Made by a program: the position numbers and the translations under genes. Below, in pieces: positions 1 through 64,000 of a stretch of 64,000 nt of DNA; the stretch's first letter is position 1, and every line of letters starts with the position of its first letter. The notes under the pieces were generated by a model that searched no databases, was not told where the DNA came from, and worked only from the letters and a program-made list of their open reading frames with translations. The stretch is from contig NZ_KB905841.1 of assembly GCF_000381065.1 (NCBI RefSeq), positions 130,326 to 194,325 on the forward strand, in the 5' to 3' direction. This stretch comes from Propionispira raffinosivorans DSM 20765 (lineage in GTDB: Bacteria; Bacillota; Negativicutes; Selenomonadales; Selenomonadaceae).

Positions 1-1374
1 ACCAAACTTCATACCTGAAGTAATAATTGTAAGATCACCATGTTTCAAATAGTTTTCCTTAACGACACCAGAAGTAGCTGCACTGATCATTTCATCAACA
101 TCATTCCAAGGTTTACCCAAAACAGAGTATACGCCCCAACGAAGATTTAAATGACGAGCTACTTTTTCATTCGCAGCAAAAGCCAGAATAGCTGCTTGCG
201 GACGATATTTAGAAACAACCTTTGTTGTATAACCACTTTCCGTTGGCGTGATGATTGCAGCTGCATCTAATTCGTACGCCAATTGTACGGTAGCATGAGC
301 AATGGCATCCGTTGTATTTTCCTGATGTTCAAAACCTTTTCTGACAAACGTTTTTTCATATTGAAGTGATGTTTCAATACGCTGCGCAATTTTATTCATT
401 GTCTGAACAGCTTCTACAGGATAATCACCACTTGCAGTTTCACCACTAAGCATGATTGCATCCGTACCATCGAGAATTGCATTCGCAACATCAGAAGCTT
501 CTGCTCTCGTTGGACGTGGATTATTGGTCATGGATTCAAGCATTTGCGTTGCTACGATGACTGGTTTACCCGCTTTATTACATTTTTTAATAATTTCTTT
601 TTGAATAAGAGGTACATCTTCCGCTGGAATTTCAACGCCAAGATCACCACGAGCTACCATGATACCGTCAGCAGCAGCAATAATTGAATCGATATTTTTA
701 ACGCCTTCAAGATTTTCGATTTTAGGGATAATTTCCATATGCCCACCATGTTCAGTAATCAGCTTACGAATAGCCTGAACATCTTCAGCACGCTGAATAA
801 AGGATGCAGCTACGAAATCCATATCATTTTCAATACCGAAAATAATATCTTTTTTATCTTGTTCTGAAATAGGCGGTAAGCTTACGGATACGCCCGGAAC
901 TGCGATACGTTTTCTAGTACCCATTGCACCATTATTCAAAATTGTAGTTACGATATCTTTACCATCAATGCCTTCAACATTAAGACCTACAAGACCATCA
1001 GAAAGTAAAATTGTATCACCTGGTTTTACTTCTTTGTAAAGAACTTTATGGCTTACTGGAGCATGGTTCACATCGCCAGGTTCATCACTATAAGTCAAAA
1101 CAAACTTTTTGCCTTTTTCGAGCTGAACTTTACCTTCAGCAAATGTGCCTAAGCGCATTTCCGGACCTTTTGTATCCAGAACAAAGGAAATGACTTTACC
1201 GGCTTTTTTAGCAGAATCTCTTACTTGCTTAATACGAACTGCATGTTCCGCATGATCACCATGAGAAAAGTTAAATCTCGCTACGTTCATTCCATTTTCA
1301 ATTAAAGCATCAAGAATCGCTTGGTTTTCTGTACTTGGACCCATTGTACAAACAATTTTAGTTTTCTTTAACAT
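1..1374 (-). CDS. pyk: Pyruvate kinase, C-terminus cut by window edge
   Basis: Catalyses phosphoenolpyruvate + ADP to pyruvate + ATP, the last step of glycolysis, in the cytoplasm. The frame is open for 458 codons from ATG at 1374 to the window edge. It begins MLKKTKIVCTMGPST and contains the family hallmarks NFSHGDH, DTKGPE, the catalytic-lysine block IPKIENLEGV, MVARGDLGVEIP and the signature ATQMLESM. Visible residues end in the C-terminal domain (ITSGMKFG), so only about 15-20 residues are missing if it is the short form; a C-terminal PEP-utiliser extension cannot be excluded. The ATG is preceded by AGGTGGGG. Enolase lies upstream on the same strand behind a terminator, so pyk probably has its own promoter in the 1375-1470 gap, though I see no clear consensus there. 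Confidence 0.97.
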   Translation of the reverse strand, partial: MLKKTKIVCTMGPSTENQAILDALIENGMNVARFNFSHGDHAEHAVRIKQVRDSAKKAGKVISFVLDTKGPEMRLGTFAEGKVQLEKGKKFVLTYSDEPGDVNHAPVSHKVLYKEVKPGDTILLSDGLVGLNVEGIDGKDIVTTILNNGAMGTRKRIAVPGVSVSLPPISEQDKKDIIFGIENDMDFVAASFIQRAEDVQAIRKLITEHGGHMEIIPKIENLEGVKNIDSIIAAADGIMVARGDLGVEIPAEDVPLIQKEIIKKCNKAGKPVIVATQMLESMTNNPRPTRAEASDVANAILDGTDAIMLSGETASGDYPVEAVQTMNKIAQRIETSLQYEKTFVRKGFEHQENTTDAIAHATVQLAYELDAAAIITPTESGYTTKVVSKYRPQAAILAFAANEKVARHLNLRWGVYSVLGKPWNDVDEMISAATSGVVKENYLKHGDLTIITSGMKFG

Positions 1375-1470
1375 TGTTAATATCCCCACCTATTTGTTTT
1401 CATTTTTTAGACAGACACTACATTATCTGTTTTACAGGAAACGTAAATCAGCTAACTACACTATATTTAT

Positions 1471-1523
1471 AAAATAAAAGCAGCGCAAAGCATCGAGCTA
1501 ACTCATCATTACTTTACGCTGTT
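1471..1523 (-). terminator. Rho-independent terminator after enolase
   Basis: Read on the minus strand: CAGCGTAAAG, a 21-nt loop, CTTTGCGCTG, then CTTTTATTTT. The arms lie at 1481-1490 and 1512-1521 and pair over 10 bp with one G-U. It sits 11 bases after the enolase stop codon and separates eno from pyk. Confidence 0.8.
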
Positions 1524-1533
1524 CTGCCTATAG

Positions 1534-2859
<1,326 letters not shown>

Positions 2860-2878
2860 TTACATGCATTATGCTTAT

Positions 2879-2907
2879 ATTCTACACTTTTTTTTTCGAT
2901 AAGTAAA
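2879..2907 (-). promoter_or_regulatory. Putative sigma-A promoter of eno
   Basis: On the minus strand TTTACT - 17 bases - TAGAAT, about 60 bases upstream of the enolase ATG and followed by a normal AGGAGG leader. Two mismatches in the -35 and one in the -10 box. Inferred from consensus only. Confidence 0.5.
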
Positions 2908-2984
2908 ACATTTTTCCGTAAAAAAATGAATAAAATGTATTCAGAAAATAGATACTATGGATATTTTTTTACAGTTTTCACAAA

Positions 2985-3040
2985 TGCATATCTAATATCT
3001 ATATTTTATCATATTATCAATATTAGATATATATAATGCA
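2985..3040. repeat. AT-rich inverted repeat between eno and the alarmone synthetase
   Basis: The intergenic stretch 2818-3231 holds, besides the two divergent promoters, a perfect 11-bp inverted repeat ATATCTAATAT / ATATTAGATAT (2988-2998 and 3020-3030) flanked by TGCA on both sides. A short TCCCAT-GA-ATGGGA palindrome lies near 3070. No ORF or known RNA is recognised. It could be a protein-binding or bent-DNA site, or simply AT-rich sequence. Confidence 0.4.
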
Positions 3041-3171
3041 TTAAAAAAATTGTCTCAAGCCTATCAGTCTCCCATGAATGGGATATACCGTATTGAATAC
3101 AACATAAATTATCGTAACGGAATTTTCCTATCCTACTTTATATAAAAATAAAAATTTTTTCAACTGCGCTT

Positions 3172-3200
3172 TTGTCATCAAAATATCACAAAACTATATT
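3172..3200 (+). promoter_or_regulatory. Putative sigma-A promoter of the alarmone synthetase gene
   Basis: TTGTCA (3172-3177), 17-base spacer, TATATT (3195-3200); one mismatch in each hexamer. It lies about 38 bases before the ATG with a purine-rich GAGGGG ribosome-binding site between. Confidence 0.65.
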
Positions 3201-3237
3201 ATACTCATGGTAGATAAAGAAAGAGGGGATTGTGTAC

Positions 3238-4017
3238 ATGAATAATTTAGTTGCAAAATATGAAGAAAATTATGTTTCCTATCAAAAATTAACAACGCAG
3301 TTTCAATCCATGCTATCTCTCCTCCTCCAAAACCAGCCCTTACATATTCACTCCATTATTGGTCGAACGAAAAACAAAGCAAGTTTAGAAAATAAAATTC
3401 TGCAAGCAAATGATAAATATAATAGATTAAGTGATATCACAGATATTTGCGGTATCCGTGTCATTACGTATTACGAAGATGAAATCGATAAAATATCCGA
3501 CTTTATCCGCAGCCATTTTTCGATTGATGAAGAAAATTCCGTGGATAAGCGCAAAAAATTATCACCTGATCGGTTTGGTTATTTGTCCTTGCATTTAATT
3601 GTCAACCTGCCGCTTAATAAATTTGGTTTAGGATCCGTTGCTTCTGATCATACCTGTAAAATAGAAATCCAAATCCGTTCGATCCTACAGCATGCCTGGG
3701 CTGAAATCGAGCATGATTTAGAATATAAAAACCCCGCTGGAACCTCAGACGAAACTAGACGCCGTTTTTGCCGTCTGGCCAGTGTCTTAGAATTTGCTGA
3801 CCGTGAATTCAAGGATATTCGTAATTCCATTGAAGAGAAAACCACGGTGCCGACACTTTATAGAGAATATAAAAAAGAGCCAAAATCGATCCGTTCATTC
3901 AAATTAATCCAACCAGGATTTTTTGAAAAGCTATTGATTCAATTTCCAAACTATGGCTGGGCTGCCTGTGCTTCCCTGATTTTCTTTATGTTTTCTATTT
4001 TAATCAATATGTATTAA
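3238..4017 (+). CDS. RelA/SpoT-domain small alarmone synthetase with C-terminal membrane helix
   Basis: Predicted to transfer pyrophosphate from ATP to GTP/GDP, making (p)ppGpp. Chosen start ATG 3238 (259 aa) has AGGGG nine bases upstream; the in-frame GTG at 3232 would sit too close. The synthetase fold is recognisable: GRTKNKASLENKI (ATP-side basic/serine motif), DITDICGIRVI (metal-binding Asp and G-loop), FGYLSLHLIV, and EIQIRSILQHAWAEIEH (the EIQIR and HAW-EIEH motifs). There is no hydrolase, TGS or ACT domain, so it is a stand-alone synthetase. The last ~20 residues (WAACASLIFFMFSILINMY) form a hydrophobic segment ending at the stop, suggesting a tail anchor in the membrane, which is unusual for RelP/RelQ. 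It is monocistronic, with its own promoter and a strong terminator. No antitoxin-like neighbour is visible, so a toxSAS role is unsupported. Confidence 0.85.
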   Translation: MNNLVAKYEENYVSYQKLTTQFQSMLSLLLQNQPLHIHSIIGRTKNKASLENKILQANDKYNRLSDITDICGIRVITYYEDEIDKISDFIRSHFSIDEENSVDKRKKLSPDRFGYLSLHLIVNLPLNKFGLGSVASDHTCKIEIQIRSILQHAWAEIEHDLEYKNPAGTSDETRRRFCRLASVLEFADREFKDIRNSIEEKTTVPTLYREYKKEPKSIRSFKLIQPGFFEKLLIQFPNYGWAACASLIFFMFSILINMY

Positions 4018-4108
4018 CCTGAAAAGAAAATCTCGCATTTAGCCTGGTTGGTTTCTACACTTCTTGCCGTGGCTAAATCTTTATATACAAATTTCACACA
4101 CCCATACG

Positions 4109-4152
4109 AAAATAAGCCGTTCCCCTCATTCACCGGGAACGGCTTATTTTTA
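4109..4152. terminator. Strong bidirectional terminator
   Basis: AATAAGCCGTTCCC (4111-4124), ten-base loop, GGGAACGGCTTATT (4135-4148), A-tract before and T-tract after. The perfect 14-bp stem can end both the plus-strand synthetase and minus-strand read-through from the GGGtGRT gene. Confidence 0.9.
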
Positions 4153-4157
4153 TCGAC

Positions 4158-4190
4158 AAAAAGGAGGCAGCCTTGTGCAGCGACCGCCTC
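4158..4190 (-). terminator. Possible terminator of the GGGtGRT operon
   Basis: Minus strand GAGGC ... GCCTC followed by CTTTTTG, starting 26 bases after the GGGtGRT stop codon. Only a 5-bp core stem around a long loop, so weaker than the adjoining bidirectional hairpin. Confidence 0.4.
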
Positions 4191-4215
4191 TTTTGCATAC
4201 AAACATTGTACTGAA

Positions 4216-5217
4216 TTATTTACTGAAAGCTTCCTGAATTGCTACAGCTACGGCAACGCTTGCGCCAACCATAGGATTATTCCCCATACCAATCAAGCCC
4301 ATCATTTCAACATGAGCTGGTACAGAGGAGGATCCGGCAAACTGTGCATCGGAATGCATACGACCCATTGTATCTGTCATACCATAGGAAGCAGGACCTG
4401 CTCCCATGTTATCAGGATGCAAAGTTCTGCCTGTCCCGCCGCCAGAAGCAACTGAGAAGAATTTCTTACCTTTTTCGATACATTCTTTTTTGTAGCAGCC
4501 TGCTACAGGATGCTGGAAGCGTGTAGGGTTCGTGGAGTTACCAGTGATAGAGATATCAACATCTTCTCTATGCATGATAGCAACGCCTTCCTGTACGCTG
4601 TCAGAGCCATAACATTTGATAGCACTGCGTTCGCCAGCGGAATAAGCTACTTCGCGAACAACATTAACTTCACTTTTTGCATAATCATATTGAGTCTGGA
4701 CATATGTAAAACCATTGATGCGGGAGATAATCTGTGCTGCATCTTTGCCAAGACCATTCAATATAACTTTTAAAGGAGTTGTGCGAACTTTATTTGCTGT
4801 TCTGGCAATACCAATTGCGCCTTCAGCAGCAGCAAAAGATTCATGACCTGCCAAAAAAGCAAAGCACTGTGCATCTTCAGTGAGCAGCATTGCTGCAAGA
4901 TTACCATGTCCTAAACCTACTTTTCTAGTTTCAGCAACAGAACCCGGAATACAGAAAGCCTGGAGGCCTTCACCAAGTGCTCTTGCCGCATCAGCAGCTT
5001 TTGTACAGTTCTTTTTGATTGCAATAGCAGCGCCTAATGTATAAGCCCAACAAGCATTATCAAAGCAAATTGGCTGAATTCCTCTTACGATTTCAGCAAC
5101 ATCAATGCCTTTTTCATCACATATTTTTTTCGCATCTTCAATGGATGCAATTCCAAATTCTTTTATAGCTTCATTAATTTTATCAATACGGCGTTCATAG
5201 CCTTCAAATAATGGCAT
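4216..5217 (-). CDS. GGGtGRT family protein, function unknown
   Basis: A 333-residue member of the conserved family named after its motif, here GGGTGRT at residues 259-265, followed by LHPDN and a glycine-rich C-terminus ending AVAVAIQEAFSK. Other visible conserved blocks are PICFDNACW (residues 49-57) with two cysteines and VGLGHGNLAAML (~100-111). No signal peptide or membrane segment, so cytoplasmic. The biochemical role is not known. It starts 29 bases after the NifU-like gene with AGGAAGG in the gap, so the two form an operon; this pairing is the usual context of the family. A link to iron-sulfur handling is inferred from that neighbour only. Confidence 0.9.
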   Translation of the reverse strand: MPLFEGYERRIDKINEAIKEFGIASIEDAKKICDEKGIDVAEIVRGIQPICFDNACWAYTLGAAIAIKKNCTKAADAARALGEGLQAFCIPGSVAETRKVGLGHGNLAAMLLTEDAQCFAFLAGHESFAAAEGAIGIARTANKVRTTPLKVILNGLGKDAAQIISRINGFTYVQTQYDYAKSEVNVVREVAYSAGERSAIKCYGSDSVQEGVAIMHREDVDISITGNSTNPTRFQHPVAGCYKKECIEKGKKFFSVASGGGTGRTLHPDNMGAGPASYGMTDTMGRMHSDAQFAGSSSVPAHVEMMGLIGMGNNPMVGASVAVAVAIQEAFSK

Positions 5218-5246
5218 GCGAATTCATTCCTTCCTATTCTCAAAAA

Positions 5247-5939
5247 TTATTCGTTACGAGGGTCTACGTATCTTACAGCTTCAGTGAATCGACCATAAGA
5301 ACCTTTGGCTTTATCCATAGCATCCTGAGCAGCAATGCCTTTTTTAACCATTTCCATCATTTTGCCAAGATGAATAAATTCATAACCAATAATACGATCT
5401 TCTGCATCTAAAGCAAGTCTGGTTACATAACCTTCGGCAAGTTCAAGGTAACGAGGACCTTTGGCGAGTGTGCCATACATTGTACCCACTTGGCTGCGAA
5501 GCCCTTTACCAAGATCTTCAAGTCCGGCACCAATTGGCAGTCCGCCTTCTGAGAAAGCAGTCTGTGTTCTACCATAAGCAATCTGTAAGAAAAGTTCTCT
5601 CATTGCTGTATTGATAGCATCGCAGACCAAATCCGTATTCAATGCTTCGAGAATAGTTTTACCTGGTAAAATTTCCGATGCCATGGCAGCAGAATGAGTC
5701 ATTCCAGAGCAGCCAATTGTTTCAACTAAAGCTTCCTGGATAATACCATCTTTAACATTAAGCGTTAATTTACAAGCACCCTGTTGTGGTGCACACCAGC
5801 CCACACCATGTGTTAAACCACTGATATCTGTAACTTCTTTGGACTGCACCCATTTACCTTCTTCTGGAATTGGTGCTGAACCATGATTCACTTCTTTAGC
5901 TATACATGTCATTTGAGACACTTCATGCGAATAAATCAT
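5247..5939 (-). CDS. NifU/IscU-like iron-sulfur scaffold homologue
   Basis: A 230-residue protein whose N-terminal half resembles the NifU-N/IscU scaffold. Cysteines that could ligate a cluster are C49 and C56 (GWCAPQQGAC), C77 (IGCSGMTHSAA) and C106 (DLVCDAIN), close to the three-cysteine spacing of the family. The C-terminal ~90 residues (GYVTRLALDAEDRIIGYEFI onward) are not part of canonical IscU. The start has GAGAGGAAG upstream. It is the first gene of a two-gene operon with the GGGtGRT protein. It is not next to iscS, sufBC or other assembly genes, so it is probably a dedicated scaffold or enzyme rather than the housekeeping IscU/SufU. Confidence 0.85.
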   Translation of the reverse strand: MIYSHEVSQMTCIAKEVNHGSAPIPEEGKWVQSKEVTDISGLTHGVGWCAPQQGACKLTLNVKDGIIQEALVETIGCSGMTHSAAMASEILPGKTILEALNTDLVCDAINTAMRELFLQIAYGRTQTAFSEGGLPIGAGLEDLGKGLRSQVGTMYGTLAKGPRYLELAEGYVTRLALDAEDRIIGYEFIHLGKMMEMVKKGIAAQDAMDKAKGSYGRFTEAVRYVDPRNE

Positions 5940-6114
5940 TTTTGTCTTCCTCTCTTCACTAAGTAATATAAATACACTACCGACCTTTAAAAGGCCAATA
6001 AAATTGCATTACACGATTAATATATAAATAAAACATTAAACTGTCTTGATGTAGCATAAATTTTATTTATCTTTTATTTTATAAATCATTTCGCTCAAAA
6101 GAAGCAAGCAACAC

Positions 6115-6141
6115 GGCGAGCTGCACGTCTACAGCTGCGCC
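6115..6141 (-). terminator. GC-rich hairpin downstream of gpmI
   Basis: Minus strand GGCGCAGCTG - 7 bases - GCAGCTCGCC, with one bulged base, 19 bases after the gpmI stop. The following sequence is only moderately T-rich (TTGCTTGCTTCTTTTG), so it may terminate imperfectly or protect the mRNA end. The rest of 5940-6159 should contain the promoter of the NifU-like gene, but no convincing box pair is seen. Confidence 0.5.
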
Positions 6142-6159
6142 GGTCGATTGCAATACATT

Positions 6160-7683
6160 TTATTCAGCTAAAGATTTACCTGTCATCTCATCTGGAATAT
6201 CAAGACCAGCAATCGTTAAGAGTGTTGGGGCAATATCACACAATGAGCCTTCATGTACTTTTTGAACTTTATCCGAAACAATAATAAACGGTACAACATT
6301 TGTTGTATGTGCCGTAAATGGTTCTTGTGTTTCGGGGTTAACCATAACTTCTGCATTACCATGATCTGCCGTAATACATACGCTTCCGCCAACGGAGCGA
6401 ATTGCATCCACGAAACGGCCCACACAAGTATCAACCGTTTCGACCGCTTTAACAGCTGCCGACAAAATTCCCGTATGACCTACCATATCACCATTTGCAT
6501 AGTTTAAGATAATAAAATCATATTTTTTGGATTTGATGGAATCCACAACATTATTCGTTACTTCAACCGCACTCATTTCTGGTTGCAAATCATACGTTGC
6601 AACTTTTGGTGACGGAATCAATATACGATCTTCGCCCTCAACAGGCTGTTCTACCCCGCCATTAAAAAAGAACGTAACATGTGCATATTTTTCGGTTTCG
6701 GCAATACGAAGCTGTTTCATACCATGCTGCTGAATCACTTGCCCTAATGTATTGGTTAAAGTCTGCGGCTTATAAGCAATTTCAGCATGAATGCCTTTTT
6801 CGTACTGTGTCAATGTAGCAAAAGAAAGTTTAAGATCCGCCAAACGAGCAAAATCCTCAAAATCTTTATCCGTAAAAGCATGGGTTAATTCTCTGGCACG
6901 GTCAGGACGGAAATTAAAGAATATAACCCCATCGCCTGATTTCATACCAGGGTATCCAGCAATTGCCGTTGGCAGAACAAATTCATCGGTTTTGCCATCT
7001 GCATAGGACGCCTTAACTACAGCATCTGCCGAAAGAGCTGTCTGCCCGTCTGCTTTGGCAATAGCATTATATGCTTTTTCGACCCGATCCCAGCGTTTAT
7101 CGCGATCCATTGCATAATATCGTCCTGACACGGTAGCGATTTGCCCGATGCCAATTGTTTTTATTTCTTTCTCAAGCTGTGCTACAAAATCAGCTCCGCT
7201 CGAAGGCGGAACATCACGACCATCAAGAAAAGCATGAACATATACTTTTTTGAGGCCTTCTTGTTTGGCAAGTTTTAAAAGTGCATATAAATGCTGGTTA
7301 TGGCTATGAACGCCCCCATCCGATAATAAACCCATTAGGTGCAAAGCACCATCGTGTTTTTTTACGGATTTGATACTGTTCAAAAATACAGGATTCGTAA
7401 AAAAATCGCCTTCACGAATTGCTTTTGTTATTCTTGTAAGTTCCTGATACACGATACGACCTGCACCAATATTCAAATGCCCAACTTCTGAATTCCCCAT
7501 TTGACCTTCAGGAAGACCAACTGCTTCGCCAGAACATTTCAAATGTGTAGTTGGATATTTTGCCATCAATCCATCAATAATTGGTGTTTTAGCAGCAGCA
7601 ATCGCATTATTTGGATCCTGCATGTTGCCTAAGCCCCAGCCATCCATAATAATTAAAGCAACAGGAGCATTTGATTTTGCCAT
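6160..7683 (-). CDS. gpmI: 2,3-bisphosphoglycerate-independent phosphoglycerate mutase
   Basis: Interconverts 3- and 2-phosphoglycerate; Mn-dependent, alkaline-phosphatase superfamily. The 507-residue length is typical. Motifs: [10 protein letters not shown] with the metal-binding Asp, [15 protein letters not shown] containing the catalytic serine, [49 protein letters not shown] and [12 protein letters not shown]. Last gene of the cggR-gap-pgk-tpiA-gpmI operon, 19 bases after tpiA, with ATGAGGTAAAG as ribosome-binding region. Expected to be co-regulated by CggR. Confidence 0.98.
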
Positions 7684-7702
7684 GTTCTTTACCTCATTTT
7701 TA

Positions 7703-8452
7703 TTAGAATTTTACAATATTACTAAAATCTTCAGCTTTAAGAGAAGCACCGCCAACAAGAGCACCATCTACATCGCTTTTCGACATAAGATCCGCAATTG
7801 TGGAAGGTTTTACACTACCGCCATACTGAATACGAACTTTATTTGCTGCATCTTTGCCAAATTTTTCGGCAACGGTTTGACGAATAAATGCACAAACTTC
7901 ATTTGCTTGATCAGATGTAGCAGTTTTGCCAGTTCCAATCGCCCAAATTGGTTCATAAGCAATGACAATATTTGCAACCTGATCCGCTGTTAAATCAGCA
8001 AGACCGGCTTTAATCTGACCACCAACAAAAGCATTTGTTGTACCAGCTTCACGAATTTCAAGAGTTTCACCGCAGCAGACAATAGGTATAAGTCCAGCTG
8101 CAATCGCTGCTTTTGTTCTCTTATTTACAGTTTCATCCGTTTCGGCAAAATATTCACGACGTTCAGAATGACCAATAATAACATATTCTACACAAAGTTC
8201 TTTGAGCATTGCAGTGGAAATTTCACCAGTGAAAGCTCCATTTTGTTCCCAATGAACATTTTGTGCACCTAGATGAAGTTTTGTATTGCCACAAGCATTG
8301 GCAACTGCTTCCAGTGCCGTTGCAGTCGGACAAACAACGATATCTACTTCAGTTACATCCGCAACCAGTGCAGCAAGGTCTTTTATCAATTTTGTACCTT
8401 CGGCAATTGTATTGTTCATTTTCCAGTTACCAGCAATAATCGGTTTACGCAT
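7703..8452 (-). CDS. tpiA: Triosephosphate isomerase
   Basis: Interconverts dihydroxyacetone phosphate and glyceraldehyde 3-phosphate. The chosen start, ATG 8452, gives [14 protein letters not shown] (249 aa) and is preceded by AGGAGG; an in-frame ATG 18 bases further up lies on the Shine-Dalgarno and is rejected. Catalytic residues are visible: Asn/Lys in GNWKMN, His in [11 protein letters not shown], Glu in [15 protein letters not shown], and the phosphate-binding IQYGGSVK and GGASLK. The 45-base gap to pgk and 19-base gap to gpmI indicate cotranscription. Confidence 0.98.
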
Positions 8453-8497
8453 TATAAACAGCCTCCTCAAATTTTAAATGAATATCTTGTAAAAATT

Positions 8498-9685
8498 TTA
8501 TTTATTAGCGATCGCTGCAATACCAGGTAAAGTCTTACCTTCTAAGAATTCAAGTGTTGCACCACCGCCAGTGGATATATGAGTGATTTTGTCGGAAAGT
8601 CCCGTTTTCTTAAGAGCAGCAATAGAATCTCCGCCGCCAACGATGCTGACTGCTGAAGAATCAGCAACCGCTTTAGCAACGGCTTCTGTACCTTTCGCAA
8701 ATGCATCCATTTCAAATACACCCATTGGACCATTCCAAACCACTGTTTTTGCGTCTTTAATAGCTTCCGCATATAATAGTGAAGTTTTAGGACCGCTATC
8801 GAGTGCTTCCCATTCAGGATCTACTTTATCCACATCGACAATTCTTGTATTTGCATCAGGTGCGAAATCATCAGCAATGACTAAATCAACTGGCAAAACA
8901 ACCTTAACGCCTTTTGCTTCAGCTTTTTTTAGTAGTTCTAATGCAAGTTCATATTTATCTGGTTCACAAATTGATTTACCGATTTCATAGCCTTTTGCCG
9001 CGTCAAACGTATGCGCCATTCCGCCGCCGATAATGAGTGTATCAACTTTTTCCAGTAAATTGGAAATAACGCCAATTTTATCTGAAACCTTAGCGCCGCC
9101 AATAATCGCCACAAAAGGACGTTCTGGATTTGCTACAGCCTGACCCACAAATTTAATTTCTTTCTCCATCAATAAACCAGCTACAGTTTCAATGTATTTT
9201 GTGATACCTTCAACCGAAGCATGGGCACGATGTGATACACCAAATGCATCATTTACCGCAACATCAGCCAAAGATGCGAGTTGTTTTGAAAATTCCGGAT
9301 CATTTTTTTCTTCTTCTTTATGATAACGAAGATTTTCCAGTAAAAGTATTTCTCCTGGTTTTAAAGCAGCTGCTGCTTTTTCAGCTTCAGGACCCACACA
9401 GTCAGAAGCAAATTTCACTTCTTTGCCAATGATTTCAGAAAGACGTTTTGCTACTGGAGCAACGGAAAATTTAGCCACTCTTTCACCTTTTGGACGGCCA
9501 AGGTGACAAGCAAGAATAACGGCTGCATTATGATCCAATAAATACTGTAATGTAGGCAGCGTAGCTTGAATTCTGGCATCATTTGTAATATTAAGGGCTT
9601 CATCCATTGGTACATTGTAATCCACACGAACAAAAACCTTTTTACCATTTACATCAATATCAGCTAAAGACTTTTTATTTAACAT
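8498..9685 (-). CDS. pgk: Phosphoglycerate kinase
   Basis: Transfers the acyl phosphate of 1,3-bisphosphoglycerate to ADP. Monomeric two-domain kinase of 395 residues, the normal length. Motifs: [71 protein letters not shown] and the nucleotide-binding [10 protein letters not shown] ... [13 protein letters not shown]. The start is preceded by TAGGGAGG. It follows gap across a 65-base gap that contains a perfect hairpin (9710-9733). Confidence 0.98.
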
Positions 9686-9709
9686 ATATGGGCCTCCCTA
9701 AATTAAAAT

Positions 9710-9733
9710 GGTCCGGCCCAACAAGGCCGGACC
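9710..9733 (-). promoter_or_regulatory. Intercistronic hairpin between gap and pgk
   Basis: Perfect 9-bp inverted repeat GGTCCGGCC - 6 bases - GGCCGGACC. In the minus-strand transcript it lies 17 bases after the gap stop and 24 bases before the pgk start. It is followed by ATTTTAATTT, a poor U-tract. Best read as a partial terminator, or as a 3' stabiliser that lets gap mRNA accumulate more than downstream cistrons. Confidence 0.65.
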
Positions 9734-9750
9734 CAAAAGATCTTTAAATT

Positions 9751-10764
9751 TTATGCAAGTTCTGCAAAGTACTTAATTGTACGAACCATTTGGCTTGTAT
9801 AGCTGTTTTCATTATCATACCATGAAACAACTTGAACCTGAGTATCGCCATTAGGTAAAGCAGATACCATTGTTTGTGTAGCATCGAATAAAGAACCAAA
9901 TCTGATACCAACGATATCGCTGGATACGAGTTGTTCTTCTGTATAACCGAAAGATTCAGTCGTTGCTGCTTTCATAGCTGCATTAACCTGATCTACAGTA
10001 ACAGCGCCTTTAACAACTGCAATCAAGATTGTAGTTGAACCAGTTGGAACTGGAACACGTTGTGCTGAACCAATTAATTTGCCTAATAATTCAGGAATAA
10101 CTAAGCCGATAGCTTTTGCTGCGCCTGTAGAGTTAGGAACGATATTAACAGCTGCTGCACGGGATCTTCTCAAATCACCGTTTCTCTGTGGGCCATCAAG
10201 AGTCATCTGATCACCAGTGTATGCATGAATTGTGCTCATGATACCGCTTTGAATCGAAGCTAATTTATTAAGAGTATCAGCCATAGGAGCTAAGCAGTTT
10301 GTAGTACAAGAAGCTGCGGAAATTACTGTATCGCTGGCTTTCAAAATGTTATGGTTAACATTAAATACAACTGTAGGAAGATCGTTACCTGCTGGAGCAG
10401 AGATAACAACTTTTTTAGCGCCTGCTTTGATATGTGCAGAAGCTTTTTCTTTGGAAGTGTAGAATCCTGTACATTCAAGAACTACGTCTACTTTGAGTTC
10501 GCCCCAAGGTAATTCAGCTGCATTTGCTTTTGCATAAATTGTAATTTTTTTGCCATCAACTGTGATAGAATCTTCACCAGCTGTTACTTTATCGCCTAAA
10601 GCATATCTGCCCTGTGAAGAATCATATTTCAATAAGTGTGCAAGCATTTTAGGACTCGTTAAGTCGTTGATTGCAACAACTTCATATCCTTCAGCCCCGA
10701 ACATTTGTCTAAATGCAAGACGTCCAATACGTCCAAACCCATTAATTGCTACTTTTACTGCCAT
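9751..10764 (-). CDS. gap: Glyceraldehyde-3-phosphate dehydrogenase, type I
   Basis: NAD-dependent phosphorylating oxidation of glyceraldehyde 3-phosphate. The 337 residues begin [19 protein letters not shown] (dinucleotide fold). The catalytic cysteine is in [12 protein letters not shown], and [14 protein letters not shown] and [10 protein letters not shown] follow the family pattern. The residue after the second NAD strand (VVAINDLTS) is Asp, the usual sign of NAD rather than NADP preference. A strong AGGGGG ribosome-binding site precedes the ATG. It lies 24 bases downstream of its presumed repressor cggR, the usual glycolytic operon arrangement. Confidence 0.98.
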
Positions 10765-10788
10765 TGTGAAAATACCCCCTAATTTTTT

Positions 10789-11841
10789 TTAAAAACTTTT
10801 CTGAGATTTCTCAGATTTTATTATTGACTGAATATTACTGGCAGCAGCTTCATCCAAAATCAAGACATCATGACTGCCTGCCCTGATTACTGCTATGATA
10901 GCCTCGGCTTTATTTGCGCCGCCAACTACCGCTATTGTCCTGCCTACTCCCGCCAGATTATTCAGACGAAAACCATTCGCATTGTATGTGTAAACACACT
11001 TGCCGCTGCGGTCAAAATAATGACCTAACGCTTCTCCCACTGCCAATTTGCAAATATTTTCTGCAACCTTAGCCGTATGATTTCTTCTATGTACCATAAC
11101 ATCAGCCCGGCCAATGCTGTGAATCAAAATATCTGCACTTTTTATCAAAAACTCAATTTCATCGATCGTATGATCCGTTACTTTCAAGGCCTCTAGTGCT
11201 TCATCATTCAATCCTTCTGGAATATGTAAAAGCCGATATTGTCCGCCTAAATTATTAGCCATCACAGCTGCAACTGAATTTGCCTGGCGTTCTACATTTT
11301 CCCCAAGTCCGCCGCGTGTTGGAACAATCAATATGTCCGGCATAGTTCCAGTAACGGCTTTCGCAACAGCAGCCATAGTGGATCCGCCGCTTACAGCTAC
11401 GGTCATATGCTCTGATAACATACCTACCAAAACCCGTGATGCAACGCGTCCCAGTTCTCGAAAAACACAAGGATCATGTTCACTATCACCAGAAACAATC
11501 TTAACCTGATTAAGTCCTAATTCTTGTTCCAAATAATATTCTAGTTTGGAAAAACCATGCAGTACATCGACATATTCACTAAGATCAGAAATTACAGCCT
11601 GTCCTGCCTGCGTGACCGAGACACCGAGTCCCGATAATTCAATCAGCCCGACATTTTTTAAAACCTTGATCCCAGATCTTACACTCGATTCAGCAAGTTC
11701 CATTTGACTTGCTAACGCACGTCTACCGATTGGCTGATGGTAGCGAATATGCTTTAGAAGATTATAACGTTCTTCCATCAGACCGTTTAATTCAGGAACG
11801 ATCTTCTTTTGCAAATCAATAATTTTTTCTATTTCTTCCAA
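10789..11841 (-). CDS. cggR: Central glycolytic genes regulator, SorC/DeoR family
   Basis: Repressor of the gap operon whose DNA binding is relieved by fructose-1,6-bisphosphate in characterised relatives. The 350 residues comprise an N-terminal winged helix (residues ~25-80: GRRALASQMELAESSVRSGIKVLKNVGLIE) and a SorC sugar-phosphate-binding domain (~100-340: SGGSTMAAVAKAV, VPTRGGLGENVERQANSVAA, IHSIGRADVMVHRR, VGGANKAEAIIAVIRAG). The ligand-loop motif GGxGE is present. It is first in the operon and so autoregulated, with tandem operator-like repeats directly upstream. The start has AGGGG eight bases before it. Confidence 0.93.
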   Translation of the reverse strand: MEEIEKIIDLQKKIVPELNGLMEERYNLLKHIRYHQPIGRRALASQMELAESSVRSGIKVLKNVGLIELSGLGVSVTQAGQAVISDLSEYVDVLHGFSKLEYYLEQELGLNQVKIVSGDSEHDPCVFRELGRVASRVLVGMLSEHMTVAVSGGSTMAAVAKAVTGTMPDILIVPTRGGLGENVERQANSVAAVMANNLGGQYRLLHIPEGLNDEALEALKVTDHTIDEIEFLIKSADILIHSIGRADVMVHRRNHTAKVAENICKLAVGEALGHYFDRSGKCVYTYNANGFRLNNLAGVGRTIAVVGGANKAEAIIAVIRAGSHDVLILDEAAASNIQSIIKSEKSQKSF

Positions 11842-11857
11842 TTTTCACTACCCCTGG

Positions 11858-11893
11858 GGTTTATCGAATCCCACCGGTTTATTTTCTATCCCG
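11858..11893 (-). promoter_or_regulatory. Tandem repeat, probable CggR operator
   Basis: On the minus strand two direct repeats follow each other: CGGGATAGAAAATAAACC and TGGGATTCGATAAACC, sharing GGGAT-N(4-6)-ATAAACC. They lie just downstream of the -10 box and upstream of the cggR start. This matches the known CggR mode of action (a dimer of dimers on two direct repeats, blocking elongation or initiation). The assignment is inferred from position and repeat form. Confidence 0.6.
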
Positions 11894-11899
11894 ATGTTT

Positions 11900-11929
11900 A
11901 TCATACAATAAATTTCAATAGATTGTCAA
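11900..11929 (-). promoter_or_regulatory. Promoter of the glycolytic operon
   Basis: Minus strand TTGACA (11924-11929) - 18 bases - TATGAT (11900-11905). A consensus -35 and a one-mismatch -10 about 60 bases before cggR, immediately upstream of the tandem operator repeats. Confidence 0.75.
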
Positions 11930-12132
11930 TGATTTTTCGATAAAATCCAGGCTAATTCCATGATAAAAATGCTAAATTATCAAAAAATTCGTTAAATATA
12001 AAACATGCTTATATTCGGAGCACAATCAATAATTATTAATTATGTTAAGATTATAAATGTCCCTTTCTATTCATTATGATGATTTCACCAAAACTCATAA
12101 AACTCCTGCTCAAAAATAATGTATAAAAAAAT

Positions 12133-12170
12133 AAAACCGATCAATGAAACAGAGTCCATCGATCGGTTTT
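12133..12170. terminator. Bidirectional terminator after the SCIFF maturase
   Basis: AAAACCGATC (12133-12142), 18-base loop, GATCGGTTTT (12161-12170), with A/T tracts on both sides. In minus sense it begins seven bases after the maturase stop. It closes the 11842-12176 gap, which otherwise holds only the cggR promoter and operator and AT-rich sequence. Confidence 0.85.
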
Positions 12171-12176
12171 ATTTTT

Positions 12177-13532
12177 TTATTTTTCCATAGCAATACTTGC
12201 CTGGACCATCAAAGCACATTCAAGACGTTTTTTTTGCAGTTCACAGCCAAATTCATATGGTTTGCGAATATCACCGTTAAAGAGATCTGCATTGGCATGA
12301 CACCCGCCGCTGCAGAAAAATCTTGCCCAGCAGTCACGGCATTTTTCTTTATTTAATACATGAGAATTTCTAAAATATGCTGGCATATCTTTTTTCTGAA
12401 CCCCTTCAAAAATCGTACCCAAAAGATATTTTTCCCGCCCCACAAATTGATGGCATGGATACATATCACCATTTGAAGCTACCGCATAATACTCATGACC
12501 TGCACCACAGCCGCTGAGACGTTTGGCAACACACGGACCATTACTGAGATCCATATTGAAATGAAAAAAGAAAAAGCCATTTCCCTCACGACGGCGATCT
12601 AGATAGGCCTGCGTCAATTTATCATATTCGGAAAATAGCTTCGGCAAATCCTTGTCGGTAAAGGCATAGTCTTCATCTTTTGCAACAACGGGTTCCACCG
12701 ATAAAATATCAAAGCCTTGATCTGCCATATCGAGCACATCTGCTGTAAAATCAGGATTATAAGCCGTAAAAGTACCTCGCAGATAATAATCCTGACCATT
12801 GCGTGAACGCACCGTTTTTTGGAAATTTTTAAGAGCCTGATCATAACTTCCTTTACCGCCAATATTAGGACGCATACGATCATGAACTTCCTTGCGTCCA
12901 TCCAGACTCAGTACCAGACTAATTTTATTATCATTCAAATAAGCAATGGTTTCATCATTGAGCAAAATGCCATTGGTCGTAAGTGTCAATTTAAAAACCT
13001 TGCCCGTTTCCTGCTCGCGCTTTCGTACATAAGACACTACATGTTTGACAACTGGCATATTCATGAGCGGTTCACCGCCAAAAAAGTCAATTTCACAATG
13101 TTTGCGGCTGCCGCTATGACTGATAATATATTCTACGGCTGCTTCGCCGACTTCATTGCTCATAAGTCCACGGTCGTGGCCAAAATCGCCTGTACCGGCA
13201 AAACAATATTTACAGCGCAGATTGCAGTCATGTGCGACCAAAAGGCATAAGGATTTAACCAAACCTTCTTCTTTAAAAGTCGGAGGCACATCAATATCCG
13301 GGGCAAAAAGTTCTTGTGCCTCAATCAGCCCCTGGAGTTCTTCAATGGACTCTCTTAGATCAGATTCTGCATATGTCCCTTTTAGTTTATGCACCGTTTC
13401 TTCAGCATTGCTGCCATCAAAAATATCCATCATATCATAAATCATCTTATCAATAACATGGACGGCACCACTATTGATATCTAACATTATGTACATACCA
13501 TTTTGAATGAATTTGTGTATTCTATCTTTCAC
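12177..13532 (-). CDS. Radical SAM/SPASM maturase of the SCIFF ranthipeptide
   Basis: Expected to introduce thioether cross-links between cysteines and non-alpha carbons of the SCIFF peptide. A 451-residue protein. An N-terminal peptide-recognition (RRE-like) region occupies ~1-85. The radical-SAM cluster motif CNLRCKYC has C103, C107 and C110, followed by FFGGEPLMN and TLTTNGILLN. A SPASM region carries the auxiliary cysteines (GPCVAKRLSGCGAGHEYYA, DMYPCHQFVG, CRDCWARFFCSGGCHANA, FGCELQ). It lies about 160 bases downstream of the precursor gene on the same strand, with a terminator between, so it may depend on read-through or a weak internal promoter. The ATG is preceded by GGCAGGGAGA. Confidence 0.95.
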   Translation of the reverse strand: MKDRIHKFIQNGMYIMLDINSGAVHVIDKMIYDMMDIFDGSNAEETVHKLKGTYAESDLRESIEELQGLIEAQELFAPDIDVPPTFKEEGLVKSLCLLVAHDCNLRCKYCFAGTGDFGHDRGLMSNEVGEAAVEYIISHSGSRKHCEIDFFGGEPLMNMPVVKHVVSYVRKREQETGKVFKLTLTTNGILLNDETIAYLNDNKISLVLSLDGRKEVHDRMRPNIGGKGSYDQALKNFQKTVRSRNGQDYYLRGTFTAYNPDFTADVLDMADQGFDILSVEPVVAKDEDYAFTDKDLPKLFSEYDKLTQAYLDRRREGNGFFFFHFNMDLSNGPCVAKRLSGCGAGHEYYAVASNGDMYPCHQFVGREKYLLGTIFEGVQKKDMPAYFRNSHVLNKEKCRDCWARFFCSGGCHANADLFNGDIRKPYEFGCELQKKRLECALMVQASIAMEK

Positions 13533-13587
13533 GACTCTTATCTCCCTGCCCTTAGTTTATTTTCTATTATATAACGAATTAAAGAAT

Positions 13588-13608
13588 GCCGCTGCATTTG
13601 CCAGCGGC
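13588..13608 (-). repeat. Short hairpin upstream of the maturase gene
   Basis: GCCGCTG - 7 bases - CAGCGGC, a perfect 7-bp stem between the SCIFF terminator and the maturase start. Possibly an RNA-processing or stabilising element that decouples maturase from precursor levels. Confidence 0.45.
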
Positions 13609-13640
13609 CAGCTTTAACAAAGCATACATTTTATATCTGC

Positions 13641-13679
13641 AAAAAAACAGACCTCTTGCCGTGAAAACAACAAGAGGCC
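13641..13679 (-). terminator. Terminator between SCIFF precursor and maturase
   Basis: Minus strand GGCCTCTTG - 12 bases - CAAGAGGTC, then TGTTTTTTT, starting 13 bases after the precursor stop codon. It would yield an abundant short precursor transcript with limited read-through into the maturase. Confidence 0.85.
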
Positions 13680-13691
13680 CTTCTTTGCTGC

Positions 13692-13832
13692 TTATTTTGC
13701 GCAAACTTGATTTCCTACTGTACAAGACGTTTTACAAGCTGATTGGCAAGATGCTTGGCATTCGCCGCAGCCGCCTGTATGAACTGTACGTTGAAGTGAA
13801 GGTTTATTCACTGTCGTAATCCGTTTAGCCAT
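13692..13832 (-). CDS. scfA: SCIFF ranthipeptide precursor (six cysteines in ~45 residues)
   Basis: A 46-residue ORF, MAKRITTVNKPSLQRTVHTG followed by GCGECQASCQSACKTSC and TVGNQVCAK. The six cysteines are at 22, 25, 29, 33, 37 and 44, and the N-terminal leader is basic. Length, leader and cysteine spacing match the SCIFF family (precursors of ranthipeptides with Cys-to-Thr type thioether cross-links). AAGGAGG lies nine bases before the ATG. It is the promoter-proximal gene of a locus with its cognate radical-SAM maturase downstream. No exporter or protease gene accompanies it, as is usual for SCIFF loci. Confidence 0.96.
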   Translation of the reverse strand: MAKRITTVNKPSLQRTVHTGGCGECQASCQSACKTSCTVGNQVCAK

Positions 13833-13903
13833 GTGCTCAGCCTCCTTATTACTTTTCTATAACCTGTGCAAAGTTTTAGCCTTTGAACATATTACTGATA
13901 TAT

Positions 13904-13932
13904 ATTGTAGCGTTTTTTCTTTAACTAATCAA
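13904..13932 (-). promoter_or_regulatory. Promoter of the SCIFF precursor
   Basis: Minus strand TTGATT (13927-13932) - 17 bases - TACAAT (13904-13909), about 70 bases before the precursor ATG. The -35 box nearly touches the stop codon of the upstream gene at 13942, for which no terminator is visible. Confidence 0.7.
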
Positions 13933-13941
13933 GTATACCCC

Positions 13942-15105
13942 TTATTCAGCCGGCATCAAAACCAGATTCACTGGTAAATTCGAAGCTCCCGGCGGTGAAA
14001 ATTCAAACCAGGTAGAAGCAAAATCATTGTAAGTTCCCAGTTCGGCTAATTCATTGACATTGATTTTCTCACCAAAAAATGTCCGATCCACAGGGGTCAA
14101 GAGCATGTCTTTTGAACTGTTCATTGCCCGCCCTACAGTCATCGCCCCGGCATAGACACCGCCGCGCGGCATCAGGTAATACTTGGTTTTCCCCATGCCT
14201 TTCGTCGGAATGTGAATTTTGTAAAGAATTCCATAATTCCCGTAGTTTTTCACGATGCTACCGTCTGTGGCATCAATTCCCGTACGATATTCATCCTTTT
14301 TATCATCAGCTAACGGAATATAAACAGCCCCATCTTTACTGCTGTCATAGGTTTGCTCGCTTTTTACGATACGGTCCATACCAACAAATGTACCGCGCAA
14401 ACGATGGGAATCAGCTGGCAAAACACGGGCACGGTTAAGAAACTGCACTGGATCATCTTCTGCTGGCAGCATGACAACCGATACCTTAATCGGCACCTTC
14501 GTTTCAAAATCAAATACACCGTAAACCAATTGTCCCGGTTCGACAATCAGCTGATTCATCTTTGAATCCAACAAACGCTTTCCATTGGCAAAAATATGAA
14601 TCCGATCCAATTTAGGTGCCTTAAAATATTCGGTTTGTGTCTGTTTGCCGACAGATAAATAATCATCACTAGGAGTCCCCATGCCGCCACGGGAAACCGA
14701 AACATCCGTCTCATCTGATGACATATTTTCTAGGACAACTGCAATTTTCTTGTTTAATTTCGTTGCGTTTAAATGATAATATAAAATCCGGCTTTTCCCT
14801 TGAACTGTATCCGTATACAAGATACCATCCTGTTCAACCATTTCCGGACTATCCGAAAAGAGCAGCGTCCCCCCCACATCAGCAGAAACGACCGGCCATA
14901 TTTGCATCGTATTGATACCCGGTTTTGGTGCTTTGGAATAAGGTTGTTTAACTTTGCCGTCGGCTGAAACCAGTGATTGTTCTATTTTCACCAGGCCCTC
15001 TTTATCTTTTTCCATTGGCTGATGTGCAGCTTCTGCACTTGACAAACGCATCGTTAAGCCCAGCACTACTGCAAACATAAATAAATTTTTTGAAATTACT
15101 TTCAT
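13942..15105 (-). CDS. Secreted protein of unknown function
   Basis: I do not recognise this family. With the start at ATG 15105 (AAGGGGG upstream) it has 387 residues and a clear signal peptide, MKVISKNLFMFAVVLGLTMR then LSSAEA with likely cleavage after AEA. The mature part is rich in short hydrophobic strands with Gly/Asp turns and looks all-beta, possibly two similar sandwich domains: residues ~50-190 (ILYYHLNATKLNKKIAVVLEN) and ~240-380 (GILYKIHIPTKGMGKTKYYL). No cysteines or catalytic motif were noticed. It begins 26 bases after the polysaccharide deacetylase stop, so it is probably cotranscribed with it and acts at the cell wall or periplasm. An upstream in-frame ATG (15135) would bury the signal sequence and is rejected. 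Confidence 0.7.
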   Translation of the reverse strand: MKVISKNLFMFAVVLGLTMRLSSAEAAHQPMEKDKEGLVKIEQSLVSADGKVKQPYSKAPKPGINTMQIWPVVSADVGGTLLFSDSPEMVEQDGILYTDTVQGKSRILYYHLNATKLNKKIAVVLENMSSDETDVSVSRGGMGTPSDDYLSVGKQTQTEYFKAPKLDRIHIFANGKRLLDSKMNQLIVEPGQLVYGVFDFETKVPIKVSVVMLPAEDDPVQFLNRARVLPADSHRLRGTFVGMDRIVKSEQTYDSSKDGAVYIPLADDKKDEYRTGIDATDGSIVKNYGNYGILYKIHIPTKGMGKTKYYLMPRGGVYAGAMTVGRAMNSSKDMLLTPVDRTFFGEKINVNELAELGTYNDFASTWFEFSPPGASNLPVNLVLMPAE

Positions 15106-15131
15106 TGTCATCCCCCTTGTATCTATAAACC

Positions 15132-15917
15132 TCAAACATGCTGCGAAATTCCCAGCCTGGTAAAAATTTCTGCTTTCAGCAGCCGCACTTTAAATTCTAT
15201 CAAACCTAAACGTGGTCGCGGTATATTGACTCGCTGTAATAAATAAGGATTCGTCACAAACGTATTAAGCCCCGCATCCCCTGTTACAGCACCTAAATAC
15301 TGACCATCTTTTAAAATCTGCTCTGTCTCATCATCGTAGGCTCCATTCGGATACGAAAAGAAAAAGACTGTCTTGATACCATTCCATTCCAAGAGTAACT
15401 TAGAAAGATTCAATTCATCGTGTTTCTGTTTTGAATCCAGCGTTGTCACTGGCAGATGATTGGCTGTATGTGAACCAATTTCAATATTTTTATTTTGCAT
15501 ATCACGCAGCTGCGTCCAATCTAAATAGCCATCTGTCCCAACCATATTCGTAATTATAAAAACCGTAGCTTTCATATTTTCTTTTTCTAGCAGCGGCAAA
15601 AGATCCGTATAATTGTCAACATACCCATCATCAAATGTCAAGATAATCGGTTTGTCCGGTAATGTTTCTTTACCTTTTTTCGCTTTTATAAAATCCAACA
15701 GTGAGATCGTCGTATAGCCCTGCTCTTTTAAATAGTGCATCTGCTGAGCAAACTCTTCCGACGGCACCGTATAAGCATCCTCTTCTGTATCATTGACCAT
15801 ATGGTATTCAAGAATAGGCACACCTTTTGGTGGATACAGCATCGTATCAATAAAAAAAGATGCTGCCAACACAATAAAAAAGGCGCTCAGCGCCAAGATT
15901 TTTTTTCTTAGATTCAA
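15132..15917 (-). CDS. Polysaccharide deacetylase family protein, membrane-anchored
   Basis: NodB-homology deacetylase of 261 residues, likely acting on peptidoglycan or another surface polysaccharide outside the membrane. An N-terminal hydrophobic segment (residues ~7-27) serves as uncleaved anchor. Motif 1 is TFDDGY (94-99), containing the catalytic base and a metal-binding Asp. Motif 2 is SHTANH (149-154), with the two metal-binding histidines. FSYPNGAYDDE follows as motif 3. Its start overlaps the end of whiA by four bases, so it is translationally coupled to the rapZ-yvcK-whiA operon, an unusual partner for those genes. Confidence 0.93.
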   Translation of the reverse strand: MNLRKKILALSAFFIVLAASFFIDTMLYPPKGVPILEYHMVNDTEEDAYTVPSEEFAQQMHYLKEQGYTTISLLDFIKAKKGKETLPDKPIILTFDDGYVDNYTDLLPLLEKENMKATVFIITNMVGTDGYLDWTQLRDMQNKNIEIGSHTANHLPVTTLDSKQKHDELNLSKLLLEWNGIKTVFFFSYPNGAYDDETEQILKDGQYLGAVTGDAGLNTFVTNPYLLQRVNIPRPRLGLIEFKVRLLKAEIFTRLGISQHV

Positions 15918-16864
15918 TCTGCTTCACCTTCTGTTAATTCTACTGCAATTTTTTCCAATTTTCTAAGTCGATGGTTTATACCTGATTTACTAATATGAAG
16001 TACTTCCGCCAATTCTTTTAAACTCGCATCTGGATGGCTAAGGCGAACCACAGCAATCTCTTGCAAAGGCTCCGGCAAACTATCAAAACCCAGCTTTGCT
16101 TTTATTAACTTAATATGTTCCATCTGACGTACTGATGCATTCGCCGTTTTTTGCAGGTTTGCTGTTTCGCAGTTAACTAAACGATTTACTTGGTTGCGCA
16201 CTTCTTTTAGATTGCGAGCCACTTCAAACTCCACTAAAGCATTTTCCGCCCCGATAATCGCTAAAAAATCCATAATGGCATCGCTTTCTTTAATATAAAC
16301 GATATAATCATTTTTACGTTCACTCAGTCCAACAGGCAAATCAAATTTGCGGCAAAGCGACAGCAGCAACTGAGCAAAAACTTCGCTTCCCGTAACAAGC
16401 TCCAAATGATAACTACCTTCCGGTCTGTTTACCGATCCGCCACCCAAAAACGCCCCGCGCAAATAAGCATGACGGCAGCAATGTTTACGCAAAATGGCGC
16501 TGTCACTGCCGACGTTTAGAGTGGCCCCATGCATAAGACCTAACTTCGCCAAAAGGTCACTGACAATCAACGAAGGGATGACCCTGACACAATAGCTGTT
16601 ATGTTTTTTCAACCGTCTGGCCCGACTGACCATTACTTCCGTCCGCACCTCGCCACTGGATTTCAAAAGTGTCAGAGTCCGTCTTGCAACTGCTGCGTTT
16701 TCAGTTGTAAAATTAATACCTAAACTTCGTTTGCCCCCCATCGTCATCACAGCGCCCATTCGCAAGAGGGCTGCGAGTTCAGCTATTTTACAGCAGCTAT
16801 TTTCATCCACAAGCCGAGCCACTTCATTTTTTACTTCTGTTGCAAAGGATGGCATTTCATTCAA
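15914..16864 (-). CDS. whiA: DNA-binding protein WhiA
   Basis: A 316-residue WhiA: N-terminal LAGLIDADG homing-endonuclease-like domain (residues ~10-215, with LRMGAVMTMGGKRSLGINF and the AYLRGAFLGGGSVNRPEGSYHLE core) and a C-terminal helix-turn-helix (~250-310, LQEIAVVRLSHPDASLKELAEVLHISKSGINHRLRKLEKI, ending in the canonical SGINHRL). In Firmicutes it is linked to cell division and chromosome segregation, and in actinomycetes it is a sporulation activator. It is six bases downstream of yvcK and follows rapZ, the conserved rapZ-yvcK-whiA order. Confidence 0.97.
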   Translation of the reverse strand: MNEMPSFATEVKNEVARLVDENSCCKIAELAALLRMGAVMTMGGKRSLGINFTTENAAVARRTLTLLKSSGEVRTEVMVSRARRLKKHNSYCVRVIPSLIVSDLLAKLGLMHGATLNVGSDSAILRKHCCRHAYLRGAFLGGGSVNRPEGSYHLELVTGSEVFAQLLLSLCRKFDLPVGLSERKNDYIVYIKESDAIMDFLAIIGAENALVEFEVARNLKEVRNQVNRLVNCETANLQKTANASVRQMEHIKLIKAKLGFDSLPEPLQEIAVVRLSHPDASLKELAEVLHISKSGINHRLRKLEKIAVELTEGEAD

Positions 16865-16870
16865 TCCTCT

Positions 16871-18214
16871 TTATTTTAATTTATTGCCAGTCATATAATA
16901 ATCCAGCATCCTCATATTTTCAGGATTTGCTTTCAGACCATAAACCATTTTCATGACATTTCGCGATAATTTGACTGGATCATGATGTATTACATTCGTT
17001 TCGCTGATAATATCAGCTTTAACAAAACCAACGCCCAGTGCATTTAGCTCATCTTCATCCACAAGAACTGGAAATGAATTTTGTTTTGCATAAAATTCCT
17101 GCAATTCTGGCGAAATAGCACCGGAATTTACCAGGACATAATCAATCGATCCCGGGCCAGCATGATCTAAGATCGCTTTCGCATGCATAGACGCCGTGTA
17201 CCCATCCGTTTCACCAGACTGTGTCATTACATTGCAAATATATATTTTAACGGCTTTACTATCCCGCAGTGTTTTTGCAACATCATCCACCAGTAGATTT
17301 GGCATAATGCTCGTATACAGACTGCCCGGTCCTAAAATAATTGCATCTGCTTTTTTGATTGCCTCAATCGAAGATGCCACTGGCTTTACATGTTCTGGTG
17401 ACAGATGAACCCGATGGATTCTCTTATGAACCAACGGAATTTGTGATTCACCTTCCACCACACTGCCATCTGTCATCGTTGCATTGAGGCGCACAATCTC
17501 TGTACTAGCCGGAAGCACTCGTCCTTTTACAGCCAATACCTTGCTTGATTCTTTCAAAGCAGTTTCTACATCACCCGTGACTTCCGTCATCGCCGCGATG
17601 AACAAATTGCCGAAACTATGCCCAGCAAGTTCACTCGTGCCGCCAAATCGATGCTGGAATAATTTTTCCATCAACGGTTCTGTATCGGCAAGTGCCACTA
17701 AACAGTTACGCAAATCTCCCGGCGGAATAATCCCAAGTTCCTCCCGTAAACGCCCCGAAGAACCACCATCATCCGCCACAGTAACCACCGCCGTAACATT
17801 ACTCGTCGCTTCCTTGATTCCACGCAGCAAAACAGAAAGCCCTGTACCGCCGCCAATTACAGTCACAGCCGGACCCCGGTTAAGTTTGCGTTTTTCATAA
17901 ATCAAATCAACCAGTTTATCAGAACTATCCGGTAGCAAAACAGTAATAACCGAACGAATAATCATCCTCGTTGCTAAAAGCATGATGATGCTTCCAACTA
18001 GAATCACGACACTGCCGACCACAGCCGTTACCATATAATAGTAAGTACCAGTCCACATATATACCGTTCGAAAAATTAGTTCTTCAATATTATCAATGTA
18101 TTTGTAGTTAAATACGACTGCCAAACCTAAGCTGACCATCATAACACCGACTGCAAACAAAAACAGCCATCGTTTAAATCGCATGCCCGGATACAGCCAT
18201 TTCAATAAATGCAT
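16871..18214 (-). CDS. yvcK: YvcK/CofD-like gluconeogenesis factor with N-terminal membrane helices
   Basis: The CofD-fold domain begins at about residue 117 with TVIGGGTGLSVLLRGIKEA and continues with TVADDGGSSGRLREELGIIPPGDLRNCLVALAD and LAGHSFGNLFIAAM, all hallmarks of YvcK, which binds UDP-sugars and is needed for growth on gluconeogenic carbon. Unlike the ~320-residue B. subtilis protein this one has 447 residues, with ~110 extra at the N-terminus carrying two hydrophobic segments (residues ~15-36 and ~58-82); such membrane-linked versions occur in several clostridial and negativicute lineages. GAGGGAATA precedes the ATG. Operon with rapZ (28-base gap) and whiA. Confidence 0.95.
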   Translation of the reverse strand: MHLLKWLYPGMRFKRWLFLFAVGVMMVSLGLAVVFNYKYIDNIEELIFRTVYMWTGTYYYMVTAVVGSVVILVGSIIMLLATRMIIRSVITVLLPDSSDKLVDLIYEKRKLNRGPAVTVIGGGTGLSVLLRGIKEATSNVTAVVTVADDGGSSGRLREELGIIPPGDLRNCLVALADTEPLMEKLFQHRFGGTSELAGHSFGNLFIAAMTEVTGDVETALKESSKVLAVKGRVLPASTEIVRLNATMTDGSVVEGESQIPLVHKRIHRVHLSPEHVKPVASSIEAIKKADAIILGPGSLYTSIMPNLLVDDVAKTLRDSKAVKIYICNVMTQSGETDGYTASMHAKAILDHAGPGSIDYVLVNSGAISPELQEFYAKQNSFPVLVDEDELNALGVGFVKADIISETNVIHHDPVKLSRNVMKMVYGLKANPENMRMLDYYMTGNKLK

Positions 18215-18242
18215 ATTATTCCCTCGACTTCAATTCATAATC

Positions 18243-19133
18243 TCATTCCTGGCGCGGATGTTCATGAACATCATTTTTCATTAAATCACGATGCTCAATA
18301 TTTGCTCCATAGCCACGTGCTTTTAAAAACTCAAACAGATGCTTCGCTATATATACAGAGCGATGCATTCCGCCAGTACAGCCCACGGCAAGAACCAGCT
18401 GGCTTTTCCCCTCTTTGATGTATTGGGGAACCAGAAAATCAACCATATCATCTAATTTCTCAAGAAACTGCTGCGTTACCGGCCATTTGGCAATATATTC
18501 AGCAACGCCCGGTACCGCGCCGCTTTTATGACGCAAAGCATCAATATAAAACGGATTTGGCAAAAAACGTACATCAAAAACCATATCTGCATCCAGCGGC
18601 ATACCAAATTTAAACCCAAACGACACAACCGTAATATTCATCTGTTCACCTTGGCAATTACCAAACAAACGCAAGACTTTATCTTTTAGTTCCGATTTTT
18701 TCAATTCTGTTGTATCAATAATATGAGTGGCTCGATTGCGAATCGGCGCCAAACGTTCTCGCTCTTTGGCAATCCCATCGCTAATTCTCGAGCTTGGCGC
18801 CATCGGATGACGGCGGCGAGTTTCTTTATAGCGTCGAATAATTGTTGCATCAGATGCTTCCATAAAAACCATATCATAAGGTTGATTTTCCTGATCCATT
18901 TGTTCAACAACATGAATCAGCGCATCAAAAAATTCACGGCTGCGCATATCGACAACTAATACAACTTTATTGACCCGGCCAGCGGAATGGGCACAAAGCT
19001 CAACAAACTTGGGGATAAACATCGGTGGTAGATTATCCACGCAGAAATATCCTAAATCTTCCATATGTCTGCACACTTGCGTTTTACCAGCACCAGACAT
19101 ACCTGTAATAATAACTAAATGAAAATCATCCAT
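18243..19133 (-). CDS. rapZ: RNase adapter protein RapZ
   Basis: A 296-residue P-loop protein: ITGMSGAGKTQVCRHMEDLG at residues ~9-28 (Walker A GMSGAGKT) and FCVDNLPP. The C-terminal domain has ITVVSFGFKFGMPLDADMVFDVRFLPNP, GAVPGVAEYI and the ACxGGxHRSV-like segment VGCTGGMHRSVYIAKHL. In E. coli the protein senses glucosamine-6-phosphate and guides RNase E; in Firmicutes it binds nucleotide or UDP-sugar and its role is less clear. It has a strong GGAGGTGG ribosome-binding site and a near-consensus promoter, and heads the rapZ-yvcK-whiA operon. Confidence 0.97.
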   Translation of the reverse strand: MDDFHLVIITGMSGAGKTQVCRHMEDLGYFCVDNLPPMFIPKFVELCAHSAGRVNKVVLVVDMRSREFFDALIHVVEQMDQENQPYDMVFMEASDATIIRRYKETRRRHPMAPSSRISDGIAKERERLAPIRNRATHIIDTTELKKSELKDKVLRLFGNCQGEQMNITVVSFGFKFGMPLDADMVFDVRFLPNPFYIDALRHKSGAVPGVAEYIAKWPVTQQFLEKLDDMVDFLVPQYIKEGKSQLVLAVGCTGGMHRSVYIAKHLFEFLKARGYGANIEHRDLMKNDVHEHPRQE

Positions 19134-19173
19134 CGGTTACCACCTCCATAGTATTCAAAATAAAGTCTACTCA

Positions 19174-19202
19174 ATTATAGGTCAAAAAGGAGAAAAAATC
19201 AA
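19174..19202 (-). promoter_or_regulatory. Promoter of the rapZ-yvcK-whiA operon
   Basis: Minus strand TTGATT (19197-19202) - 17 bases - TATAAT (19174-19179). The -35 box overlaps the last codons of the upstream HAD gene. About 40 bases to the rapZ ATG. Confidence 0.75.
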
Positions 19203-20011
19203 AAGCTTCCGTTTTTCAGTACATAGCGTTCAATCGCTTTGCCAATTCCATCTTGATCACAGGTATCGGTAACCACATCGGCGGCTTGTTTTGCCTGATC
19301 AAGAGCATTACCCGTAGCCACGCTAAACCCTGCATATTCCAGCATCGCCAGATCGTTATCACCATCACCACAGGCCATCACTTCATCCGATCTTAAATTC
19401 AAATGATCCAGCAGCGCTTTAAGCCCCACTGCTTTGTTAATACCCGGGGGCGTCAGATCAACACTTATATCCGTATTTTGCTGAGGGTCCAGCAAACCGG
19501 AAAACTGAGCACGGATCTTTTCCGTAATTGCAGCTACACCACCATCTTTATCACGGATAACAATCTGAATAACATCTTTCGTATAAGATAAAAAATCATC
19601 ACCAACGGCATTGAGATTAAACCCTTCTACCGTGCGATACGAACCAAACATATCCGGACGAAAATCTTTCGCATAAATCTGGGTATCAATATACCATTGT
19701 GCATACCAGTCATTTTTATAACATTCAGCAAGAACTTCACGTGCCACCGATTCTTTATAACATTTTACAAAGATTGGCGGCTGCGCAGCGTCCCCCCGAA
19801 CCAAACCACCATTGCAGCAAATGACGGGCACCTGTGCACCGATCATTTTGGCGAAATAGGCTGCTGCCATATACATTCGGCCTGTCGCAATCGTAATATA
19901 GATGCCTCGTTCCTTTGCGGCCTGCAATGCTGCAAACGTACGCGGCGTAATTATTTTCTGTGAATTTAATAAAGTCCCGTCTAAATCCATCGCAATTAAT
20001 TTAATTGACAT
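19199..20011 (-). CDS. Cof-type HAD-IIB phosphatase
   Basis: Cytoplasmic sugar-phosphate or nucleotide phosphatase of the Cof subfamily, substrate unknown. The start at ATG 20011 (270 aa, MSIKLIAMDLDGTLLNSQ) is preferred because AGGTGA precedes it and the upstream paralogue ends at 20034; a longer reading to 20104 would overlap that gene. Motif I is DLDGTLLNS with the nucleophile Asp, motif II TIATGR, motif III lysine in GINKAVGLKALLDHL, and motif IV CGDGDNDLAML. Paralogous to the gene directly upstream, so probably a tandem duplication. Confidence 0.92.
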   Translation of the reverse strand: MSIKLIAMDLDGTLLNSQKIITPRTFAALQAAKERGIYITIATGRMYMAAAYFAKMIGAQVPVICCNGGLVRGDAAQPPIFVKCYKESVAREVLAECYKNDWYAQWYIDTQIYAKDFRPDMFGSYRTVEGFNLNAVGDDFLSYTKDVIQIVIRDKDGGVAAITEKIRAQFSGLLDPQQNTDISVDLTPPGINKAVGLKALLDHLNLRSDEVMACGDGDNDLAMLEYAGFSVATGNALDQAKQAADVVTDTCDQDGIGKAIERYVLKNGSF

Positions 20012-20033
20012 TTTTTCACCTGATTCTATCGAA

Positions 20034-20834
20034 TTATTCCAATACATATTTATGGATGGCCGCAGCCACACCACTATGCATATTATCTTCCGTAACATAG
20101 TCACAGACCGATTTCACATGATCGCTGGCATTGCCCATAGCCACACTAAAACCAGCTTCTTTGAGCATTGGCAAATCATTATTCGAATCACCGATTGCCA
20201 TGACTTCAGCTTTTTGTAAATTCATTTTTCCCAGTAAAATCTGTAAAGATGTTGCTTTATTTACGCCTGGATTGATGATCTCAATATAGGTCGGATTCGA
20301 TTTTACCGCAAAAATCTGATCGCCAAAGCGGTCTTGAAGTTTTGCAACACCTGCATCCGATTCTGCACTGCCGCTCGTGATTACAAGCATTTTAGGCACC
20401 AGTTGCGTCTTTTCATATAGACCGGCTGTTCCCACAGCTTCACCCTCAAGCCCCGCCATCGCTTCATAACCCCGGGCAATATCATTGCGTTCAGCAAAAT
20501 ACAGACGGTCATCCTGATAAATTTGAATATACCAGTTTTGTTCCAAACAATAATCTAAAACACCCTTCACAGTTTGCGGATCGAGATATGATTCAAAAAG
20601 CACTTCTCCCGAAACGGATTTGATAAGTGCTCCATTATATGTAATAATCGGCACATCAACATCAAGCTGCTTCGCATAAGGCAGCGCAGAAACATACATG
20701 CGGCCTGTAGCAATGGTTACCGTTGTCCCCTGTGCCACAGCATCCTGAATTGCCAGCTTATTCTCTGCTGATATTTCATTTTCCCGATTTAAAAGTGTTC
20801 CATCCAAATCTGTTACAAATAACTTTATTGCCAT
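20034..20834 (-). CDS. Cof-type HAD-IIB phosphatase (paralogue)
   Basis: Second Cof-like phosphatase, 266 residues from ATG 20834 (GGGGG seven bases upstream). Motifs: VTDLDGTLLNREN, VTIATGRMY, GVNKATSLQILLGKMNL and AIGDSNNDLPML. Same domain order and length as the downstream neighbour, with a cap domain between motifs II and III. Substrate cannot be inferred. The 22-base gap indicates cotranscription of the pair. Confidence 0.92.
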   Translation of the reverse strand: MAIKLFVTDLDGTLLNRENEISAENKLAIQDAVAQGTTVTIATGRMYVSALPYAKQLDVDVPIITYNGALIKSVSGEVLFESYLDPQTVKGVLDYCLEQNWYIQIYQDDRLYFAERNDIARGYEAMAGLEGEAVGTAGLYEKTQLVPKMLVITSGSAESDAGVAKLQDRFGDQIFAVKSNPTYIEIINPGVNKATSLQILLGKMNLQKAEVMAIGDSNNDLPMLKEAGFSVAMGNASDHVKSVCDYVTEDNMHSGVAAAIHKYVLE

Positions 20835-20979
20835 AGTAAACCCCCAATTTTCATGATACAAGTTGAAATCTGCCTGCCAATCATTCTATGCGACACTAAA
20901 TTGCATTATATATAGTAACACTCAAACATTCAACTTTCAATCCATCTATTATTGTCTCATGTTTTCAAAAAAATGCAAC

Positions 20980-21005
20980 AAAAAAGACAGCCCGTATGGA
21001 CTGCC
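20980..21005 (-). terminator. Terminator of malate dehydrogenase
   Basis: Minus strand GGCAGTCC - ATAC - GGGCTGTC (8 bp with two G-U pairs) followed by TTTTTTG, starting 16 bases after the mdh stop codon. Confidence 0.8.
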
Positions 21006-21021
21006 TTTTTATTGCAAGAAC

Positions 21022-21957
21022 TTATTTAAGCGAATCGCCTAATAAACCATTCGTTTTACGAACTGCAGCAACGCTCTTATCAAACAAAGCTTTTTCTTCA
21101 GCATTCAATTTAACATCAACGATTTTTTCAATACCATTTGCTCCAAGAACTACTGGAACACCAATGCAAATATCTTTTTCGCCATATTCACCATCAAGGT
21201 ATACACAGCAAGGAATCATTTTTTTCGAATCTGTTACAATAGCTTCAGCCAAAGCAGCACCGGCAGCACCAGGAGCATACCAGGCAGAAGTACCTAAAAG
21301 ACCCGTCAAAGTAGCACCGCCAACCATTGTGTCAGCTACTACTTTATCTAATGTTTCTTTATCCAATAAATCCGTTACAGGAACACCTCTATATGTAGCA
21401 AAACGAGTCAACGGAATCATTGTTGTATCACCATGACCACCAATTACCATACCATCAATATCAGTAGGTGTGCAGCCAAGAGCCTGACTCAAATAATATC
21501 TGAAACGGCTGCTATCGAGCATCCCGCCCTGACCAATAATACGATTTTTAGGTAATCCGGAATCTTTAAGTGTTAAATAGGTCATTGTATCCATTGGATT
21601 GGAAATAATAACAAACACTGCATCTGGAGAATATTTTAAAGCTTCATCAATGACGCTTTTTACAATTTTAGCATTTGTGCCAATCAATTGTTCACGAGTC
21701 ATACCTGGTTTACGAGGAATACCCGATGTAACAACAACTACTTTTGAATTAGCTGTTTTGCTATAATCACTTGTACAGCCAACAATCGTAGTATCGATAT
21801 TAAGCATATGTGCAGTCTGCATCATATCCATCGCTTTACCTTCGGAAACGCCTTCTTTAATGTCTAACAAAACCAATTCGCTGGCAAAATTTTTCAATGC
21901 AATGACATTTGCCACTGTAGCTCCAACATTACCTGCTCCAACAACTGTAACTTTCAT
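21022..21957 (-). CDS. mdh: Malate dehydrogenase (LDH-like type)
   Basis: NAD-dependent interconversion of malate and oxaloacetate. In propionate- or succinate-forming Negativicutes it belongs to the reductive branch of the citric acid cycle. The start at ATG 21957 (AAGGAGG upstream) gives 311 residues. The NAD-binding motif is VVGAGNVGATVANVIA. The specificity loop GIPRKPGMTREQL carries Arg where lactate dehydrogenases have Gln, supporting malate over lactate. The catalytic histidine is in VIGGHGDTTMIPL and the Asn-Pro-Met-Asp loop in ISNPMDTMTYL. It is monocistronic, with its own promoter and terminator and a ~120-base leader. Confidence 0.95.
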   Translation of the reverse strand: MKVTVVGAGNVGATVANVIALKNFASELVLLDIKEGVSEGKAMDMMQTAHMLNIDTTIVGCTSDYSKTANSKVVVVTSGIPRKPGMTREQLIGTNAKIVKSVIDEALKYSPDAVFVIISNPMDTMTYLTLKDSGLPKNRIIGQGGMLDSSRFRYYLSQALGCTPTDIDGMVIGGHGDTTMIPLTRFATYRGVPVTDLLDKETLDKVVADTMVGGATLTGLLGTSAWYAPGAAGAALAEAIVTDSKKMIPCCVYLDGEYGEKDICIGVPVVLGANGIEKIVDVKLNAEEKALFDKSVAAVRKTNGLLGDSLK

Positions 21958-22078
21958 AATAAAATAGACCTCCTTATTATTTAGGATGCACATCCATGCC
22001 CCTTAACTAAAAAGGGGGAAATGCACACTCTTGACAACTACAAGCCATCTATGTGGGATGAAGTCCTTTACGTAACAA

Positions 22079-22107
22079 ATTATAACAAAATCGCCCTTAA
22101 AAAGCAA
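22079..22107 (-). promoter_or_regulatory. Promoter of mdh with long leader
   Basis: Minus strand TTGCTT (22102-22107) - 17 bases - TATAAT (22079-22084). About 115 bases separate the -10 box from the mdh ATG. That leader contains a CCCCTT - 7 bases - AAGGGG hairpin followed by GGATGTGCATCC before the AAGGAGG site. Confidence 0.7.
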
Positions 22108-22250
22108 TGAATATTGTGTACATTTTTATATTAACATTAATTTTATTTATCAAACTTTATACCTAGTATTAAATAACCAGAAAGTTCAAATAATCATTTT
22201 CTGATTGTATTCACTCTATAACCCCTTACAATATCAAAAAATTCAACATG

Positions 22251-22290
22251 AAAAAGCCGTAACTGTTTTTCTTTATCTACAGATACGGCT
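22251..22290 (-). terminator. Terminator of rubredoxin
   Basis: Minus strand AGCCGTA (22284-22290), 22-base loop, TACGGCT (22255-22261), then TTTTT. Starts 15 bases after the rubredoxin stop. The 22108-22250 stretch beyond it holds nothing recognisable. Confidence 0.7.
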
Positions 22291-22304
22291 CAAAATATTA
22301 ACGC

Positions 22305-22466
22305 TTATTCACTTACTTCAAACTCATCTTTACCAACGCCACAAAGCGGGCAGACAAAATCATCCGGTAAATCTTCAAAAGCTACGCCTGCTTCAAGATC
22401 ATTGTCCGGATCACCAAGTTCTTCATCATAAATCCAGCCACAAACAGTACATACATACTTCTTCAT
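22305..22466 (-). CDS. Rubredoxin
   Basis: Small one-iron electron carrier of anaerobes. A 53-residue ORF starting [20 protein letters not shown] with the second ligand pair in [14 protein letters not shown]. The CxxCGxxY and CPxCG spacing gives the Fe(Cys)4 site (C6, C9, C39, C42), and the DPD(N) acidic loop is typical. AAGGGGG lies eight bases upstream of the ATG. It stands alone between mdh and a PHP gene, so the redox partner (rubrerythrin, NROR or superoxide reductase) is not encoded here. Supports an anaerobic lifestyle. Confidence 0.97.
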
Positions 22467-22499
22467 AATAATACCCCCTTATCTTTTTCTCAAAATGAA

Positions 22500-22537
22500 A
22501 TATACGAAACCAGCACTGTGATCTTGCTTTCGTATAT
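22500..22537 (-). terminator. Hairpin between the PHP gene and rubredoxin
   Basis: ATATACGAAA (22500-22509), 18-base loop, TTTCGTATAT (22528-22537), a perfect 10-bp stem in the 147-base gap, followed in minus sense by TTCATTTTG. Could terminate the PHP gene or form part of the rubredoxin leader. No clear rubredoxin promoter box pair was found. Confidence 0.5.
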
Positions 22538-22613
22538 TCTCTTTTTGATTCTATACTTATATTACCATATTTTCATTGAACTACAAGATTTTTTTATAAG
22601 GAAAATGAATCTT

Positions 22614-23480
22614 TCAAACCGTCCGCTGACAATACTGCAAAACATTCTCATATAAGGTATAGGGCACGACAATATTATTTTTTATCCCCGTACCAAGTGC
22701 CACCTCTGGACGATTCAAGCCATGAAAATCTGACCCGCCCGTGGGAATCATTTTATATTTTGTCAGCATACTTTCAGCAAAGGCCTGATCTGCTGCTGTA
22801 TAATTTGGATAATACTGTTCCATGCCATCCAGTCCCATTGCACACAGTTCAGCAATAGCGATTTCCTGTTCTTGACGATTCAGCCCGGCAAGTCCCAGAC
22901 GTTTGTGAAAATGAGCGAGTGATGTCATGCCGCCAGCAGCCTTCACAGCCGTTGTCGTTTCCTCTACTGAAACATTATGATTTAGACTGAGCTGGCGAAT
23001 CACGGGAGTAAGATACTGATCCCAAATTGGCTGGACATGATCAAATAAATGCAGAGAAACCAGGTAGCGCATAATAGCATACCGATCAATTTTGTTGAGT
23101 AATGTAAACGGCTGGATAAGTTCCACCGATATTGGCACACCTTTTTCTTTGATGCCCCAAATGAGTTCTTCCATCTTCGCTTCTTTAAGATCCCTGATTT
23201 TTTTATATAAATTTTTAAATGCCGGCTGTTTTGCATCAAACCCTAAAGCCACGAGATGCAGATGTCGATTCTTATAATCAACGGTTATCTCCATCCCAGA
23301 AATAAATTCAATGCCCAATTTATCGGCTTCTACCTTTGCTTCAGCATTTCCGGCAATTGTTTCATGATCACTGAGTGTAATCGCGCTAAGACCTGTTTTA
23401 TGAGCCAGTTTTATAAGCTCTACAGGGGTATAGCTTCCATCTGATATATTTGAATGTACATGTAAATCAACAAATTTCAT
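22614..23480 (-). CDS. PHP-domain phosphoesterase
   Basis: A 288-residue polymerase-and-histidinol-phosphatase fold protein of the YciV/RNase AM-like group, which hydrolyses phosphate esters at the 5' ends of RNA or 3',5'-bisphosphonucleotides in studied members. Metal-binding motifs: DLHVHSNISDGSY (residues 4-16), LSDHET, ISGMEITVDY, MTSLAHFHKRLG and TGGSDFHGLNRPE. The ATG is preceded by AGGTGATA. It lies 40 bases after uvrC on the same strand, so it may be cotranscribed with it. The exact substrate is not decidable from sequence. Confidence 0.9.
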   Translation of the reverse strand: MKFVDLHVHSNISDGSYTPVELIKLAHKTGLSAITLSDHETIAGNAEAKVEADKLGIEFISGMEITVDYKNRHLHLVALGFDAKQPAFKNLYKKIRDLKEAKMEELIWGIKEKGVPISVELIQPFTLLNKIDRYAIMRYLVSLHLFDHVQPIWDQYLTPVIRQLSLNHNVSVEETTTAVKAAGGMTSLAHFHKRLGLAGLNRQEQEIAIAELCAMGLDGMEQYYPNYTAADQAFAESMLTKYKMIPTGGSDFHGLNRPEVALGTGIKNNIVVPYTLYENVLQYCQRTV

Positions 23481-23520
23481 TTAAATATCACCTTGCATGT
23501 CCTTTCCTGTACCATCTATC

Positions 23521-25329
23521 TTATATTTCATTTCGACTCGCAAAAAAATTATAAACAGCCTGCGCAGCAGGCAGATTCATGCCGGTAATTTTTGCCATCG
23601 CCTCAACATTCGCTGTTTTTATTTTATCCACACTGCCAAAATGATCTAGTAAAAGTTTACGTCGTTTCGGACCGATACCAACAATATGATCCAGCACCGA
23701 CACCAGATTTCGTTTACTGCGCAGTTTACGATGATACGTAACAGCAAATCGATGGGCTTCATCACGAATTCGCTGCACCAAGTACAATGCCTGCGAATGG
23801 CGAGGCAAAATAACTGGCTCTGATTCACCTTCCGTAAAAATATATTCAAACTGTTTAGCCAAACCTACAACCGGCACTAAAAGATGTCCCGCACCACGAA
23901 TGATTTCCAATGCTGAACTCAGCTGACCTTTACCACCATCAATAATGATAAGATCTGGCATATCTTCAACAACCGAATCACCATAACGACGCATCGTCAC
24001 TTCACGCATCGATAGAAAATCATCCGGTTTGCCTTCTGCCGACCGGATCTTAAAACGCCTGTAAGCCGCCTTATTGGGCACGCCTCCTTCAAAAACAACC
24101 ATCGAAGCGACTGTCTCTGAGCCTTGAATATGTGATATATCAAAACACTCCATACGGTTTGGTGCCTTACTTAGCTGAAGATGCCGCTGAAGCTCAGCTA
24201 CGGCCCCCAGCGTCTGCGCATTAGCTTGTTTTAATTTTGTGGCTTCATCCGCCAAAAACTTTTCTGCATTTCCTGTTGCCATCTGCACAATATCTTTTTT
24301 AGTCCCACGTTTTGGTGATTCCAGCTCAACCCGTGCTGCCTTTTGTTTGCTGAGCCATGCTTCCAGCAAACTCTGTTCACTTAATTCAAATGGCAAAAGC
24401 ACTTCACGAGGAATAAAGGTCGCCTGATTATAATATTGTTTCAAAAATGCTTCCAGAACGGTCTCATCGGATTCCTCTTCGCTGCCAGTCACCAGAAAAT
24501 GATCGCGTCCGACCATCTTCCCGCTGCGAATAAAAAACACCTGCATACATACACCAAATTCTGAACGAGCCATCCCCACAGCATCTTGATCACCTGCACC
24601 AGTGACAATATTTTGTTTTTCGCTAATCTTTCGAACCGCTATTAATTGATCACGCAATTTCGCCGCCAATTCAAACTTAAAATTATCGGCAGCAGCAGAC
24701 ATTCGTTCCGTAAGATTTTTCTCCACCGCATCGCTGCGTCCTTCTAAAAACAAACACACCGCCTTGATCATGTCATTATATTCAGCCACATCCACCTTAC
24801 CCGTACAAGGTGCCAGACAACGTTTAATATGATACTCCAGACAAGGACGATCCACATCCATGTTCTTGCAGCTGCGCAGCGGAAACAGACGCCGCAATAG
24901 TTTAATGCTTTCATGAACAGCTCCCGCATTTGTATAAGGTCCAAAATATCTGGCACCATCTTTCAAAACTCGCCGAGTTGTGAGCACACGGGGATAGGGT
25001 TCATTTAGCGTCACCTTTACATAAGGATACGTCTTATCATCTTTAAGACTGATATTGTACTTAGGACGATGTTTCTTAATTAAATTACATTCCAATATAA
25101 GTGCTTCTATTTCTGAGCCAGTAATAATTGTTTCAAAATCATCAATTTTTGCCACCATCGATTTAACTTTAGCAGAATGATTTTTGTTCGTTTGAAAATA
25201 TTGACGCACTCTATTTTTTAAAACCACAGCTTTACCGACATAAATAATCTTACCATGGTTGTCTTTCATAATATAAACACCAGGCTGATTCGGCAAAAGC
25301 TGTAATTTTTCAATTACATTCTCTGTCAT
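23521..25329 (-). CDS. uvrC: Excinuclease ABC subunit C
   Basis: Makes both incisions in nucleotide excision repair with UvrB. The 602 residues are the standard length. GIY-YIG nuclease domain at ~15-95 (PGVYIMKDNHGKIIYVGKA), a cysteine-containing linker (CKNMDVDRPCLEYHIKRCLAPC), a UVR domain that binds UvrB (~200-235), an RNase-H-like 5' nuclease domain (MECFDISHIQGSETVASMVVFEGG, LIIIDGGKGQLSSA) and a C-terminal helix-hairpin-helix pair (GIGPKRRKLLLDHFGSVDKIKTA). GGTGAG precedes the ATG, and a TATAAT hexamer lies ~25 bases upstream without a good -35. uvrBA is a few kilobases away in a separate unit. Confidence 0.98.
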   Translation of the reverse strand: MTENVIEKLQLLPNQPGVYIMKDNHGKIIYVGKAVVLKNRVRQYFQTNKNHSAKVKSMVAKIDDFETIITGSEIEALILECNLIKKHRPKYNISLKDDKTYPYVKVTLNEPYPRVLTTRRVLKDGARYFGPYTNAGAVHESIKLLRRLFPLRSCKNMDVDRPCLEYHIKRCLAPCTGKVDVAEYNDMIKAVCLFLEGRSDAVEKNLTERMSAAADNFKFELAAKLRDQLIAVRKISEKQNIVTGAGDQDAVGMARSEFGVCMQVFFIRSGKMVGRDHFLVTGSEEESDETVLEAFLKQYYNQATFIPREVLLPFELSEQSLLEAWLSKQKAARVELESPKRGTKKDIVQMATGNAEKFLADEATKLKQANAQTLGAVAELQRHLQLSKAPNRMECFDISHIQGSETVASMVVFEGGVPNKAAYRRFKIRSAEGKPDDFLSMREVTMRRYGDSVVEDMPDLIIIDGGKGQLSSALEIIRGAGHLLVPVVGLAKQFEYIFTEGESEPVILPRHSQALYLVQRIRDEAHRFAVTYHRKLRSKRNLVSVLDHIVGIGPKRRKLLLDHFGSVDKIKTANVEAMAKITGMNLPAAQAVYNFFASRNEI

Positions 25330-25523
25330 ATCTCACCAACTCTCTCTCTATATTATACACGAAAGCAATAATTTTTTTTATTTATAACGATTCAATAAAG
25401 TAATCGTAGTAATAGCCTGAAAGTATCATTGCTTTTAGGTATAGTTATGTGTTAAAATTGTAATTGTTTATTATTGTATGTCATTACAGAAAATTCTCTA
25501 TTGTTTTTTTTATGTATTTTCTA

Positions 25524-25667
25524 TTGACTATAAATAAAATAAATGCTTTAATAAGCACGTGAGACGAAAGTGTATTATTTCACAATATTTTTCAAATGAG
25601 TTTTGTCAGACCAGATAGGATACAACTGTTGCAAAATATGTGTTCTCTTTTATTCATGGACACATAT
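25524..25667 (+). promoter_or_regulatory. Leader and presumed promoter region of the biotin carboxylase
   Basis: The 358-base gap 25330-25687 has no ORF. A weak box pair TTGACT (25524-25529) - 18 - TTAATA is the best promoter candidate. Just before the AAGGGGG ribosome-binding site is a perfect inverted repeat ATATGTGT (25636-25643) - 16 bases - ACACATAT (25660-25667), which could be a leader hairpin or operator. The TATAAT inside the right arm is too close to the start codon to be a -10 box. Confidence 0.4.
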
Positions 25668-25687
25668 AATTCAAGGGGGTTAATTTT

Positions 25688-27094
25688 ATGTTCAAAAGAA
25701 TTCTCATTGCCAACCGCGGCGAAATTGCCGTACGTGTTATTCGTGCCTGTCAGGAAATGGGTATTGAAACAGTGGCTGTTTATTCGGATGCAGACAAAAA
25801 TGCCATGCATGTTCAGCTAGCTGACCTGACTTATAATATCGGACCTGCTGATGCTTCCCAAAGCTATTTAAATATGGATGCCCTGCTCGAAGCTGCGAAA
25901 GCAACAAAAGCTGAAGCTGTTCATCCCGGATATGGATTTCTATCGGAAAGCTCCGAATTTGCCGAAAAAGTAACAAATGCCGGCTTAACCTGGATTGGAC
26001 CGCTGGCTGAAACAATCCGTCAGGTTGGTGATAAAGATATAGCCCGTGCCGCTATGCTGCCATCAGGAATTCCCATGGCCAAAGGCAGTGATCCACTTAC
26101 CAGTGAAAGTCATGCCATTGAAGCGGCCAAAGAAGTCGGTTATCCTGTCATCTTAAAACCAGTAGCCGGTGGCGGTGGCAAAGGGATGTTTGTTGCTTAT
26201 TCGGAAGAAGATTTAAAAAACATCCTGCAAATCGTCAATTTACAAAGTATAAAATTTTATTTTGAACATTATATTGAGCACTCCCGTCATATTGAAGTAC
26301 AAATTGTCGCAGACAATTATGGTACGGTAATTCACCTTGGCGAACGCGAATGCTCCTTGCAGCGCCGCAACCAGAAACTGCTCGAAGAATCACCATCCAT
26401 TGGTCTTTCGCCCGAGATGCGTGAAGAGATTGGTGCGCTCGCCATTAAAGCCGCCAAAAGTATCCACTATACCAATATTGGAACCGTCGAATTTTTATTC
26501 GATCTCAGCAACAATCAGTTTTATTTCATGGAAATCAATCCTCGCATTCAAGTGGAGCATGCCATTACGGAAGAAGTTACGGGGGTTGATCTTGTCAGAA
26601 CCCAAATCCATATTGCCTTTGGTGAGCCTTTAACGCTCAGTCAAAAAGACATTGAATTTCATGGGCATGCCATCGAATGCCGTATCAATGCCGAAGACCC
26701 TGACAATAATTTTCTGCCATCACCCGGAAAAATTGAATTCTATCATGAACCAGGTGGTCCAAGAATCCGTGTAGACAGCGGTATTTCAGCCGGTCTTTCC
26801 ATCGAACCTGACTATGATTCCCTTATGGCGAAAGTTGTGGTTCATGGACGCACGCGCGGCGATGCGATCAAGATCATGCAGCGAGCCCTCAATGAATTCA
26901 AAGTGGAAGGTGTAAAAACAACAATTTCACTGCATAAACGAATTCTTGAAGATACGTCTTTCTGTACCGGCGACATTGATACCCAATTCATCAAAAAACG
27001 TCTGCCAGCCTATGAACAGACTCCACCAAAACGAAAATTAAAAGACCAAATGGACCTTGCTGCTTTAATTAATAGCAGCATGTATTACGCATAA
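25688..27094 (+). CDS. accC: Biotin carboxylase subunit (AccC/PycA-like)
   Basis: ATP-dependent carboxylation of biotin on a carrier protein. A 468-residue protein with an N-terminal FKRILIANRGEIAVRVIRACQE biotin-carboxylase fold (1-115), an ATP-grasp domain with the glycine-rich loop VAGGGGKGMFVAY, HIEVQIVADNYG, EINPRIQVEHAITEEVTG containing the catalytic Glu and Arg, and the C-terminal domain (INAEDPDNNFLPSPGKI onward). It is slightly longer than typical AccC by a ~20-residue tail (KRKLKDQMDLAALINSSMYY). No accB, accA/D or carboxyltransferase gene lies beside it, so acetyl-CoA carboxylase versus the subunit form of pyruvate (or 2-oxoglutarate) carboxylase cannot be decided here. One of few plus-strand genes. 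Confidence 0.9.
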   Translation: MFKRILIANRGEIAVRVIRACQEMGIETVAVYSDADKNAMHVQLADLTYNIGPADASQSYLNMDALLEAAKATKAEAVHPGYGFLSESSEFAEKVTNAGLTWIGPLAETIRQVGDKDIARAAMLPSGIPMAKGSDPLTSESHAIEAAKEVGYPVILKPVAGGGGKGMFVAYSEEDLKNILQIVNLQSIKFYFEHYIEHSRHIEVQIVADNYGTVIHLGERECSLQRRNQKLLEESPSIGLSPEMREEIGALAIKAAKSIHYTNIGTVEFLFDLSNNQFYFMEINPRIQVEHAITEEVTGVDLVRTQIHIAFGEPLTLSQKDIEFHGHAIECRINAEDPDNNFLPSPGKIEFYHEPGGPRIRVDSGISAGLSIEPDYDSLMAKVVVHGRTRGDAIKIMQRALNEFKVEGVKTTISLHKRILEDTSFCTGDIDTQFIKKRLPAYEQTPPKRKLKDQMDLAALINSSMYYA

Positions 27095-27100
27095 GTACTT

Positions 27101-27139
27101 AAAAGGGATTGCCACAATAAAATGGCAATCCCTTTTTTT
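27101..27139. terminator. Bidirectional terminator between accC and uvrA
   Basis: AAAAGGGATTGCCA (27101-27114), 8-base loop, TGGCAATCCC and a seven-T tract (27123-27139). A perfect stem, convergent between accC on plus and uvrA on minus; the right end overlaps the uvrA stop codon. Confidence 0.95.
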
Positions 27140-29969
27140 AGTTTAAGTGTTCGGTGAGTAATGGTTTCAAAAACTGACCCGTATATGATTTTTTAACATT
27201 TGCGATCTCTTCCGGCGTACCGGTTGCTACGATGGTGCCGCCACGGTCACCGCCTTCCGGCCCGAGATCAATTACATAATCCGCCGTCTTTATCACATCG
27301 AGATTATGCTCGATTACAACAACCGTATCACCACCATCAACCAGTCGCGTCAGCACTTCCAGCAATTTATGGATATCGGCCGTATGAAGTCCCGTAGTCG
27401 GTTCATCCAGGATATATAACGTTTTTCCAGTACTGCGGCGCGCCAGTTCAGTTGACAGCTTCACGCGCTGCGCTTCTCCCCCTGAAAGAGTCGTTGCTGA
27501 CTGACCAAGCTTGATATAGCCAAGTCCAACATCTTGAATCACTTGCAGTTTTCGCTGCAGTTTTGGAATGTTTTGGAAAAATTCTACGGCTTCATCGACC
27601 ACCATATTCAAAACATCCGAAATCGTTTTGCCTTTATATTTTACTTCCAGGGTTTCCCGATTATAGCGGGCTCCTTTGCAAACTTCACACGGCACATAGA
27701 CATCCGGCAGAAAATGCATTTCAATTTTAATGATCCCATCACCATGACAAGCCTCACAACGGCCGCCTTTTACATTGAAACTGAATCGTCCCGGCTTATA
27801 ACCACGAACTTTTGCTTCATTCGTTTGGCTGAAGACCTCACGAATTGTATCGAAAAGTCCCGTATAAGTTGCTGGATTCGAACGAGGTGTCCGCCCAATC
27901 GGCGACTGATCGATATCAATGATCTTATCAATAAGCTCCAAACCACGAATTGCTTTATGCGCTCCCGGTTTACCTTTGCCACTGTAAAGTTTAGCCGCCA
28001 GCCCTTTAAAAAGTATTTCATTCACTAACGTACTTTTCCCTGAACCGGACACACCCGTAACGACCGTAAATAAGCCGAGCGGAAACTTCACGGAGATATT
28101 TTTTAGATTATTTTCTTTTGCACCAATGATTTCAATCCAATTTCCATTTGCTTGCTTTCGATTTTCCGGTACGGGAATGTATTTTTTGCGGCTCAGATAC
28201 TGACCCGTAATCGATCCCTTCGCCGCCTTGATATCTTCAACACTTCCTTTAGCCACAATATAGCCACCAGCTTCACCAGCCGTCGGTCCAACATCAATAA
28301 TATAATCGGCCGCATACATTGTATCTTCATCATGCTCAACGACCAGCAGAGTATTACCAAGATCACGCAAATGTTTCAATGTAGCCAAAAGACGGTTGTT
28401 ATCGCGTTGATGCAGTCCAATACTTGGTTCATCGAGGATATAAAGAACGCCCACCAGTCCCGATCCAATCTGTGTCGCTAACCGAATCCGCTGTGCTTCA
28501 CCACCCGACAAGGTACCAGCGGCCCGACTGAGCGTCAGATAATCCAAGCCAACATCCAGCAAAAATCCCAAACGGGCATGAATTTCTTTTAAAATCTGTG
28601 CAGCAATAAACTGTTCTCGTTCGCTTAACGTAAGCTGCTTAAAAAACACATCGCACTCAGCAATCGTTAAACTTGTAACCTCATGAATATTTTTCTCGCC
28701 CACTTTTATGGCAAGTGTTTCCGGCTTAAGGCGCGCTCCATGACAAACTGGACAAGCTTTACTGCTCATATACGATTCATATTCTTCACGCATCGTATCC
28801 GAATTTGTTTCGCTGTAACGACGGTTTAAAAGTGGCATTACACCTTCAAATACCGAATGATACTCCTTGTATTCGCCAAACATATTTTCATAGAAATACG
28901 TGAACTTTTCATCACCTGAACCATATAAAATAAGATTTTGCACCGTTTCATTGAGATCGGTCCACTTACTGTCCACTGTATATTTATACTGTTTCAGCAC
29001 AGCATCTAACTGGCACATCGCATAGGAATTCAGATTGCGCGACAACGGGGCAAATAAGCCCTCTGCAAAAGTCAATTCAGGATTTGGCATCACAAGTTCT
29101 AAATCAAATTCCATGTTATTGCCAAGTCCGCTGCACGCCGGACAAGCTCCATATGGACTGTTAAAAGAAAACATACGCGGGGCAATTTCCGGCAGACTGA
29201 TGCCGCAATCCACACAAGCAAAATTCTGACTAAACATCAACGTCTCGCCATCAACAATTTGAATATAAACAACACCCTGACCAAGTTCGAGAGCTGTTTC
29301 TAACGAATCGGCCAAACGCTGTTCCAGTCCATCGCGAATCACCAGTCGATCAATAACAACTTCAATCGTATGTTTCTTGTTTTTTTCAAGATTGATTTCC
29401 TCATTAATATCTTGTATTTCACCATCAATGCGGACCCTTACATAGCCATCCTTACGAATCTGCTCTAAAACCTTGCGATGTTCGCCTTTTTTACCACGAA
29501 TAATTTGCGCCATAATCAAAAGCTTTGTTTTTTCCGGCTGTGTCAAAATTTGGTCAATCATTTGATCAACCGTCTGCTGCGTAATCAATTTACCGCATTT
29601 CGGGCAGTGAGGACGCCCTGCACGAGCAAACATCAACCGCAGGTAATCATAGATTTCCGTAACCGTTCCGACGGTTGAGCGAGGATTACGACTGGTTGTT
29701 TTTTGATCGATGGAAATCGCCGGTGAAAGTCCTTCGATATAATCAACATCCGGTTTATCCATCTGCCCCAAAAACTGTCTGGCATAAGCTGACAACGACT
29801 CTACATAACGTCTTTGTCCTTCTGCATAAATTGTATCAAAAGCCAGTGATGATTTGCCTGAACCACTCAGGCCCGTAATCACGACAAGCTTGTCACGTGG
29901 TATTTCAATATCGATATTTTTTAAATTATGCTCTCTGGCACCCTTAACTTTGATTACATTATCCTTCAC
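27138..29969 (-). CDS. uvrA: Excinuclease ABC subunit A
   Basis: DNA-damage-recognition ATPase of nucleotide excision repair, 943 residues. Two ABC modules are visible: [15 protein letters not shown] near the N-terminus and [15 protein letters not shown] in the second half, with signature motifs [18 protein letters not shown] and [16 protein letters not shown]. Zinc-binding cysteine pairs are CPKCGK, CVDCG ... CPACSG, CPVCHG and [16 protein letters not shown] ... CEVCKG. It begins 15 bases after uvrB, with no promoter between, so it forms a uvrBA operon under the same LexA-like box. Confidence 0.98.
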
Positions 29970-29983
29970 ATTAACACCCCAAA

Positions 29984-32050
29984 CTAATTGTTTCGATCGT
30001 CTCGATTTCGTCTTTTCACAGCCTTTGCTGGCAGACTGCCCTTGAGTTCTACAATCATATCACGCAGATTCGCTGCTTTTTCAAATTCCATATTGCGCGA
30101 TGCCAGCCGCATTTCTTTCGTCAGCGTCGTAATTAATTCTTCTTTTTCAGTAGCTGACATTTTCAACCTCGATTTTGGCTGCGTTATATATTCCCCCTGA
30201 CCTTCTGCAACCATCGTCGTTTCAATCAAGTTCTTAATTTTCTTATGGATTGTCTGTGGTGTAATATGATGTTCTATATTATAAAGAGCCTGCACTTCAC
30301 GGCGGCGATCGGTCTCATCAATCGCCCGCTTCATCGAATCCGTAATACGATCCGCATACATGATAACCAGTCCCTCAGAATTACGTGCCGCCCGCCCAAT
30401 TGTTTGGATAAGCGCCGTATCGGAACGCAAAAAGCCTTCCTTATCTGCATCTAAGATTGCCACCAGCGATACTTCCGGCAAATCAAGTCCTTCTCGCAGC
30501 AAATTGATCCCCACCAGCACATCAAATACGCCGGCTCGAAGGTCACGCAATATTTCCGCGCGTTCCATCGTCACGATATCCGAATGCAGGTAGCGGACCT
30601 TGATACCCAGTTCTTTAAGATAATCCGTCAGATTTTCAGCCATTTTTTTCGTTAAAGTCGTAACCAATACCCGTTCATTTTTGGTAATTCGCACTTTGAT
30701 CTCCGAAAACAAATTATCCATTTGCCCCGTAAGTGGACGAACCTCAATCTGTGGGTCCAGAAGTCCCGTTGGCCTGATAATTTGCTGAACAACTTGATTG
30801 GCTTCGCCTAATTCGTATTTAGACGGTGTTGCTGATACATAAATGATCTGATTAATATGTGCCACAAATTCAGGAAACTGCATAGGCCGATTATCAAAAG
30901 CAGATGGCAGGCGAAAGCCATTTCCCACCAGAGATTCTTTACGTGACCGATCTCCAGCATACATCGCCCTGATCTGGGGAATCGTCACATGCGATTCATC
31001 GACCACAATCAAAAAATCTTCGGGGAAATAATCGAGCAAGGTAAACGGCGGATCTCCAGCATGACGCTGGGTCAAATGACGTGAATAATTTTCAATACCG
31101 GAACAATAGCCCATTTCCTGCATCATTTCCAAATCATAATGAGTCCGCTGTTCTAACCGTTGGGCCTCAACAAGTTTATTTTCCGACCGCAATAACGCCA
31201 GACGTTCATCCAGCTCTGTCTCAATGGTTTCCATAGCCGTCTGCAAATGTTCTTTCGAGGTAACATAATGTGAGGCCGGATAAATCATGACATGCTTGCG
31301 CTCACCATAAATTTCACCAGTGAGTACATCCACTTCTAAAATCCGTTCGATTTCATCACCAAATAATTCCAGACGAATCGCACGCTCGTTGTATCCGGCA
31401 GGAAATATCTCAACCACATCACCACGAACCCGAAACTTCCCCCTGACAAAATTAATGTCATTGCGCTCATATTGGATACTCACCAACTTACGTAAAATCG
31501 AATCACGATCATACGTCTGTCCTTCACGAATCGATAGCACCAGTTCTTTATAATCTTCAGGTGAACCAAGTCCATAAATACAAGACACACTTGCCACAAT
31601 AATAACATCACGGCGCTCAAACAAAGAACAGGTTGCGGAATGCCGCAATTTATCAATTTCATCATTGATCGAAGCATCCTTCTCGATATATGTATCAGTC
31701 TGGGCAATATACGCTTCCGGCTGATAATAGTCATAATAACTCACAAAATATTCCACAGCATTATTGGGGAAAAACTCTTTAAACTCACTTGCCAGCTGCG
31801 CCGCCAGAGTTTTATTATGGGCAATAACCAAGGTCGGTTTTTGAACCTTTTCAATCGTTTTTGCAATTGTAAATGTTTTCCCGGTCCCCGTTGCCCCAAG
31901 CAAAACTTGGGCAGTCTGCCCGTTTTCAAGCCCAGCAGCCAGATCTTCAATCGCTTGCGGCTGATCACCTGTTGGTTCAAAAGGAGCAAAGACCTTAAAA
32001 GGAACTTCATTTTCCAAGTGCAGTGTATTTAACTTAGGAACTGTAGCCAT
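29984..32050 (-). CDS. uvrB: Excinuclease ABC subunit B
   Basis: DNA-damage-verifying helicase-like subunit. The start at ATG 32050 (688 aa) is chosen because TGGAG lies eight bases upstream; an in-frame ATG 15 bases earlier sits on that site. Walker A is [12 protein letters not shown]; the beta-hairpin region [21 protein letters not shown], the DESH box [12 protein letters not shown] and helicase motif V/VI ([35 protein letters not shown]) follow. The C-terminal UVR domain ([22 protein letters not shown]) binds UvrC. First gene of uvrBA. Confidence 0.98.
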
Positions 32051-32126
32051 ATTTTTACACTCCATATTATCAATAATAATTATTTGTTATCTTTAATTAT
32101 AATTTAGATTCACTTTATTTACTAGT

Positions 32127-32138
32127 GAACGTATGTAC
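32127..32138. promoter_or_regulatory. LexA/DinR-like box upstream of uvrBA
   Basis: GAACGTATGTAC matches the Firmicute SOS box GAAC-N4-GTTC with one mismatch and the preferred RNRY centre. It sits ~77 bases before the uvrB start, about 25 bases upstream of a minus-strand TATAAT (32096-32101) that would be the -10 box. The -35 is not conserved. Regulation by LexA is inferred. Confidence 0.45.
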
Positions 32139-32150
32139 TATTATATAACG

Positions 32151-32178
32151 AAAAAAGAGGCACTGCAATCACAGCGCC
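32151..32178 (-). terminator. Terminator after ctpA
   Basis: Minus strand GGCGCTG - TGATTG - CAGTGCC, then TCTTTTTTCG (one G-U in 7 bp), beginning 20 bases after the ctpA stop codon. Ends the ftsEX-envC-ctpA unit. Confidence 0.85.
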
Positions 32179-32198
32179 CCATTTATTGAATAAAATCT

Positions 32199-33344
32199 TT
32201 ATTGCATTTTTTCTTGTAATACAGTCAATGCTTTCGCGAGTTGATTATCAACTCCGCCGTTCACATCAAGTTCTACCGGAACATCCGGATCAATACCGAT
32301 ACCATCGATACTTCGACCGCTTGGTGTATAGTATTTAGCGATCGTAAGCTTTAATGCAGTCCCACCATACATTGGCATAACAACCTGCACTGAACCTTTT
32401 CCATAGGATTTTGTGCCAACCAGCGTACCGGCCTGCGTATCCTGAATAGCACCAGCAACGATTTCAGCAGCGCTGGCACTACCGCCATTAATTAAAACAA
32501 CCAACGGATATTTAACTTGTTCAAGAGTCGATTCATGAACTTCTTCTGAACCATCTCGTTTGTCAATCGAAACAATTTTACCTTTCGGCACCAGCATATT
32601 AGCAATATCCACGCTGGCGGTCAATAGACCCCCTGGATTGTTACGTAAATCAAGAACCATACCTTTCATGCCTTTGGCTTCAAGATCGGCATAAGCTGTC
32701 TTAAACTCCTGCCCAGTACGTTCACCAAACGAAGCGATACGAATATACCCAATGCCATTGTCCATCATTTCATGACCAACGCTTTTCGTTTCAATATTGG
32801 AACGAGTGAGTTCATATTCTTTATCTTCTACGCCTTGACGACGAATCGTCAAAACTACCTTCGTACCCGCATCACCACGAATCTTATTGGCAACCTGATC
32901 GATTGGCATATCTTTGGTTTCTTCGTCATTAATTTTAATGATTTGATCACCAGTCTGAATGCCAGCGGCTTCCCCCGGCGTGCCCTCAACAGCTGAAATA
33001 ACAGTTATAACCTGGTCTTTCACACCCATGACAACACCAATACCACCAAAAGAGCCTTCGGTATGGCTTACCAAATCTTTATACATAGTTTGATCCATAT
33101 AAACAGAATGTGGATCATTCAGCGACTGCATCATACCAGAAATAGCCCCATCAATCAATTTTGTATCATCCACTTCATTCACAAACTGCGTTTCAATAAA
33201 TCGCATTGCATGAAAAAACCGCATCGTATCGGCCAGTTTATACTGATTCATTCCCAGAAAATAATAGGCACCGCCAAGTGTTAGCCCCGACGCCAAAATA
33301 GCGATTCCAAAAGCACCAAGAATGATTTTCTTTTTATTATTCAT
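32199..33344 (-). CDS. ctpA: S41-family carboxy-terminal processing protease
   Basis: Periplasmic or extracytoplasmic serine protease of the CtpA/CtpB type, 381 residues. N-terminal membrane anchor (KKIILGAFGIAILASGLTLGGAYYF), helical region, PDZ domain (~85-165, GGIGVVMGVKDQVITVISAVEGTPGEAAGIQTGDQIIKIND), and a protease core with MKGMVLDLRNNPGG, the catalytic serine in NGGSASAAEIVAGAIQD and the general-base lysine in GTKSYGKGSVQ. It lies directly behind an EnvC-like peptidoglycan hydrolase activator; such proteases often trim or degrade peptidoglycan hydrolases, so a cell-division or cell-wall role is likely. Confidence 0.95.
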   Translation of the reverse strand: MNNKKKIILGAFGIAILASGLTLGGAYYFLGMNQYKLADTMRFFHAMRFIETQFVNEVDDTKLIDGAISGMMQSLNDPHSVYMDQTMYKDLVSHTEGSFGGIGVVMGVKDQVITVISAVEGTPGEAAGIQTGDQIIKINDEETKDMPIDQVANKIRGDAGTKVVLTIRRQGVEDKEYELTRSNIETKSVGHEMMDNGIGYIRIASFGERTGQEFKTAYADLEAKGMKGMVLDLRNNPGGLLTASVDIANMLVPKGKIVSIDKRDGSEEVHESTLEQVKYPLVVLINGGSASAAEIVAGAIQDTQAGTLVGTKSYGKGSVQVVMPMYGGTALKLTIAKYYTPSGRSIDGIGIDPDVPVELDVNGGVDNQLAKALTVLQEKMQ

Positions 33345-33380
33345 ATATTTCTCCCCTCAAGCTTCCAGGGATTACAAAGT

Positions 33381-34511
33381 TTACAAGTAATCATATGGAC
33401 TCACTGCTTTACCATTTACATCGACCTCAAAATGACAATGCGGCCCTGTAGAATTTCCAGTCGATCCAACATAAGCGATAACCTGGCCTTGCGAAACCGT
33501 CTGGCCTTCACTTACGTTGAGTGATTGACAATGTCCATACAGCGTATTAAGCCCATTTCCATGGTCAATGATGACAGTATTCCCGTAACCACTAATCCAG
33601 CCTGCATTAATGACAACCCCGCCATCAGCTGCAAGAATTGGATCACCGTAATCACCAGCAATATCAAGCCCGCTATGAAAAATCTGCCTGCCAAAAATAG
33701 GATGTGTACGCCAGCCAAATTCTGAGGTAATTGGTCCGGATAACGGCCAAATCATACGACCGCCGGATGTATGCGATGCACCCGTACCACGATATTTACT
33801 TTGACGAATCAGCTTTTCGACTTCACTTGATGCAGCAATCGTTTCCTGATAGGCACGTTCTGCTGTATCACGATCATACATTACTTTATCAAGAAGTTTT
33901 TGTTTCTTGGCTTTGCTTTCCGTGACCAATTGTTCTTTTTCTTTTGCTGCCTTTTCCAGTTCTTCCATGACAATATGATCTTTTTCCAGCTCTGCTTTTT
34001 TATCTAAGATCAGAGCTTTCTCTTCCTGGACTTTCGTAATCAGATCATAATCATACTTCATGATTCGCTTTAGCAGATCCATTCTTGTCATAAAATCAGA
34101 AAAGTCTTTCGCTCCAAATAATACATCAAGATAGCTGATCTGTCCATTAATATAAATATCACGAATTCGTTTATCGAGAATCGTTGTCTTTTTCTTCAAA
34201 TCAACTTCTGTTTTTTCCAGCAATATTTTATTCTGATCCATTTTTGCTTCCGTATCATTGAGTTTTTTCTTCACTTCTTTATATTCAGCCGCAGCCGCAT
34301 CGACATCTGCCTGCAAAGATCTCATTTGCCCTGATATCGTATTGACTTCAGCCCCTGCTGAATCGGCTTTATTTTTCTGATCGGTTGCCTGTTTTTGCAA
34401 AGTATCCAGCTTGTCTTGAAGTGACTCGGCCAACACAGTTGCCGAAAAAGAACTCAGCACGACAATTACTGTTAAAACCAGCCAATAATGCTTTATTTCT
34501 CTCACGCTCAA
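33381..34511 (-). CDS. EnvC-like murein hydrolase activator/M23 peptidase
   Basis: A 376-residue exported protein: signal peptide at residues ~10-30 (VLTVIVVLSSFSATVLA), long coiled coil (~30-240, SLQDKLDTLQKQATDQKNKA onward) and a C-terminal LytM/M23 domain (~265-376). The zinc-ligand pattern appears intact: HPIFGRQIFHSGLDIAG (H and D) and GPHCHFEV (HxH). It may therefore be an active endopeptidase, unlike degenerate E. coli EnvC. It starts six bases after ftsX, matching the known FtsEX-EnvC partnership in which FtsEX controls the coiled-coil hydrolase during septation. Confidence 0.93.
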   Translation of the reverse strand: MSVREIKHYWLVLTVIVVLSSFSATVLAESLQDKLDTLQKQATDQKNKADSAGAEVNTISGQMRSLQADVDAAAAEYKEVKKKLNDTEAKMDQNKILLEKTEVDLKKKTTILDKRIRDIYINGQISYLDVLFGAKDFSDFMTRMDLLKRIMKYDYDLITKVQEEKALILDKKAELEKDHIVMEELEKAAKEKEQLVTESKAKKQKLLDKVMYDRDTAERAYQETIAASSEVEKLIRQSKYRGTGASHTSGGRMIWPLSGPITSEFGWRTHPIFGRQIFHSGLDIAGDYGDPILAADGGVVINAGWISGYGNTVIIDHGNGLNTLYGHCQSLNVSEGQTVSQGQVIAYVGSTGNSTGPHCHFEVDVNGKAVSPYDYL

Positions 34512-34517
34512 CTCTCC

Positions 34518-35405
34518 TTACACCTTTAAGAACCGTTTTAATGAAATCGTACTGCCCAGTGCACCAATAAAAGTACCGCTAATCAGTATCGCCAGACTGA
34601 TATAATTCAAAAATGGATATTCGGGAATTAGTGGTAAAAATGTCAACGTATCATAAACCCGCGCTGTAACTGCACTATAGGAGCTGCGCAAAATAATCGT
34701 TGCAATCGCACCACCAAAAAAGCCTAAGACCATGCCTTCGAGTAAAAATGGCCAGCGAATAAACCAGTCCGTTGCCCCAACATATTTCATGATAGCAATT
34801 TCCTTACGCCGAGCAAAAACAGTCAGCCGGATTGTATTGGATATAATAAACACCGTCGCACCTGCTAAAACCAGCATAATCCCCAGACCAAATAAACGAA
34901 CCATCCGCGTTAAATCAAATAAATGTTCTACAACATCCTGCCCGAATTTAGCCGACTCGACCCCCTCGATCTGACTGATAGATTCCGATAGCGTCTTAAC
35001 AAAATCAGGTCGTTGCACCGTAACTTCAAAAGCATTTGGTAAAGGATTCGTATCTCCTAAAGCTGTAAGTAAAAATTTCTGATCCCCCAGACGGTCTTTA
35101 AAGCGTTCCAACGCTTTGTCTTTATCTATATACGTGATGGTTTCGATTCCCTGAAAATCTTTGATTTTACCCTCAATGCGATCAATATCTTTTTGCTTTA
35201 AATCATCCTGCAAGTACACACTGATCTGCACCTGTGATTCCAGTGAGGCTGCCATCTTGTTAAGATTCAATACTACAATCAAAAACATGCCAAGAATGAG
35301 CAGTGACACCGCCACTGTTCCAATGGAAGCGAAAGACATCCAGTTATTTCGTTTCAAAGAAACGAAAACTTCCCGAATAAAATGCTCCACTGTTCTAATC
35401 TTCAT
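34518..35405 (-). CDS. ftsX: Cell division protein FtsX
   Basis: Integral membrane partner of FtsE, 295 residues from ATG 35405 (MKIRTVEHFIREVFVSLKRN); GGAAGGGG lies upstream, and a longer in-frame reading would run deep into ftsE. Topology as expected: one helix at ~25-47 (GTVAVSLLILGMFLIVVLNL), an extracellular loop of ~110 residues (QVQISVYLQDDLKQKDIDRIEGKI...), then three helices (LFGLGIMLVLAGATVFIIS; WPFLLEGMVLGFFGGAIATII; YISLAILISGTFIGALGS). It overlaps the end of ftsE by 11 bases, so translation is coupled. Confidence 0.96.
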   Translation of the reverse strand: MKIRTVEHFIREVFVSLKRNNWMSFASIGTVAVSLLILGMFLIVVLNLNKMAASLESQVQISVYLQDDLKQKDIDRIEGKIKDFQGIETITYIDKDKALERFKDRLGDQKFLLTALGDTNPLPNAFEVTVQRPDFVKTLSESISQIEGVESAKFGQDVVEHLFDLTRMVRLFGLGIMLVLAGATVFIISNTIRLTVFARRKEIAIMKYVGATDWFIRWPFLLEGMVLGFFGGAIATIILRSSYSAVTARVYDTLTFLPLIPEYPFLNYISLAILISGTFIGALGSTISLKRFLKV

Positions 35406-36081
35406 AACCATATGCCCCTTCCATTTCATCGCGGGCAATACGTCCATCTTCAATTGCTACAACACGTTTATGCATCGTATCGACAATCGTCTTATCATGC
35501 GTAGCCATTACAATCGTTGTTCCAGCCTTATTGATACGCGTAAAAATATCCATAATCCCCCAAGACGTATCCGGGTCCAAATTACCAGTCGGTTCATCCG
35601 CAATCACGATTTGCGGATTATTAACAATTGCCCTGGCAATCGCTACCCGCTGCTGTTCGCCACCGGAAAGCTGTGAAGGAAAACATTTATATTTATCTTT
35701 GAGTCCAACAACATCCAAAACATTATTAACACACTTTTGCATCTCACGTCTTGGCGCCTCGATGACCTGCATCGCAAAAGCGATATTTTCATAGACTGTT
35801 TTCTCGGTTAAGAGACGATAATCCTGAAAAATAACTCCCAGGCCGCGCCGCAGATAAGGAACTTCTGTAGCTTCCATTTCCAGTACATTGCGTCCATTGA
35901 CAACGAGTGAACCCTGTGTCGGCAAAACTTCACGCAAAAGCATTTTCACAAAAGTTGATTTGCCAGCCCCGCTTGCTCCAACAATAAAAACAAACTCCCC
36001 TTTTTCAATATCGATATCTACATTTTGTAAGGCTACTGCACCATTTTCATAAATCTTCGATACATTATGCATATGAATCAT
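35395..36081 (-). CDS. ftsE: Cell division ATP-binding protein FtsE
   Basis: ABC ATPase that energises FtsX to activate peptidoglycan hydrolysis at the septum. The start at ATG 36081 (228 aa, MIHMHNVSKIYENGAVAL) follows AGGAGG by eight bases; an upstream in-frame extension lacks homology. Walker A is FIVGASGAGKSTFVKML, signature [15 protein letters not shown], Walker B VIADEPTGNLD, H-loop MATHD. First gene of ftsE-ftsX-envC-ctpA. A TACAAT hexamer ~75-80 bases upstream is a possible -10 but lacks a -35. Confidence 0.97.
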   Translation of the reverse strand: MIHMHNVSKIYENGAVALQNVDIDIEKGEFVFIVGASGAGKSTFVKMLLREVLPTQGSLVVNGRNVLEMEATEVPYLRRGLGVIFQDYRLLTEKTVYENIAFAMQVIEAPRREMQKCVNNVLDVVGLKDKYKCFPSQLSGGEQQRVAIARAIVNNPQIVIADEPTGNLDPDTSWGIMDIFTRINKAGTTIVMATHDKTIVDTMHKRVVAIEDGRIARDEMEGAYGYED

Positions 36082-36202
36082 ATAAACTATATTCCTCCTA
36101 AAACAAAACAAATCAAATCGAATTTGTCGCTTTTCCATCTCACAAAATTACTTTTTCTCTAAAAACTATCTCTCATTGTAACATAAAAAAAGTCTTTTTC
36201 CT

Positions 36203-36244
36203 ATAAAAAAACGACCTCTATGCCATTACAAACATAGAAATCGT
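36203..36244 (-). terminator. Terminator after csaB
   Basis: Minus strand ACGATTTCTATG - 10 bases - CATAGAGGTCGT with a two-base internal mismatch, then TTTTTTT. It starts 15 bases after the csaB stop and separates it from ftsE. Confidence 0.8.
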
Positions 36245-36259
36245 TTCTCTAGATAAACC

Positions 36260-37390
36260 CTATTCATTCTTCATCTCACGAAAACGCTTCACCGCTTTAT
36301 TATTGCCAATAAGTTCCATAGCTAGTTCCGCATTTTTTGAAGCCGCATCACGAAGCCCGCTCAGAAGCTGTGCATTCATTTTACGAAAAATCGCTTTATC
36401 ATTCCATTTTTTTCGAACCCGTACCATCAAGGTATCAACCGTCACATTTTCCAAATCCCCGACCACATCTTCGCCAATTGATTGCAAAAAACGATCAATT
36501 TTCGGATCATATGACATTCCAATCATTGGAACACCCATAACACCAGCAAAGATCAAGGCATGGAGTCGAATGCCAATCAACAAGTCCAAATTACCAACAA
36601 TAGATAAGAGTTCACTCGTCGTATATTCATCATTGAGCACAATTGACTTTTCTTTGGTTCTCAATGCAATCGTTTCCGCTGCAGCAACATCCTCCGGATA
36701 CTGCATTGGCAGAAAAACAACCCTTGCATCAAATTCTTCGACAATTTGATCCGCTGCCTGTGCAATAATATCTTTATAATGAGTCCAGCAGCGCCATTCA
36801 CGCACCGATATTCCCACGAGAGGTTTGGCCCCTGATGCGCCATAAGATTTAAGCACGGCGCGTCCCATTTCTTTATCTACGGGATGGATTGCCAGAACCG
36901 GGTCAGCCGTCACATGGATTGGCGGTTTATGAATATGCAGCCGTTCCAGCTCCCCTAAGGATCCGGAATCACGTACCGTAATCAAATTTGCCATATTACC
37001 AACAAATTGCATCATTCGGCGCGCAAAAGCTCCATAAATGGGGCCAATGCCCTGTGCATAAAGCATAACTGGTGTGCCAAGGCATTTTGCCAAAAACAAA
37101 ATACCCATATAATAATACAAACTGCGGCCGCTTGTCACATTTTGCAACAAACTGCCCCCACCACTAAGGAGCAAATCTGCCCGCATCATAGCTTTCGCAA
37201 TATCAAACAGATTCAGCCAGGAAACCGATGCAACACCATGACGTTTTTGTGTATCAGATGGATTGGCCGAAATAACAGTAATTCGTATCTTTGGATCAAT
37301 ATCTGATAAAACTTCAATCATGGCCGCAAGCATAGCCTCATCTCCGGCATTTTTCGAACCATAATACCCAGAAATTACAATATTACTCAT
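36260..37390 (-). CDS. csaB: Polysaccharide pyruvyl transferase CsaB
   Basis: Transfers pyruvate ketal groups from PEP to a cell-wall polysaccharide, in other Firmicutes creating the ligand for SLH-domain proteins. The start at ATG 37390 gives 376 residues beginning MSNIVISGYYGSKNAGDEAML, the family signature; AAGGAGG lies 12 bases upstream. Other matches: LLSGGGSLLQNVTSGRSLYYYMG, MLYAQGIGPI, VRDSGSLGELERL and LIGIRLHALIFAGVMGVPMIGMSYDPKI. It overlaps the DUF5693 gene by eight bases. In Negativicutes, SLH-domain outer-membrane proteins bind peptidoglycan, so the acceptor here is an open question. Confidence 0.93.
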   Translation of the reverse strand: MSNIVISGYYGSKNAGDEAMLAAMIEVLSDIDPKIRITVISANPSDTQKRHGVASVSWLNLFDIAKAMMRADLLLSGGGSLLQNVTSGRSLYYYMGILFLAKCLGTPVMLYAQGIGPIYGAFARRMMQFVGNMANLITVRDSGSLGELERLHIHKPPIHVTADPVLAIHPVDKEMGRAVLKSYGASGAKPLVGISVREWRCWTHYKDIIAQAADQIVEEFDARVVFLPMQYPEDVAAAETIALRTKEKSIVLNDEYTTSELLSIVGNLDLLIGIRLHALIFAGVMGVPMIGMSYDPKIDRFLQSIGEDVVGDLENVTVDTLMVRVRKKWNDKAIFRKMNAQLLSGLRDAASKNAELAMELIGNNKAVKRFREMKNE

Positions 37391-39449
37391 GCTCAGATAT
37401 ATTCCTCCTTTTAGAGGAAAACAACCTCTGCCAGCCATGAACTACAAGCATCGCAATGATGCCCAGACCAGCTCCCAAAACAATTCCACCAACACCGCGA
37501 TCAAATGACATCATAAATGGTGTACGCATATGGGCGAAAGTTTCGACAAGCGAACCTTGACCAATCGTCGCAAACACCACTAAGACAAAAAAGATAATCG
37601 TCGGCCATTTGCGATAAAAAGCGAGTACTGCCAGCATAAAAGCCGGATGCCCAATTAAGAGTTCCTTTGAACGTGGTCTGGCATATAATAATTGTTCCAA
37701 GAATGCTCTAAACTTGAGTTCAATTCCTGGTACTGGCATACCTTCGGTATGACCCGAACGGCCAATAAAAACAATAACGACAACCACTGCAAAGAAAAAA
37801 GCCATTAAAGATTTTATATAAACTGGTGTGTTAAGAATTTTTTTAACTTGTGCCATAATGCTTTCCGTAGAATCTGTACTGCCATCAAAGATATTATACC
37901 GACGCAAAAATGCAATCGAAACAAGAATAATTGGCAAAATAAATGTCAATTTTATGCCCCGGAAAATATTTACTTCCAGTAAATACTGCACATCAGCTAA
38001 AATCCCCGACACATAAGCCGCTCCAACAAAAGAAAGTATCCCTGTCACAAACAAAGCGGCTACACCCGTACCAATAATTTTAAGCATCGAACTGTTTTCA
38101 GCTAAACGAATACCGCGGATCTGATCCAGCAGCCAAATTACAGCCAAGGCTGGGAATAAATTTGCACTGGCAAGCGCTGTCAAAGTACGAACCGATGCAC
38201 CATGGCCCATGGCTAACGGAACAATGAAGCAAATAGAAAGCACAGCAAAAAGCAAATACTGCTGGTTTTCTTTAAAAGCTGGCAGAATGAGTCTTAAATA
38301 AAGCACAATTGCTGCCGCAACCCCCAGCATCATAATCATTCGTAAAATATTGCTCGCATTATAATTTTCAAAAGTTCCGGCTTTACCAAGCGTAAAACCA
38401 CTTCTTTGTAAAATATCGCGCGTATCACTAAAATATTTTAAATTTGTTGCCAAAAGAGACATATTACCTTCTGGTTTTTCATAAATTCGCATAAGATCAA
38501 TTCGGATATTCCGTTCCTCATCGGTATTGGCCCAGCGTTCTACCGCTGTAGCAATTTTGAGTTTCGGTTGTTCATCTTTGGGAATCGAATACACCCTTGC
38601 CGCTTTATAATCAAGCGCCTGTGCTAGTTCCATCAACCCATCCTGTTTATAAAATTGCAGTTGCGTCGTATGCTCAATCATGCCCAGCGTGATACCACGA
38701 GTCTTAAAATAGTCTACTGTCGCATCAAGCTGAGTCGGACTTCCCAAAGTCTGATCACCAGAAAAGATGATATCGGATATATTGATGCCGTCAAGACGCT
38801 TGAAAACAGCATCTACATCGTCTTTGCTAACATCCGAATAATTACTTGGCCGGGCAATAACATAAAAGCCTGCCGCATTAACAAGTTTCATCTCATCAGT
38901 TGGCATACCAAGATTCATTTTTAAAAACTGCTCATAATTTACTTTTAGTGCCAAAACTTCTTCCCTGCCAACCTGCAAAGATTGTACACGGTCACTGCCA
39001 AGACGACGCAGTAAATCTTCTTTCAGCTCAACAAAAGTTTGTTTATCATTGCCAGTCACATAGACATCCGCCCCTTGGATCACCCCTGCATCAACCAACT
39101 GACGCCAGTTCGGATCAATTAAGGAACCATTGTGATATTTTTGCAAAATCTCACTACCGGCCGTCGCACTGGCTTTGCCGTTTTCATTAAACTTTTTAAA
39201 AGTCGTTTCATATACCGCCAAAGATGTAATTCCTGCATCTTTCGCTTTTTGCAGCATCGTGTCAATTGGTATACCTTCCATTTGAGCCAATTGCACTAAA
39301 CCTTCATAATCAATCGCCATTTCAACGGACATGTTATTTTTCTCAACTTGATAGCGCTGTATATTAACAATCATCGCTGCCACTAAACCCACAATAATAA
39401 AAGCTATCAGCCATCGACTATACTTGAAAATCTTCAATTTCTTCTCCAC
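37383..39449 (-). CDS. DUF5693 family membrane protein
   Basis: A 688-residue protein of the DUF5693 family, function unknown. One N-terminal membrane helix (residues ~13-30, RWLIAFIIVGLVAAMIVNI) is followed by a ~330-residue extracytoplasmic domain (with SLQVGREEVLALKVNYEQ and LDGINISDIIFSGDQTLG). The C-terminal half is polytopic, with about eight to nine hydrophobic segments (ILRMIMMLGVAAAIVLYL to GGIVLGAGLGIIAMLVVHGW). Cotranscribed with csaB (overlap) and preceded by a DUF2993-like gene. This order points to export, attachment or modification of a wall polysaccharide, but no catalytic motif is recognised. Confidence 0.85.
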   Translation of the reverse strand: MEKKLKIFKYSRWLIAFIIVGLVAAMIVNIQRYQVEKNNMSVEMAIDYEGLVQLAQMEGIPIDTMLQKAKDAGITSLAVYETTFKKFNENGKASATAGSEILQKYHNGSLIDPNWRQLVDAGVIQGADVYVTGNDKQTFVELKEDLLRRLGSDRVQSLQVGREEVLALKVNYEQFLKMNLGMPTDEMKLVNAAGFYVIARPSNYSDVSKDDVDAVFKRLDGINISDIIFSGDQTLGSPTQLDATVDYFKTRGITLGMIEHTTQLQFYKQDGLMELAQALDYKAARVYSIPKDEQPKLKIATAVERWANTDEERNIRIDLMRIYEKPEGNMSLLATNLKYFSDTRDILQRSGFTLGKAGTFENYNASNILRMIMMLGVAAAIVLYLRLILPAFKENQQYLLFAVLSICFIVPLAMGHGASVRTLTALASANLFPALAVIWLLDQIRGIRLAENSSMLKIIGTGVAALFVTGILSFVGAAYVSGILADVQYLLEVNIFRGIKLTFILPIILVSIAFLRRYNIFDGSTDSTESIMAQVKKILNTPVYIKSLMAFFFAVVVVIVFIGRSGHTEGMPVPGIELKFRAFLEQLLYARPRSKELLIGHPAFMLAVLAFYRKWPTIIFFVLVVFATIGQGSLVETFAHMRTPFMMSFDRGVGGIVLGAGLGIIAMLVVHGWQRLFSSKRRNISEHE

Positions 39450-39497
39450 CTTACGAGCAAAATTCAGATATAGTACTTACTGATTGAACTGCAAATA

Positions 39498-40190
39498 CTA
39501 TTCATTTTTATGATTATCGGCAGTAATGATAACTTTCCCATCTTCCTGCTCAACCTTAGTCAGCCTAACGTCAAATGGCAATTTATTCAAATCAACCAGC
39601 ACTAAATCATTAAATAAATTTGATCCCATTTTACCAAGCAATGCATTTTTGATATCTACTTTTTCCATACGGAACAAAATATGATTCTGATCCATGATCA
39701 AGCGGCCTTCCACTGTAACGGAAATTGATTTTCCTAAAAGCGGAATTCCTCCCTGAATATGGATTCGATCCGGCGTAACCTGAACCTTAACATCTTGCAG
39801 TTTATTCTCTTTTTGCGAAAGTGCCGCTGCAAGCTGCTGCTCTGACAGAACACCTTTCAAGGATATTTCCTCTGCGTTTTGTATGCTGAAGCGCTGAGCA
39901 AACAAAATCTGCTGCAAATCCATCTGTGCTTTATTAACATGTAAGTCAAGTTCATCAAACTGCACTTTATTCAAAGCTGCATTTTCTGCCTTGATATCAA
40001 TTGTGTCAAATCGCCCCAGCAACATCATAAAAGCCGGAGACTGTTCCACATCCGATACAACCTGCTCCGTTTGCAGACGGGTTTGCATCGCTGCAGTAAG
40101 CCGATTGGCAAATAAGGCTGGTAAAAATATTTGACCGATCCCGATTAATAGTATGATAAATATCCCTAAAATAGTCAACCCTTTGAACAT
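39498..40190 (-). CDS. DUF2993-like (LmeA-type) membrane-anchored protein
   Basis: 230 residues from ATG 40190 (AGGTGAGG directly upstream), with an N-terminal membrane anchor (FKGLTILGIFIILLIGIGQIF). The rest is a soluble all-beta domain of DUF2993 type: TAAMQTRLQTEQVVSDVEQS, SPAFMMLLGRFDTIDIKAEN, VTPDRIHIQGGIPLLGKSISVTVEGRL. Relatives bind lipids or influence cell-envelope glycolipids (LmeA in mycobacteria); no catalytic site is known. First of three genes with DUF5693 and csaB, 48 bases upstream of DUF5693. Confidence 0.75.
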   Translation of the reverse strand: MFKGLTILGIFIILLIGIGQIFLPALFANRLTAAMQTRLQTEQVVSDVEQSPAFMMLLGRFDTIDIKAENAALNKVQFDELDLHVNKAQMDLQQILFAQRFSIQNAEEISLKGVLSEQQLAAALSQKENKLQDVKVQVTPDRIHIQGGIPLLGKSISVTVEGRLIMDQNHILFRMEKVDIKNALLGKMGSNLFNDLVLVDLNKLPFDVRLTKVEQEDGKVIITADNHKNE

Positions 40191-40254
40191 ATCCTCACCT
40201 GAATTCAATTTAAATTTATAGATCAAAGGAATGTATTTACCCTTAATTTCAGCA

Positions 40255-40291
40255 AAGAAAGGGACTAACTGCCTTGAAAAGCAGCAGTCCC
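40255..40291 (-). terminator. Terminator after prfB
   Basis: Minus strand GGGACTGCTGC - 8 bases - GCAGTTAGTCCC, followed by TTTCTTTG. The 11-bp stem has a single mismatch and begins ten bases after the prfB stop. Confidence 0.8.
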
Positions 40292-40300
40292 TCTTGCTCT

Positions 40301-41411
40301 TTATAATTCATTGTTCGCTTTCGCCTTCAAATACGTTTCAATAAACATAGCAAGATCGCCATCCATAACAGCTTGTGTATTGCCGGTTTCCGCATTGGTC
40401 CGATGATCTTTGACCATATTATACGGTTGGAATACATACGATCGAATCTGACTGCCCCACTCGATTTTTTGATGTTCACCATCAATTTCGGCCAGCTGAT
40501 CCGCTTTTTTCTGCTGTTCCAGTTCAAACAATCTGGCTCTAAGCAGCTTCATGCACTGAACCCTATTTTGCAGCTGTGAACGCTGCGTTTGACATTGAGC
40601 CACCGTGCCCGTTGGCAGATGTGTCATACGAACAGCCGAGTCTGTTTTATTGATATGCTGTCCGCCTGCGCCGCTGGCGCGATACGTATCAACCCGGATA
40701 TCAGCCATATTAATATCTACTTCCACTGTTTCATCGATTTCCGGCATTACATCACACGCGGAAAACGATGTATGACGGCGTGCATTCGCATCAAAAGGTG
40801 ATATACGAACTAGACGATGAACCCCTTTTTCGCCTTTTAAATAACCATAGGCATTATGCCCATTGATCATGATCGTAGCTGACTTTACTCCCGCTTCATC
40901 ACCTGGCAGAAAATCAATTGTTTCCACCGAAAAGCCATTGCGTTCAGCCCAGCGCCCATACATCCTAAGCAGCATCTGTGTCCAGTCCTGCGCTTCTGTT
41001 CCACCAGCACCAGCATGTAATGTCAAAATGGCATTATTGGCATCATATTCTTCCGACAGCATGACATCGAGTTCCAATTGATCAATGGCCTGTTGAATGG
41101 ATTTAATCGTGCTGGTAATTTCACCATACACACTTTCATCCTTATCCTCCATGCCCATTTCCCAAAGGAGCTGCATATCTTCATACTTTGCCTGAAGCGC
41201 TTTATATTTTTCTACACTATCTTTAACGCCATTCAGTTCCATGGTGATCTTTTGTGCATAATCAGAATCATCCCAGAAACTCGGTTCGCCCATCTTATAT
41301 TCAAGTTCTGCTATTTTTTCTTCTTTATGAGCGACGTCAAAGTGAAGTCCCCATTTGTTCAAGCTTTTTTCCCATATCGACAATGGTTATCTTTAAATCT
41401 TCTAAAAGCAC
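40301..41411 (-). CDS. prfB: Peptide chain release factor 2, with programmed +1 frameshift
   Basis: Terminates translation at UGA and UAA. The gene is in two frames. From GTG 41411 (GGAG nine bases upstream) 24 codons, VLLEDLKITIVDMGKKLEQM then GTSL, reach an in-frame TGA at 41337-41339. A +1 slip on CTTTGAC lets translation continue as DVAHKEEKIAEL to the stop at 40301, giving ~369 residues, the normal RF2 length. The purine-rich GGGGA just upstream acts as the internal Shine-Dalgarno. Motifs in the main frame: the UGA-recognition SPF (RISPFDANARRHTSF), and GAGGQHINKTDSAVRMTH, the catalytic GGQ. This is the classic RF2 autoregulation. Downstream of secA. Confidence 0.97.
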
Positions 41412-41449
41412 GTTTATCAACTCCAAAAATATATTTAAGGGCGGTCTGC

Positions 41450-43975
41450 TTATTTATCGCGACCGCAGCAATTCTTGTATTTTTTCCCGCTGCCACATGG
41501 ACACAAATCATTGCGCCCTACATGTTCTTTATTGACAACTGGTTTTTGTTTCGTTTCAGCTTCCGGTTCTTCTTCCCCACGGGATTCTTTGGCATTTTTC
41601 AAATGATCCTCTGGCTGAGGCTGCTGCGCAACAATATTGACTCTAAACATAAGTTTAGCAATATCTTGTTGAATCGTATCAATCATTTCCTGGAAAACAT
41701 CATACGCTTCAATTTTATATTCAATCAACGGATTTCTTTGACCATAGGCACGCAAATTAATACCTTCACGCAGCATATCCATATGATCAAGATGTTCCAT
41801 CCATTTTCCATCGACTACTTTCAGCATAACAACTTTTTCAAGTTCGCGCATATTTTCTTCACCGAATAAAATTTCGCGTTCATGATATGCTGTTTCTGCC
41901 ACGGTACGCAAATAATCACTAAGCTCATCACGGCTCATCACTTCAAGTTCTGCTTTAACCAATTTACCGTCTGGGGCAAAAATGTCATTGGCCTCTTTAA
42001 TCAGACCATCAAGATCCCATTCTTCCGGGTACAATTTCTCATTTGCAAAATTATCCATGGCAGCATCAATGATCTGCTGAAGCATTCCCATGATATTATC
42101 ACGTAAATTTTCCCCCAGCAAAATTTGACGGCGCTGACCATAAATCACTTCACGCTGCTGATTCATAACATCATCGTACTCAAGCACATGTTTACGAATA
42201 TCGAAATTACGTGCTTCGACTTTCTTCTGAGCCTGTTCAATCGAACGACTAATCAGTTTATGCTCGATTGGTTCATCTTCTTCCATACCCAGTTTATCCA
42301 TAATGGCCGCAATATTATCTGAACCAAACAAACGCATCAGATCGTCTTCCAGTGACAGATAAAATCTGGAAGACCCTGGGTCTCCCTGACGGCCAGCACG
42401 ACCACGCAGCTGGTTATCAATACGACGTGACTCATGACGTTCTGTACCAATAATATGCAGACCGCCCAGTTCCACAACGCCCTCGCCCAAAACAATATCC
42501 GTACCACGCCCAGCCATATTGGTTGCGATGGTAACAGCACCTTTTTGTCCGGCACCGGAAATGATCTGTGCTTCCATTTCATGATATTTCGCATTCAATA
42601 CGTTATGCGGCACACCCTTTTTTTTCAACACCTGACTAAGTTCTTCCGACTGCACAATAGAAGTCGTACCCACGAGAACCGGCTGTCCCTTGCGATGTGA
42701 TTCCGTTATAGCATTGACAACTGCGTTATACTTAGCCCGTTTCGTCTTATAAATCGTATCTGGAAAATCTTTACGCGCAATCGCCTGGTTGGTTGGAATC
42801 ACAATTACCGGCAATTTGTATATTTTTAAGAATTCATCTTCTTCTGTTTTAGCTGTCCCAGTCATCCCGCTCAGCTTCTTATACATCCTGAAATAATTCT
42901 GGAATGTAATGGTTGCCAGTGTTTGTGATTCACGCTGGATCGTTACCTGTTCCTTAGCTTCAATAGCCTGATGCAGACCATCTGAATAACGGCGGCCAAA
43001 CATTAAACGCCCCGTAAATTCATCCACAATCACGACTTCATCTTCACGAACCACGTAATCGCGATCACGCTTCATCAAAGCTTTGGCTCTTAATGCCTGC
43101 GTAAAACAATGTGACATTTCAATATTTGCACTATCATAAAGATTTTTTACATTTAATGATTTTTCAACTTTAGCAATGGCTGTTTCATTTGGCAGCACAG
43201 CTTTTTCTTTTTCATTTAATGTGTAATCTGTACCTTCCACGAGCGGTGCAACTGCCAGTGCCATAATACGATACATATCGGTTGACTTATCACCAGGGCC
43301 GGAAATAATCAGTGGTGTTCTTGCTTCATCAACCAGAATACTATCTACTTCATCGACAATTGCATAATTAAGCGGACGCTGTACCATTTGATCTTTATAA
43401 ATAACCATATTATCCCGCAAGTAATCAAACCCGTACTCATTATTCGTACCAAACGTAACATCGCAGTCATACGCATGTTTCCGTTCCGGGAAATCCATAT
43501 CATGGACTATTAATCCAACCGTCAACCCTAAAAACTGGTATAAGCGTCCCATCCATTCGCTGTCACGTTTTGCCAAATAATCATTGACTGTTATCAAATG
43601 GACACCTTTGCCTGTGAGTGCATTTAAGTAGGTAGGTAATGTCCCAACAAGAGTTTTACCTTCACCTGTACGCATTTCAGCAATATGCCCTTCATGCAGA
43701 CAAATACCACCCAGCATCTGCACATCAAAATGCCGCATGCCAAGTACACGGTGTGAAGCTTCTCTTACAACTGCAAAAGCTTCCGGCAAAATATCATCTA
43801 ACGTTTCACCATTTTCCAAACGACGTTTAAACTGAGCTGTCTTACCGCATAAAGATCCATCACTCAGTCCCTGCAAGTCAGCTTCCAGTGTATTTATTTT
43901 ATCTACAATTTCCTGCATACGTTTTATTTCTGCTTCATTATTATCGCCTAAAAACTTTTTTAAAAACCCGAACAA
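41450..43975 (-). CDS. secA: Preprotein translocase ATPase SecA
   Basis: Motor of Sec-dependent export, peripheral on the membrane at SecYEG. 841 residues starting at a TTG (43975) with GAGGAG nine bases upstream. DEAD motor: Walker [21 protein letters not shown], Walker [22 protein letters not shown], motif V/VI region [15 protein letters not shown] and [13 protein letters not shown]. It ends with a highly charged linker and the zinc-binding SEC-C motif [17 protein letters not shown]. The C-terminal cysteine motif binds SecB or ribosomes in relatives. The TTL-free prfB start is 38 bases downstream, so secA-prfB is an operon, as in many Firmicutes. Confidence 0.98.
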
Positions 43976-44032
43976 TCAGAATCACTCCTCGAAATTTGCA
44001 CATACTAGTGCCACTATTAAGCCTATCCTACG

Positions 44033-44061
44033 ATTTTATCAAACTATCTGGTATAAGTCAA
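44033..44061 (-). promoter_or_regulatory. Promoter of secA-prfB
   Basis: Minus strand TTGACT (44056-44061) - 17 bases - TAAAAT (44033-44038), ~58 bases before the secA start. One mismatch per hexamer. Confidence 0.75.
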
Positions 44062-44117
44062 AAAATATATACAAGTTTACTCATGAAATAACAGCTTTTT
44101 CTTATAAATATAAATTA

Positions 44118-44178
44118 AAAAGGCCCCACCGATGACCTGTTTCCTTTAAAAGAGACATGTCACACGGCAAGACCTTTT
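44118..44178 (-). terminator. Terminator after hpf
   Basis: Minus strand AAAAGGTCTTGCCG - 33 bases - CGGTGGGGCCTTTT then TAATTT. Fourteen pairs including four G-U; the arms lie at 44165-44178 and 44118-44131. Confidence 0.75.
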
Positions 44179-44200
44179 GATCATTTTAATTTACAAACCT

Positions 44201-44743
44201 TTATAGACCTGATTCAATCAAACCATAATTACCATCTTTACGACGATATACTACATTCGTTTCATTGCTTTCAGAATCCCGAAATACAAAAAAATCATGA
44301 TTCACAAGATTCATTTGCATGATTGCTTCTTGAACATCCATTGGTTTGACCGCAAAACGTTTGGTCTTTACAACAGAATATTCATCATTGTCATCTTCTG
44401 TATTTGAAATAACCGGTGGCACCATTGCTTCTGTCTTAAAACTGCCAGCACGGAATCTTTTTTCTAATTTCGTTTTATGTTTATGGATTTGTCTTTCGAG
44501 TTTTTCAATAACAAGGTCAATCGAGGTGTACATATCCATCGTTGATTCTTCGCCACGTAATAACACGCCCTGAACGGGTACAGTTACCTCTACAATATGC
44601 CGGCCTTTCGTTACGGTAAGGAGTACAGTGATTTCGCCCACTTTGTCAAAATACTTAGTGACTTTACCCACTCTCTTTTCTACATAGTCTCTTAAAGCTG
44701 GAGTAATCTCAATGTTTTTACCTCTAATAGTGAATGTTGCCAT
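44201..44743 (-). CDS. hpf: Ribosome hibernation promoting factor, long form
   Basis: Dimerises 70S ribosomes into inactive 100S particles in stationary phase. The start at ATG 44743 (180 aa; GGGG six bases upstream) gives MATFTIRGKNIEITPALRDY. N-terminal S30AE domain at ~1-100 (KVTKYFDKVGEITVLLTVTKGRHIVEVTV). The C-terminal dimerisation domain, characteristic of the long form, is at ~125-180 (VKTKRFAVKPMDVQEAIMQMNLVNHDFFVF, VVYRRKDGNYGLIE). Own terminator. The upstream gap has a TATAAT-like -10 (within ATATATATAATATAG) and a 17-bp palindrome. Upstream of secA. Confidence 0.97.
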   Translation of the reverse strand: MATFTIRGKNIEITPALRDYVEKRVGKVTKYFDKVGEITVLLTVTKGRHIVEVTVPVQGVLLRGEESTMDMYTSIDLVIEKLERQIHKHKTKLEKRFRAGSFKTEAMVPPVISNTEDDNDEYSVVKTKRFAVKPMDVQEAIMQMNLVNHDFFVFRDSESNETNVVYRRKDGNYGLIESGL

Positions 44744-44820
44744 ATGCATCCATCCCCTTTCCTGTATCCTATATTATATATATTCTCCACCTATAAAAAA
44801 ACTCCTACCTAAAGATACGA

Positions 44821-44837
44821 AAAGTTTCAGAAACTTT
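44821..44837. repeat. 17-bp perfect palindrome upstream of hpf
   Basis: AAAGTTTC-A-GAAACTTT, ~80-95 bases before the hpf start, in the otherwise unassigned 44744-44940 gap. The dyad form suggests a dimeric regulator's operator, but no known consensus is matched. Confidence 0.4.
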
Positions 44838-44943
44838 ACAATTATTTTCCATAATTTTTATAATTATGTCCATATGTTACAATTTTCCTATAATTTTGCA
44901 GTCTATAATGTAGAATGAATCCCCGTGCTTATTTTTCGGCACA

Positions 44944-44979
44944 ATAAAAAACCCGGATTAGGTTTATCCTAATCCGGGT
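44944..44979. terminator. Terminator after the cold-shock gene
   Basis: ACCCGGATTAGG (44951-44962) - 5 bases - CCTAATCCGGGT (44968-44979), perfect 12-bp stem, followed in minus sense by TTTTTTATT. It starts 24 bases after the csp stop. Confidence 0.95.
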
Positions 44980-45003
44980 CCGCATAAATTAAATTAGACC
45001 AAA

Positions 45004-45204
45004 TTACGCAGTTTTTGTTACATTCGATGCCTGTGGGCCTCTAGCGCCTTCAACAATCTCGAATTCAACGCCTTGTCCTTCAGTTAAGGTTTTAAAACCT
45101 TCATCCTGAATTGCGGAGAAATGTACGAATACATCGCCACCATCTTCTCTTTCAATGAAACCATAACCTTTTTCTGCGCTAAACCATTTTACTTTACCAA
45201 CCAT
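45004..45204 (-). CDS. csp: Cold-shock protein, CspA family
   Basis: A 66-residue single OB-fold RNA chaperone. RNP1 KGYGFIE and RNP2 VFVHFSAI are intact, and the N-terminus [20 protein letters not shown] is typical. AGGAGG lies ten bases upstream of the ATG. It is driven by a perfect consensus promoter with a leader of only ~45 bases, so it lacks the long cold-shock leader of E. coli cspA. High constitutive expression is likely. Monocistronic. Confidence 0.97.
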
Positions 45205-45254
45205 TTGAAACTCCTCCTACAAATAAACTGGGCCTATCAGTGGCCACGCTTTAT

Positions 45255-45283
45255 ATTATAAAGCTCTTACTTGCATATGTCAA
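45255..45283 (-). promoter_or_regulatory. Consensus sigma-A promoter of csp
   Basis: Minus strand TTGACA (45278-45283) - 17 bases - TATAAT (45255-45260): both hexamers perfect with optimal spacing. Confidence 0.92.
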
Positions 45284-45385
45284 CGACTTTCTCCCCTGCT
45301 TCGTTAGAGTATACATTATTATTTAAAGCGCTTTCATAATCTGTCAATACAGAATCATTACTACGTAATTTAGTGTCAATTTATA

Positions 45386-46105
45386 TCATAAAACTTTCGA
45401 CAAAAACAATTTTGTTCTTTCCTCATGCGGGTGTTCAAAGATAACGGCCGGTGCAGCCTGTTCAACAATTTTCCCATCATCAACAAATAAAACCCGGTCA
45501 CCAACTTCACGGGCGAATCCCATTTCATGGGTTACAACAACCATCGTCATGCCCTCTTTTGCAAGCTTCTTCATTACCTCCAGCACTTCATTGACCATTT
45601 CCGGATCAAGAGCTGACGTTGGTTCATCAAAGAGCATAATTTTCGGTTTCATGGCCAAAGCTCTGGCAATTGCGACACGTTGCTGCTGACCACCCGATAG
45701 CTGCGCCGGATAGACCTGCGCTTTCTCGGAAAGCCCTACTTTTTCCAACAGAGCAAGTGCATCCTCTCTGGCAGCATCTTTTGATAATTTACGAACTTTC
45801 ATAGGTGCTAAAAGAATGTTTTCCAAAACCGTCATATGAGGAAACAAATTAAACCTTTGAAAAACCATTCCCACTTCTTCACGGACTTTATTAATATTGG
45901 ACTCATTATTGAGCGGAATTTTATCCACCACAATTTCACCTGCAGTTGGTTCTTCAAGATAATTAATGCAGCGCAGCAGCGTACTTTTCCCCGATCCGCT
46001 TGGTCCTATAATAACAACAACTTCTTTTTCAGCAATCGATACATCAATCCCCTTGAGGACTTTAATCTCGCCAAATGCCTTATAGAGATTTTTAATGTCT
46101 ATCAT
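45386..46105 (-). CDS. glnQ: Polar amino-acid ABC transporter, ATP-binding protein
   Basis: ATPase of a GlnQ/HisP-type importer, 239 residues from ATG 46105 (GGAGG ten bases upstream). Walker [19 protein letters not shown]-loop [12 protein letters not shown], signature [15 protein letters not shown], Walker [17 protein letters not shown] and H-loop [12 protein letters not shown], the last typical of polar amino-acid systems. It overlaps the permease by 14 bases. The exact amino acid (Gln, Glu, cystine, Arg...) cannot be read from the sequence; the gene symbol is generic for the family. Confidence 0.93.
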
Positions 46106-46757
46106 CTGTTTTATACCTCCGTTCCAAATAAGCCACAAAACGAGAAATCGTAAGTGTCATTATCAGATACAAAACGGCTACACTGAACCAGATTTCAAGC
46201 GATCCATACGTCCTCGCAATAATGAGCTGTCCACGTCTTGTCAGCTCTTCAAAACCAATCACCGAAACCAAAGATGAATCTTTGAGCAATGCAATAAACT
46301 CATTCCCCAGTGGTGGTATAACGCGTTTAAATGCCTGCGGTACGATAACATAACGCATGGTCTGTGACCAGCTCATGCCAAGTGAGCGGCCCGCTTCCAT
46401 CTGTCCTTCATCAATCGATTGGATGCCCGCTCGAAAAATCTCCGCAACATAGGCTCCGCTATTCACACTGCAAGCTGTAATCGCCGCCACAAACGGATCA
46501 ATTCTCAGCCCAGTAATAACTGGCAAAGCAAAATACATCAAAAATATTTGTACTAAAAGCGGGGTTCCTCGAATAAAATCAACGTAAACCGCCGCTAAGG
46601 CACGCAATGCCCAAAAATGTGAAATTCTTGCGATTCCCGCAAACAAACCAATGCAAATCCCCAGACTCACGCTGATAGCTGTGATCTGTATCGTGACGAA
46701 CGCACCTTCCAGCAACAGTGGAAGCGAACTTACGACCAGTGCAAAATCAAAATCCAT
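46092..46757 (-). CDS. Polar amino-acid ABC transporter, permease
   Basis: Inner-membrane subunit of the His/Glu/Gln/Arg/opine family, 221 residues from ATG 46757 (AGGA eight bases upstream); an ATG nine bases earlier is possible. About five membrane helices. The EAA-like loop is visible as [44 protein letters not shown], containing the conserved G between EAGRSLG and the coupling-helix IPPLGNE. It has its own perfect consensus promoter (46817-46845) downstream of the binding-protein hairpin. Confidence 0.93.
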
Positions 46758-46816
46758 CCTCTTCATCCTAACTATTAATTTTTATTGACAAAATCATGTA
46801 TAAATATGCTGATTTA

Positions 46817-46845
46817 ATTATATTTCACTCCTAAGAGACTGTCAA
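46817..46845 (-). promoter_or_regulatory. Consensus promoter of the permease-ATPase pair
   Basis: Minus strand TTGACA (46840-46845) - 17 bases - TATAAT (46817-46822). Both boxes perfect, 60 bases before the permease start. Gives the membrane and ATPase genes a promoter separate from the binding-protein gene. Confidence 0.85.
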
Positions 46846-46856
46846 CCGCCGAGCAG

Positions 46857-46910
46857 TCCAATGAAATATAAAAGCGGATGCCGCAGCACCCGCTTTTATA
46901 TTTCATTGGA
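46857..46910 (-). terminator. Very long hairpin abutting the binding-protein stop codon
   Basis: Left arm 46857-46881 and right arm 46886-46910 pair over 25 bp with one G-U in the minus-strand RNA and a UGCG tetraloop. The 5' arm begins on the base after the stop codon. The inner GCGG...CCGC stem followed by TTTTATATTT can act as an intrinsic terminator, while the full stem would protect the 3' end of the binding-protein mRNA. Confidence 0.8.
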
Positions 46911-47687
46911 TTATTGTTTTTTACCGAACCAAGTTTCATAAATCTTATCATATTCACCATTGGCTTTTAATTTATCCAATGCTTCATCAATCTGTTTTGC
47001 CAGTTCAGGATTTTTCTTGCTCATAGCAATCCCATAATCTTCCGCCGTCAAAACTTCAGACAAACGTTTCACATTTTTTTCGCCGCTTTTTGCCAGATAA
47101 TAATCATTTACCGGGCGATCATTGACTACAGCATCCACACCGCCAGCTTTTAGTTCCATAAAAGTATCAGCCGAACTATTAAATTCTTTTACGACTGCAT
47201 TCGGGATTGTCTTTGCTTCGGTAGCACCCGTTGTACCAATTTGAACAGCAATTTTTTTACCATCCAGATCCTTAAATTCTTTGATTGCATCATTATCACC
47301 TTTAACTACAATCGTTAAACCAGATTGATAATATGGTTTTGAAAAAAGAACTTTATTTTTACGTTCATCATTAATCGTCATACCAGAAATAATAACATCA
47401 ATATTTCCGGCTTCCATGGAAGGAATCAACCCATCAAAATTAATATTTTGAATATCCACCTTATAGCCCATTTCCTTACCAACAGCCCGAATTAAATCCA
47501 TATCAAAACCAGTATATTCTTTACTGTCTTCACCTTGGAATTCAAACGGTGCAAAATCGGCATTACAGCCAACACGCAATACTTTCTCGCCGCTTGCCGC
47601 ATCTTTTTTCTGATCACCACAACCTGTAACTGCAGCAGTTAAAATAAAAAGACTCATCATACATAATAGCAAAAACTTTTTTGACAT
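46911..47687 (-). CDS. Polar amino-acid ABC transporter, substrate-binding lipoprotein
   Basis: A 258-residue SBP of the PBPb/SBP_bac_3 family. Lipoprotein signal MSKKFLLLCMMSLFILTAAV with lipobox VTGC (Cys22 would be lipidated). The mature part starts LRVGCNADFAPFEFQGEDSK and shows TGFDMDLIRAVGKEMGYKV, DVIISGMTINDERKNKVLFSKPYYQSGL and the conserved ligand-binding Arg in that segment. AAAGGAGG precedes the ATG. First gene of the importer. The terminator of the upstream zinc-ribbon gene lies immediately before its ribosome-binding site, so expression may come from read-through. Confidence 0.95.
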   Translation of the reverse strand: MSKKFLLLCMMSLFILTAAVTGCGDQKKDAASGEKVLRVGCNADFAPFEFQGEDSKEYTGFDMDLIRAVGKEMGYKVDIQNINFDGLIPSMEAGNIDVIISGMTINDERKNKVLFSKPYYQSGLTIVVKGDNDAIKEFKDLDGKKIAVQIGTTGATEAKTIPNAVVKEFNSSADTFMELKAGGVDAVVNDRPVNDYYLAKSGEKNVKRLSEVLTAEDYGIAMSKKNPELAKQIDEALDKLKANGEYDKIYETWFGKKQ

Positions 47688-47706
47688 AAAATTTCCTCCT
47701 TTAAAT

Positions 47707-47731
47707 AAAAAAAGCCCGGATTTCTCCGAGC
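47707..47731 (-). terminator. Terminator/attenuator between zinc-ribbon gene and binding protein
   Basis: Minus strand GCTCGG - AGAAAT - CCGGGC then TTTTTTT, one G-U. It ends only ~10 bases before the AAAGGAGG of the binding-protein gene and no promoter box pair is evident between them, so it may work as an attenuator. Confidence 0.7.
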
Positions 47732-47776
47732 TCCATTGCCAGATACTAATTAAAATAAATATATTGCGTTTTTAAT

Positions 47777-48067
47777 TTAGCTTCTTTTAGCATTAAAACA
47801 ATCGCGGCAATAAATTGGACGATCATTTTTAGGTTCGAAAGGTACTTGTGTTTCTTTACCGCATTCAGCACAAATTACTGTATACATGCGGCGTGTTTCT
47901 CTTGCTTCTCCGCCATCACGGCTATGACGTCTTGCATCACGACAATCGCGGCAGCGAACTGGTTCGTTTTCGAAACCTTTTTCTGCATAGAATTCTTGTT
48001 CTCCTACGCTAAAAACAAAATCCTTACCACAATCTTTACATACCAAAGTCTTGTCTTCGAAAGCCAT
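47777..48067 (-). CDS. Zinc-ribbon domain protein
   Basis: A 96-residue small basic protein with four CxxC pairs: CKDC (residues ~10-13), CRDC (~38-41), CAEC (~66-69) and CRDC (~88-91). Together they form two treble-clef or zinc-ribbon units, the second ending PIYCRDCFNAKRS. It matches the widespread CxxC-x(n)-CxxC probable zinc-ribbon family of Firmicutes, whose function is unknown; nucleic-acid or ribosome binding is plausible from size and charge. GAGGGGA lies six to seven bases upstream of the ATG. It has its own promoter and a ~100-base structured leader. Confidence 0.85.
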   Translation of the reverse strand: MAFEDKTLVCKDCGKDFVFSVGEQEFYAEKGFENEPVRCRDCRDARRHSRDGGEARETRRMYTVICAECGKETQVPFEPKNDRPIYCRDCFNAKRS

Positions 48068-48165
48068 TAAAAAATCCCCTCACCTTTTGAGTTTTAAGAG
48101 CCACTCAGGTTTCCCCATCACTCATGCCAAGATGCAAACACGGACCCAAGCATTATGTTCTCTAA
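48068..48165 (-). promoter_or_regulatory. Structured leader of the zinc-ribbon gene, riboswitch-like
   Basis: In the minus-strand RNA the leader could close with UUAGAG (near the 5' end) against CUCUUAA. The same 3' segment contains GAGU and CCU, which alternatively pair with ACUC and AGG of the Shine-Dalgarno (ACCUGAGU / ACUC-AAA-AGGU, 48082-48110). Two mutually exclusive folds, one hiding the ribosome-binding site, are what a translational riboswitch or thermosensor looks like. I match it to no known class; hand-folded only. Confidence 0.4.
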
Positions 48166-48170
48166 GACTA

Positions 48171-48199
48171 AGTATAAGTTTCTCACAAGAAAAAATCAA
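48171..48199 (-). promoter_or_regulatory. Promoter of the zinc-ribbon gene
   Basis: Minus strand TTGATT (48194-48199) - 17 bases - TATACT (48171-48176). The remaining 48200-48385 is AT-rich with nothing else recognised. Confidence 0.7.
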
Positions 48200-48385
48200 G
48201 AGAAATATTTCAAAAAATCTGTATATTTCTTAAAATTCAATTTTTTCATTAATATTCATAAATACTTATTTTCCCACTGCGATATTTAAAGATACTTCAT
48301 AGTTTAAGTAGAATATTTTTAGTATAAGCTACATTTTTATACACAAATAATATAAAACCCATTCTTTCATCTGCAATTGCAACCT

Positions 48386-48586
48386 TTATGCATTAACGTC
48401 AAGTACAGACCCAACCGATGGATCGACTGCCATGTTCCCCGTGTCGGATGTCGACGGCAACAGTGCACCTACATCGTTACTCATATCGTTCATCGACATT
48501 TTCAAAAGAGATACACCAAGTTTTTGATCGGTCTTATATTGGCTGAGCCCTACCGATAAAGAAGCTATACTCATATCCATATCCAT
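48386..48586 (-). CDS. YjfB-like putative motility protein
   Basis: A 66-residue protein of the YjfB family (small proteins annotated as putative motility proteins): MDMDMSIASLSVGLSQYKTD, then LGVSLLKMSMNDMSNDVGALLP. The pattern of helical SLS...Q / LLKMSM repeats is characteristic. AGGGG lies eight bases before the ATG. It is 21 bases downstream of a GT41 glycosyltransferase gene, so cotranscribed, which places that enzyme in a flagellar context. The molecular role of YjfB is unknown. Confidence 0.8.
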   Translation of the reverse strand: MDMDMSIASLSVGLSQYKTDQKLGVSLLKMSMNDMSNDVGALLPSTSDTGNMAVDPSVGSVLDVNA

Positions 48587-48607
48587 TACATAAACCCCTC
48601 TCTTCTA

Positions 48608-49711
48608 TTATAATAATTTAATAATTTCATTATACGCCCGTTCTACGCGTGACACAAATCGCGGTGAATCCATCAGCGGCGATTTTAAAATACGCTCTGG
48701 CAAATTTTTATGTAAATACTGCAATTTATAGGAGTTTCCCGCCAAAAGCAATGCTTTTTTAATATACTCCTGCTCACTTTGAGCAATACATTCTTCCAAC
48801 GAAATATTTTTTAAAATACTATACCCCAAACGACCTTTATGCTGGCTTCCCGCCAGCGTTAAGACCGGTATGCCCCGATAAATGGCTTCACAAGTCGTCT
48901 CCCCACCAGTATAAGGAAATGTATCTAGAATTATATCAATATATGGGTATAGTTCTTTATCCGCATAGTGAACGGACAGTAGTTCCACCCGCTCCACCGG
49001 AAATCCCAAACGATCCAATCGATAACGGACCTCCTGGCAAGAAGCGCCGCTGCCGAACACCCGGCTTTTCAGTAGCAGCCGGGCAGTAGGAAGCTGCTTC
49101 AATATTTCCGCCCAAATCTGTAAAAAACCATCCGTAACTCTGGTAAAATGATGCAAACTGCCAAAGGTAATATAACCATTTTCCTCAAACGGCAGCTCAT
49201 TTGGGGTGATTGACTGCGGTACTGTATAACAAAAATGTGTTTGGGATAAACGATAAAGCTTCTCGGTAAAATAATCTTCTTTGCGCCCCATAGGGTCACA
49301 ATATTTATCCGTAAAAATATAATCTACCGTTGTGAGTTTCGTCGTATTATAAGATCCTACAAAACAAATTTGTACCGACGCCGGTTTAAAGCCAAGAATT
49401 GCCCAAAAACGGTTATGATGATATCCAGATAAATCCACCAAAATATCTAACCTGTCATGATGAATCAGCTGCACCGCTTTTTCAATGCTAAAATTAGATA
49501 CATCCCGCCAGCGGCTTACCCCATCCTGAAACTCCTGATAAGAAGCTACCAGTCCATCAACATAACAATACACCTGAAAATCAAGTCTCGTATAATCGAT
49601 CAAAAGCTGTCTGCGGAAAAAAATAACGTCTGCATCCTGCCAGGACGGTACCAGATAGCCTATTTTTATTTTACGTTTTGCCAAAACCTCTTTACGCATC
49701 TGCATCAACAT
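48608..49711 (-). CDS. SPINDLY/OGT-like (GT41) glycosyltransferase without TPRs
   Basis: A 367-residue GT-B enzyme of the O-GlcNAc-transferase type, expected to glycosylate Ser/Thr of a protein. N-lobe: KIKIGYLVPSWQDADVIFFRR and LDILVDLSGYHHNRFWAI, where the His of the usual GHT motif is replaced in context by GYHH. Acceptor/donor region: PASVQICFVGSYNTTKLTTVDYIFTDKYCDP, FGSLHHFTRVTDGFLQIWAEIL, and C-lobe IDIILDTFPYTGGETTCEAIYRGIPVLTLAGSQHKGRLGYSIL. Unlike its 50.6-kb paralogue it lacks an N-terminal TPR domain. Several Met codons near 49711 leave the exact start open. Adjacent YjfB and FlxA-like genes suggest flagellin as substrate (inference). Confidence 0.88.
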   Translation of the reverse strand: MLMQMRKEVLAKRKIKIGYLVPSWQDADVIFFRRQLLIDYTRLDFQVYCYVDGLVASYQEFQDGVSRWRDVSNFSIEKAVQLIHHDRLDILVDLSGYHHNRFWAILGFKPASVQICFVGSYNTTKLTTVDYIFTDKYCDPMGRKEDYFTEKLYRLSQTHFCYTVPQSITPNELPFEENGYITFGSLHHFTRVTDGFLQIWAEILKQLPTARLLLKSRVFGSGASCQEVRYRLDRLGFPVERVELLSVHYADKELYPYIDIILDTFPYTGGETTCEAIYRGIPVLTLAGSQHKGRLGYSILKNISLEECIAQSEQEYIKKALLLAGNSYKLQYLHKNLPERILKSPLMDSPRFVSRVERAYNEIIKLL

Positions 49712-49786
49712 CCAACTTTATAAAATTTAACTTAATTATACAAGATTCTGTAAATTTAATCGAGAAAAATCGTATTTAGACTTACA

Positions 49787-49809
49787 TAAGGTTTTTTATT
49801 TGTTATAAT
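49787..49809 (+). promoter_or_regulatory. Promoter of the FlxA-like gene
   Basis: TATAAT at 49804-49809 with a weak CTTACA 17 bases upstream, followed ~35 bases later by AAGGAG. The segment TTTATTTGTTATAAT recurs exactly at ~50375-50389. It does not resemble a sigma-28 flagellar promoter. Confidence 0.6.
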
Positions 49810-49848
49810 GAAGTAAGGAGATTTATTTTATACAAGGAGTGATCAATT

Positions 49849-50259
49849 ATGTCAATTACAAGTATTTCCTCAACGACTGCCAGTACCAGCCAAGATAGGC
49901 TGAACAACATCAACCAGTTGAAACTAGAAAAAAAAACTATAGAGGCACAAATCGCTAAGTTACAAGCGGCAAAATCAAAAGACAATGAAACGACCATTAA
50001 GACACTACAAAAACAGGCCGATCAAATCGAAAAGCAAATTGAACAGCTCCAAAATGCATCATCTAGTACAGGGCAAACCAATAACACGAATAAAGCAGCT
50101 TCCACCCCATCGCTCAATGAAAAATCCGGACCTGCTTATCAAACTAGTTTAAGTGATGCAGGGTTAAATGCCTTAAACACAGCCCAAGACCAGAAAAATA
50201 CTGCTGATCAAACAACTGCAAATGCCACTCTCAGTAACTTAGTGAATGGTGTACAATAA
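49849..50259 (+). CDS. FlxA-like coiled-coil protein
   Basis: A 136-residue protein of the FlxA-like family. Low-complexity Ser/Thr-rich N-terminus (MSITSISSTTASTSQDRLNN), then a coiled coil (~20-70, LKLEKKTIEAQIAKLQAAKS and QKQADQIEKQIEQLQN), then a Asn/Thr/Ala-rich tail. FlxA in E. coli is a flagellar-regulon gene of unknown function. AAGGAG precedes the ATG by nine bases. It is transcribed divergently from the GT41 gene at 48.6 kb, in a region of motility-linked genes. Low complexity makes the family assignment moderate. Confidence 0.7.
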   Translation: MSITSISSTTASTSQDRLNNINQLKLEKKTIEAQIAKLQAAKSKDNETTIKTLQKQADQIEKQIEQLQNASSSTGQTNNTNKAASTPSLNEKSGPAYQTSLSDAGLNALNTAQDQKNTADQTTANATLSNLVNGVQ

Positions 50260-50374
50260 ACGAAAAAGAACTGCTTCTGATTTTATCACCAGCCCATGGC
50301 TGCATATAGGATTGATAAGAAATTAATTGAAGTAGAGTCGTAAAATCATGGATTTCTGTATATACTTTATAAAG

Positions 50375-50389
50375 TTTATTTGTTATAAT
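50375..50389 (+). promoter_or_regulatory. Second copy of the FlxA-type promoter
   Basis: TTTATTTGTTATAAT is identical over 15 bases to the FlxA promoter, and the match continues loosely (GAA...GAGATTTA) downstream. -10 at 50384-50389; the -35 region (TATACT) is poor. It drives no intact ORF. Confidence 0.5.
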
Positions 50390-50394
50390 AGAAA

Positions 50395-50595
50395 CAGATA
50401 GAGATTTAATGCACAGCCTGCCTTGGCTGGATAATAATAGAGGGATTTAATTAATTGGGGCGGTTGTAATATGATTTATAAATAATTTTCCAGAGTTAGA
50501 AGCCCATTATTTAAGTTATGTGCCGCCTGCATCAACAGAAACGTCAATAAAAGAAACCAAAAGCCCAACAGATTAAATTTTGTAGGGCTTTTTTT
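50395..50595 (+). pseudogene. Short transcript with broken 34-codon ORF, or small RNA
   Basis: Bounded by the promoter copy and a terminator, this ~200-base stretch contains a good ribosome-binding site (GGGGCGG) and ATG at 50471, but that frame stops after four codons. Removing one T from the TTT at 50475-50477 would open 34 codons ending at 50576, with a C-terminus reading FPELEAHYLSYVPPASTET then SIKETKSPTD. It may be a frameshifted small gene or a non-coding RNA. No homologue is recognised. Confidence 0.4.
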
Positions 50596-50596
50596 A
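50559..50596 (+). terminator. Terminator ending the short plus-strand unit
   Basis: AAAAGCCC (50559-50566) - 18 bases - GGGCTTTT and further T residues to 50595. It overlaps the stop codon of the convergent GT41 gene and can also serve it in the other direction. Confidence 0.8.
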
Positions 50597-52264
50597 TTGC
50601 ATAAATTTACTTTGATAAGACTGCCACATGGATTGATACATACACTCAATATCTTTCATGTACTGCTTCTCATCCATTAAAGGTGATTCCAGCATACCCG
50701 CCCGCAAAGTTTTATGCAACGTGTCCAAAAGTGTAGGGTGTTTGGAAAATTCTATGGCTTTGGCAATATATTCCGCTTCCGACTCGGCAACCCACGCATC
50801 TAACCCAAGATTTTTCAAGATGCTATAGCCAAATCTGGCACCATGTCTTTGTCCTTTTAAAGTCAAAACCGGTATCCCCATATAAAGTGCATCAAATGTC
50901 GTGCCCCCGCCCGGATAGGGAAATGTATCCAGTGCAATATCGACCGAAAGATATTCATTCAAATAATCCAGTGAATCACCCCGCAGCTCAACTCGCTCCA
51001 AATCAAAACCAGCATTCTGCAAACGACCTTTCGCCAAATCACAAGCCGATGCGCCGTTGAAAATTTCTGTTTTCAATAAAAGACGACTGTCAGGAATACT
51101 TGCCATAATGGCTTGCCAAATCTGCAAAACTTCCTTTGTTATTTTCGCAAAATTATTAAAACAGCCAAAGGTAATAAATTTATTACGAATACAAGCAGCG
51201 CCTTGCGGCTCTTTCGCATCACTGCGACCCGTATATGAAAACTGGCTGTGCGGTAAACGATATAATTTTTCCACAAATTCATGATCACCAGCACCCGGTG
51301 GATCAACATACCGGTCTGTCAGGAAATAATCAACCGCCGCCAGCCCTGTCGTATTGACATATCCCAAACCAGATACCTGAACAGGTGCTGGTTTATAAGC
51401 CAAAATTGGCAGCCCGCCATTACAGGAATGCCCGCCAAGTTCCACTAAAATATCAATTTCATCCTCATAAATCAGCTGCGCCGCCCCAGCATAATCGGAA
51501 TAGTGAACCGTTCGCCAGCCATCAACTTTACTTTGCAACAGCTCTGTAAAGCCGTCCGCATCGCCCAATGAATAGCAAAGCACTTCATATGCCGTATGAT
51601 CATAAGCAGTTAATAAATTATACATAAAATAAAACATCACATGACTGCGAAAATCAGGTGAAAGATACCCGATCCGCAATTTTTTTTTACTTTTTGGCTT
51701 TGCATGTTTAAATAGCTTGATATTCGCAAAGAAATCCTGATACTTTTTATGTTTAGCAAAAAGTTCGACATTACTGATTCCATTTTCATAATGAAGACAT
51801 AATAAATAACCGCTGTAAGCCCGCACCTGCTCACCAAAGTCTTTATCACTGTGCACTGCCTTCAAATAAGAATCCACAGCCCGCCCCGGGCTTCCCAGTC
51901 GAAGCTGAAGGCTTCCCAGCCCCCGCAAAAGATTCGACAGGAAGACCTTATCTCGTTTACGCCTGCCACACGGTAAAACTCCAAGTGCCAGCTCAACCAT
52001 TTCCATCGCCTGCACATAGTCTTTGAGCTCTTCGTAAATATAGCTAAGCAAACTATAAGCTTCCGCATCATAACTCGTATGATACTGCACCGCTTTTTGT
52101 AATGCAGGAATAGCCGCTTCATTATTTTTTAATTGATAACAGGAAACTCCTAAAAAATACAGTAAATCTCCATTATCCGGCTCTGCCACCAGTCTCAGTT
52201 GAAGCTGCTGAATCATTTTCTCAAGCACTACATCTGTATTTGTTTGACAACTCTCTATTTTCAT
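50594..52264 (-). CDS. TPR + SPINDLY/OGT-like (GT41) glycosyltransferase
   Basis: A 556-residue enzyme from ATG 52264 (GGAG six bases upstream). Residues ~10-190 are tetratricopeptide repeats (DNGDLLYFLGVSCYQLKNNE, DAEAYSLLSYIYEELKDYVQ). Residues ~195-550 are the OGT catalytic region: KKLRIGYLSPDFRSHVMFYF, EIDILVELGGHSCNGGLPIL, KPAPVQVSGLGYVNTTGLAAVDYFLTDRYVDP, FGCFNNFAKITKEVLQIW and SVDIALDTFPYPGGGTTFDALYMGIPVLTLKGQRHGARFGYSIL. The catalytic histidine motif GH is conserved. Same architecture as eukaryotic OGT and as TPR-GT41 enzymes in selenomonad flagellin-modification loci. Probable substrate flagellin or another exported protein (inference). Confidence 0.92.
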   Translation of the reverse strand: MKIESCQTNTDVVLEKMIQQLQLRLVAEPDNGDLLYFLGVSCYQLKNNEAAIPALQKAVQYHTSYDAEAYSLLSYIYEELKDYVQAMEMVELALGVLPCGRRKRDKVFLSNLLRGLGSLQLRLGSPGRAVDSYLKAVHSDKDFGEQVRAYSGYLLCLHYENGISNVELFAKHKKYQDFFANIKLFKHAKPKSKKKLRIGYLSPDFRSHVMFYFMYNLLTAYDHTAYEVLCYSLGDADGFTELLQSKVDGWRTVHYSDYAGAAQLIYEDEIDILVELGGHSCNGGLPILAYKPAPVQVSGLGYVNTTGLAAVDYFLTDRYVDPPGAGDHEFVEKLYRLPHSQFSYTGRSDAKEPQGAACIRNKFITFGCFNNFAKITKEVLQIWQAIMASIPDSRLLLKTEIFNGASACDLAKGRLQNAGFDLERVELRGDSLDYLNEYLSVDIALDTFPYPGGGTTFDALYMGIPVLTLKGQRHGARFGYSILKNLGLDAWVAESEAEYIAKAIEFSKHPTLLDTLHKTLRAGMLESPLMDEKQYMKDIECMYQSMWQSYQSKFMQ

Positions 52265-52290
52265 TCGTCGCTCCATCATGAAAATTTTAT

Positions 52291-53145
52291 TTAGACATGA
52301 TCTTTGATTAATTTCAGCAAAGCAAAATCTGTGGTGGGTAATTTTGCCGCATACTGTAATGCTCCAATCGTATCATGAGCAGCAACTGCCAGCAAAACCA
52401 TATTTCTCAAACTTTCTACATTGTATTCATCAAGTTCCAATGCGGCTAATAATAAAATTTCCGCATCACCCAATTGATCCTCATAATAAGCCTGACCAGC
52501 CGATGAATTATACAACGTAATCTTTTCCTGCAAGGAAACTTTTTTATTCGCAATTTTCATTTTTAAAGTTTGTACCGATACTACTTCTTTAACCGTCTCA
52601 GCCTCTTGATCTACTGTAACATTTTTCTTCAGATGAATATGTTCTTCAGATTGATTCAGCCCCGGCAAAACTTCTGCTGTTTTAAGATTATTCATAAATT
52701 CTGTAATATGTGGATATTCTGCACACAGTTCACTCGTTGAACTTTCTAAAGACTCCAGGATTTCTTGAATTTGTTCTGCTTGCTGATCGGTTAAGTGCTG
52801 TGTCGTATTTAAAATAAATTCCAAGACTGCCAAACCATCCTTGGGACGATTCTTGAGAAAACAAATTCGGCTGAGTAAAATACGAGCTCCGATATGTCCA
52901 CCTTCAAATTCCATGGTTTTATTAGCCCAAACTGCTGCCCTATCATAATCACCATCTAAGAAATAAAGTTCCGCCGCATCAAAAAGAACCTCCACGTCGT
53001 AACACTTTAAATTGAATAATTCAATAACTATATCTAATGCATCTTTTACATTGCCTGCTTCCTTATATTCTGTGATTTTGGCTTTTAATTCAACCAACTT
53101 GTTTTTCTTTTGATTCTTGGCTAATTTCTTACTTGCTTTTCCCAA
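52291..53145 (-). CDS. TPR-like protein of unknown function
   Basis: 284 residues if translation starts at TTG 53145, which GGAGGTG precedes by six bases; an ATG 15 bases upstream is part of that Shine-Dalgarno. Lys-rich N-terminus (MGKASKKLAKNQKKNKLVEL), TPR-like helical pairs at ~25-130 (DVEVLFDAAELYFLDGDYDR, EGGHIGARILLSRICFLKNR), acidic linker, and a second helical block at ~225-284 (GDAEILLLAALELDEYNVES). No catalytic motif. It lies between glf and the TPR-GT41 gene with 26-base gaps, so probably a scaffold or partner of the glycosyltransferase. Confidence 0.75.
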   Translation of the reverse strand: MGKASKKLAKNQKKNKLVELKAKITEYKEAGNVKDALDIVIELFNLKCYDVEVLFDAAELYFLDGDYDRAAVWANKTMEFEGGHIGARILLSRICFLKNRPKDGLAVLEFILNTTQHLTDQQAEQIQEILESLESSTSELCAEYPHITEFMNNLKTAEVLPGLNQSEEHIHLKKNVTVDQEAETVKEVVSVQTLKMKIANKKVSLQEKITLYNSSAGQAYYEDQLGDAEILLLAALELDEYNVESLRNMVLLAVAAHDTIGALQYAAKLPTTDFALLKLIKDHV

Positions 53146-53170
53146 AAAGAACACCTCCATGCGTTTTGAT

Positions 53171-54265
53171 TTAAATATTTATGCTTGCAGCTAAAGCTGC
53201 TTCAATCACTTTGTCCATATCATAATACTTATAACTACCAAGCCTGCCACCAAAAATGACACGTTTTTCTTTATCTGCTAGTTTTTTATAAGCATTATAA
53301 ATTTGCGTGTTACGTTCATCATTCACTGTATAATAAGGTTCATCGCCGCGCTGCCACTGCATCGGATATTCCTTCGTCACAACTGTTTTTGGTTGCGTAC
53401 CAAATTCAAAATGCTTATGCTCGATAATCCGCGTATAAGGAATTTCTTTTTCTGTATAATTAACAACAGCATTGCCTTGATAATTCTCCATATCCAAAAC
53501 TTCGGTTTCAAAACGTAAGCTTCTATACTCAAGATCACCGCACGCATATTTATAATATGCATCAATCGGTCCTGTAAAAACTATTTTATCAGCCCACGCA
53601 TCAAAAGTATCTCGCTGCAACAGGTAATCGGTATTAAGTCTAACTTCAATGCCATCTAATAATTTTTCAATCAACTTCGTATACCCACCGATTGGAATTC
53701 CCTGATAGCGATCATTAAAATAATTATTATCATACGTGTATCTTACTGGTAAACGTTTGATAATAAAAGGAGGAAGCTCCGTGCATAAATGCCCCCATTG
53801 TTTTTCAGTATACCCTTTAACTAGCTTCTCATAAAGATCTTGTCCGATTAAACGGATCGCTTGCTCCTCAAGATTACGCGGTTCACTATCCCCAGAAGCT
53901 TGTATCTGTTCTTGAATTTTTTGTTTTGCTTCCATCGGTGTACGAATACCCCAAAGCTTACTAAAAGTATTCATATTAAATGGTAAATTATATAATTCAT
54001 CTTTATAGAATGCAATCGGTGAATTAATATAATTATTGAATTCAACAAACTGATTAACATACTCCCATACGGGTTTGTTGTTAGTATGGAAAATATGTGC
54101 ACCATACTTATGAATATTAATACCTTCTATTGCTTCAGTATAAACATTGCCTCCAATATGGCTTCGTTTTTCAATAAGCAAGCAACGTTTTCCTCGATTC
54201 TTTGCTTCCTTGGCAAAAACTGCTCCAAAAAGACCAGCTCCGACAATCAGATAATCATACAACAT
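53171..54265 (-). CDS. glf: UDP-galactopyranose mutase
   Basis: FAD enzyme converting UDP-galactopyranose to UDP-galactofuranose, in the cytoplasm. 364 residues, normal length. FAD-binding LIVGAGLFGAVFAKEAKNRG, IEKRSHIGGNVYTE, the signature YGAHIFHTNNKPVWEYVNQF, substrate region GYTEKQWG, RYTYDNNYFNDRYQGIP and C-terminal FGGRLGSYKYYDMDKVIEAAL. GGGGAGGGG precedes the ATG. It provides the activated Galf donor, implying that the glycan made by this cluster contains galactofuranose. Confidence 0.97.
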   Translation of the reverse strand: MLYDYLIVGAGLFGAVFAKEAKNRGKRCLLIEKRSHIGGNVYTEAIEGINIHKYGAHIFHTNNKPVWEYVNQFVEFNNYINSPIAFYKDELYNLPFNMNTFSKLWGIRTPMEAKQKIQEQIQASGDSEPRNLEEQAIRLIGQDLYEKLVKGYTEKQWGHLCTELPPFIIKRLPVRYTYDNNYFNDRYQGIPIGGYTKLIEKLLDGIEVRLNTDYLLQRDTFDAWADKIVFTGPIDAYYKYACGDLEYRSLRFETEVLDMENYQGNAVVNYTEKEIPYTRIIEHKHFEFGTQPKTVVTKEYPMQWQRGDEPYYTVNDERNTQIYNAYKKLADKEKRVIFGGRLGSYKYYDMDKVIEAALAASINI

Positions 54266-54301
54266 AAAACCCCTCCCCTGAATTAGACCGATCGATCCAC
54301 T

Positions 54302-55924
54302 CTATTTTATCTCGATAATTTCTATTACTTCCTTCAGATCAGTAATTTTTTTGCTATTTTTTCGTTCAGCTTGTGTAATAAATAAACAAGAAAAATGATA
54401 CAGCTTCCAATCAGAAAACAAGTCTGTTATTTCTGCTTCAACGACATGATCTACATATTTCAACGCCATCAACATTCGTTTACAGTGTTTATATGATGAT
54501 CCCGCTTCATCTTGATCAGCATTCATTACCATATTTACTCCAACCAATAAATGATCACATTTCATTTTTGCCTTTTGCAAATTTCGAAGTTGTTGCCATT
54601 CCAACGTCTGAAGTGGATTCATAATATAATACCCAACTGGATATTTCTCTTGACTCTTGTCAAAACGAGCAATTTCGTTAGGTGAACCAAACAAGCCAGG
54701 AAAATTATCTGTATATATATAGTATTCTTCAATCCCCATCGTTCGAAGCTGCCTGCCAATTTCCCGAAAATAATTATTGCAAATAATGACATGCATTTTT
54801 TCTACCGCCATCGATTTCAATACTTCAGGGCTTTTTATAGGAATTCCAGCTTGCGTTATACCCCAGTTTTTCTGATCATTATCCACATAAAAATCCGGTT
54901 GAAATTTTCTGCCAACTTTCTGCAAATAATCATAAGTCATATTCCCCGTACCAAAAAGCACGATGGTTTTTCCATCTGTCTTTTTAAAAACATCCTGAAA
55001 CCGTCTTTGATATACTGCATACGATTCATCAAGATCCCATAATGCGGGATGGTGCGGTTCTCGCTCTCTTAATGGCAAATAAGATAAAAATTGTTTACCA
55101 TACTGTATTTCTAAACATCGCCAGAATCCCTTCGGTGCAGGCACTTGCAGATTTTCAAAATTTAAAATAATAACATCTGAAAAATCTTCTTTATAAAAAG
55201 TCAAATACTCATTTTTTTGATTATACGAGGTATAAATCGAAAATTCATTCGTTGTTTTTCTATTATACTGTTGACAAAAGCAGTTCAATTTCCTCTGTAA
55301 AAGACCCTTGTTTAAAAACTTTGCTATAAAAACGTATATTTCCCATTGCCATTTTTTTATACACTTATTTTTTCCTTGAGATATTTCTCGTTGCTGATAA
55401 TCTTTTTTATAAAATTTCGCCCATAAAAGTTTTTGGTAAAATGAAATTTTTTTTGCTTGTCCTCTACGTTTTTCAACATCATCAGCACAATTATCAAAAG
55501 GAAGGATATCAAGTCCAATTCCCTGATTAAACGTCTCCAAGAAAGTATGCTTTTCTATGCAAGTTGTATTACTATTACGAAACTTCATCATTCCTCGATG
55601 CCAAAACTCCGGATCAGTGTCTGTTGTCTGCAAAAAATATGGTTTTTCCGTCAAATAAGCTAAACTCTTCAATCTTTCAAAATCGGCTCGTGGCATCAAA
55701 ATATCAACATCATCATCCCATGGAATAAACCCTTGATGACGAACCGCTCCTAACAGCGTCCCAAAACCAATAAAATATTTCAACTGATATTTTGTACAAA
55801 GCTCTTGAAATACTGTCAATAAATCCAGATTAATTGCCCATACCTGCTTCATTTCTCTTGTTACGCGGTAATCAGAAATTATTTCTTCTTCAAAAAAGTC
55901 TTCCCGCAAGTTCACATGCATCAT
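54302..55924 (-). CDS. LicD-family protein with Rossmann-like module and degenerate cytidylyltransferase tail
   Basis: A three-part protein of ~540 residues. Residues ~30-290 are a LicD domain (YFIGFGTLLGAVRHQGFIPWDDDVDILMPRADFERL: the DDVD metal site is intact); relatives transfer phosphocholine or similar phospho-groups to glycans from a CDP donor. Residues ~322-411 are the cluster's shared Rossmann-like module (IVLFGTGN ... YVDNDQKNWG ... VIICNNYFREIGRQL). Residues ~430-543 align throughout with the N-terminal cytidylyltransferase of the neighbouring gene (HLLVGVNM, MALKYVDHVVEAE, WKLYHFSCLF), but GTFDLFHIGH is replaced by a segment lacking HxGH, so it cannot be catalytic. TTG 55933, ATG 55924 and ATG 55921 are all possible starts. 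Confidence 0.85.
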   Translation of the reverse strand: MMHVNLREDFFEEEIISDYRVTREMKQVWAINLDLLTVFQELCTKYQLKYFIGFGTLLGAVRHQGFIPWDDDVDILMPRADFERLKSLAYLTEKPYFLQTTDTDPEFWHRGMMKFRNSNTTCIEKHTFLETFNQGIGLDILPFDNCADDVEKRRGQAKKISFYQKLLWAKFYKKDYQQREISQGKNKCIKKWQWEIYVFIAKFLNKGLLQRKLNCFCQQYNRKTTNEFSIYTSYNQKNEYLTFYKEDFSDVIILNFENLQVPAPKGFWRCLEIQYGKQFLSYLPLREREPHHPALWDLDESYAVYQRRFQDVFKKTDGKTIVLFGTGNMTYDYLQKVGRKFQPDFYVDNDQKNWGITQAGIPIKSPEVLKSMAVEKMHVIICNNYFREIGRQLRTMGIEEYYIYTDNFPGLFGSPNEIARFDKSQEKYPVGYYIMNPLQTLEWQQLRNLQKAKMKCDHLLVGVNMVMNADQDEAGSSYKHCKRMLMALKYVDHVVEAEITDLFSDWKLYHFSCLFITQAERKNSKKITDLKEVIEIIEIK

Positions 55925-55952
55925 CCATTCCAATTTTCAGCTCGCATTTATT

Positions 55953-57485
55953 TTAAACAACCCATACAATTTTTCTTCTTTCAATTCCAAAGGTCACTAA
56001 GGTATTTTTGATTTCTTCTGCTATTTTTCTATTCAAAACAGCTATCATAATCTGATCAAATTCAACTTCATTTAAATGTTCAACCGGTTCCACTGGTAGT
56101 CCTTCTTGCTGCTTCAAAATATAATTTTTGTCAATCCAAGCCACGCATTTTTTATCTGAGATTTGCTGCAAACGATCATATAAATGTTGCCCCAATTTTC
56201 CCGCACCATAAATAGCTATTTTATGTTTCAAAATACTGTATGGCAAAGATAGACACTCTTCTACGCTGTCATGTTCTACCGCATATACCAAATTATCAAT
56301 TTGTTCATCATCTACAACATCCCTGCCAAATAATCGATCTAACTTACATTTTCCTAAAAGAAGCTGCACCCGAGGATCTCGTTCTTTTGACTGCAAGATA
56401 ATCCTCTCTCGTTTTGACAATGCCGTCGTTTTATCATGAATCGTATGAATCCCCATTTCTTTTGCGACTTTTATATCTGCAATCGCATTATCGCCACAAT
56501 GAACCCAATTAGAATATTCCGCGTTTTCCTGTTTTTGTACTACTTGATACAGACTGTTTGACGATTTGGTCCTTCCATATGCCGACGAAACATACAAAGG
56601 AATATCCCTCAGTTCTAAATTTACTTTTGTGAGCATCTTACGAATAATATCTTTTTCAAGATACATATCCGAAATAAACACAATTCGATGCCCAGCTTTT
56701 TTCAGCGCCTTTACCTGTGCAATATTTTTTTCTATACCAACGACGTTATCCAATTCCAACTGCTTTTCCAAATCAGTTAATATTTGAATCTGTTGCGAAT
56801 CAAGCATCTCATACATAGCAAAGATCTCATATATTTCATATAGAGTAATATCTTCCCTATCACAAAATTCATGTCGAGCTGCTCGTTCATAATAAATACG
56901 TAAATCATAGAAATTATTTTTTACTCGATCAGGCAGACAAAATTTTTCATTTTCCTGTAAATATTGCTGCATTAATGAAAAAATCCCTCTGGGTGTTGCC
57001 GTTTTTCTTGTAATCAATGTATCGAAAACATCGAAAGAAAAAAAATAATTTCCTTCATAAAGAATGGTTGATTTTACTCTCATCTTTATTTTAGTAGAGC
57101 TTGTCTCTTCCGTATAGGGAAAAAAGACTATATCCGATCCAAGATTTCGTAAAGCTTTCGTCAGTTCTTCCCACTCACCAGCATGATCATCCCCCGAAAA
57201 ATGGCAATCATAATGGTAAAGTTCCCATGCTTTGAGTTTATCTTCATTTAAAAAGTCCACTTTTTCTACCTGATCTACATATTTTATTGCTTTTACAATC
57301 ACAGCACGTTCACTATACGGAATATAAGGATACTCGCCCTTATATTTATAATTCAGTTCATCACTGGCCACACCAACAATCAAATACTCACAATAATCTT
57401 TAGCTTTTTTTAACAAATTCAAATGTCCAATATGAAAAAGGTCAAACGTTCCCTGCACATAACCTGTTTTATATTTTTTTTCCAT
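55953..57485 (-). CDS. Cytidylyltransferase - HAD phosphatase - Rossmann-module fusion
   Basis: 510 residues from ATG 57485 (AAGAGG upstream). Domain 1 (1-138) is a TagD/GCT-type cytidylyltransferase: GTFDLFHIGH at 12-21, and the other signature regions are replaced or shortened (SSTKIKMRV instead of the RTxGISTT box). Domain 2 (~148-400) is a HAD-like phosphatase: FSFDVFDTLITRKTATPRG (nucleophile D152), VFISDMYLEKDII and HCGDNAIADIKVAKEMG. Domain 3 (421-510) is the shared Rossmann-like module (IAIYGAGKLGQHLYDRLQ). Likely makes or turns over a CDP-activated small molecule used by the LicD neighbour (inference). The HAD core is paralogous to the next protein but lacks its ~400-residue middle domain. 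Confidence 0.85.
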   Translation of the reverse strand: MEKKYKTGYVQGTFDLFHIGHLNLLKKAKDYCEYLIVGVASDELNYKYKGEYPYIPYSERAVIVKAIKYVDQVEKVDFLNEDKLKAWELYHYDCHFSGDDHAGEWEELTKALRNLGSDIVFFPYTEETSSTKIKMRVKSTILYEGNYFFSFDVFDTLITRKTATPRGIFSLMQQYLQENEKFCLPDRVKNNFYDLRIYYERAARHEFCDREDITLYEIYEIFAMYEMLDSQQIQILTDLEKQLELDNVVGIEKNIAQVKALKKAGHRIVFISDMYLEKDIIRKMLTKVNLELRDIPLYVSSAYGRTKSSNSLYQVVQKQENAEYSNWVHCGDNAIADIKVAKEMGIHTIHDKTTALSKRERIILQSKERDPRVQLLLGKCKLDRLFGRDVVDDEQIDNLVYAVEHDSVEECLSLPYSILKHKIAIYGAGKLGQHLYDRLQQISDKKCVAWIDKNYILKQQEGLPVEPVEHLNEVEFDQIMIAVLNRKIAEEIKNTLVTFGIERRKIVWVV

Positions 57486-57502
57486 AAGTCTGCCTCTTTT
57501 TA

Positions 57503-59809
57503 TCATATATTTAAATATTCTACCACTTTTCCCAAACAAATAATCTTTTCATCTGGTATCCCCATGGAAAGGATATTTTCTCGAGCCTGCATAGCAAGCT
57601 GTGTATCAAGAATAGCAATCAATATTGCGTCATACGTAACCTCGCCCAATGCACATATATCTCCAGTAACTGGTTGCCCCTGTTTAATAAAACGAGAGTA
57701 ATTTTGATCCAGCCATTGCACAACTGAAACATTTGCCTGCTTCATGTAATAGTAAATTTCCCTACCATACTTCCCAGCCCCATAAAGAACTATTCGTTCA
57801 CCAAATAACGAATAAGGCAACCCCTGCGTTTGTAACGAAAAGCTTGGAGATTGGGGTACTATGGTATGCGTAAACCGCTCGTAACGCTGAATGACATCCA
57901 GTCGTTTTTTCTGATAAAATTCTATTTTACGTATCTCAAATACATTGCAGCGCAACCTAGAAAACTCTAAATCCGTTCCCTTATAATATTGATCAACTGC
58001 TTCATTAGGATGCCATAAATATATGTCCCGTATGTTTTGTTTCGTCAGCTTTGGTGCAAACCCTAATACCTTTTTTTCTCTTCCAGTAACACTATTTGGC
58101 ATATCCGCAAAAAAGTCCAATAGTTTTTGATCTGGATGATGCATTATATACTCCATATACTGTAGCAAAAGGTCAATCTGCACAGATACATGATACCTTT
58201 CTACAATAGATGCATACGCTTTAACAAAACCCTCTATGCCTTTGGTATAATCATCGTAACCATGCTCAATGATAGCCTCTCCTTCACCAGCCTTTAACAA
58301 CGGCACTACTTTATCGTTCTCTATCTTATATCCTTCCGTCTGTCCATGCGAAGCCCGACAAATCATCTCAATAACCAACTCATTTTTCAACTTACTTGGT
58401 AAAAAATTATAGTAGATACAATTTTTCATAAGATTAATTTTATCCATTTTAAAGAAAAACGTCCGTACAGGGCCATCATAAAAATCTTGCATAAGCTTTG
58501 CTAAGCAACTCTGTGTAAGTCCGCCACCACCTAGATCAACAAAAGCAAAATCATCATCCGAGGTATCCACTTCCTGCTGTAAATATCGCTGTACCAATAA
58601 TCGTGTCGGTCGTTGACGCTCAAAGAACCACCGACGGAACTCAAACTGCTTCTCTAACAACATAATACATATACATAAAGCGGCATATGATATCTGCCGC
58701 TTTGGATGGTGATATTCCTTAGGCAAAAAACGTTTAAGTTCATCCACAGTAACCTGCAACGTTTCTGCAAGCTTTTCCATCGTCGTAATACGTATAGGAT
58801 ACATCCAACCTATTAATCGTCGCAAACTCCCTAGCTCATTTTCATAAGATGGCATGCGCCAAGCCCTACGTGATCCATAAATATAATGTGTCGTAATCGG
58901 CAACTGCCATTTCGTTATTAAAATAGTTGCAATTTTTTGCAAGATATACCCGTCCCGAGCAATAAAATACAGTCGCCGAATACCTCTACGCTTAGCCTCC
59001 TCCAGCATCCACTGTACGTAAGGAAACAATATTGGTGCAGCTGCCGTACATCCTATGGCTGCTGCCTCACACCATTGCTCATGAAGTCGTTCATTTCGGC
59101 TTACGCCAATTAATAACTGCGTAAACATATCCTGCTCATGAGCATTCAATCGATCTGCCTCAATAGGCAAAAATGCTTCATAGCTAAATCTTTCGGCCCT
59201 GATACCTAACTGTCGGGGTTGCTCGACATCTGACTGTAGATTGTTCCCTACATGTTGCCAATTATAAAATTCTACATTTTCGCACTCCTGAACAACTTTA
59301 TACAATATTCCCGAAGATTTCCTTTTTTTATACTCTGACGAAACATATAGCGGAATTTCACTTAAAAATGCTTCTGCCTTTCTTAACATCTGGCGAATTG
59401 TTGCCGCATCCATATATGCATCCACAATCAAAACGACTCGTTCTCCCTGCTCCACTAACGATCTGACCCTGTCAATATTCTTCGTAACACCTATAACTTG
59501 GTCAATTTCCGTGTGCCGTTCCAATATAGCCAAGGACTCCAAAACGGCCATTGGCAGATTGCCAACGGTCCCCAGTGCCTCATATATTTGTTCAAGCGTT
59601 ACCTCCTCAACCCGATTACGCTGATAGTGCATACGCGCCAATTCCTCAGAATGAATACGCAACGCATAGAAATTCTCTCGAATATACTGTGACAGTTGCT
59701 CACTAAAAGACTTTTCCTGCAACCGCTGCTGCATAAGCGTGAAAATCCCACGCGGCGTTGCCGTAGTGCGTGTAATCAATGTATCAAAAACATCAAAACT
59801 ATAAAACAT
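57503..59809 (-). CDS. Large HAD-family protein with Rossmann-like C-terminal module
   Basis: 768 residues. N-terminal HAD domain (~1-200): YSFDVFDTLITRTTATPRG (nucleophile D6), VLIVDAYMDAATIRQML, HVGNNLQSDVEQPRQLG. The middle ~450 residues belong to the uncharacterised region often attached to HAD domains in polysaccharide loci: LYFIARDGYILQKIATIL, YIYGSRRAWRMPS, FAFVDLGGGGLTQSCLAKLM, RASHGQTEGY. The C-terminal shared module is at ~670-768 (IVLYGAGKYGREIYYYMKQ ... WLDQNYSRFIKQG). The first ~25 codons are strongly similar at DNA level to the HAD start of the neighbouring fusion gene. Probably cytoplasmic; reaction unknown. A 12-base gap follows the preceding gene. Confidence 0.8.
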   Translation of the reverse strand: MFYSFDVFDTLITRTTATPRGIFTLMQQRLQEKSFSEQLSQYIRENFYALRIHSEELARMHYQRNRVEEVTLEQIYEALGTVGNLPMAVLESLAILERHTEIDQVIGVTKNIDRVRSLVEQGERVVLIVDAYMDAATIRQMLRKAEAFLSEIPLYVSSEYKKRKSSGILYKVVQECENVEFYNWQHVGNNLQSDVEQPRQLGIRAERFSYEAFLPIEADRLNAHEQDMFTQLLIGVSRNERLHEQWCEAAAIGCTAAAPILFPYVQWMLEEAKRRGIRRLYFIARDGYILQKIATILITKWQLPITTHYIYGSRRAWRMPSYENELGSLRRLIGWMYPIRITTMEKLAETLQVTVDELKRFLPKEYHHPKRQISYAALCICIMLLEKQFEFRRWFFERQRPTRLLVQRYLQQEVDTSDDDFAFVDLGGGGLTQSCLAKLMQDFYDGPVRTFFFKMDKINLMKNCIYYNFLPSKLKNELVIEMICRASHGQTEGYKIENDKVVPLLKAGEGEAIIEHGYDDYTKGIEGFVKAYASIVERYHVSVQIDLLLQYMEYIMHHPDQKLLDFFADMPNSVTGREKKVLGFAPKLTKQNIRDIYLWHPNEAVDQYYKGTDLEFSRLRCNVFEIRKIEFYQKKRLDVIQRYERFTHTIVPQSPSFSLQTQGLPYSLFGERIVLYGAGKYGREIYYYMKQANVSVVQWLDQNYSRFIKQGQPVTGDICALGEVTYDAILIAILDTQLAMQARENILSMGIPDEKIICLGKVVEYLNI

Positions 59810-59821
59810 TCTGCATCATTC

Positions 59822-61774
59822 CTATTCTCTTGTATAAACCTTGTACCCAGCAACACCCATTTTCTCAAGTTGCGCTCCTACTTCCCAGTAAAAGCGACTA
59901 CAAACAATAACCTGTCGCTCATTTTCAGGTACATTTAAAATTTCTTGTGGATTCCTGATTTCTACACCACAGCGTTTTGTTCCCCATTTCTCCGTATCAT
60001 TATCTGCCACAAAAATCGGTGTATGTTCTTTGCCATGCTTTCGCATATAGCTATCAAATATAGAGCCAGCACAAAATATAACAATTTGCCTGTCCATAGG
60101 CCCTTCAAACAGCTCAGCAAATAAATCATGACATCTCTTTTCATCTAATCCAAGTAGACTTGCATTCCTCTGCATTTGCAGCGTATCCACTGCTGCCCAT
60201 CGATAAAATTGCCAATACAGTTCATGCTGTCGTACATCATGCAGAAAATGTTCATTCTCTTCCTGTAAAAAAATATCCCAAAGTTCTGTTAATCCATATT
60301 TTTCTTTTAACATATCTAAAGATATATATCGTTTCATCTGAGGCGTAAAAACATAAATATAATGAATGGCCCTGAACAGCACATATTTCGCTGGATAATT
60401 TTCCTTCACATATTCCTGATCAAAAAACAAGAAATCGCCATTGTGATAAAAACAATTTAACGGTATAAGCTCCAAGTAAGCTTGTTCCAAAATTGGCCCC
60501 CATTGAAGATTTTCTTCTCGCAGTAACGCATTTTTTTCAGGTGAAACATATTCCGCTGATTGCAAAATCAGCTGCCATAGGCGCTCAATAATATTCAAGA
60601 ATTCGCCTGGATGCCTTGTAACACTTTCCTTTAAATAATTGGATAGTGTATTTGCCTGAATCCGCGGCATAACAACACCGGTTCCGTCCCATACATGCGG
60701 TACCATCGGCACCCCACGATCCTCCAATTTTGTTGTCCTTGACACCAATGTCTTGGCATGGGCAATGCCCTCATCAAATATAGGTTTCTTGCAAACACGC
60801 TGATCAGAGTAAATAACTGTAGCAAATGCTCTATTTCTGCCTCGATCCGTGGAAATTGCTGCATAGATGACTTTTGAAAAATGCGCTGGCTGACCACACT
60901 CAATTAAATAAGAATTCGCAAAAAAGGGGAATACATTACCAGCAACAATATCGTCATATAAATCATTTTCATTCGCCAATAAAGTTTTAGGGTTCAAAGA
61001 ATATGGAATCAACCGTTCCTGTACATTTTTTTCTGGCAGATAGGCATCCGTATAGACAAGCTGTGGCAATTTATAATCCGGTAGCGGATAATAGAATTTT
61101 CGTTTCAGCACACCTGCCTGTTCCAAAATATTTTCCAGTTCATTTTTAGTGAAGGACTTTCCTAAAGCCCCCTTCATAAAACCACTAATGCCAGCAAATG
61201 ATCGATTAGCATGTGGCTCCTGCGCTCCACAAAAATATTTCAAACCATAACGGTTTTCGACCGCGATCAGCAACACTCCCGTTGGTTTCAAGAAAGCCCT
61301 CAGTTGACGAACATAATCCGCATAAACCTGTGGATTCCGATTTCCCTTTCCTATAGTTTCTAGTCCACCAGCAAGAATAATATAATCAAATTTTATTTCA
61401 GAAGGTAAAGTCGCTATCCCGCCTGCATAGACCGTAAGATTATCCCGTTCCGCATAACGCCGATAAACAGATTCAGCTCGGAAAGACTGCTCCTCTAATG
61501 CAGTCACTCTCGCACACTTTCGGCAAAATAACCCTGTAAGTGCCCCAAAAGCAGCTCCAATCTCTAAAAGATCTGACTCTTTTGTAAAATCGTACCAACT
61601 AAAGAGCCCCATACGTAAATCACTTAAATGATAAAAAACTTCCCACCGCGGGTCTTTTTGAATAACCTCATCATACTGGTCTGTTTTATTCGTTTCAATA
61701 TACTGCCGTATATCCATATCAATAACGTCTATTTCTTCAGCTATCTTGATTTTTGATTGATGGAAAATCGCCAT
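59822..61774 (-). CDS. Methyltransferase + kinase-like + Rossmann-module protein
   Basis: 650 residues, AAGGAGC eight bases before the ATG. Residues ~40-210 are a class I SAM methyltransferase (SDLLEIGAAFGALTGLFCRK, motif I at 70-77; FDYIILAGGLETIGKG; PTGVLLIAVENRYGLKYFCG). Residues ~270-520 look like a kinase/aminoglycoside-phosphotransferase-type fold: RVCKKPIFDEGIAHAKTL (possible ATP lysine), VVMPRIQANTLSNYL (hinge-like) and LIPLNCFYHNGDFLFFDQEY (catalytic/metal N and D). The order methyltransferase-kinase recalls WbdD, which caps O-antigen chains with phosphate and methyl groups. The C-terminal shared module spans 561-650. The kinase assignment is inference. Confidence 0.75.
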   Translation of the reverse strand: MAIFHQSKIKIAEEIDVIDMDIRQYIETNKTDQYDEVIQKDPRWEVFYHLSDLRMGLFSWYDFTKESDLLEIGAAFGALTGLFCRKCARVTALEEQSFRAESVYRRYAERDNLTVYAGGIATLPSEIKFDYIILAGGLETIGKGNRNPQVYADYVRQLRAFLKPTGVLLIAVENRYGLKYFCGAQEPHANRSFAGISGFMKGALGKSFTKNELENILEQAGVLKRKFYYPLPDYKLPQLVYTDAYLPEKNVQERLIPYSLNPKTLLANENDLYDDIVAGNVFPFFANSYLIECGQPAHFSKVIYAAISTDRGRNRAFATVIYSDQRVCKKPIFDEGIAHAKTLVSRTTKLEDRGVPMVPHVWDGTGVVMPRIQANTLSNYLKESVTRHPGEFLNIIERLWQLILQSAEYVSPEKNALLREENLQWGPILEQAYLELIPLNCFYHNGDFLFFDQEYVKENYPAKYVLFRAIHYIYVFTPQMKRYISLDMLKEKYGLTELWDIFLQEENEHFLHDVRQHELYWQFYRWAAVDTLQMQRNASLLGLDEKRCHDLFAELFEGPMDRQIVIFCAGSIFDSYMRKHGKEHTPIFVADNDTEKWGTKRCGVEIRNPQEILNVPENERQVIVCSRFYWEVGAQLEKMGVAGYKVYTRE

Positions 61775-61810
61775 ATTCTAACGCTCCTTATAACGAAATA
61801 AAGCCTTAAA

Positions 61811-63313
61811 TCATGAAATTAATAAGACTGGGCATTCTCGTACCCGCAACTGATGATGCATCAACCACACAGTCAGCATACGTTCAGCAATAAACCCTAT
61901 GATGCGTTTACTATAATCATCATACTTGCTAATATCGATAAAGCTCGCTGCATCAGTAATAAAAGAAAACAACCACTCACAATATACATCTAAAACGGCT
62001 TTTTTCATAACAAACATATTACAGGGATAAAAGGCCATTCCCAACATAACCATATCAAAAGCATCAACATATTCAGGCTGTCGTTGGATCAGCAAGTTCT
62101 TAACAATTTTCATTCCAATATCATAGGCATCTCTCATCACCCCATCAAATAGAACTTTGTTAACCGTCCGATCTGGATAGGAGCACTCTGCCCGCGCAAC
62201 TAGAACATCGTACTTTTTCAACCAATCTCTTATCACATCTTCGTCTAAAATATTATTCAAGGATTCATCCGTTTTATCCTTCAACAAATATCTTCTGTAA
62301 TGATTTAACCCTATATACTGACAATGCACATGCTTCCACATCCAGTATAGAGCCGTACATTCATTGATCCATGGATTCAGACTAGATATATTTTCACCTG
62401 TATCATCGCGAATATATCCATACCCAGCCTTGTTTTGACTACCAGCATGGATTGGTATATAGATTTTTCCTTTCGGTAGCGTAAATTTTTTGTGTGTGAC
62501 TACATAGACTTTCACAGTGTTCTTCAGTTGTCTATGTTTTTTAATCATCAAAAAACATGAAAAAGCATTGGCCACAACCTCAACCTGACCAAACTCTTGA
62601 AACACCATTTTTGTCCAATGCTTATAACGGCCATTATTTTGCCAAGGTATATTTAATATGATATACTCCGACAACAAATATGTTTGCCGTATATGTTCCT
62701 TACAGTCTTCGAGTTTCATATCAAAAAACGAATTCAGAAAAAGTATCGCATCATAATTTTGATTCATTAATTCACCTTTACGTGTATAGATATGCTCATA
62801 AAGATTATAGGAAGAAGCATATCTTTTCCCAGCAAGCAGTTTATAGCTATCCAGTAAGTATTCTCCATCAAGACCACACAATCGTGTATCTTGCCGATTT
62901 AGTACATCATATCTACCCAATTGCTGCCCAAAATCTAATACTGTTTTTAAGTTTTTTAGCCTCATACAAGAAATAATACCCTCCACTGAACGCCATGCAG
63001 AAAACATTTGTTTTTTCTCTATGCTAACCTTCTCTTTTTCAGCGTAAAAATACCAACTAAAAACCTTACTCTCCGGTATTTGTAAATCATTTACCAATTG
63101 CTTATATATCTCAAAAAAATTTTTTGTTGAAAAAATCACTATGCTGGAAAAATCGTACTGTTTAATTTCTTCTGGAGCAATAATTTTTTTTCCATAAAGA
63201 AAAGTGTGCTGTTTTTTCACACTATTATCAGCCAGACATAGTATTTGTTCAAAATCGATAACATCCCGCAGGCCCTTCAAAACTTCTCCTGTGCCAAATA
63301 AAACAGCAGCCAT
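61811..63313 (-). CDS. Rossmann-module - DUF4422 putative glycosyltransferase
   Basis: 500 residues. Here the shared module is N-terminal (1-90: AAVLFGTGEVLKGLRDV, LCLADNSVKKQHTFLYG, VIFSTKNFFEIYKQLV). A middle segment (~105-250, LKTVLDFGQQLGRYDVLNRQ) may be a weak methyltransferase-like fold. The C-terminal half (~255-500) is DUF4422: VYVVTHKKFTLPKGKIYIPI, YIRDDTGENISSLNPWINEC, TALYWMWKH, YIGLNHYRRYL, a family treated as glycosyltransferases of capsule/LPS loci. GGGG lies six bases upstream of the ATG. Confidence 0.8.
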   Translation of the reverse strand: MAAVLFGTGEVLKGLRDVIDFEQILCLADNSVKKQHTFLYGKKIIAPEEIKQYDFSSIVIFSTKNFFEIYKQLVNDLQIPESKVFSWYFYAEKEKVSIEKKQMFSAWRSVEGIISCMRLKNLKTVLDFGQQLGRYDVLNRQDTRLCGLDGEYLLDSYKLLAGKRYASSYNLYEHIYTRKGELMNQNYDAILFLNSFFDMKLEDCKEHIRQTYLLSEYIILNIPWQNNGRYKHWTKMVFQEFGQVEVVANAFSCFLMIKKHRQLKNTVKVYVVTHKKFTLPKGKIYIPIHAGSQNKAGYGYIRDDTGENISSLNPWINECTALYWMWKHVHCQYIGLNHYRRYLLKDKTDESLNNILDEDVIRDWLKKYDVLVARAECSYPDRTVNKVLFDGVMRDAYDIGMKIVKNLLIQRQPEYVDAFDMVMLGMAFYPCNMFVMKKAVLDVYCEWLFSFITDAASFIDISKYDDYSKRIIGFIAERMLTVWLMHHQLRVRECPVLLIS

Positions 63314-63427
63314 TTTTCGCCCCCTAATAATGTGTGTTCAGTACAAATCATCCATATAATACATTTAGCTAATAGATTTGACATGTCTTACAGTTTATAT
63401 AAATATTATACACATGCCAAGGCTCAC

Positions 63428-64000
63428 CTAATATTTTTCATTTAACAATCTATAATATACTTGGACCAGCTTTTTTTCAATATCAGAAAAAAATATAAAA
63501 TCAACATTCTTTTTTAGTTGAACTGTCTCTAATTTCGCCCCGACTTCTCCCTCGTATTTTTTAGTTGCTACTATAATAATGGACTTTTTCATCGCAATAT
63601 CTTTATCTTTAGGATTTTGTAATAATATATTTAAAGCACTTTTTTGTAAATTTACGTTAGTTTCATATATTGCACAAACTCCAACACGGCACATTCGTAA
63701 TAAATTTACACATCTTTTTCCTATAATTCCAAACCCCCAAACACTATATAGCAAGTCTGCTTTCAATACTAAATTTAAAGCTTTTCTAACTCTCTCTATA
63801 TTCTTTTCTTGAACGATTCTTTTGTATAAACACGTAATTATATAATCAGTACGTAATTCCATATAATTTTTCTTATTCGTATAAAGACTAACTGCCTCAT
63901 CATAACGATAACCATAACTTTGAATAATTGACCACCATATATCGAAATTATCCTTATACCATCCATGACACCCGAATGGTAAGTATTTTTTCAACGTTTT
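63428..64000 (-). CDS. Partial DUF5672-like protein with C-terminal Rossmann-like module
   Basis: The frame is open to the window edge; 190 residues are visible. It begins in KKYLPFGCHGWYKDNFDIWW, which resembles the C-terminal end of DUF5672-type glycosyltransferase-like domains (PFGxHGW). A helical stretch follows and then the shared module (~80-175: YSVWGFGIIGKRCVNLL, AIYETNVNLQKSALNILLQN, SIIIVATKKYEGEVGAKLE). The TTG at 63992-63994 is not taken as the start because homology and frame continue upstream. The most AT-rich gene of the window. Confidence 0.65.
   Translation of the reverse strand, partial: KTLKKYLPFGCHGWYKDNFDIWWSIIQSYGYRYDEAVSLYTNKKNYMELRTDYIITCLYKRIVQEKNIERVRKALNLVLKADLLYSVWGFGIIGKRCVNLLRMCRVGVCAIYETNVNLQKSALNILLQNPKDKDIAMKKSIIIVATKKYEGEVGAKLETVQLKKNVDFIFFSDIEKKLVQVYYRLLNEKY

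Follow-up and report, generated by a model that had tools for sequence, protein, structure and literature searches.

A shared Rossmann-like module, possibly a docking tag, on the genes of an exchangeable glycan island in Propionispira raffinosivorans

A Rossmann-like module of about 90 residues, resembling PF22674 and PglD_N, is present in eight consecutive genes of an island that reaches beyond the edge of the window (the whole 64,000-nucleotide stretch of Propionispira raffinosivorans DNA analysed here). Altogether, 13 of the 21 genes of this 29-kb island carry the module, and one remote copy lies within a C-methyltransferase of the island. The preliminary description had placed the module in six named proteins, where all six segments were found, and had counted six tagged genes in a row; the run of consecutive genes stood, whereas the number was an undercount. 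Tentatively, and with rather less than even confidence, we propose that the module is a nucleotide-loaded docking tag, gathering the glycan enzymes of a swappable, likely flagellin-decorating island into one assembly line.

Module copies in the window and the source genome

All tagged genes of the window lie on the minus strand. A LicD phosphotransferase (PF04991, E=5.8e-39 at 46-279) is joined to the module and a degenerate cytidylyltransferase-like tail in a protein of 543 aa (54302..55933), the tail (443-500) matching TIGR01518 with E=2.6e-4, below the family cut-off. The module of this protein occupies residues 320-412 (54698..54976, minus strand); a profile built with this copy left out scored it at 51.4 bits, and its AlphaFold model has a pLDDT of 92.1. 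The neighbouring gene (55953..57539, minus strand) encodes a cytidylyltransferase (PF01467, E=2e-17) followed by a HAD part (HAD_2, 4.5e-5) and the module (55956..56234, minus strand; 36.9 bits when left out). Its true start is likely near 57485, at an in-frame ATG opening MEKKYK, and the offset of 15-18 residues in the position of the module results from the choice of start codon. The long HAD protein (57503..59809, minus strand, by ORF call; 768 aa) carries the most divergent copy at its C-terminus (57524..57808, minus strand; 11.7 bits, E=0.015). In Pfam only a sub-threshold PglD_N match was obtained for this protein, and the homology of its HAD part to that of its neighbour was shown via relatives.

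The next protein (59822..61774, minus strand; 650 aa) combines a methyltransferase (PF13489, E=1.7e-5, just under the cut-off) and a kinase-like part, read from the sequence alone and without a Pfam match, with a C-terminal module (59825..60103, minus strand; 27.5 bits). The order is reversed in a protein of 500 aa (61811..63313, minus strand), where the module (63044..63313, minus strand; 25.8 bits; PF22674, E=3.6e-5, below cut-off) is N-terminal and DUF4422 follows (PF14393, E=2e-64 at 268-487). The edge gene (63428..64000, minus strand) is cut by the window. The whole protein, a DUF5672 protein of 402 aa (PF18922, E=1.6e-46), extends about 636 bases further, and its C-terminal module lies at residues ~296-392 (~63461-63751, minus strand; 22.7 bits).

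The 4.13-Mb genome was searched with a profile of 84 rows, five of them window modules. It matched 14 places in the island at E<=1e-5, and the sole match outside the island at E<=0.01 was a partial one (0.0075). The wide profile also picks up the C-terminal domain of Methyltransf_14, which was counted apart in the window's island only.

Homology and fold

With leave-one-out HMMs, each of the 13 modules was recovered ahead of 145 further ORFs from the region and of 1400 shuffled proteins; the only ORF among the 145 with a higher score than each test protein was the edge gene in its truncated form. Scores ranged from 19.8 to 51.4 bits for 12 of the 13, the long HAD protein being the weak case, and the best shuffled protein in any test reached 8.9 bits. 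Close paralogy links the two later RgpF copies, and likewise the two DUF5672 copies, so that these proteins do not provide independent tests. Two window copies modelled with AlphaFold (pLDDT 92 and 94) both matched the same solved folds, namely 2g6t (which we take to be CAC2185), 3nkl, WbaP and Rex. Rex was the Foldseek first match, and PglD-type, PerB and KijD1 structures were also among the fold matches. The profiles recover one another's modules and the two models match one set of known folds, in support of the earlier proposal that many catalytic domains share a homologous module. A resemblance by chance, or one common to Rossmann folds in general, is an unlikely explanation given the leave-one-out tests and the fact that none of 58 NDP-sugar enzymes was flagged, although many of these are Rossmann proteins.

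Assignment to named families is borderline. For PF22674 (C2185-like_N; cut-off 27 bits), two window proteins scored 23.2 and 24.4 bits and the others were unlisted in the library copy used; a relative passed with 35.7 bits, and the LicD protein of the window does carry the newer PF22674.3 assignment. For PglD_N (PF17836; cut-off 23.4 bits), two window proteins fell below (19.8 and 21.3 bits) and two relatives above (25.8 and 24.3 bits). The models match the fold of 2g6t (PF22674) as well as that of the WbaP domain and 3nkl (PF13727, CoA_binding_3). Sequence similarity to VioB was also found (E=4.7e-6), and the module aligns with the C-terminal domain of the island's Methyltransf_14 protein. 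When the LicD module was used as a protein query, only seven proteins were retrieved.

Spread across islands, kinship and flagellin linkage

Islands of Selenomonadaceae, Lachnospiraceae and others yielded 710 distinct tagged proteins, with the module on dozens of different enzymes that transfer or modify sugars; in many cases such islands may decorate the flagellum. The preliminary description had proposed a search for genomes with the module on three or more neighbouring genes, and many such genomes exist: at least three tagged genes stood close together at 67 of 80 named loci, a count made without collapsing identical proteins and in which several loci are the same records as the handled regions. 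Of 249 genomes in the phylum, 143 gave a match to the profile at 1e-6; among the matches listed, many ORFs were as long as those of Rex or FlaA1-type proteins. Of the 899 island ORFs, 687 were tagged (76%), which is the rate within such islands and not genome-wide, since loci L008-L047 were chosen by module density and L048-L127 by similarity to the methyltransferase-kinase protein. Here, as in the end-placement, family-tagging and standalone-module counts, identical proteins were counted once.

Within islands, FkbM, GT4, RgpF and WbsX enzymes were always tagged, as were most GT2s, and NDP-sugar makers never (0/58). The tag was optional in other families (TIM-barrel homologues 59/112, LicD 8/19) and wholly missing in a separate GT2 cluster (0/10), sulfatases (0/5) and GDPD (0/8). 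Tagged families had been picked for carrying the tag, and untagged ones were either the largest clusters lacking it or the NDP-sugar genes of the window's own genome, so the informative part is the split between functional classes; this split is blurred by the tags on cytidylyltransferase and kinase-like domains, whose substrates are small molecules.

Of 48 host clusters with more than one member, 6 included the module at the N-terminus in some proteins and at the C-terminus in others; the clustering omitted 25 of the 710 proteins, those with short non-module parts. Standalone modules were repeatedly found beside untagged enzymes, with ten split cases, although some of the small standalone ORFs may be frame-shifted fusions, as gaps of 0 or -10 bases separate the parts in four of the ten. 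A split into 393 and 158-161 aa was seen in three genomes, two of which look nearly alike. A standalone module gene adjoined all four glycyl-radical enzymes (4/4), which may represent two independent events, as the islands L054, L058 and L060 may be related. Completion of an active site by the module is unlikely in view of the end-swapping and the standalone copies.

The nearest module in another genome was on the same host cluster for 62% of 259 modules (expected 9.6%), and the nearest different-host module was in the same genome for 24 of 259 (expected 3.4%); coarse host clusters were used, and 5 of 264 modules below 25 bits were dropped. With finer clusters, modules of adjacent hosts were not significantly more similar (p 0.12-0.26). 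Hence the two tests reject a locus-specific docking code as a general rule, and the idea that modules of one locus are each other's closest relatives does not hold generally, kinship following the host enzyme. Exceptions in the window's island are LicD with the methyltransferase-kinase protein, the two HAD proteins, two RgpF copies and two DUF5672 copies. The common tether suggested earlier gains from the either-end placement and the standalone modules beside untagged enzymes, but loses from locus-mates that are not generally closest relatives. Since modules track the host enzyme and adjacent hosts are no more alike, any docking would be promiscuous or on a lineage-wide partner.

The window's island is linked to flagellin genes by its synteny with a genome of the same genus. 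There, between flanks that are mostly 95-100% identical and next to flagellin genes, the island is a different tagged set. We consider it likely that the window's island decorates flagellin. Flagellin in pieces of about 20 kb (10 loci) was near the random-piece expectation, and whole genomes were used instead. Flagellin lay at most 50 kb from the module cluster in five of eight single-contig genomes (the 50-kb limit was set after viewing the data). Of ten single-contig genomes, the distance test covered the eight with at least three modules within 30 kb, five genome lengths being rounded. An earlier test on six hand-picked genomes gave a combined p of ~1e-4, one of them having only two modules above the threshold used. 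Against the flagellin part of the explanation, the clusters of G061, G070 and G163 are 348-788 kb from the nearest flagellin, and the combined p over all eight is only 0.005.

Possible roles and comparison with known systems

If the module is a docking tag, it would bind nucleotide, by analogy with the like-folded WbaP domain, and modules would pair mutually or via a common hub. Such pairing may keep the glycan-assembly enzymes together and leave the soluble NDP-sugar makers outside. With greater reserve, we suggest that it may be a universal snap-on plug of glycan enzymes, cis-fused or in trans, that would make incoming transferases and modifiers of a surface-glycan locus, here a flagellar one, usable at once and would explain the whole-island exchange between near-identical strains: a plug shared across the lineage, rather than specific to one locus, would let transferred enzymes fit immediately. 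Several observations count against docking, namely that the tag is not obligatory, that some tagged domains act on small molecules and that modules follow host enzymes.

A nucleotide loop suits a sensor equally well. The first two loop glycines of GxGxxG were present in 95-97% of modules (259 and 481 modules, after exclusion of those below 25 bits, 5 of 264 and 11 of 492 named ones), the third position was Gly, Ala or Ser in 79% and 68%, and strand 2 ended in an acidic residue in 79-80%, with Val/Ile-Ser/Thr in its place in 18%. The acid is absent from the standalone copy and the three RgpF copies of the window's genome. Judging from sequence and models, a fold of the nucleotide-binding kind, in line with the first description, is probable. 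One nucleotide, such as UMP or CMP from the transfer reactions, might switch all island enzymes with no physical assembly. This somewhat unlikely alternative draws on Rex, an NADH sensor, being among the closest folds, and on WbaP, whose like-folded domain is stabilised by UMP, UDP and UTP; UMP inhibits WbaP with an apparent IC50 of 4.1 uM, and its authors proposed one-size-fits-all control (PMC10942596). A shared sensor would, however, be expected on the NDP-sugar makers, the usual feedback targets, and these are untagged; the standalone module beside a glycyl-radical enzyme would have to bind that enzyme before regulating it; and the full signature (three loop positions and the acid) is found in only about half of the copies (134/259 and 225/481), an incompleteness that weighs on nucleotide-loaded docking as well.

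In PglD-type acetyltransferases and sugar C-methyltransferases the corresponding domain holds an NDP-linked glycan by its nucleotide moiety. The module could likewise grip that moiety as a handle for a neighbouring domain working on the sugar, as the PglD-type, PerB and KijD1 folds, the VioB match and the Methyltransf_14 alignment would allow; we consider this improbable, because placement at either end and in separate genes makes a fixed active-site position unlikely and because the acceptors of GT2, GT4 and FkbM enzymes are generally not NDP-linked. Least probable of all is the absence of any common role, a segment captured often and inherited per enzyme for differing uses (folding, solubility, local dimers), which would agree with the host-following kinship and the widespread, generic superfamily but not with the tagging of three quarters of island ORFs and of every homologue in several families, the concentration of copies in one island of the window's genome or the repeated standalone copies.

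Bacterial glycan loci swap enzymes fast, and newcomers have to find the right substrate and partners. That about three quarters of island genes share one module, at least in Selenomonadaceae and Lachnospiraceae, suggests a general way in which they may do so. It would also serve as a sequence handle for glycan-assembly enzymes of unknown function (DUF4422, DUF5672 and long HAD proteins) and be a part for glycan-pathway engineering.

In a literature search by title and abstract start, the module was not described as a tag of whole islands, and no paper on such a module was found under PF22674, DUF1919 and related names. The search for CAC2185 found no paper, that for PF17836/PF13727 only the WbaP paper as relevant, and in a word search two flagellar-island papers (PMC13317340, PMC5109656) did not mention Rossmann. 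WbaP (8t53; PF13727) and the FlaA1-type 3nkl are membrane enzymes with one domain each, and the accessible part of the WbaP source describes no islands of differently fused enzymes. The N-terminal domain of CAC2185 (2g6t; PF22674) is known from a single deposited protein, whereas here whole islands are tagged. PglD_N (PF17836) shares the fold type, and the D-N turn is as in VioB, but it belongs to one enzyme class, the PglD/VioB/NeuD acetyltransferases, while the present module is position-independent and found on many classes. The C-terminal domain of KijD1-type sugar C-methyltransferases (PF08484) belongs, in those enzymes, to the catalytic unit. Compared with polyketide synthase docking domains and cohesin-dockerin, the module is Rossmann-like, with no receptor found and no matched pairs by sequence; as in those systems, one small domain type is carried by many enzymes of a pathway.

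Module copies in the island

All six window proteins in which a Rossmann-like module of ~90 residues (PF22674/PglD_N-like) had been noticed contain it at the positions described, one copy each. The layout comprises strand 1 with a Gly-rich loop, strand 2, an Asp-Asn-like turn in most copies, a Gly-x-Pro/x-Ile/Val segment, a hydrophobic strand and a helix; of the motif proposed in the preliminary description, the Gly-rich loop was borne out and the turn holds for most copies, the EIxxQL-like helix for some. Six tagged genes in a row, as first counted, proved an underestimate, since the run of tagged genes is eight long (LicD, cytidylyltransferase-HAD, long HAD, methyltransferase-kinase, DUF4422, two DUF5672 and RgpF). 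The window lies on contig C3 in a genome of 4.13 Mb, and past its edge the island includes further module carriers: a second DUF5672 protein, three RgpF proteins, an FkbM methyltransferase, a standalone 128-aa module adjoining a glycyl-radical enzyme, and a protein labelled radical-SAM-like from its clustering with a representative of that type. From LicD to this last protein, 14 of 21 ORFs of at least 120 aa are tagged, one of these being a remote C-methyltransferase domain; the count was made by hand, two tagged genes having shown as untagged when duplicate copies were dropped. The LicD protein has at its C-terminus (54434-54607) a degenerate domain of cytidylyltransferase-like type (TIGR01518, E=2.6e-4) from which, by direct reading, the HxGH motif is gone; this tail is likely a pseudoenzyme, the remnant of a module-cytidylyltransferase fusion. 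Near the island's end, one protein (L004:4664-6097) reads as a cytidylyltransferase-like plus an oxidoreductase-like domain.

Leave-one-out profile HMMs retrieved 13/13 modules at 11.7-51.4 bits, the best of 1400 shuffles reaching 8.9 bits; among 145 other ORFs the sole higher scorer was a truncated copy of the edge gene. When the whole genome was searched with a wide profile (84 sequences, 79 from other organisms), 14 places were found at E<=1e-5, all in the island, and the genome outside it gave only one partial match (0.0075) at E<=0.01. Rossmann enzymes of the same islands were not flagged: GDP-mannose-dehydratase type 0/16, CDP-glucose dehydratase 0/8 (three proteins common to both sets) and UDP-galactopyranose mutase 0/11.

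Distribution across genomes and host enzymes

The window's family has a match in 101 of 189 genomes, some with more than 20. Of 190 loci from a scan with the methyltransferase-kinase protein, 80 were kept; they belong to Selenomonas, Anaerovibrio, many Lachnospiraceae, Paenibacillus oryzae and a Peptococcaceae MAG. Tagged ORFs are present in 79/80 kept loci, with at least three in 67/80 and at least five in 56/80. The distinct tagged proteins number 710, and 685 of these fall into 124 host clusters by the sequence of their non-module part (76 being single proteins). Counted by module copy, 351 are C-terminal, 245 N-terminal, 102 internal and 23 standalone. Pfam searches of 30 host representatives identified GT2, GT4, GT90, WbsX and TagF-like proteins, methyltransferases (FkbM, TylF and others), radical SAM, deacetylase, TupA ATP-grasp, pyruvyl transferase, TIM-barrel and MptE/Maf-like proteins, with no match for a few; RgpF came from a separate Pfam scan. 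Across 40 fetched regions plus the island of the window, successive tagged pairs share a strand in 216/216 cases and are separated by less than 300 bases in 151.

Within the stretch bounded by the outermost tagged genes, islands with at least three such genes carry the module on 687 of 899 ORFs. Fully tagged are FkbM (20/20), GT4 (19/19), RgpF (20/20), WbsX (9/9) and DUF5672 (10/10); mostly tagged are GT2 (156/167), TagF-like (22/24), methyltransferase-kinase (99/110), radical SAM (9/11) and TylF (6/7), and partly tagged DUF4422 (27/32), long HAD (14/18), TIM-barrel (59/112) and LicD (8/19). The module is absent from a separate GT2 cluster (0/10), GDPD (0/8), sulfatase (0/5), glycyl-radical enzymes and activases, and six kinds of NDP-sugar makers (0/58 distinct proteins).

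A standalone module gene lies directly upstream of the glycyl-radical enzyme in 4/4 distinct enzymes, and 10 of 23 standalone modules adjoin an enzyme that lacks the module but has module-fused relatives elsewhere. A pair that is fused in one genome and encoded by separate adjoining genes in another is a textbook indication of functional linkage in trans. Inside the island (L003:16611-19332), a pyruvate-formate-lyase-like glycyl-radical enzyme occurs together with a standalone module gene and, beyond a gap, an activase; the Lachnospiraceae loci L054, L058 and L060 are similarly arranged. Between a standalone module gene and an activase gene, ~600 bases (L005:1833-2437) have no ORF of at least 60 aa on the coding strand.

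Island position and flagellin linkage

In comparison with a same-genus genome, identity is mostly 95-100% both for the genes preceding the island (CtpB-like protease, FtsX, SecA, S30EA and GT41, at window 32-52 kb) and for the flagellin cluster that follows it, on contig C38 in the window's genome; it is lower for the bordering TPR gene (87%) and one antisense ORF (91%). Between these flanks lies a different gene set with seven tagged ORFs, one weak; different glycan genes occupy the same place (window 53.2 kb to G000:C3 ~219 kb versus G001:C38 ~31-66 kb). Such a difference between two genomes of one genus points to exchange of the island. On its conserved side are GT41-type genes at 48608-49711 and 50594-52279, one with TPR repeats.

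Flagellins were present in 12/12 genomes first searched, the window's included, often on the same contig as modules. Among eight single-contig genomes with at least three modules inside 30 kb, a flagellin lies at most 50 kb from the modules in five (14-47 kb) and 348-788 kb away in three, two of one genus; in a ninth, with two clear modules, the distance is 7 kb. We take the window's island to be a variable one for flagellar glycosylation, and infer that the modules serve flagella often, not always. In three genomes with module clusters distant from any flagellin (G061:C1 1.526-1.531 Mb, G070:C1 2.254-2.260 Mb, G163:C1 1.312-1.319 Mb) the system may serve another surface glycan. Module-bearing Maf/MptE-like proteins, possibly flagellin glycosyltransferases, occur at L025:5427-6737, L049:1226-2539 and L018:1332-2708, one of these carrying it in tandem; L018 encodes module and enzyme as two adjoining genes.

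Relatedness and proposed role of the module

For 62% of 259 modules (expected 9.6%), the nearest module from another genome sat on a host of the same cluster, and for 24/259 (expected 3.4%) the nearest different-host module came from the same genome. Similarity was not significantly raised between modules of adjacent host clusters (p 0.12-0.26). An exception is the methyltransferase-kinase-cytidylyltransferase and TIM-barrel pair, adjacent ten times, whose modules average 46 bits. This recurrent pair (methyltransferase-kinase-module-cytidylyltransferase, ~750 aa; TIM-barrel-module, ~412 aa), with unusually similar modules, was seen in L033, L045, L026, L027, L030, L034, L039 and L041, and may represent a CDP-activated substituent pathway. 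In the window, the LicD module resembles the methyltransferase-kinase module (67 bits); closest to both is the one module found on a methyltransferase-kinase-LicD fusion protein (L021, L042). Split into two polypeptides, the enzyme carries a module on each.

A generic docking tag, predicted from sequence, fits best because the module is position-free, is found in cis or in trans, occurs on transferases and modifiers, is absent from NDP-sugar makers and is related lineage-wide rather than locus-matched. In two module sets (n=259 and n=481), the first two loop glycines are retained in 95-97%, with Gly/Ala/Ser at the third position in 79% and 68%, respectively. An acidic residue closes strand 2 in 79-80%; in 18% (46 of 259, 87 of 481) its place is taken by a Val/Ile-Ser/Thr pair. 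Every loop position plus the acid occur together in only 134/259 and 225/481. Retention of the loop suggests that the dock would be loaded with, or gated by, nucleotide. The main rival, a nucleotide sensor, is also plausible from sequence. That the module is a substrate handle is unlikely, as it swaps ends, N-terminal in some members and C-terminal in others, in 6 of 48 multi-member host clusters.

Among the open-licence papers listed in our searches we found no description of the module as a near-universal tag of glycan islands, and word searches of two flagellar-island papers (PMC13317340, PMC5109656) gave no occurrence of Rossmann. The domain type itself is already known (PF22674, PglD_N, PF13727). 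The like-folded domain of WbaP is stabilised by UMP, UDP and UTP and aids enzyme dimerisation, and WbaP is inhibited by UMP (PMC10942596); the corresponding region of Myxococcus EpsZ is modelled as a response-regulator contact site (PMC12802240). Thus, a single domain is linked to nucleotide response as well as to assembly in those relatives of this fold that have been studied.
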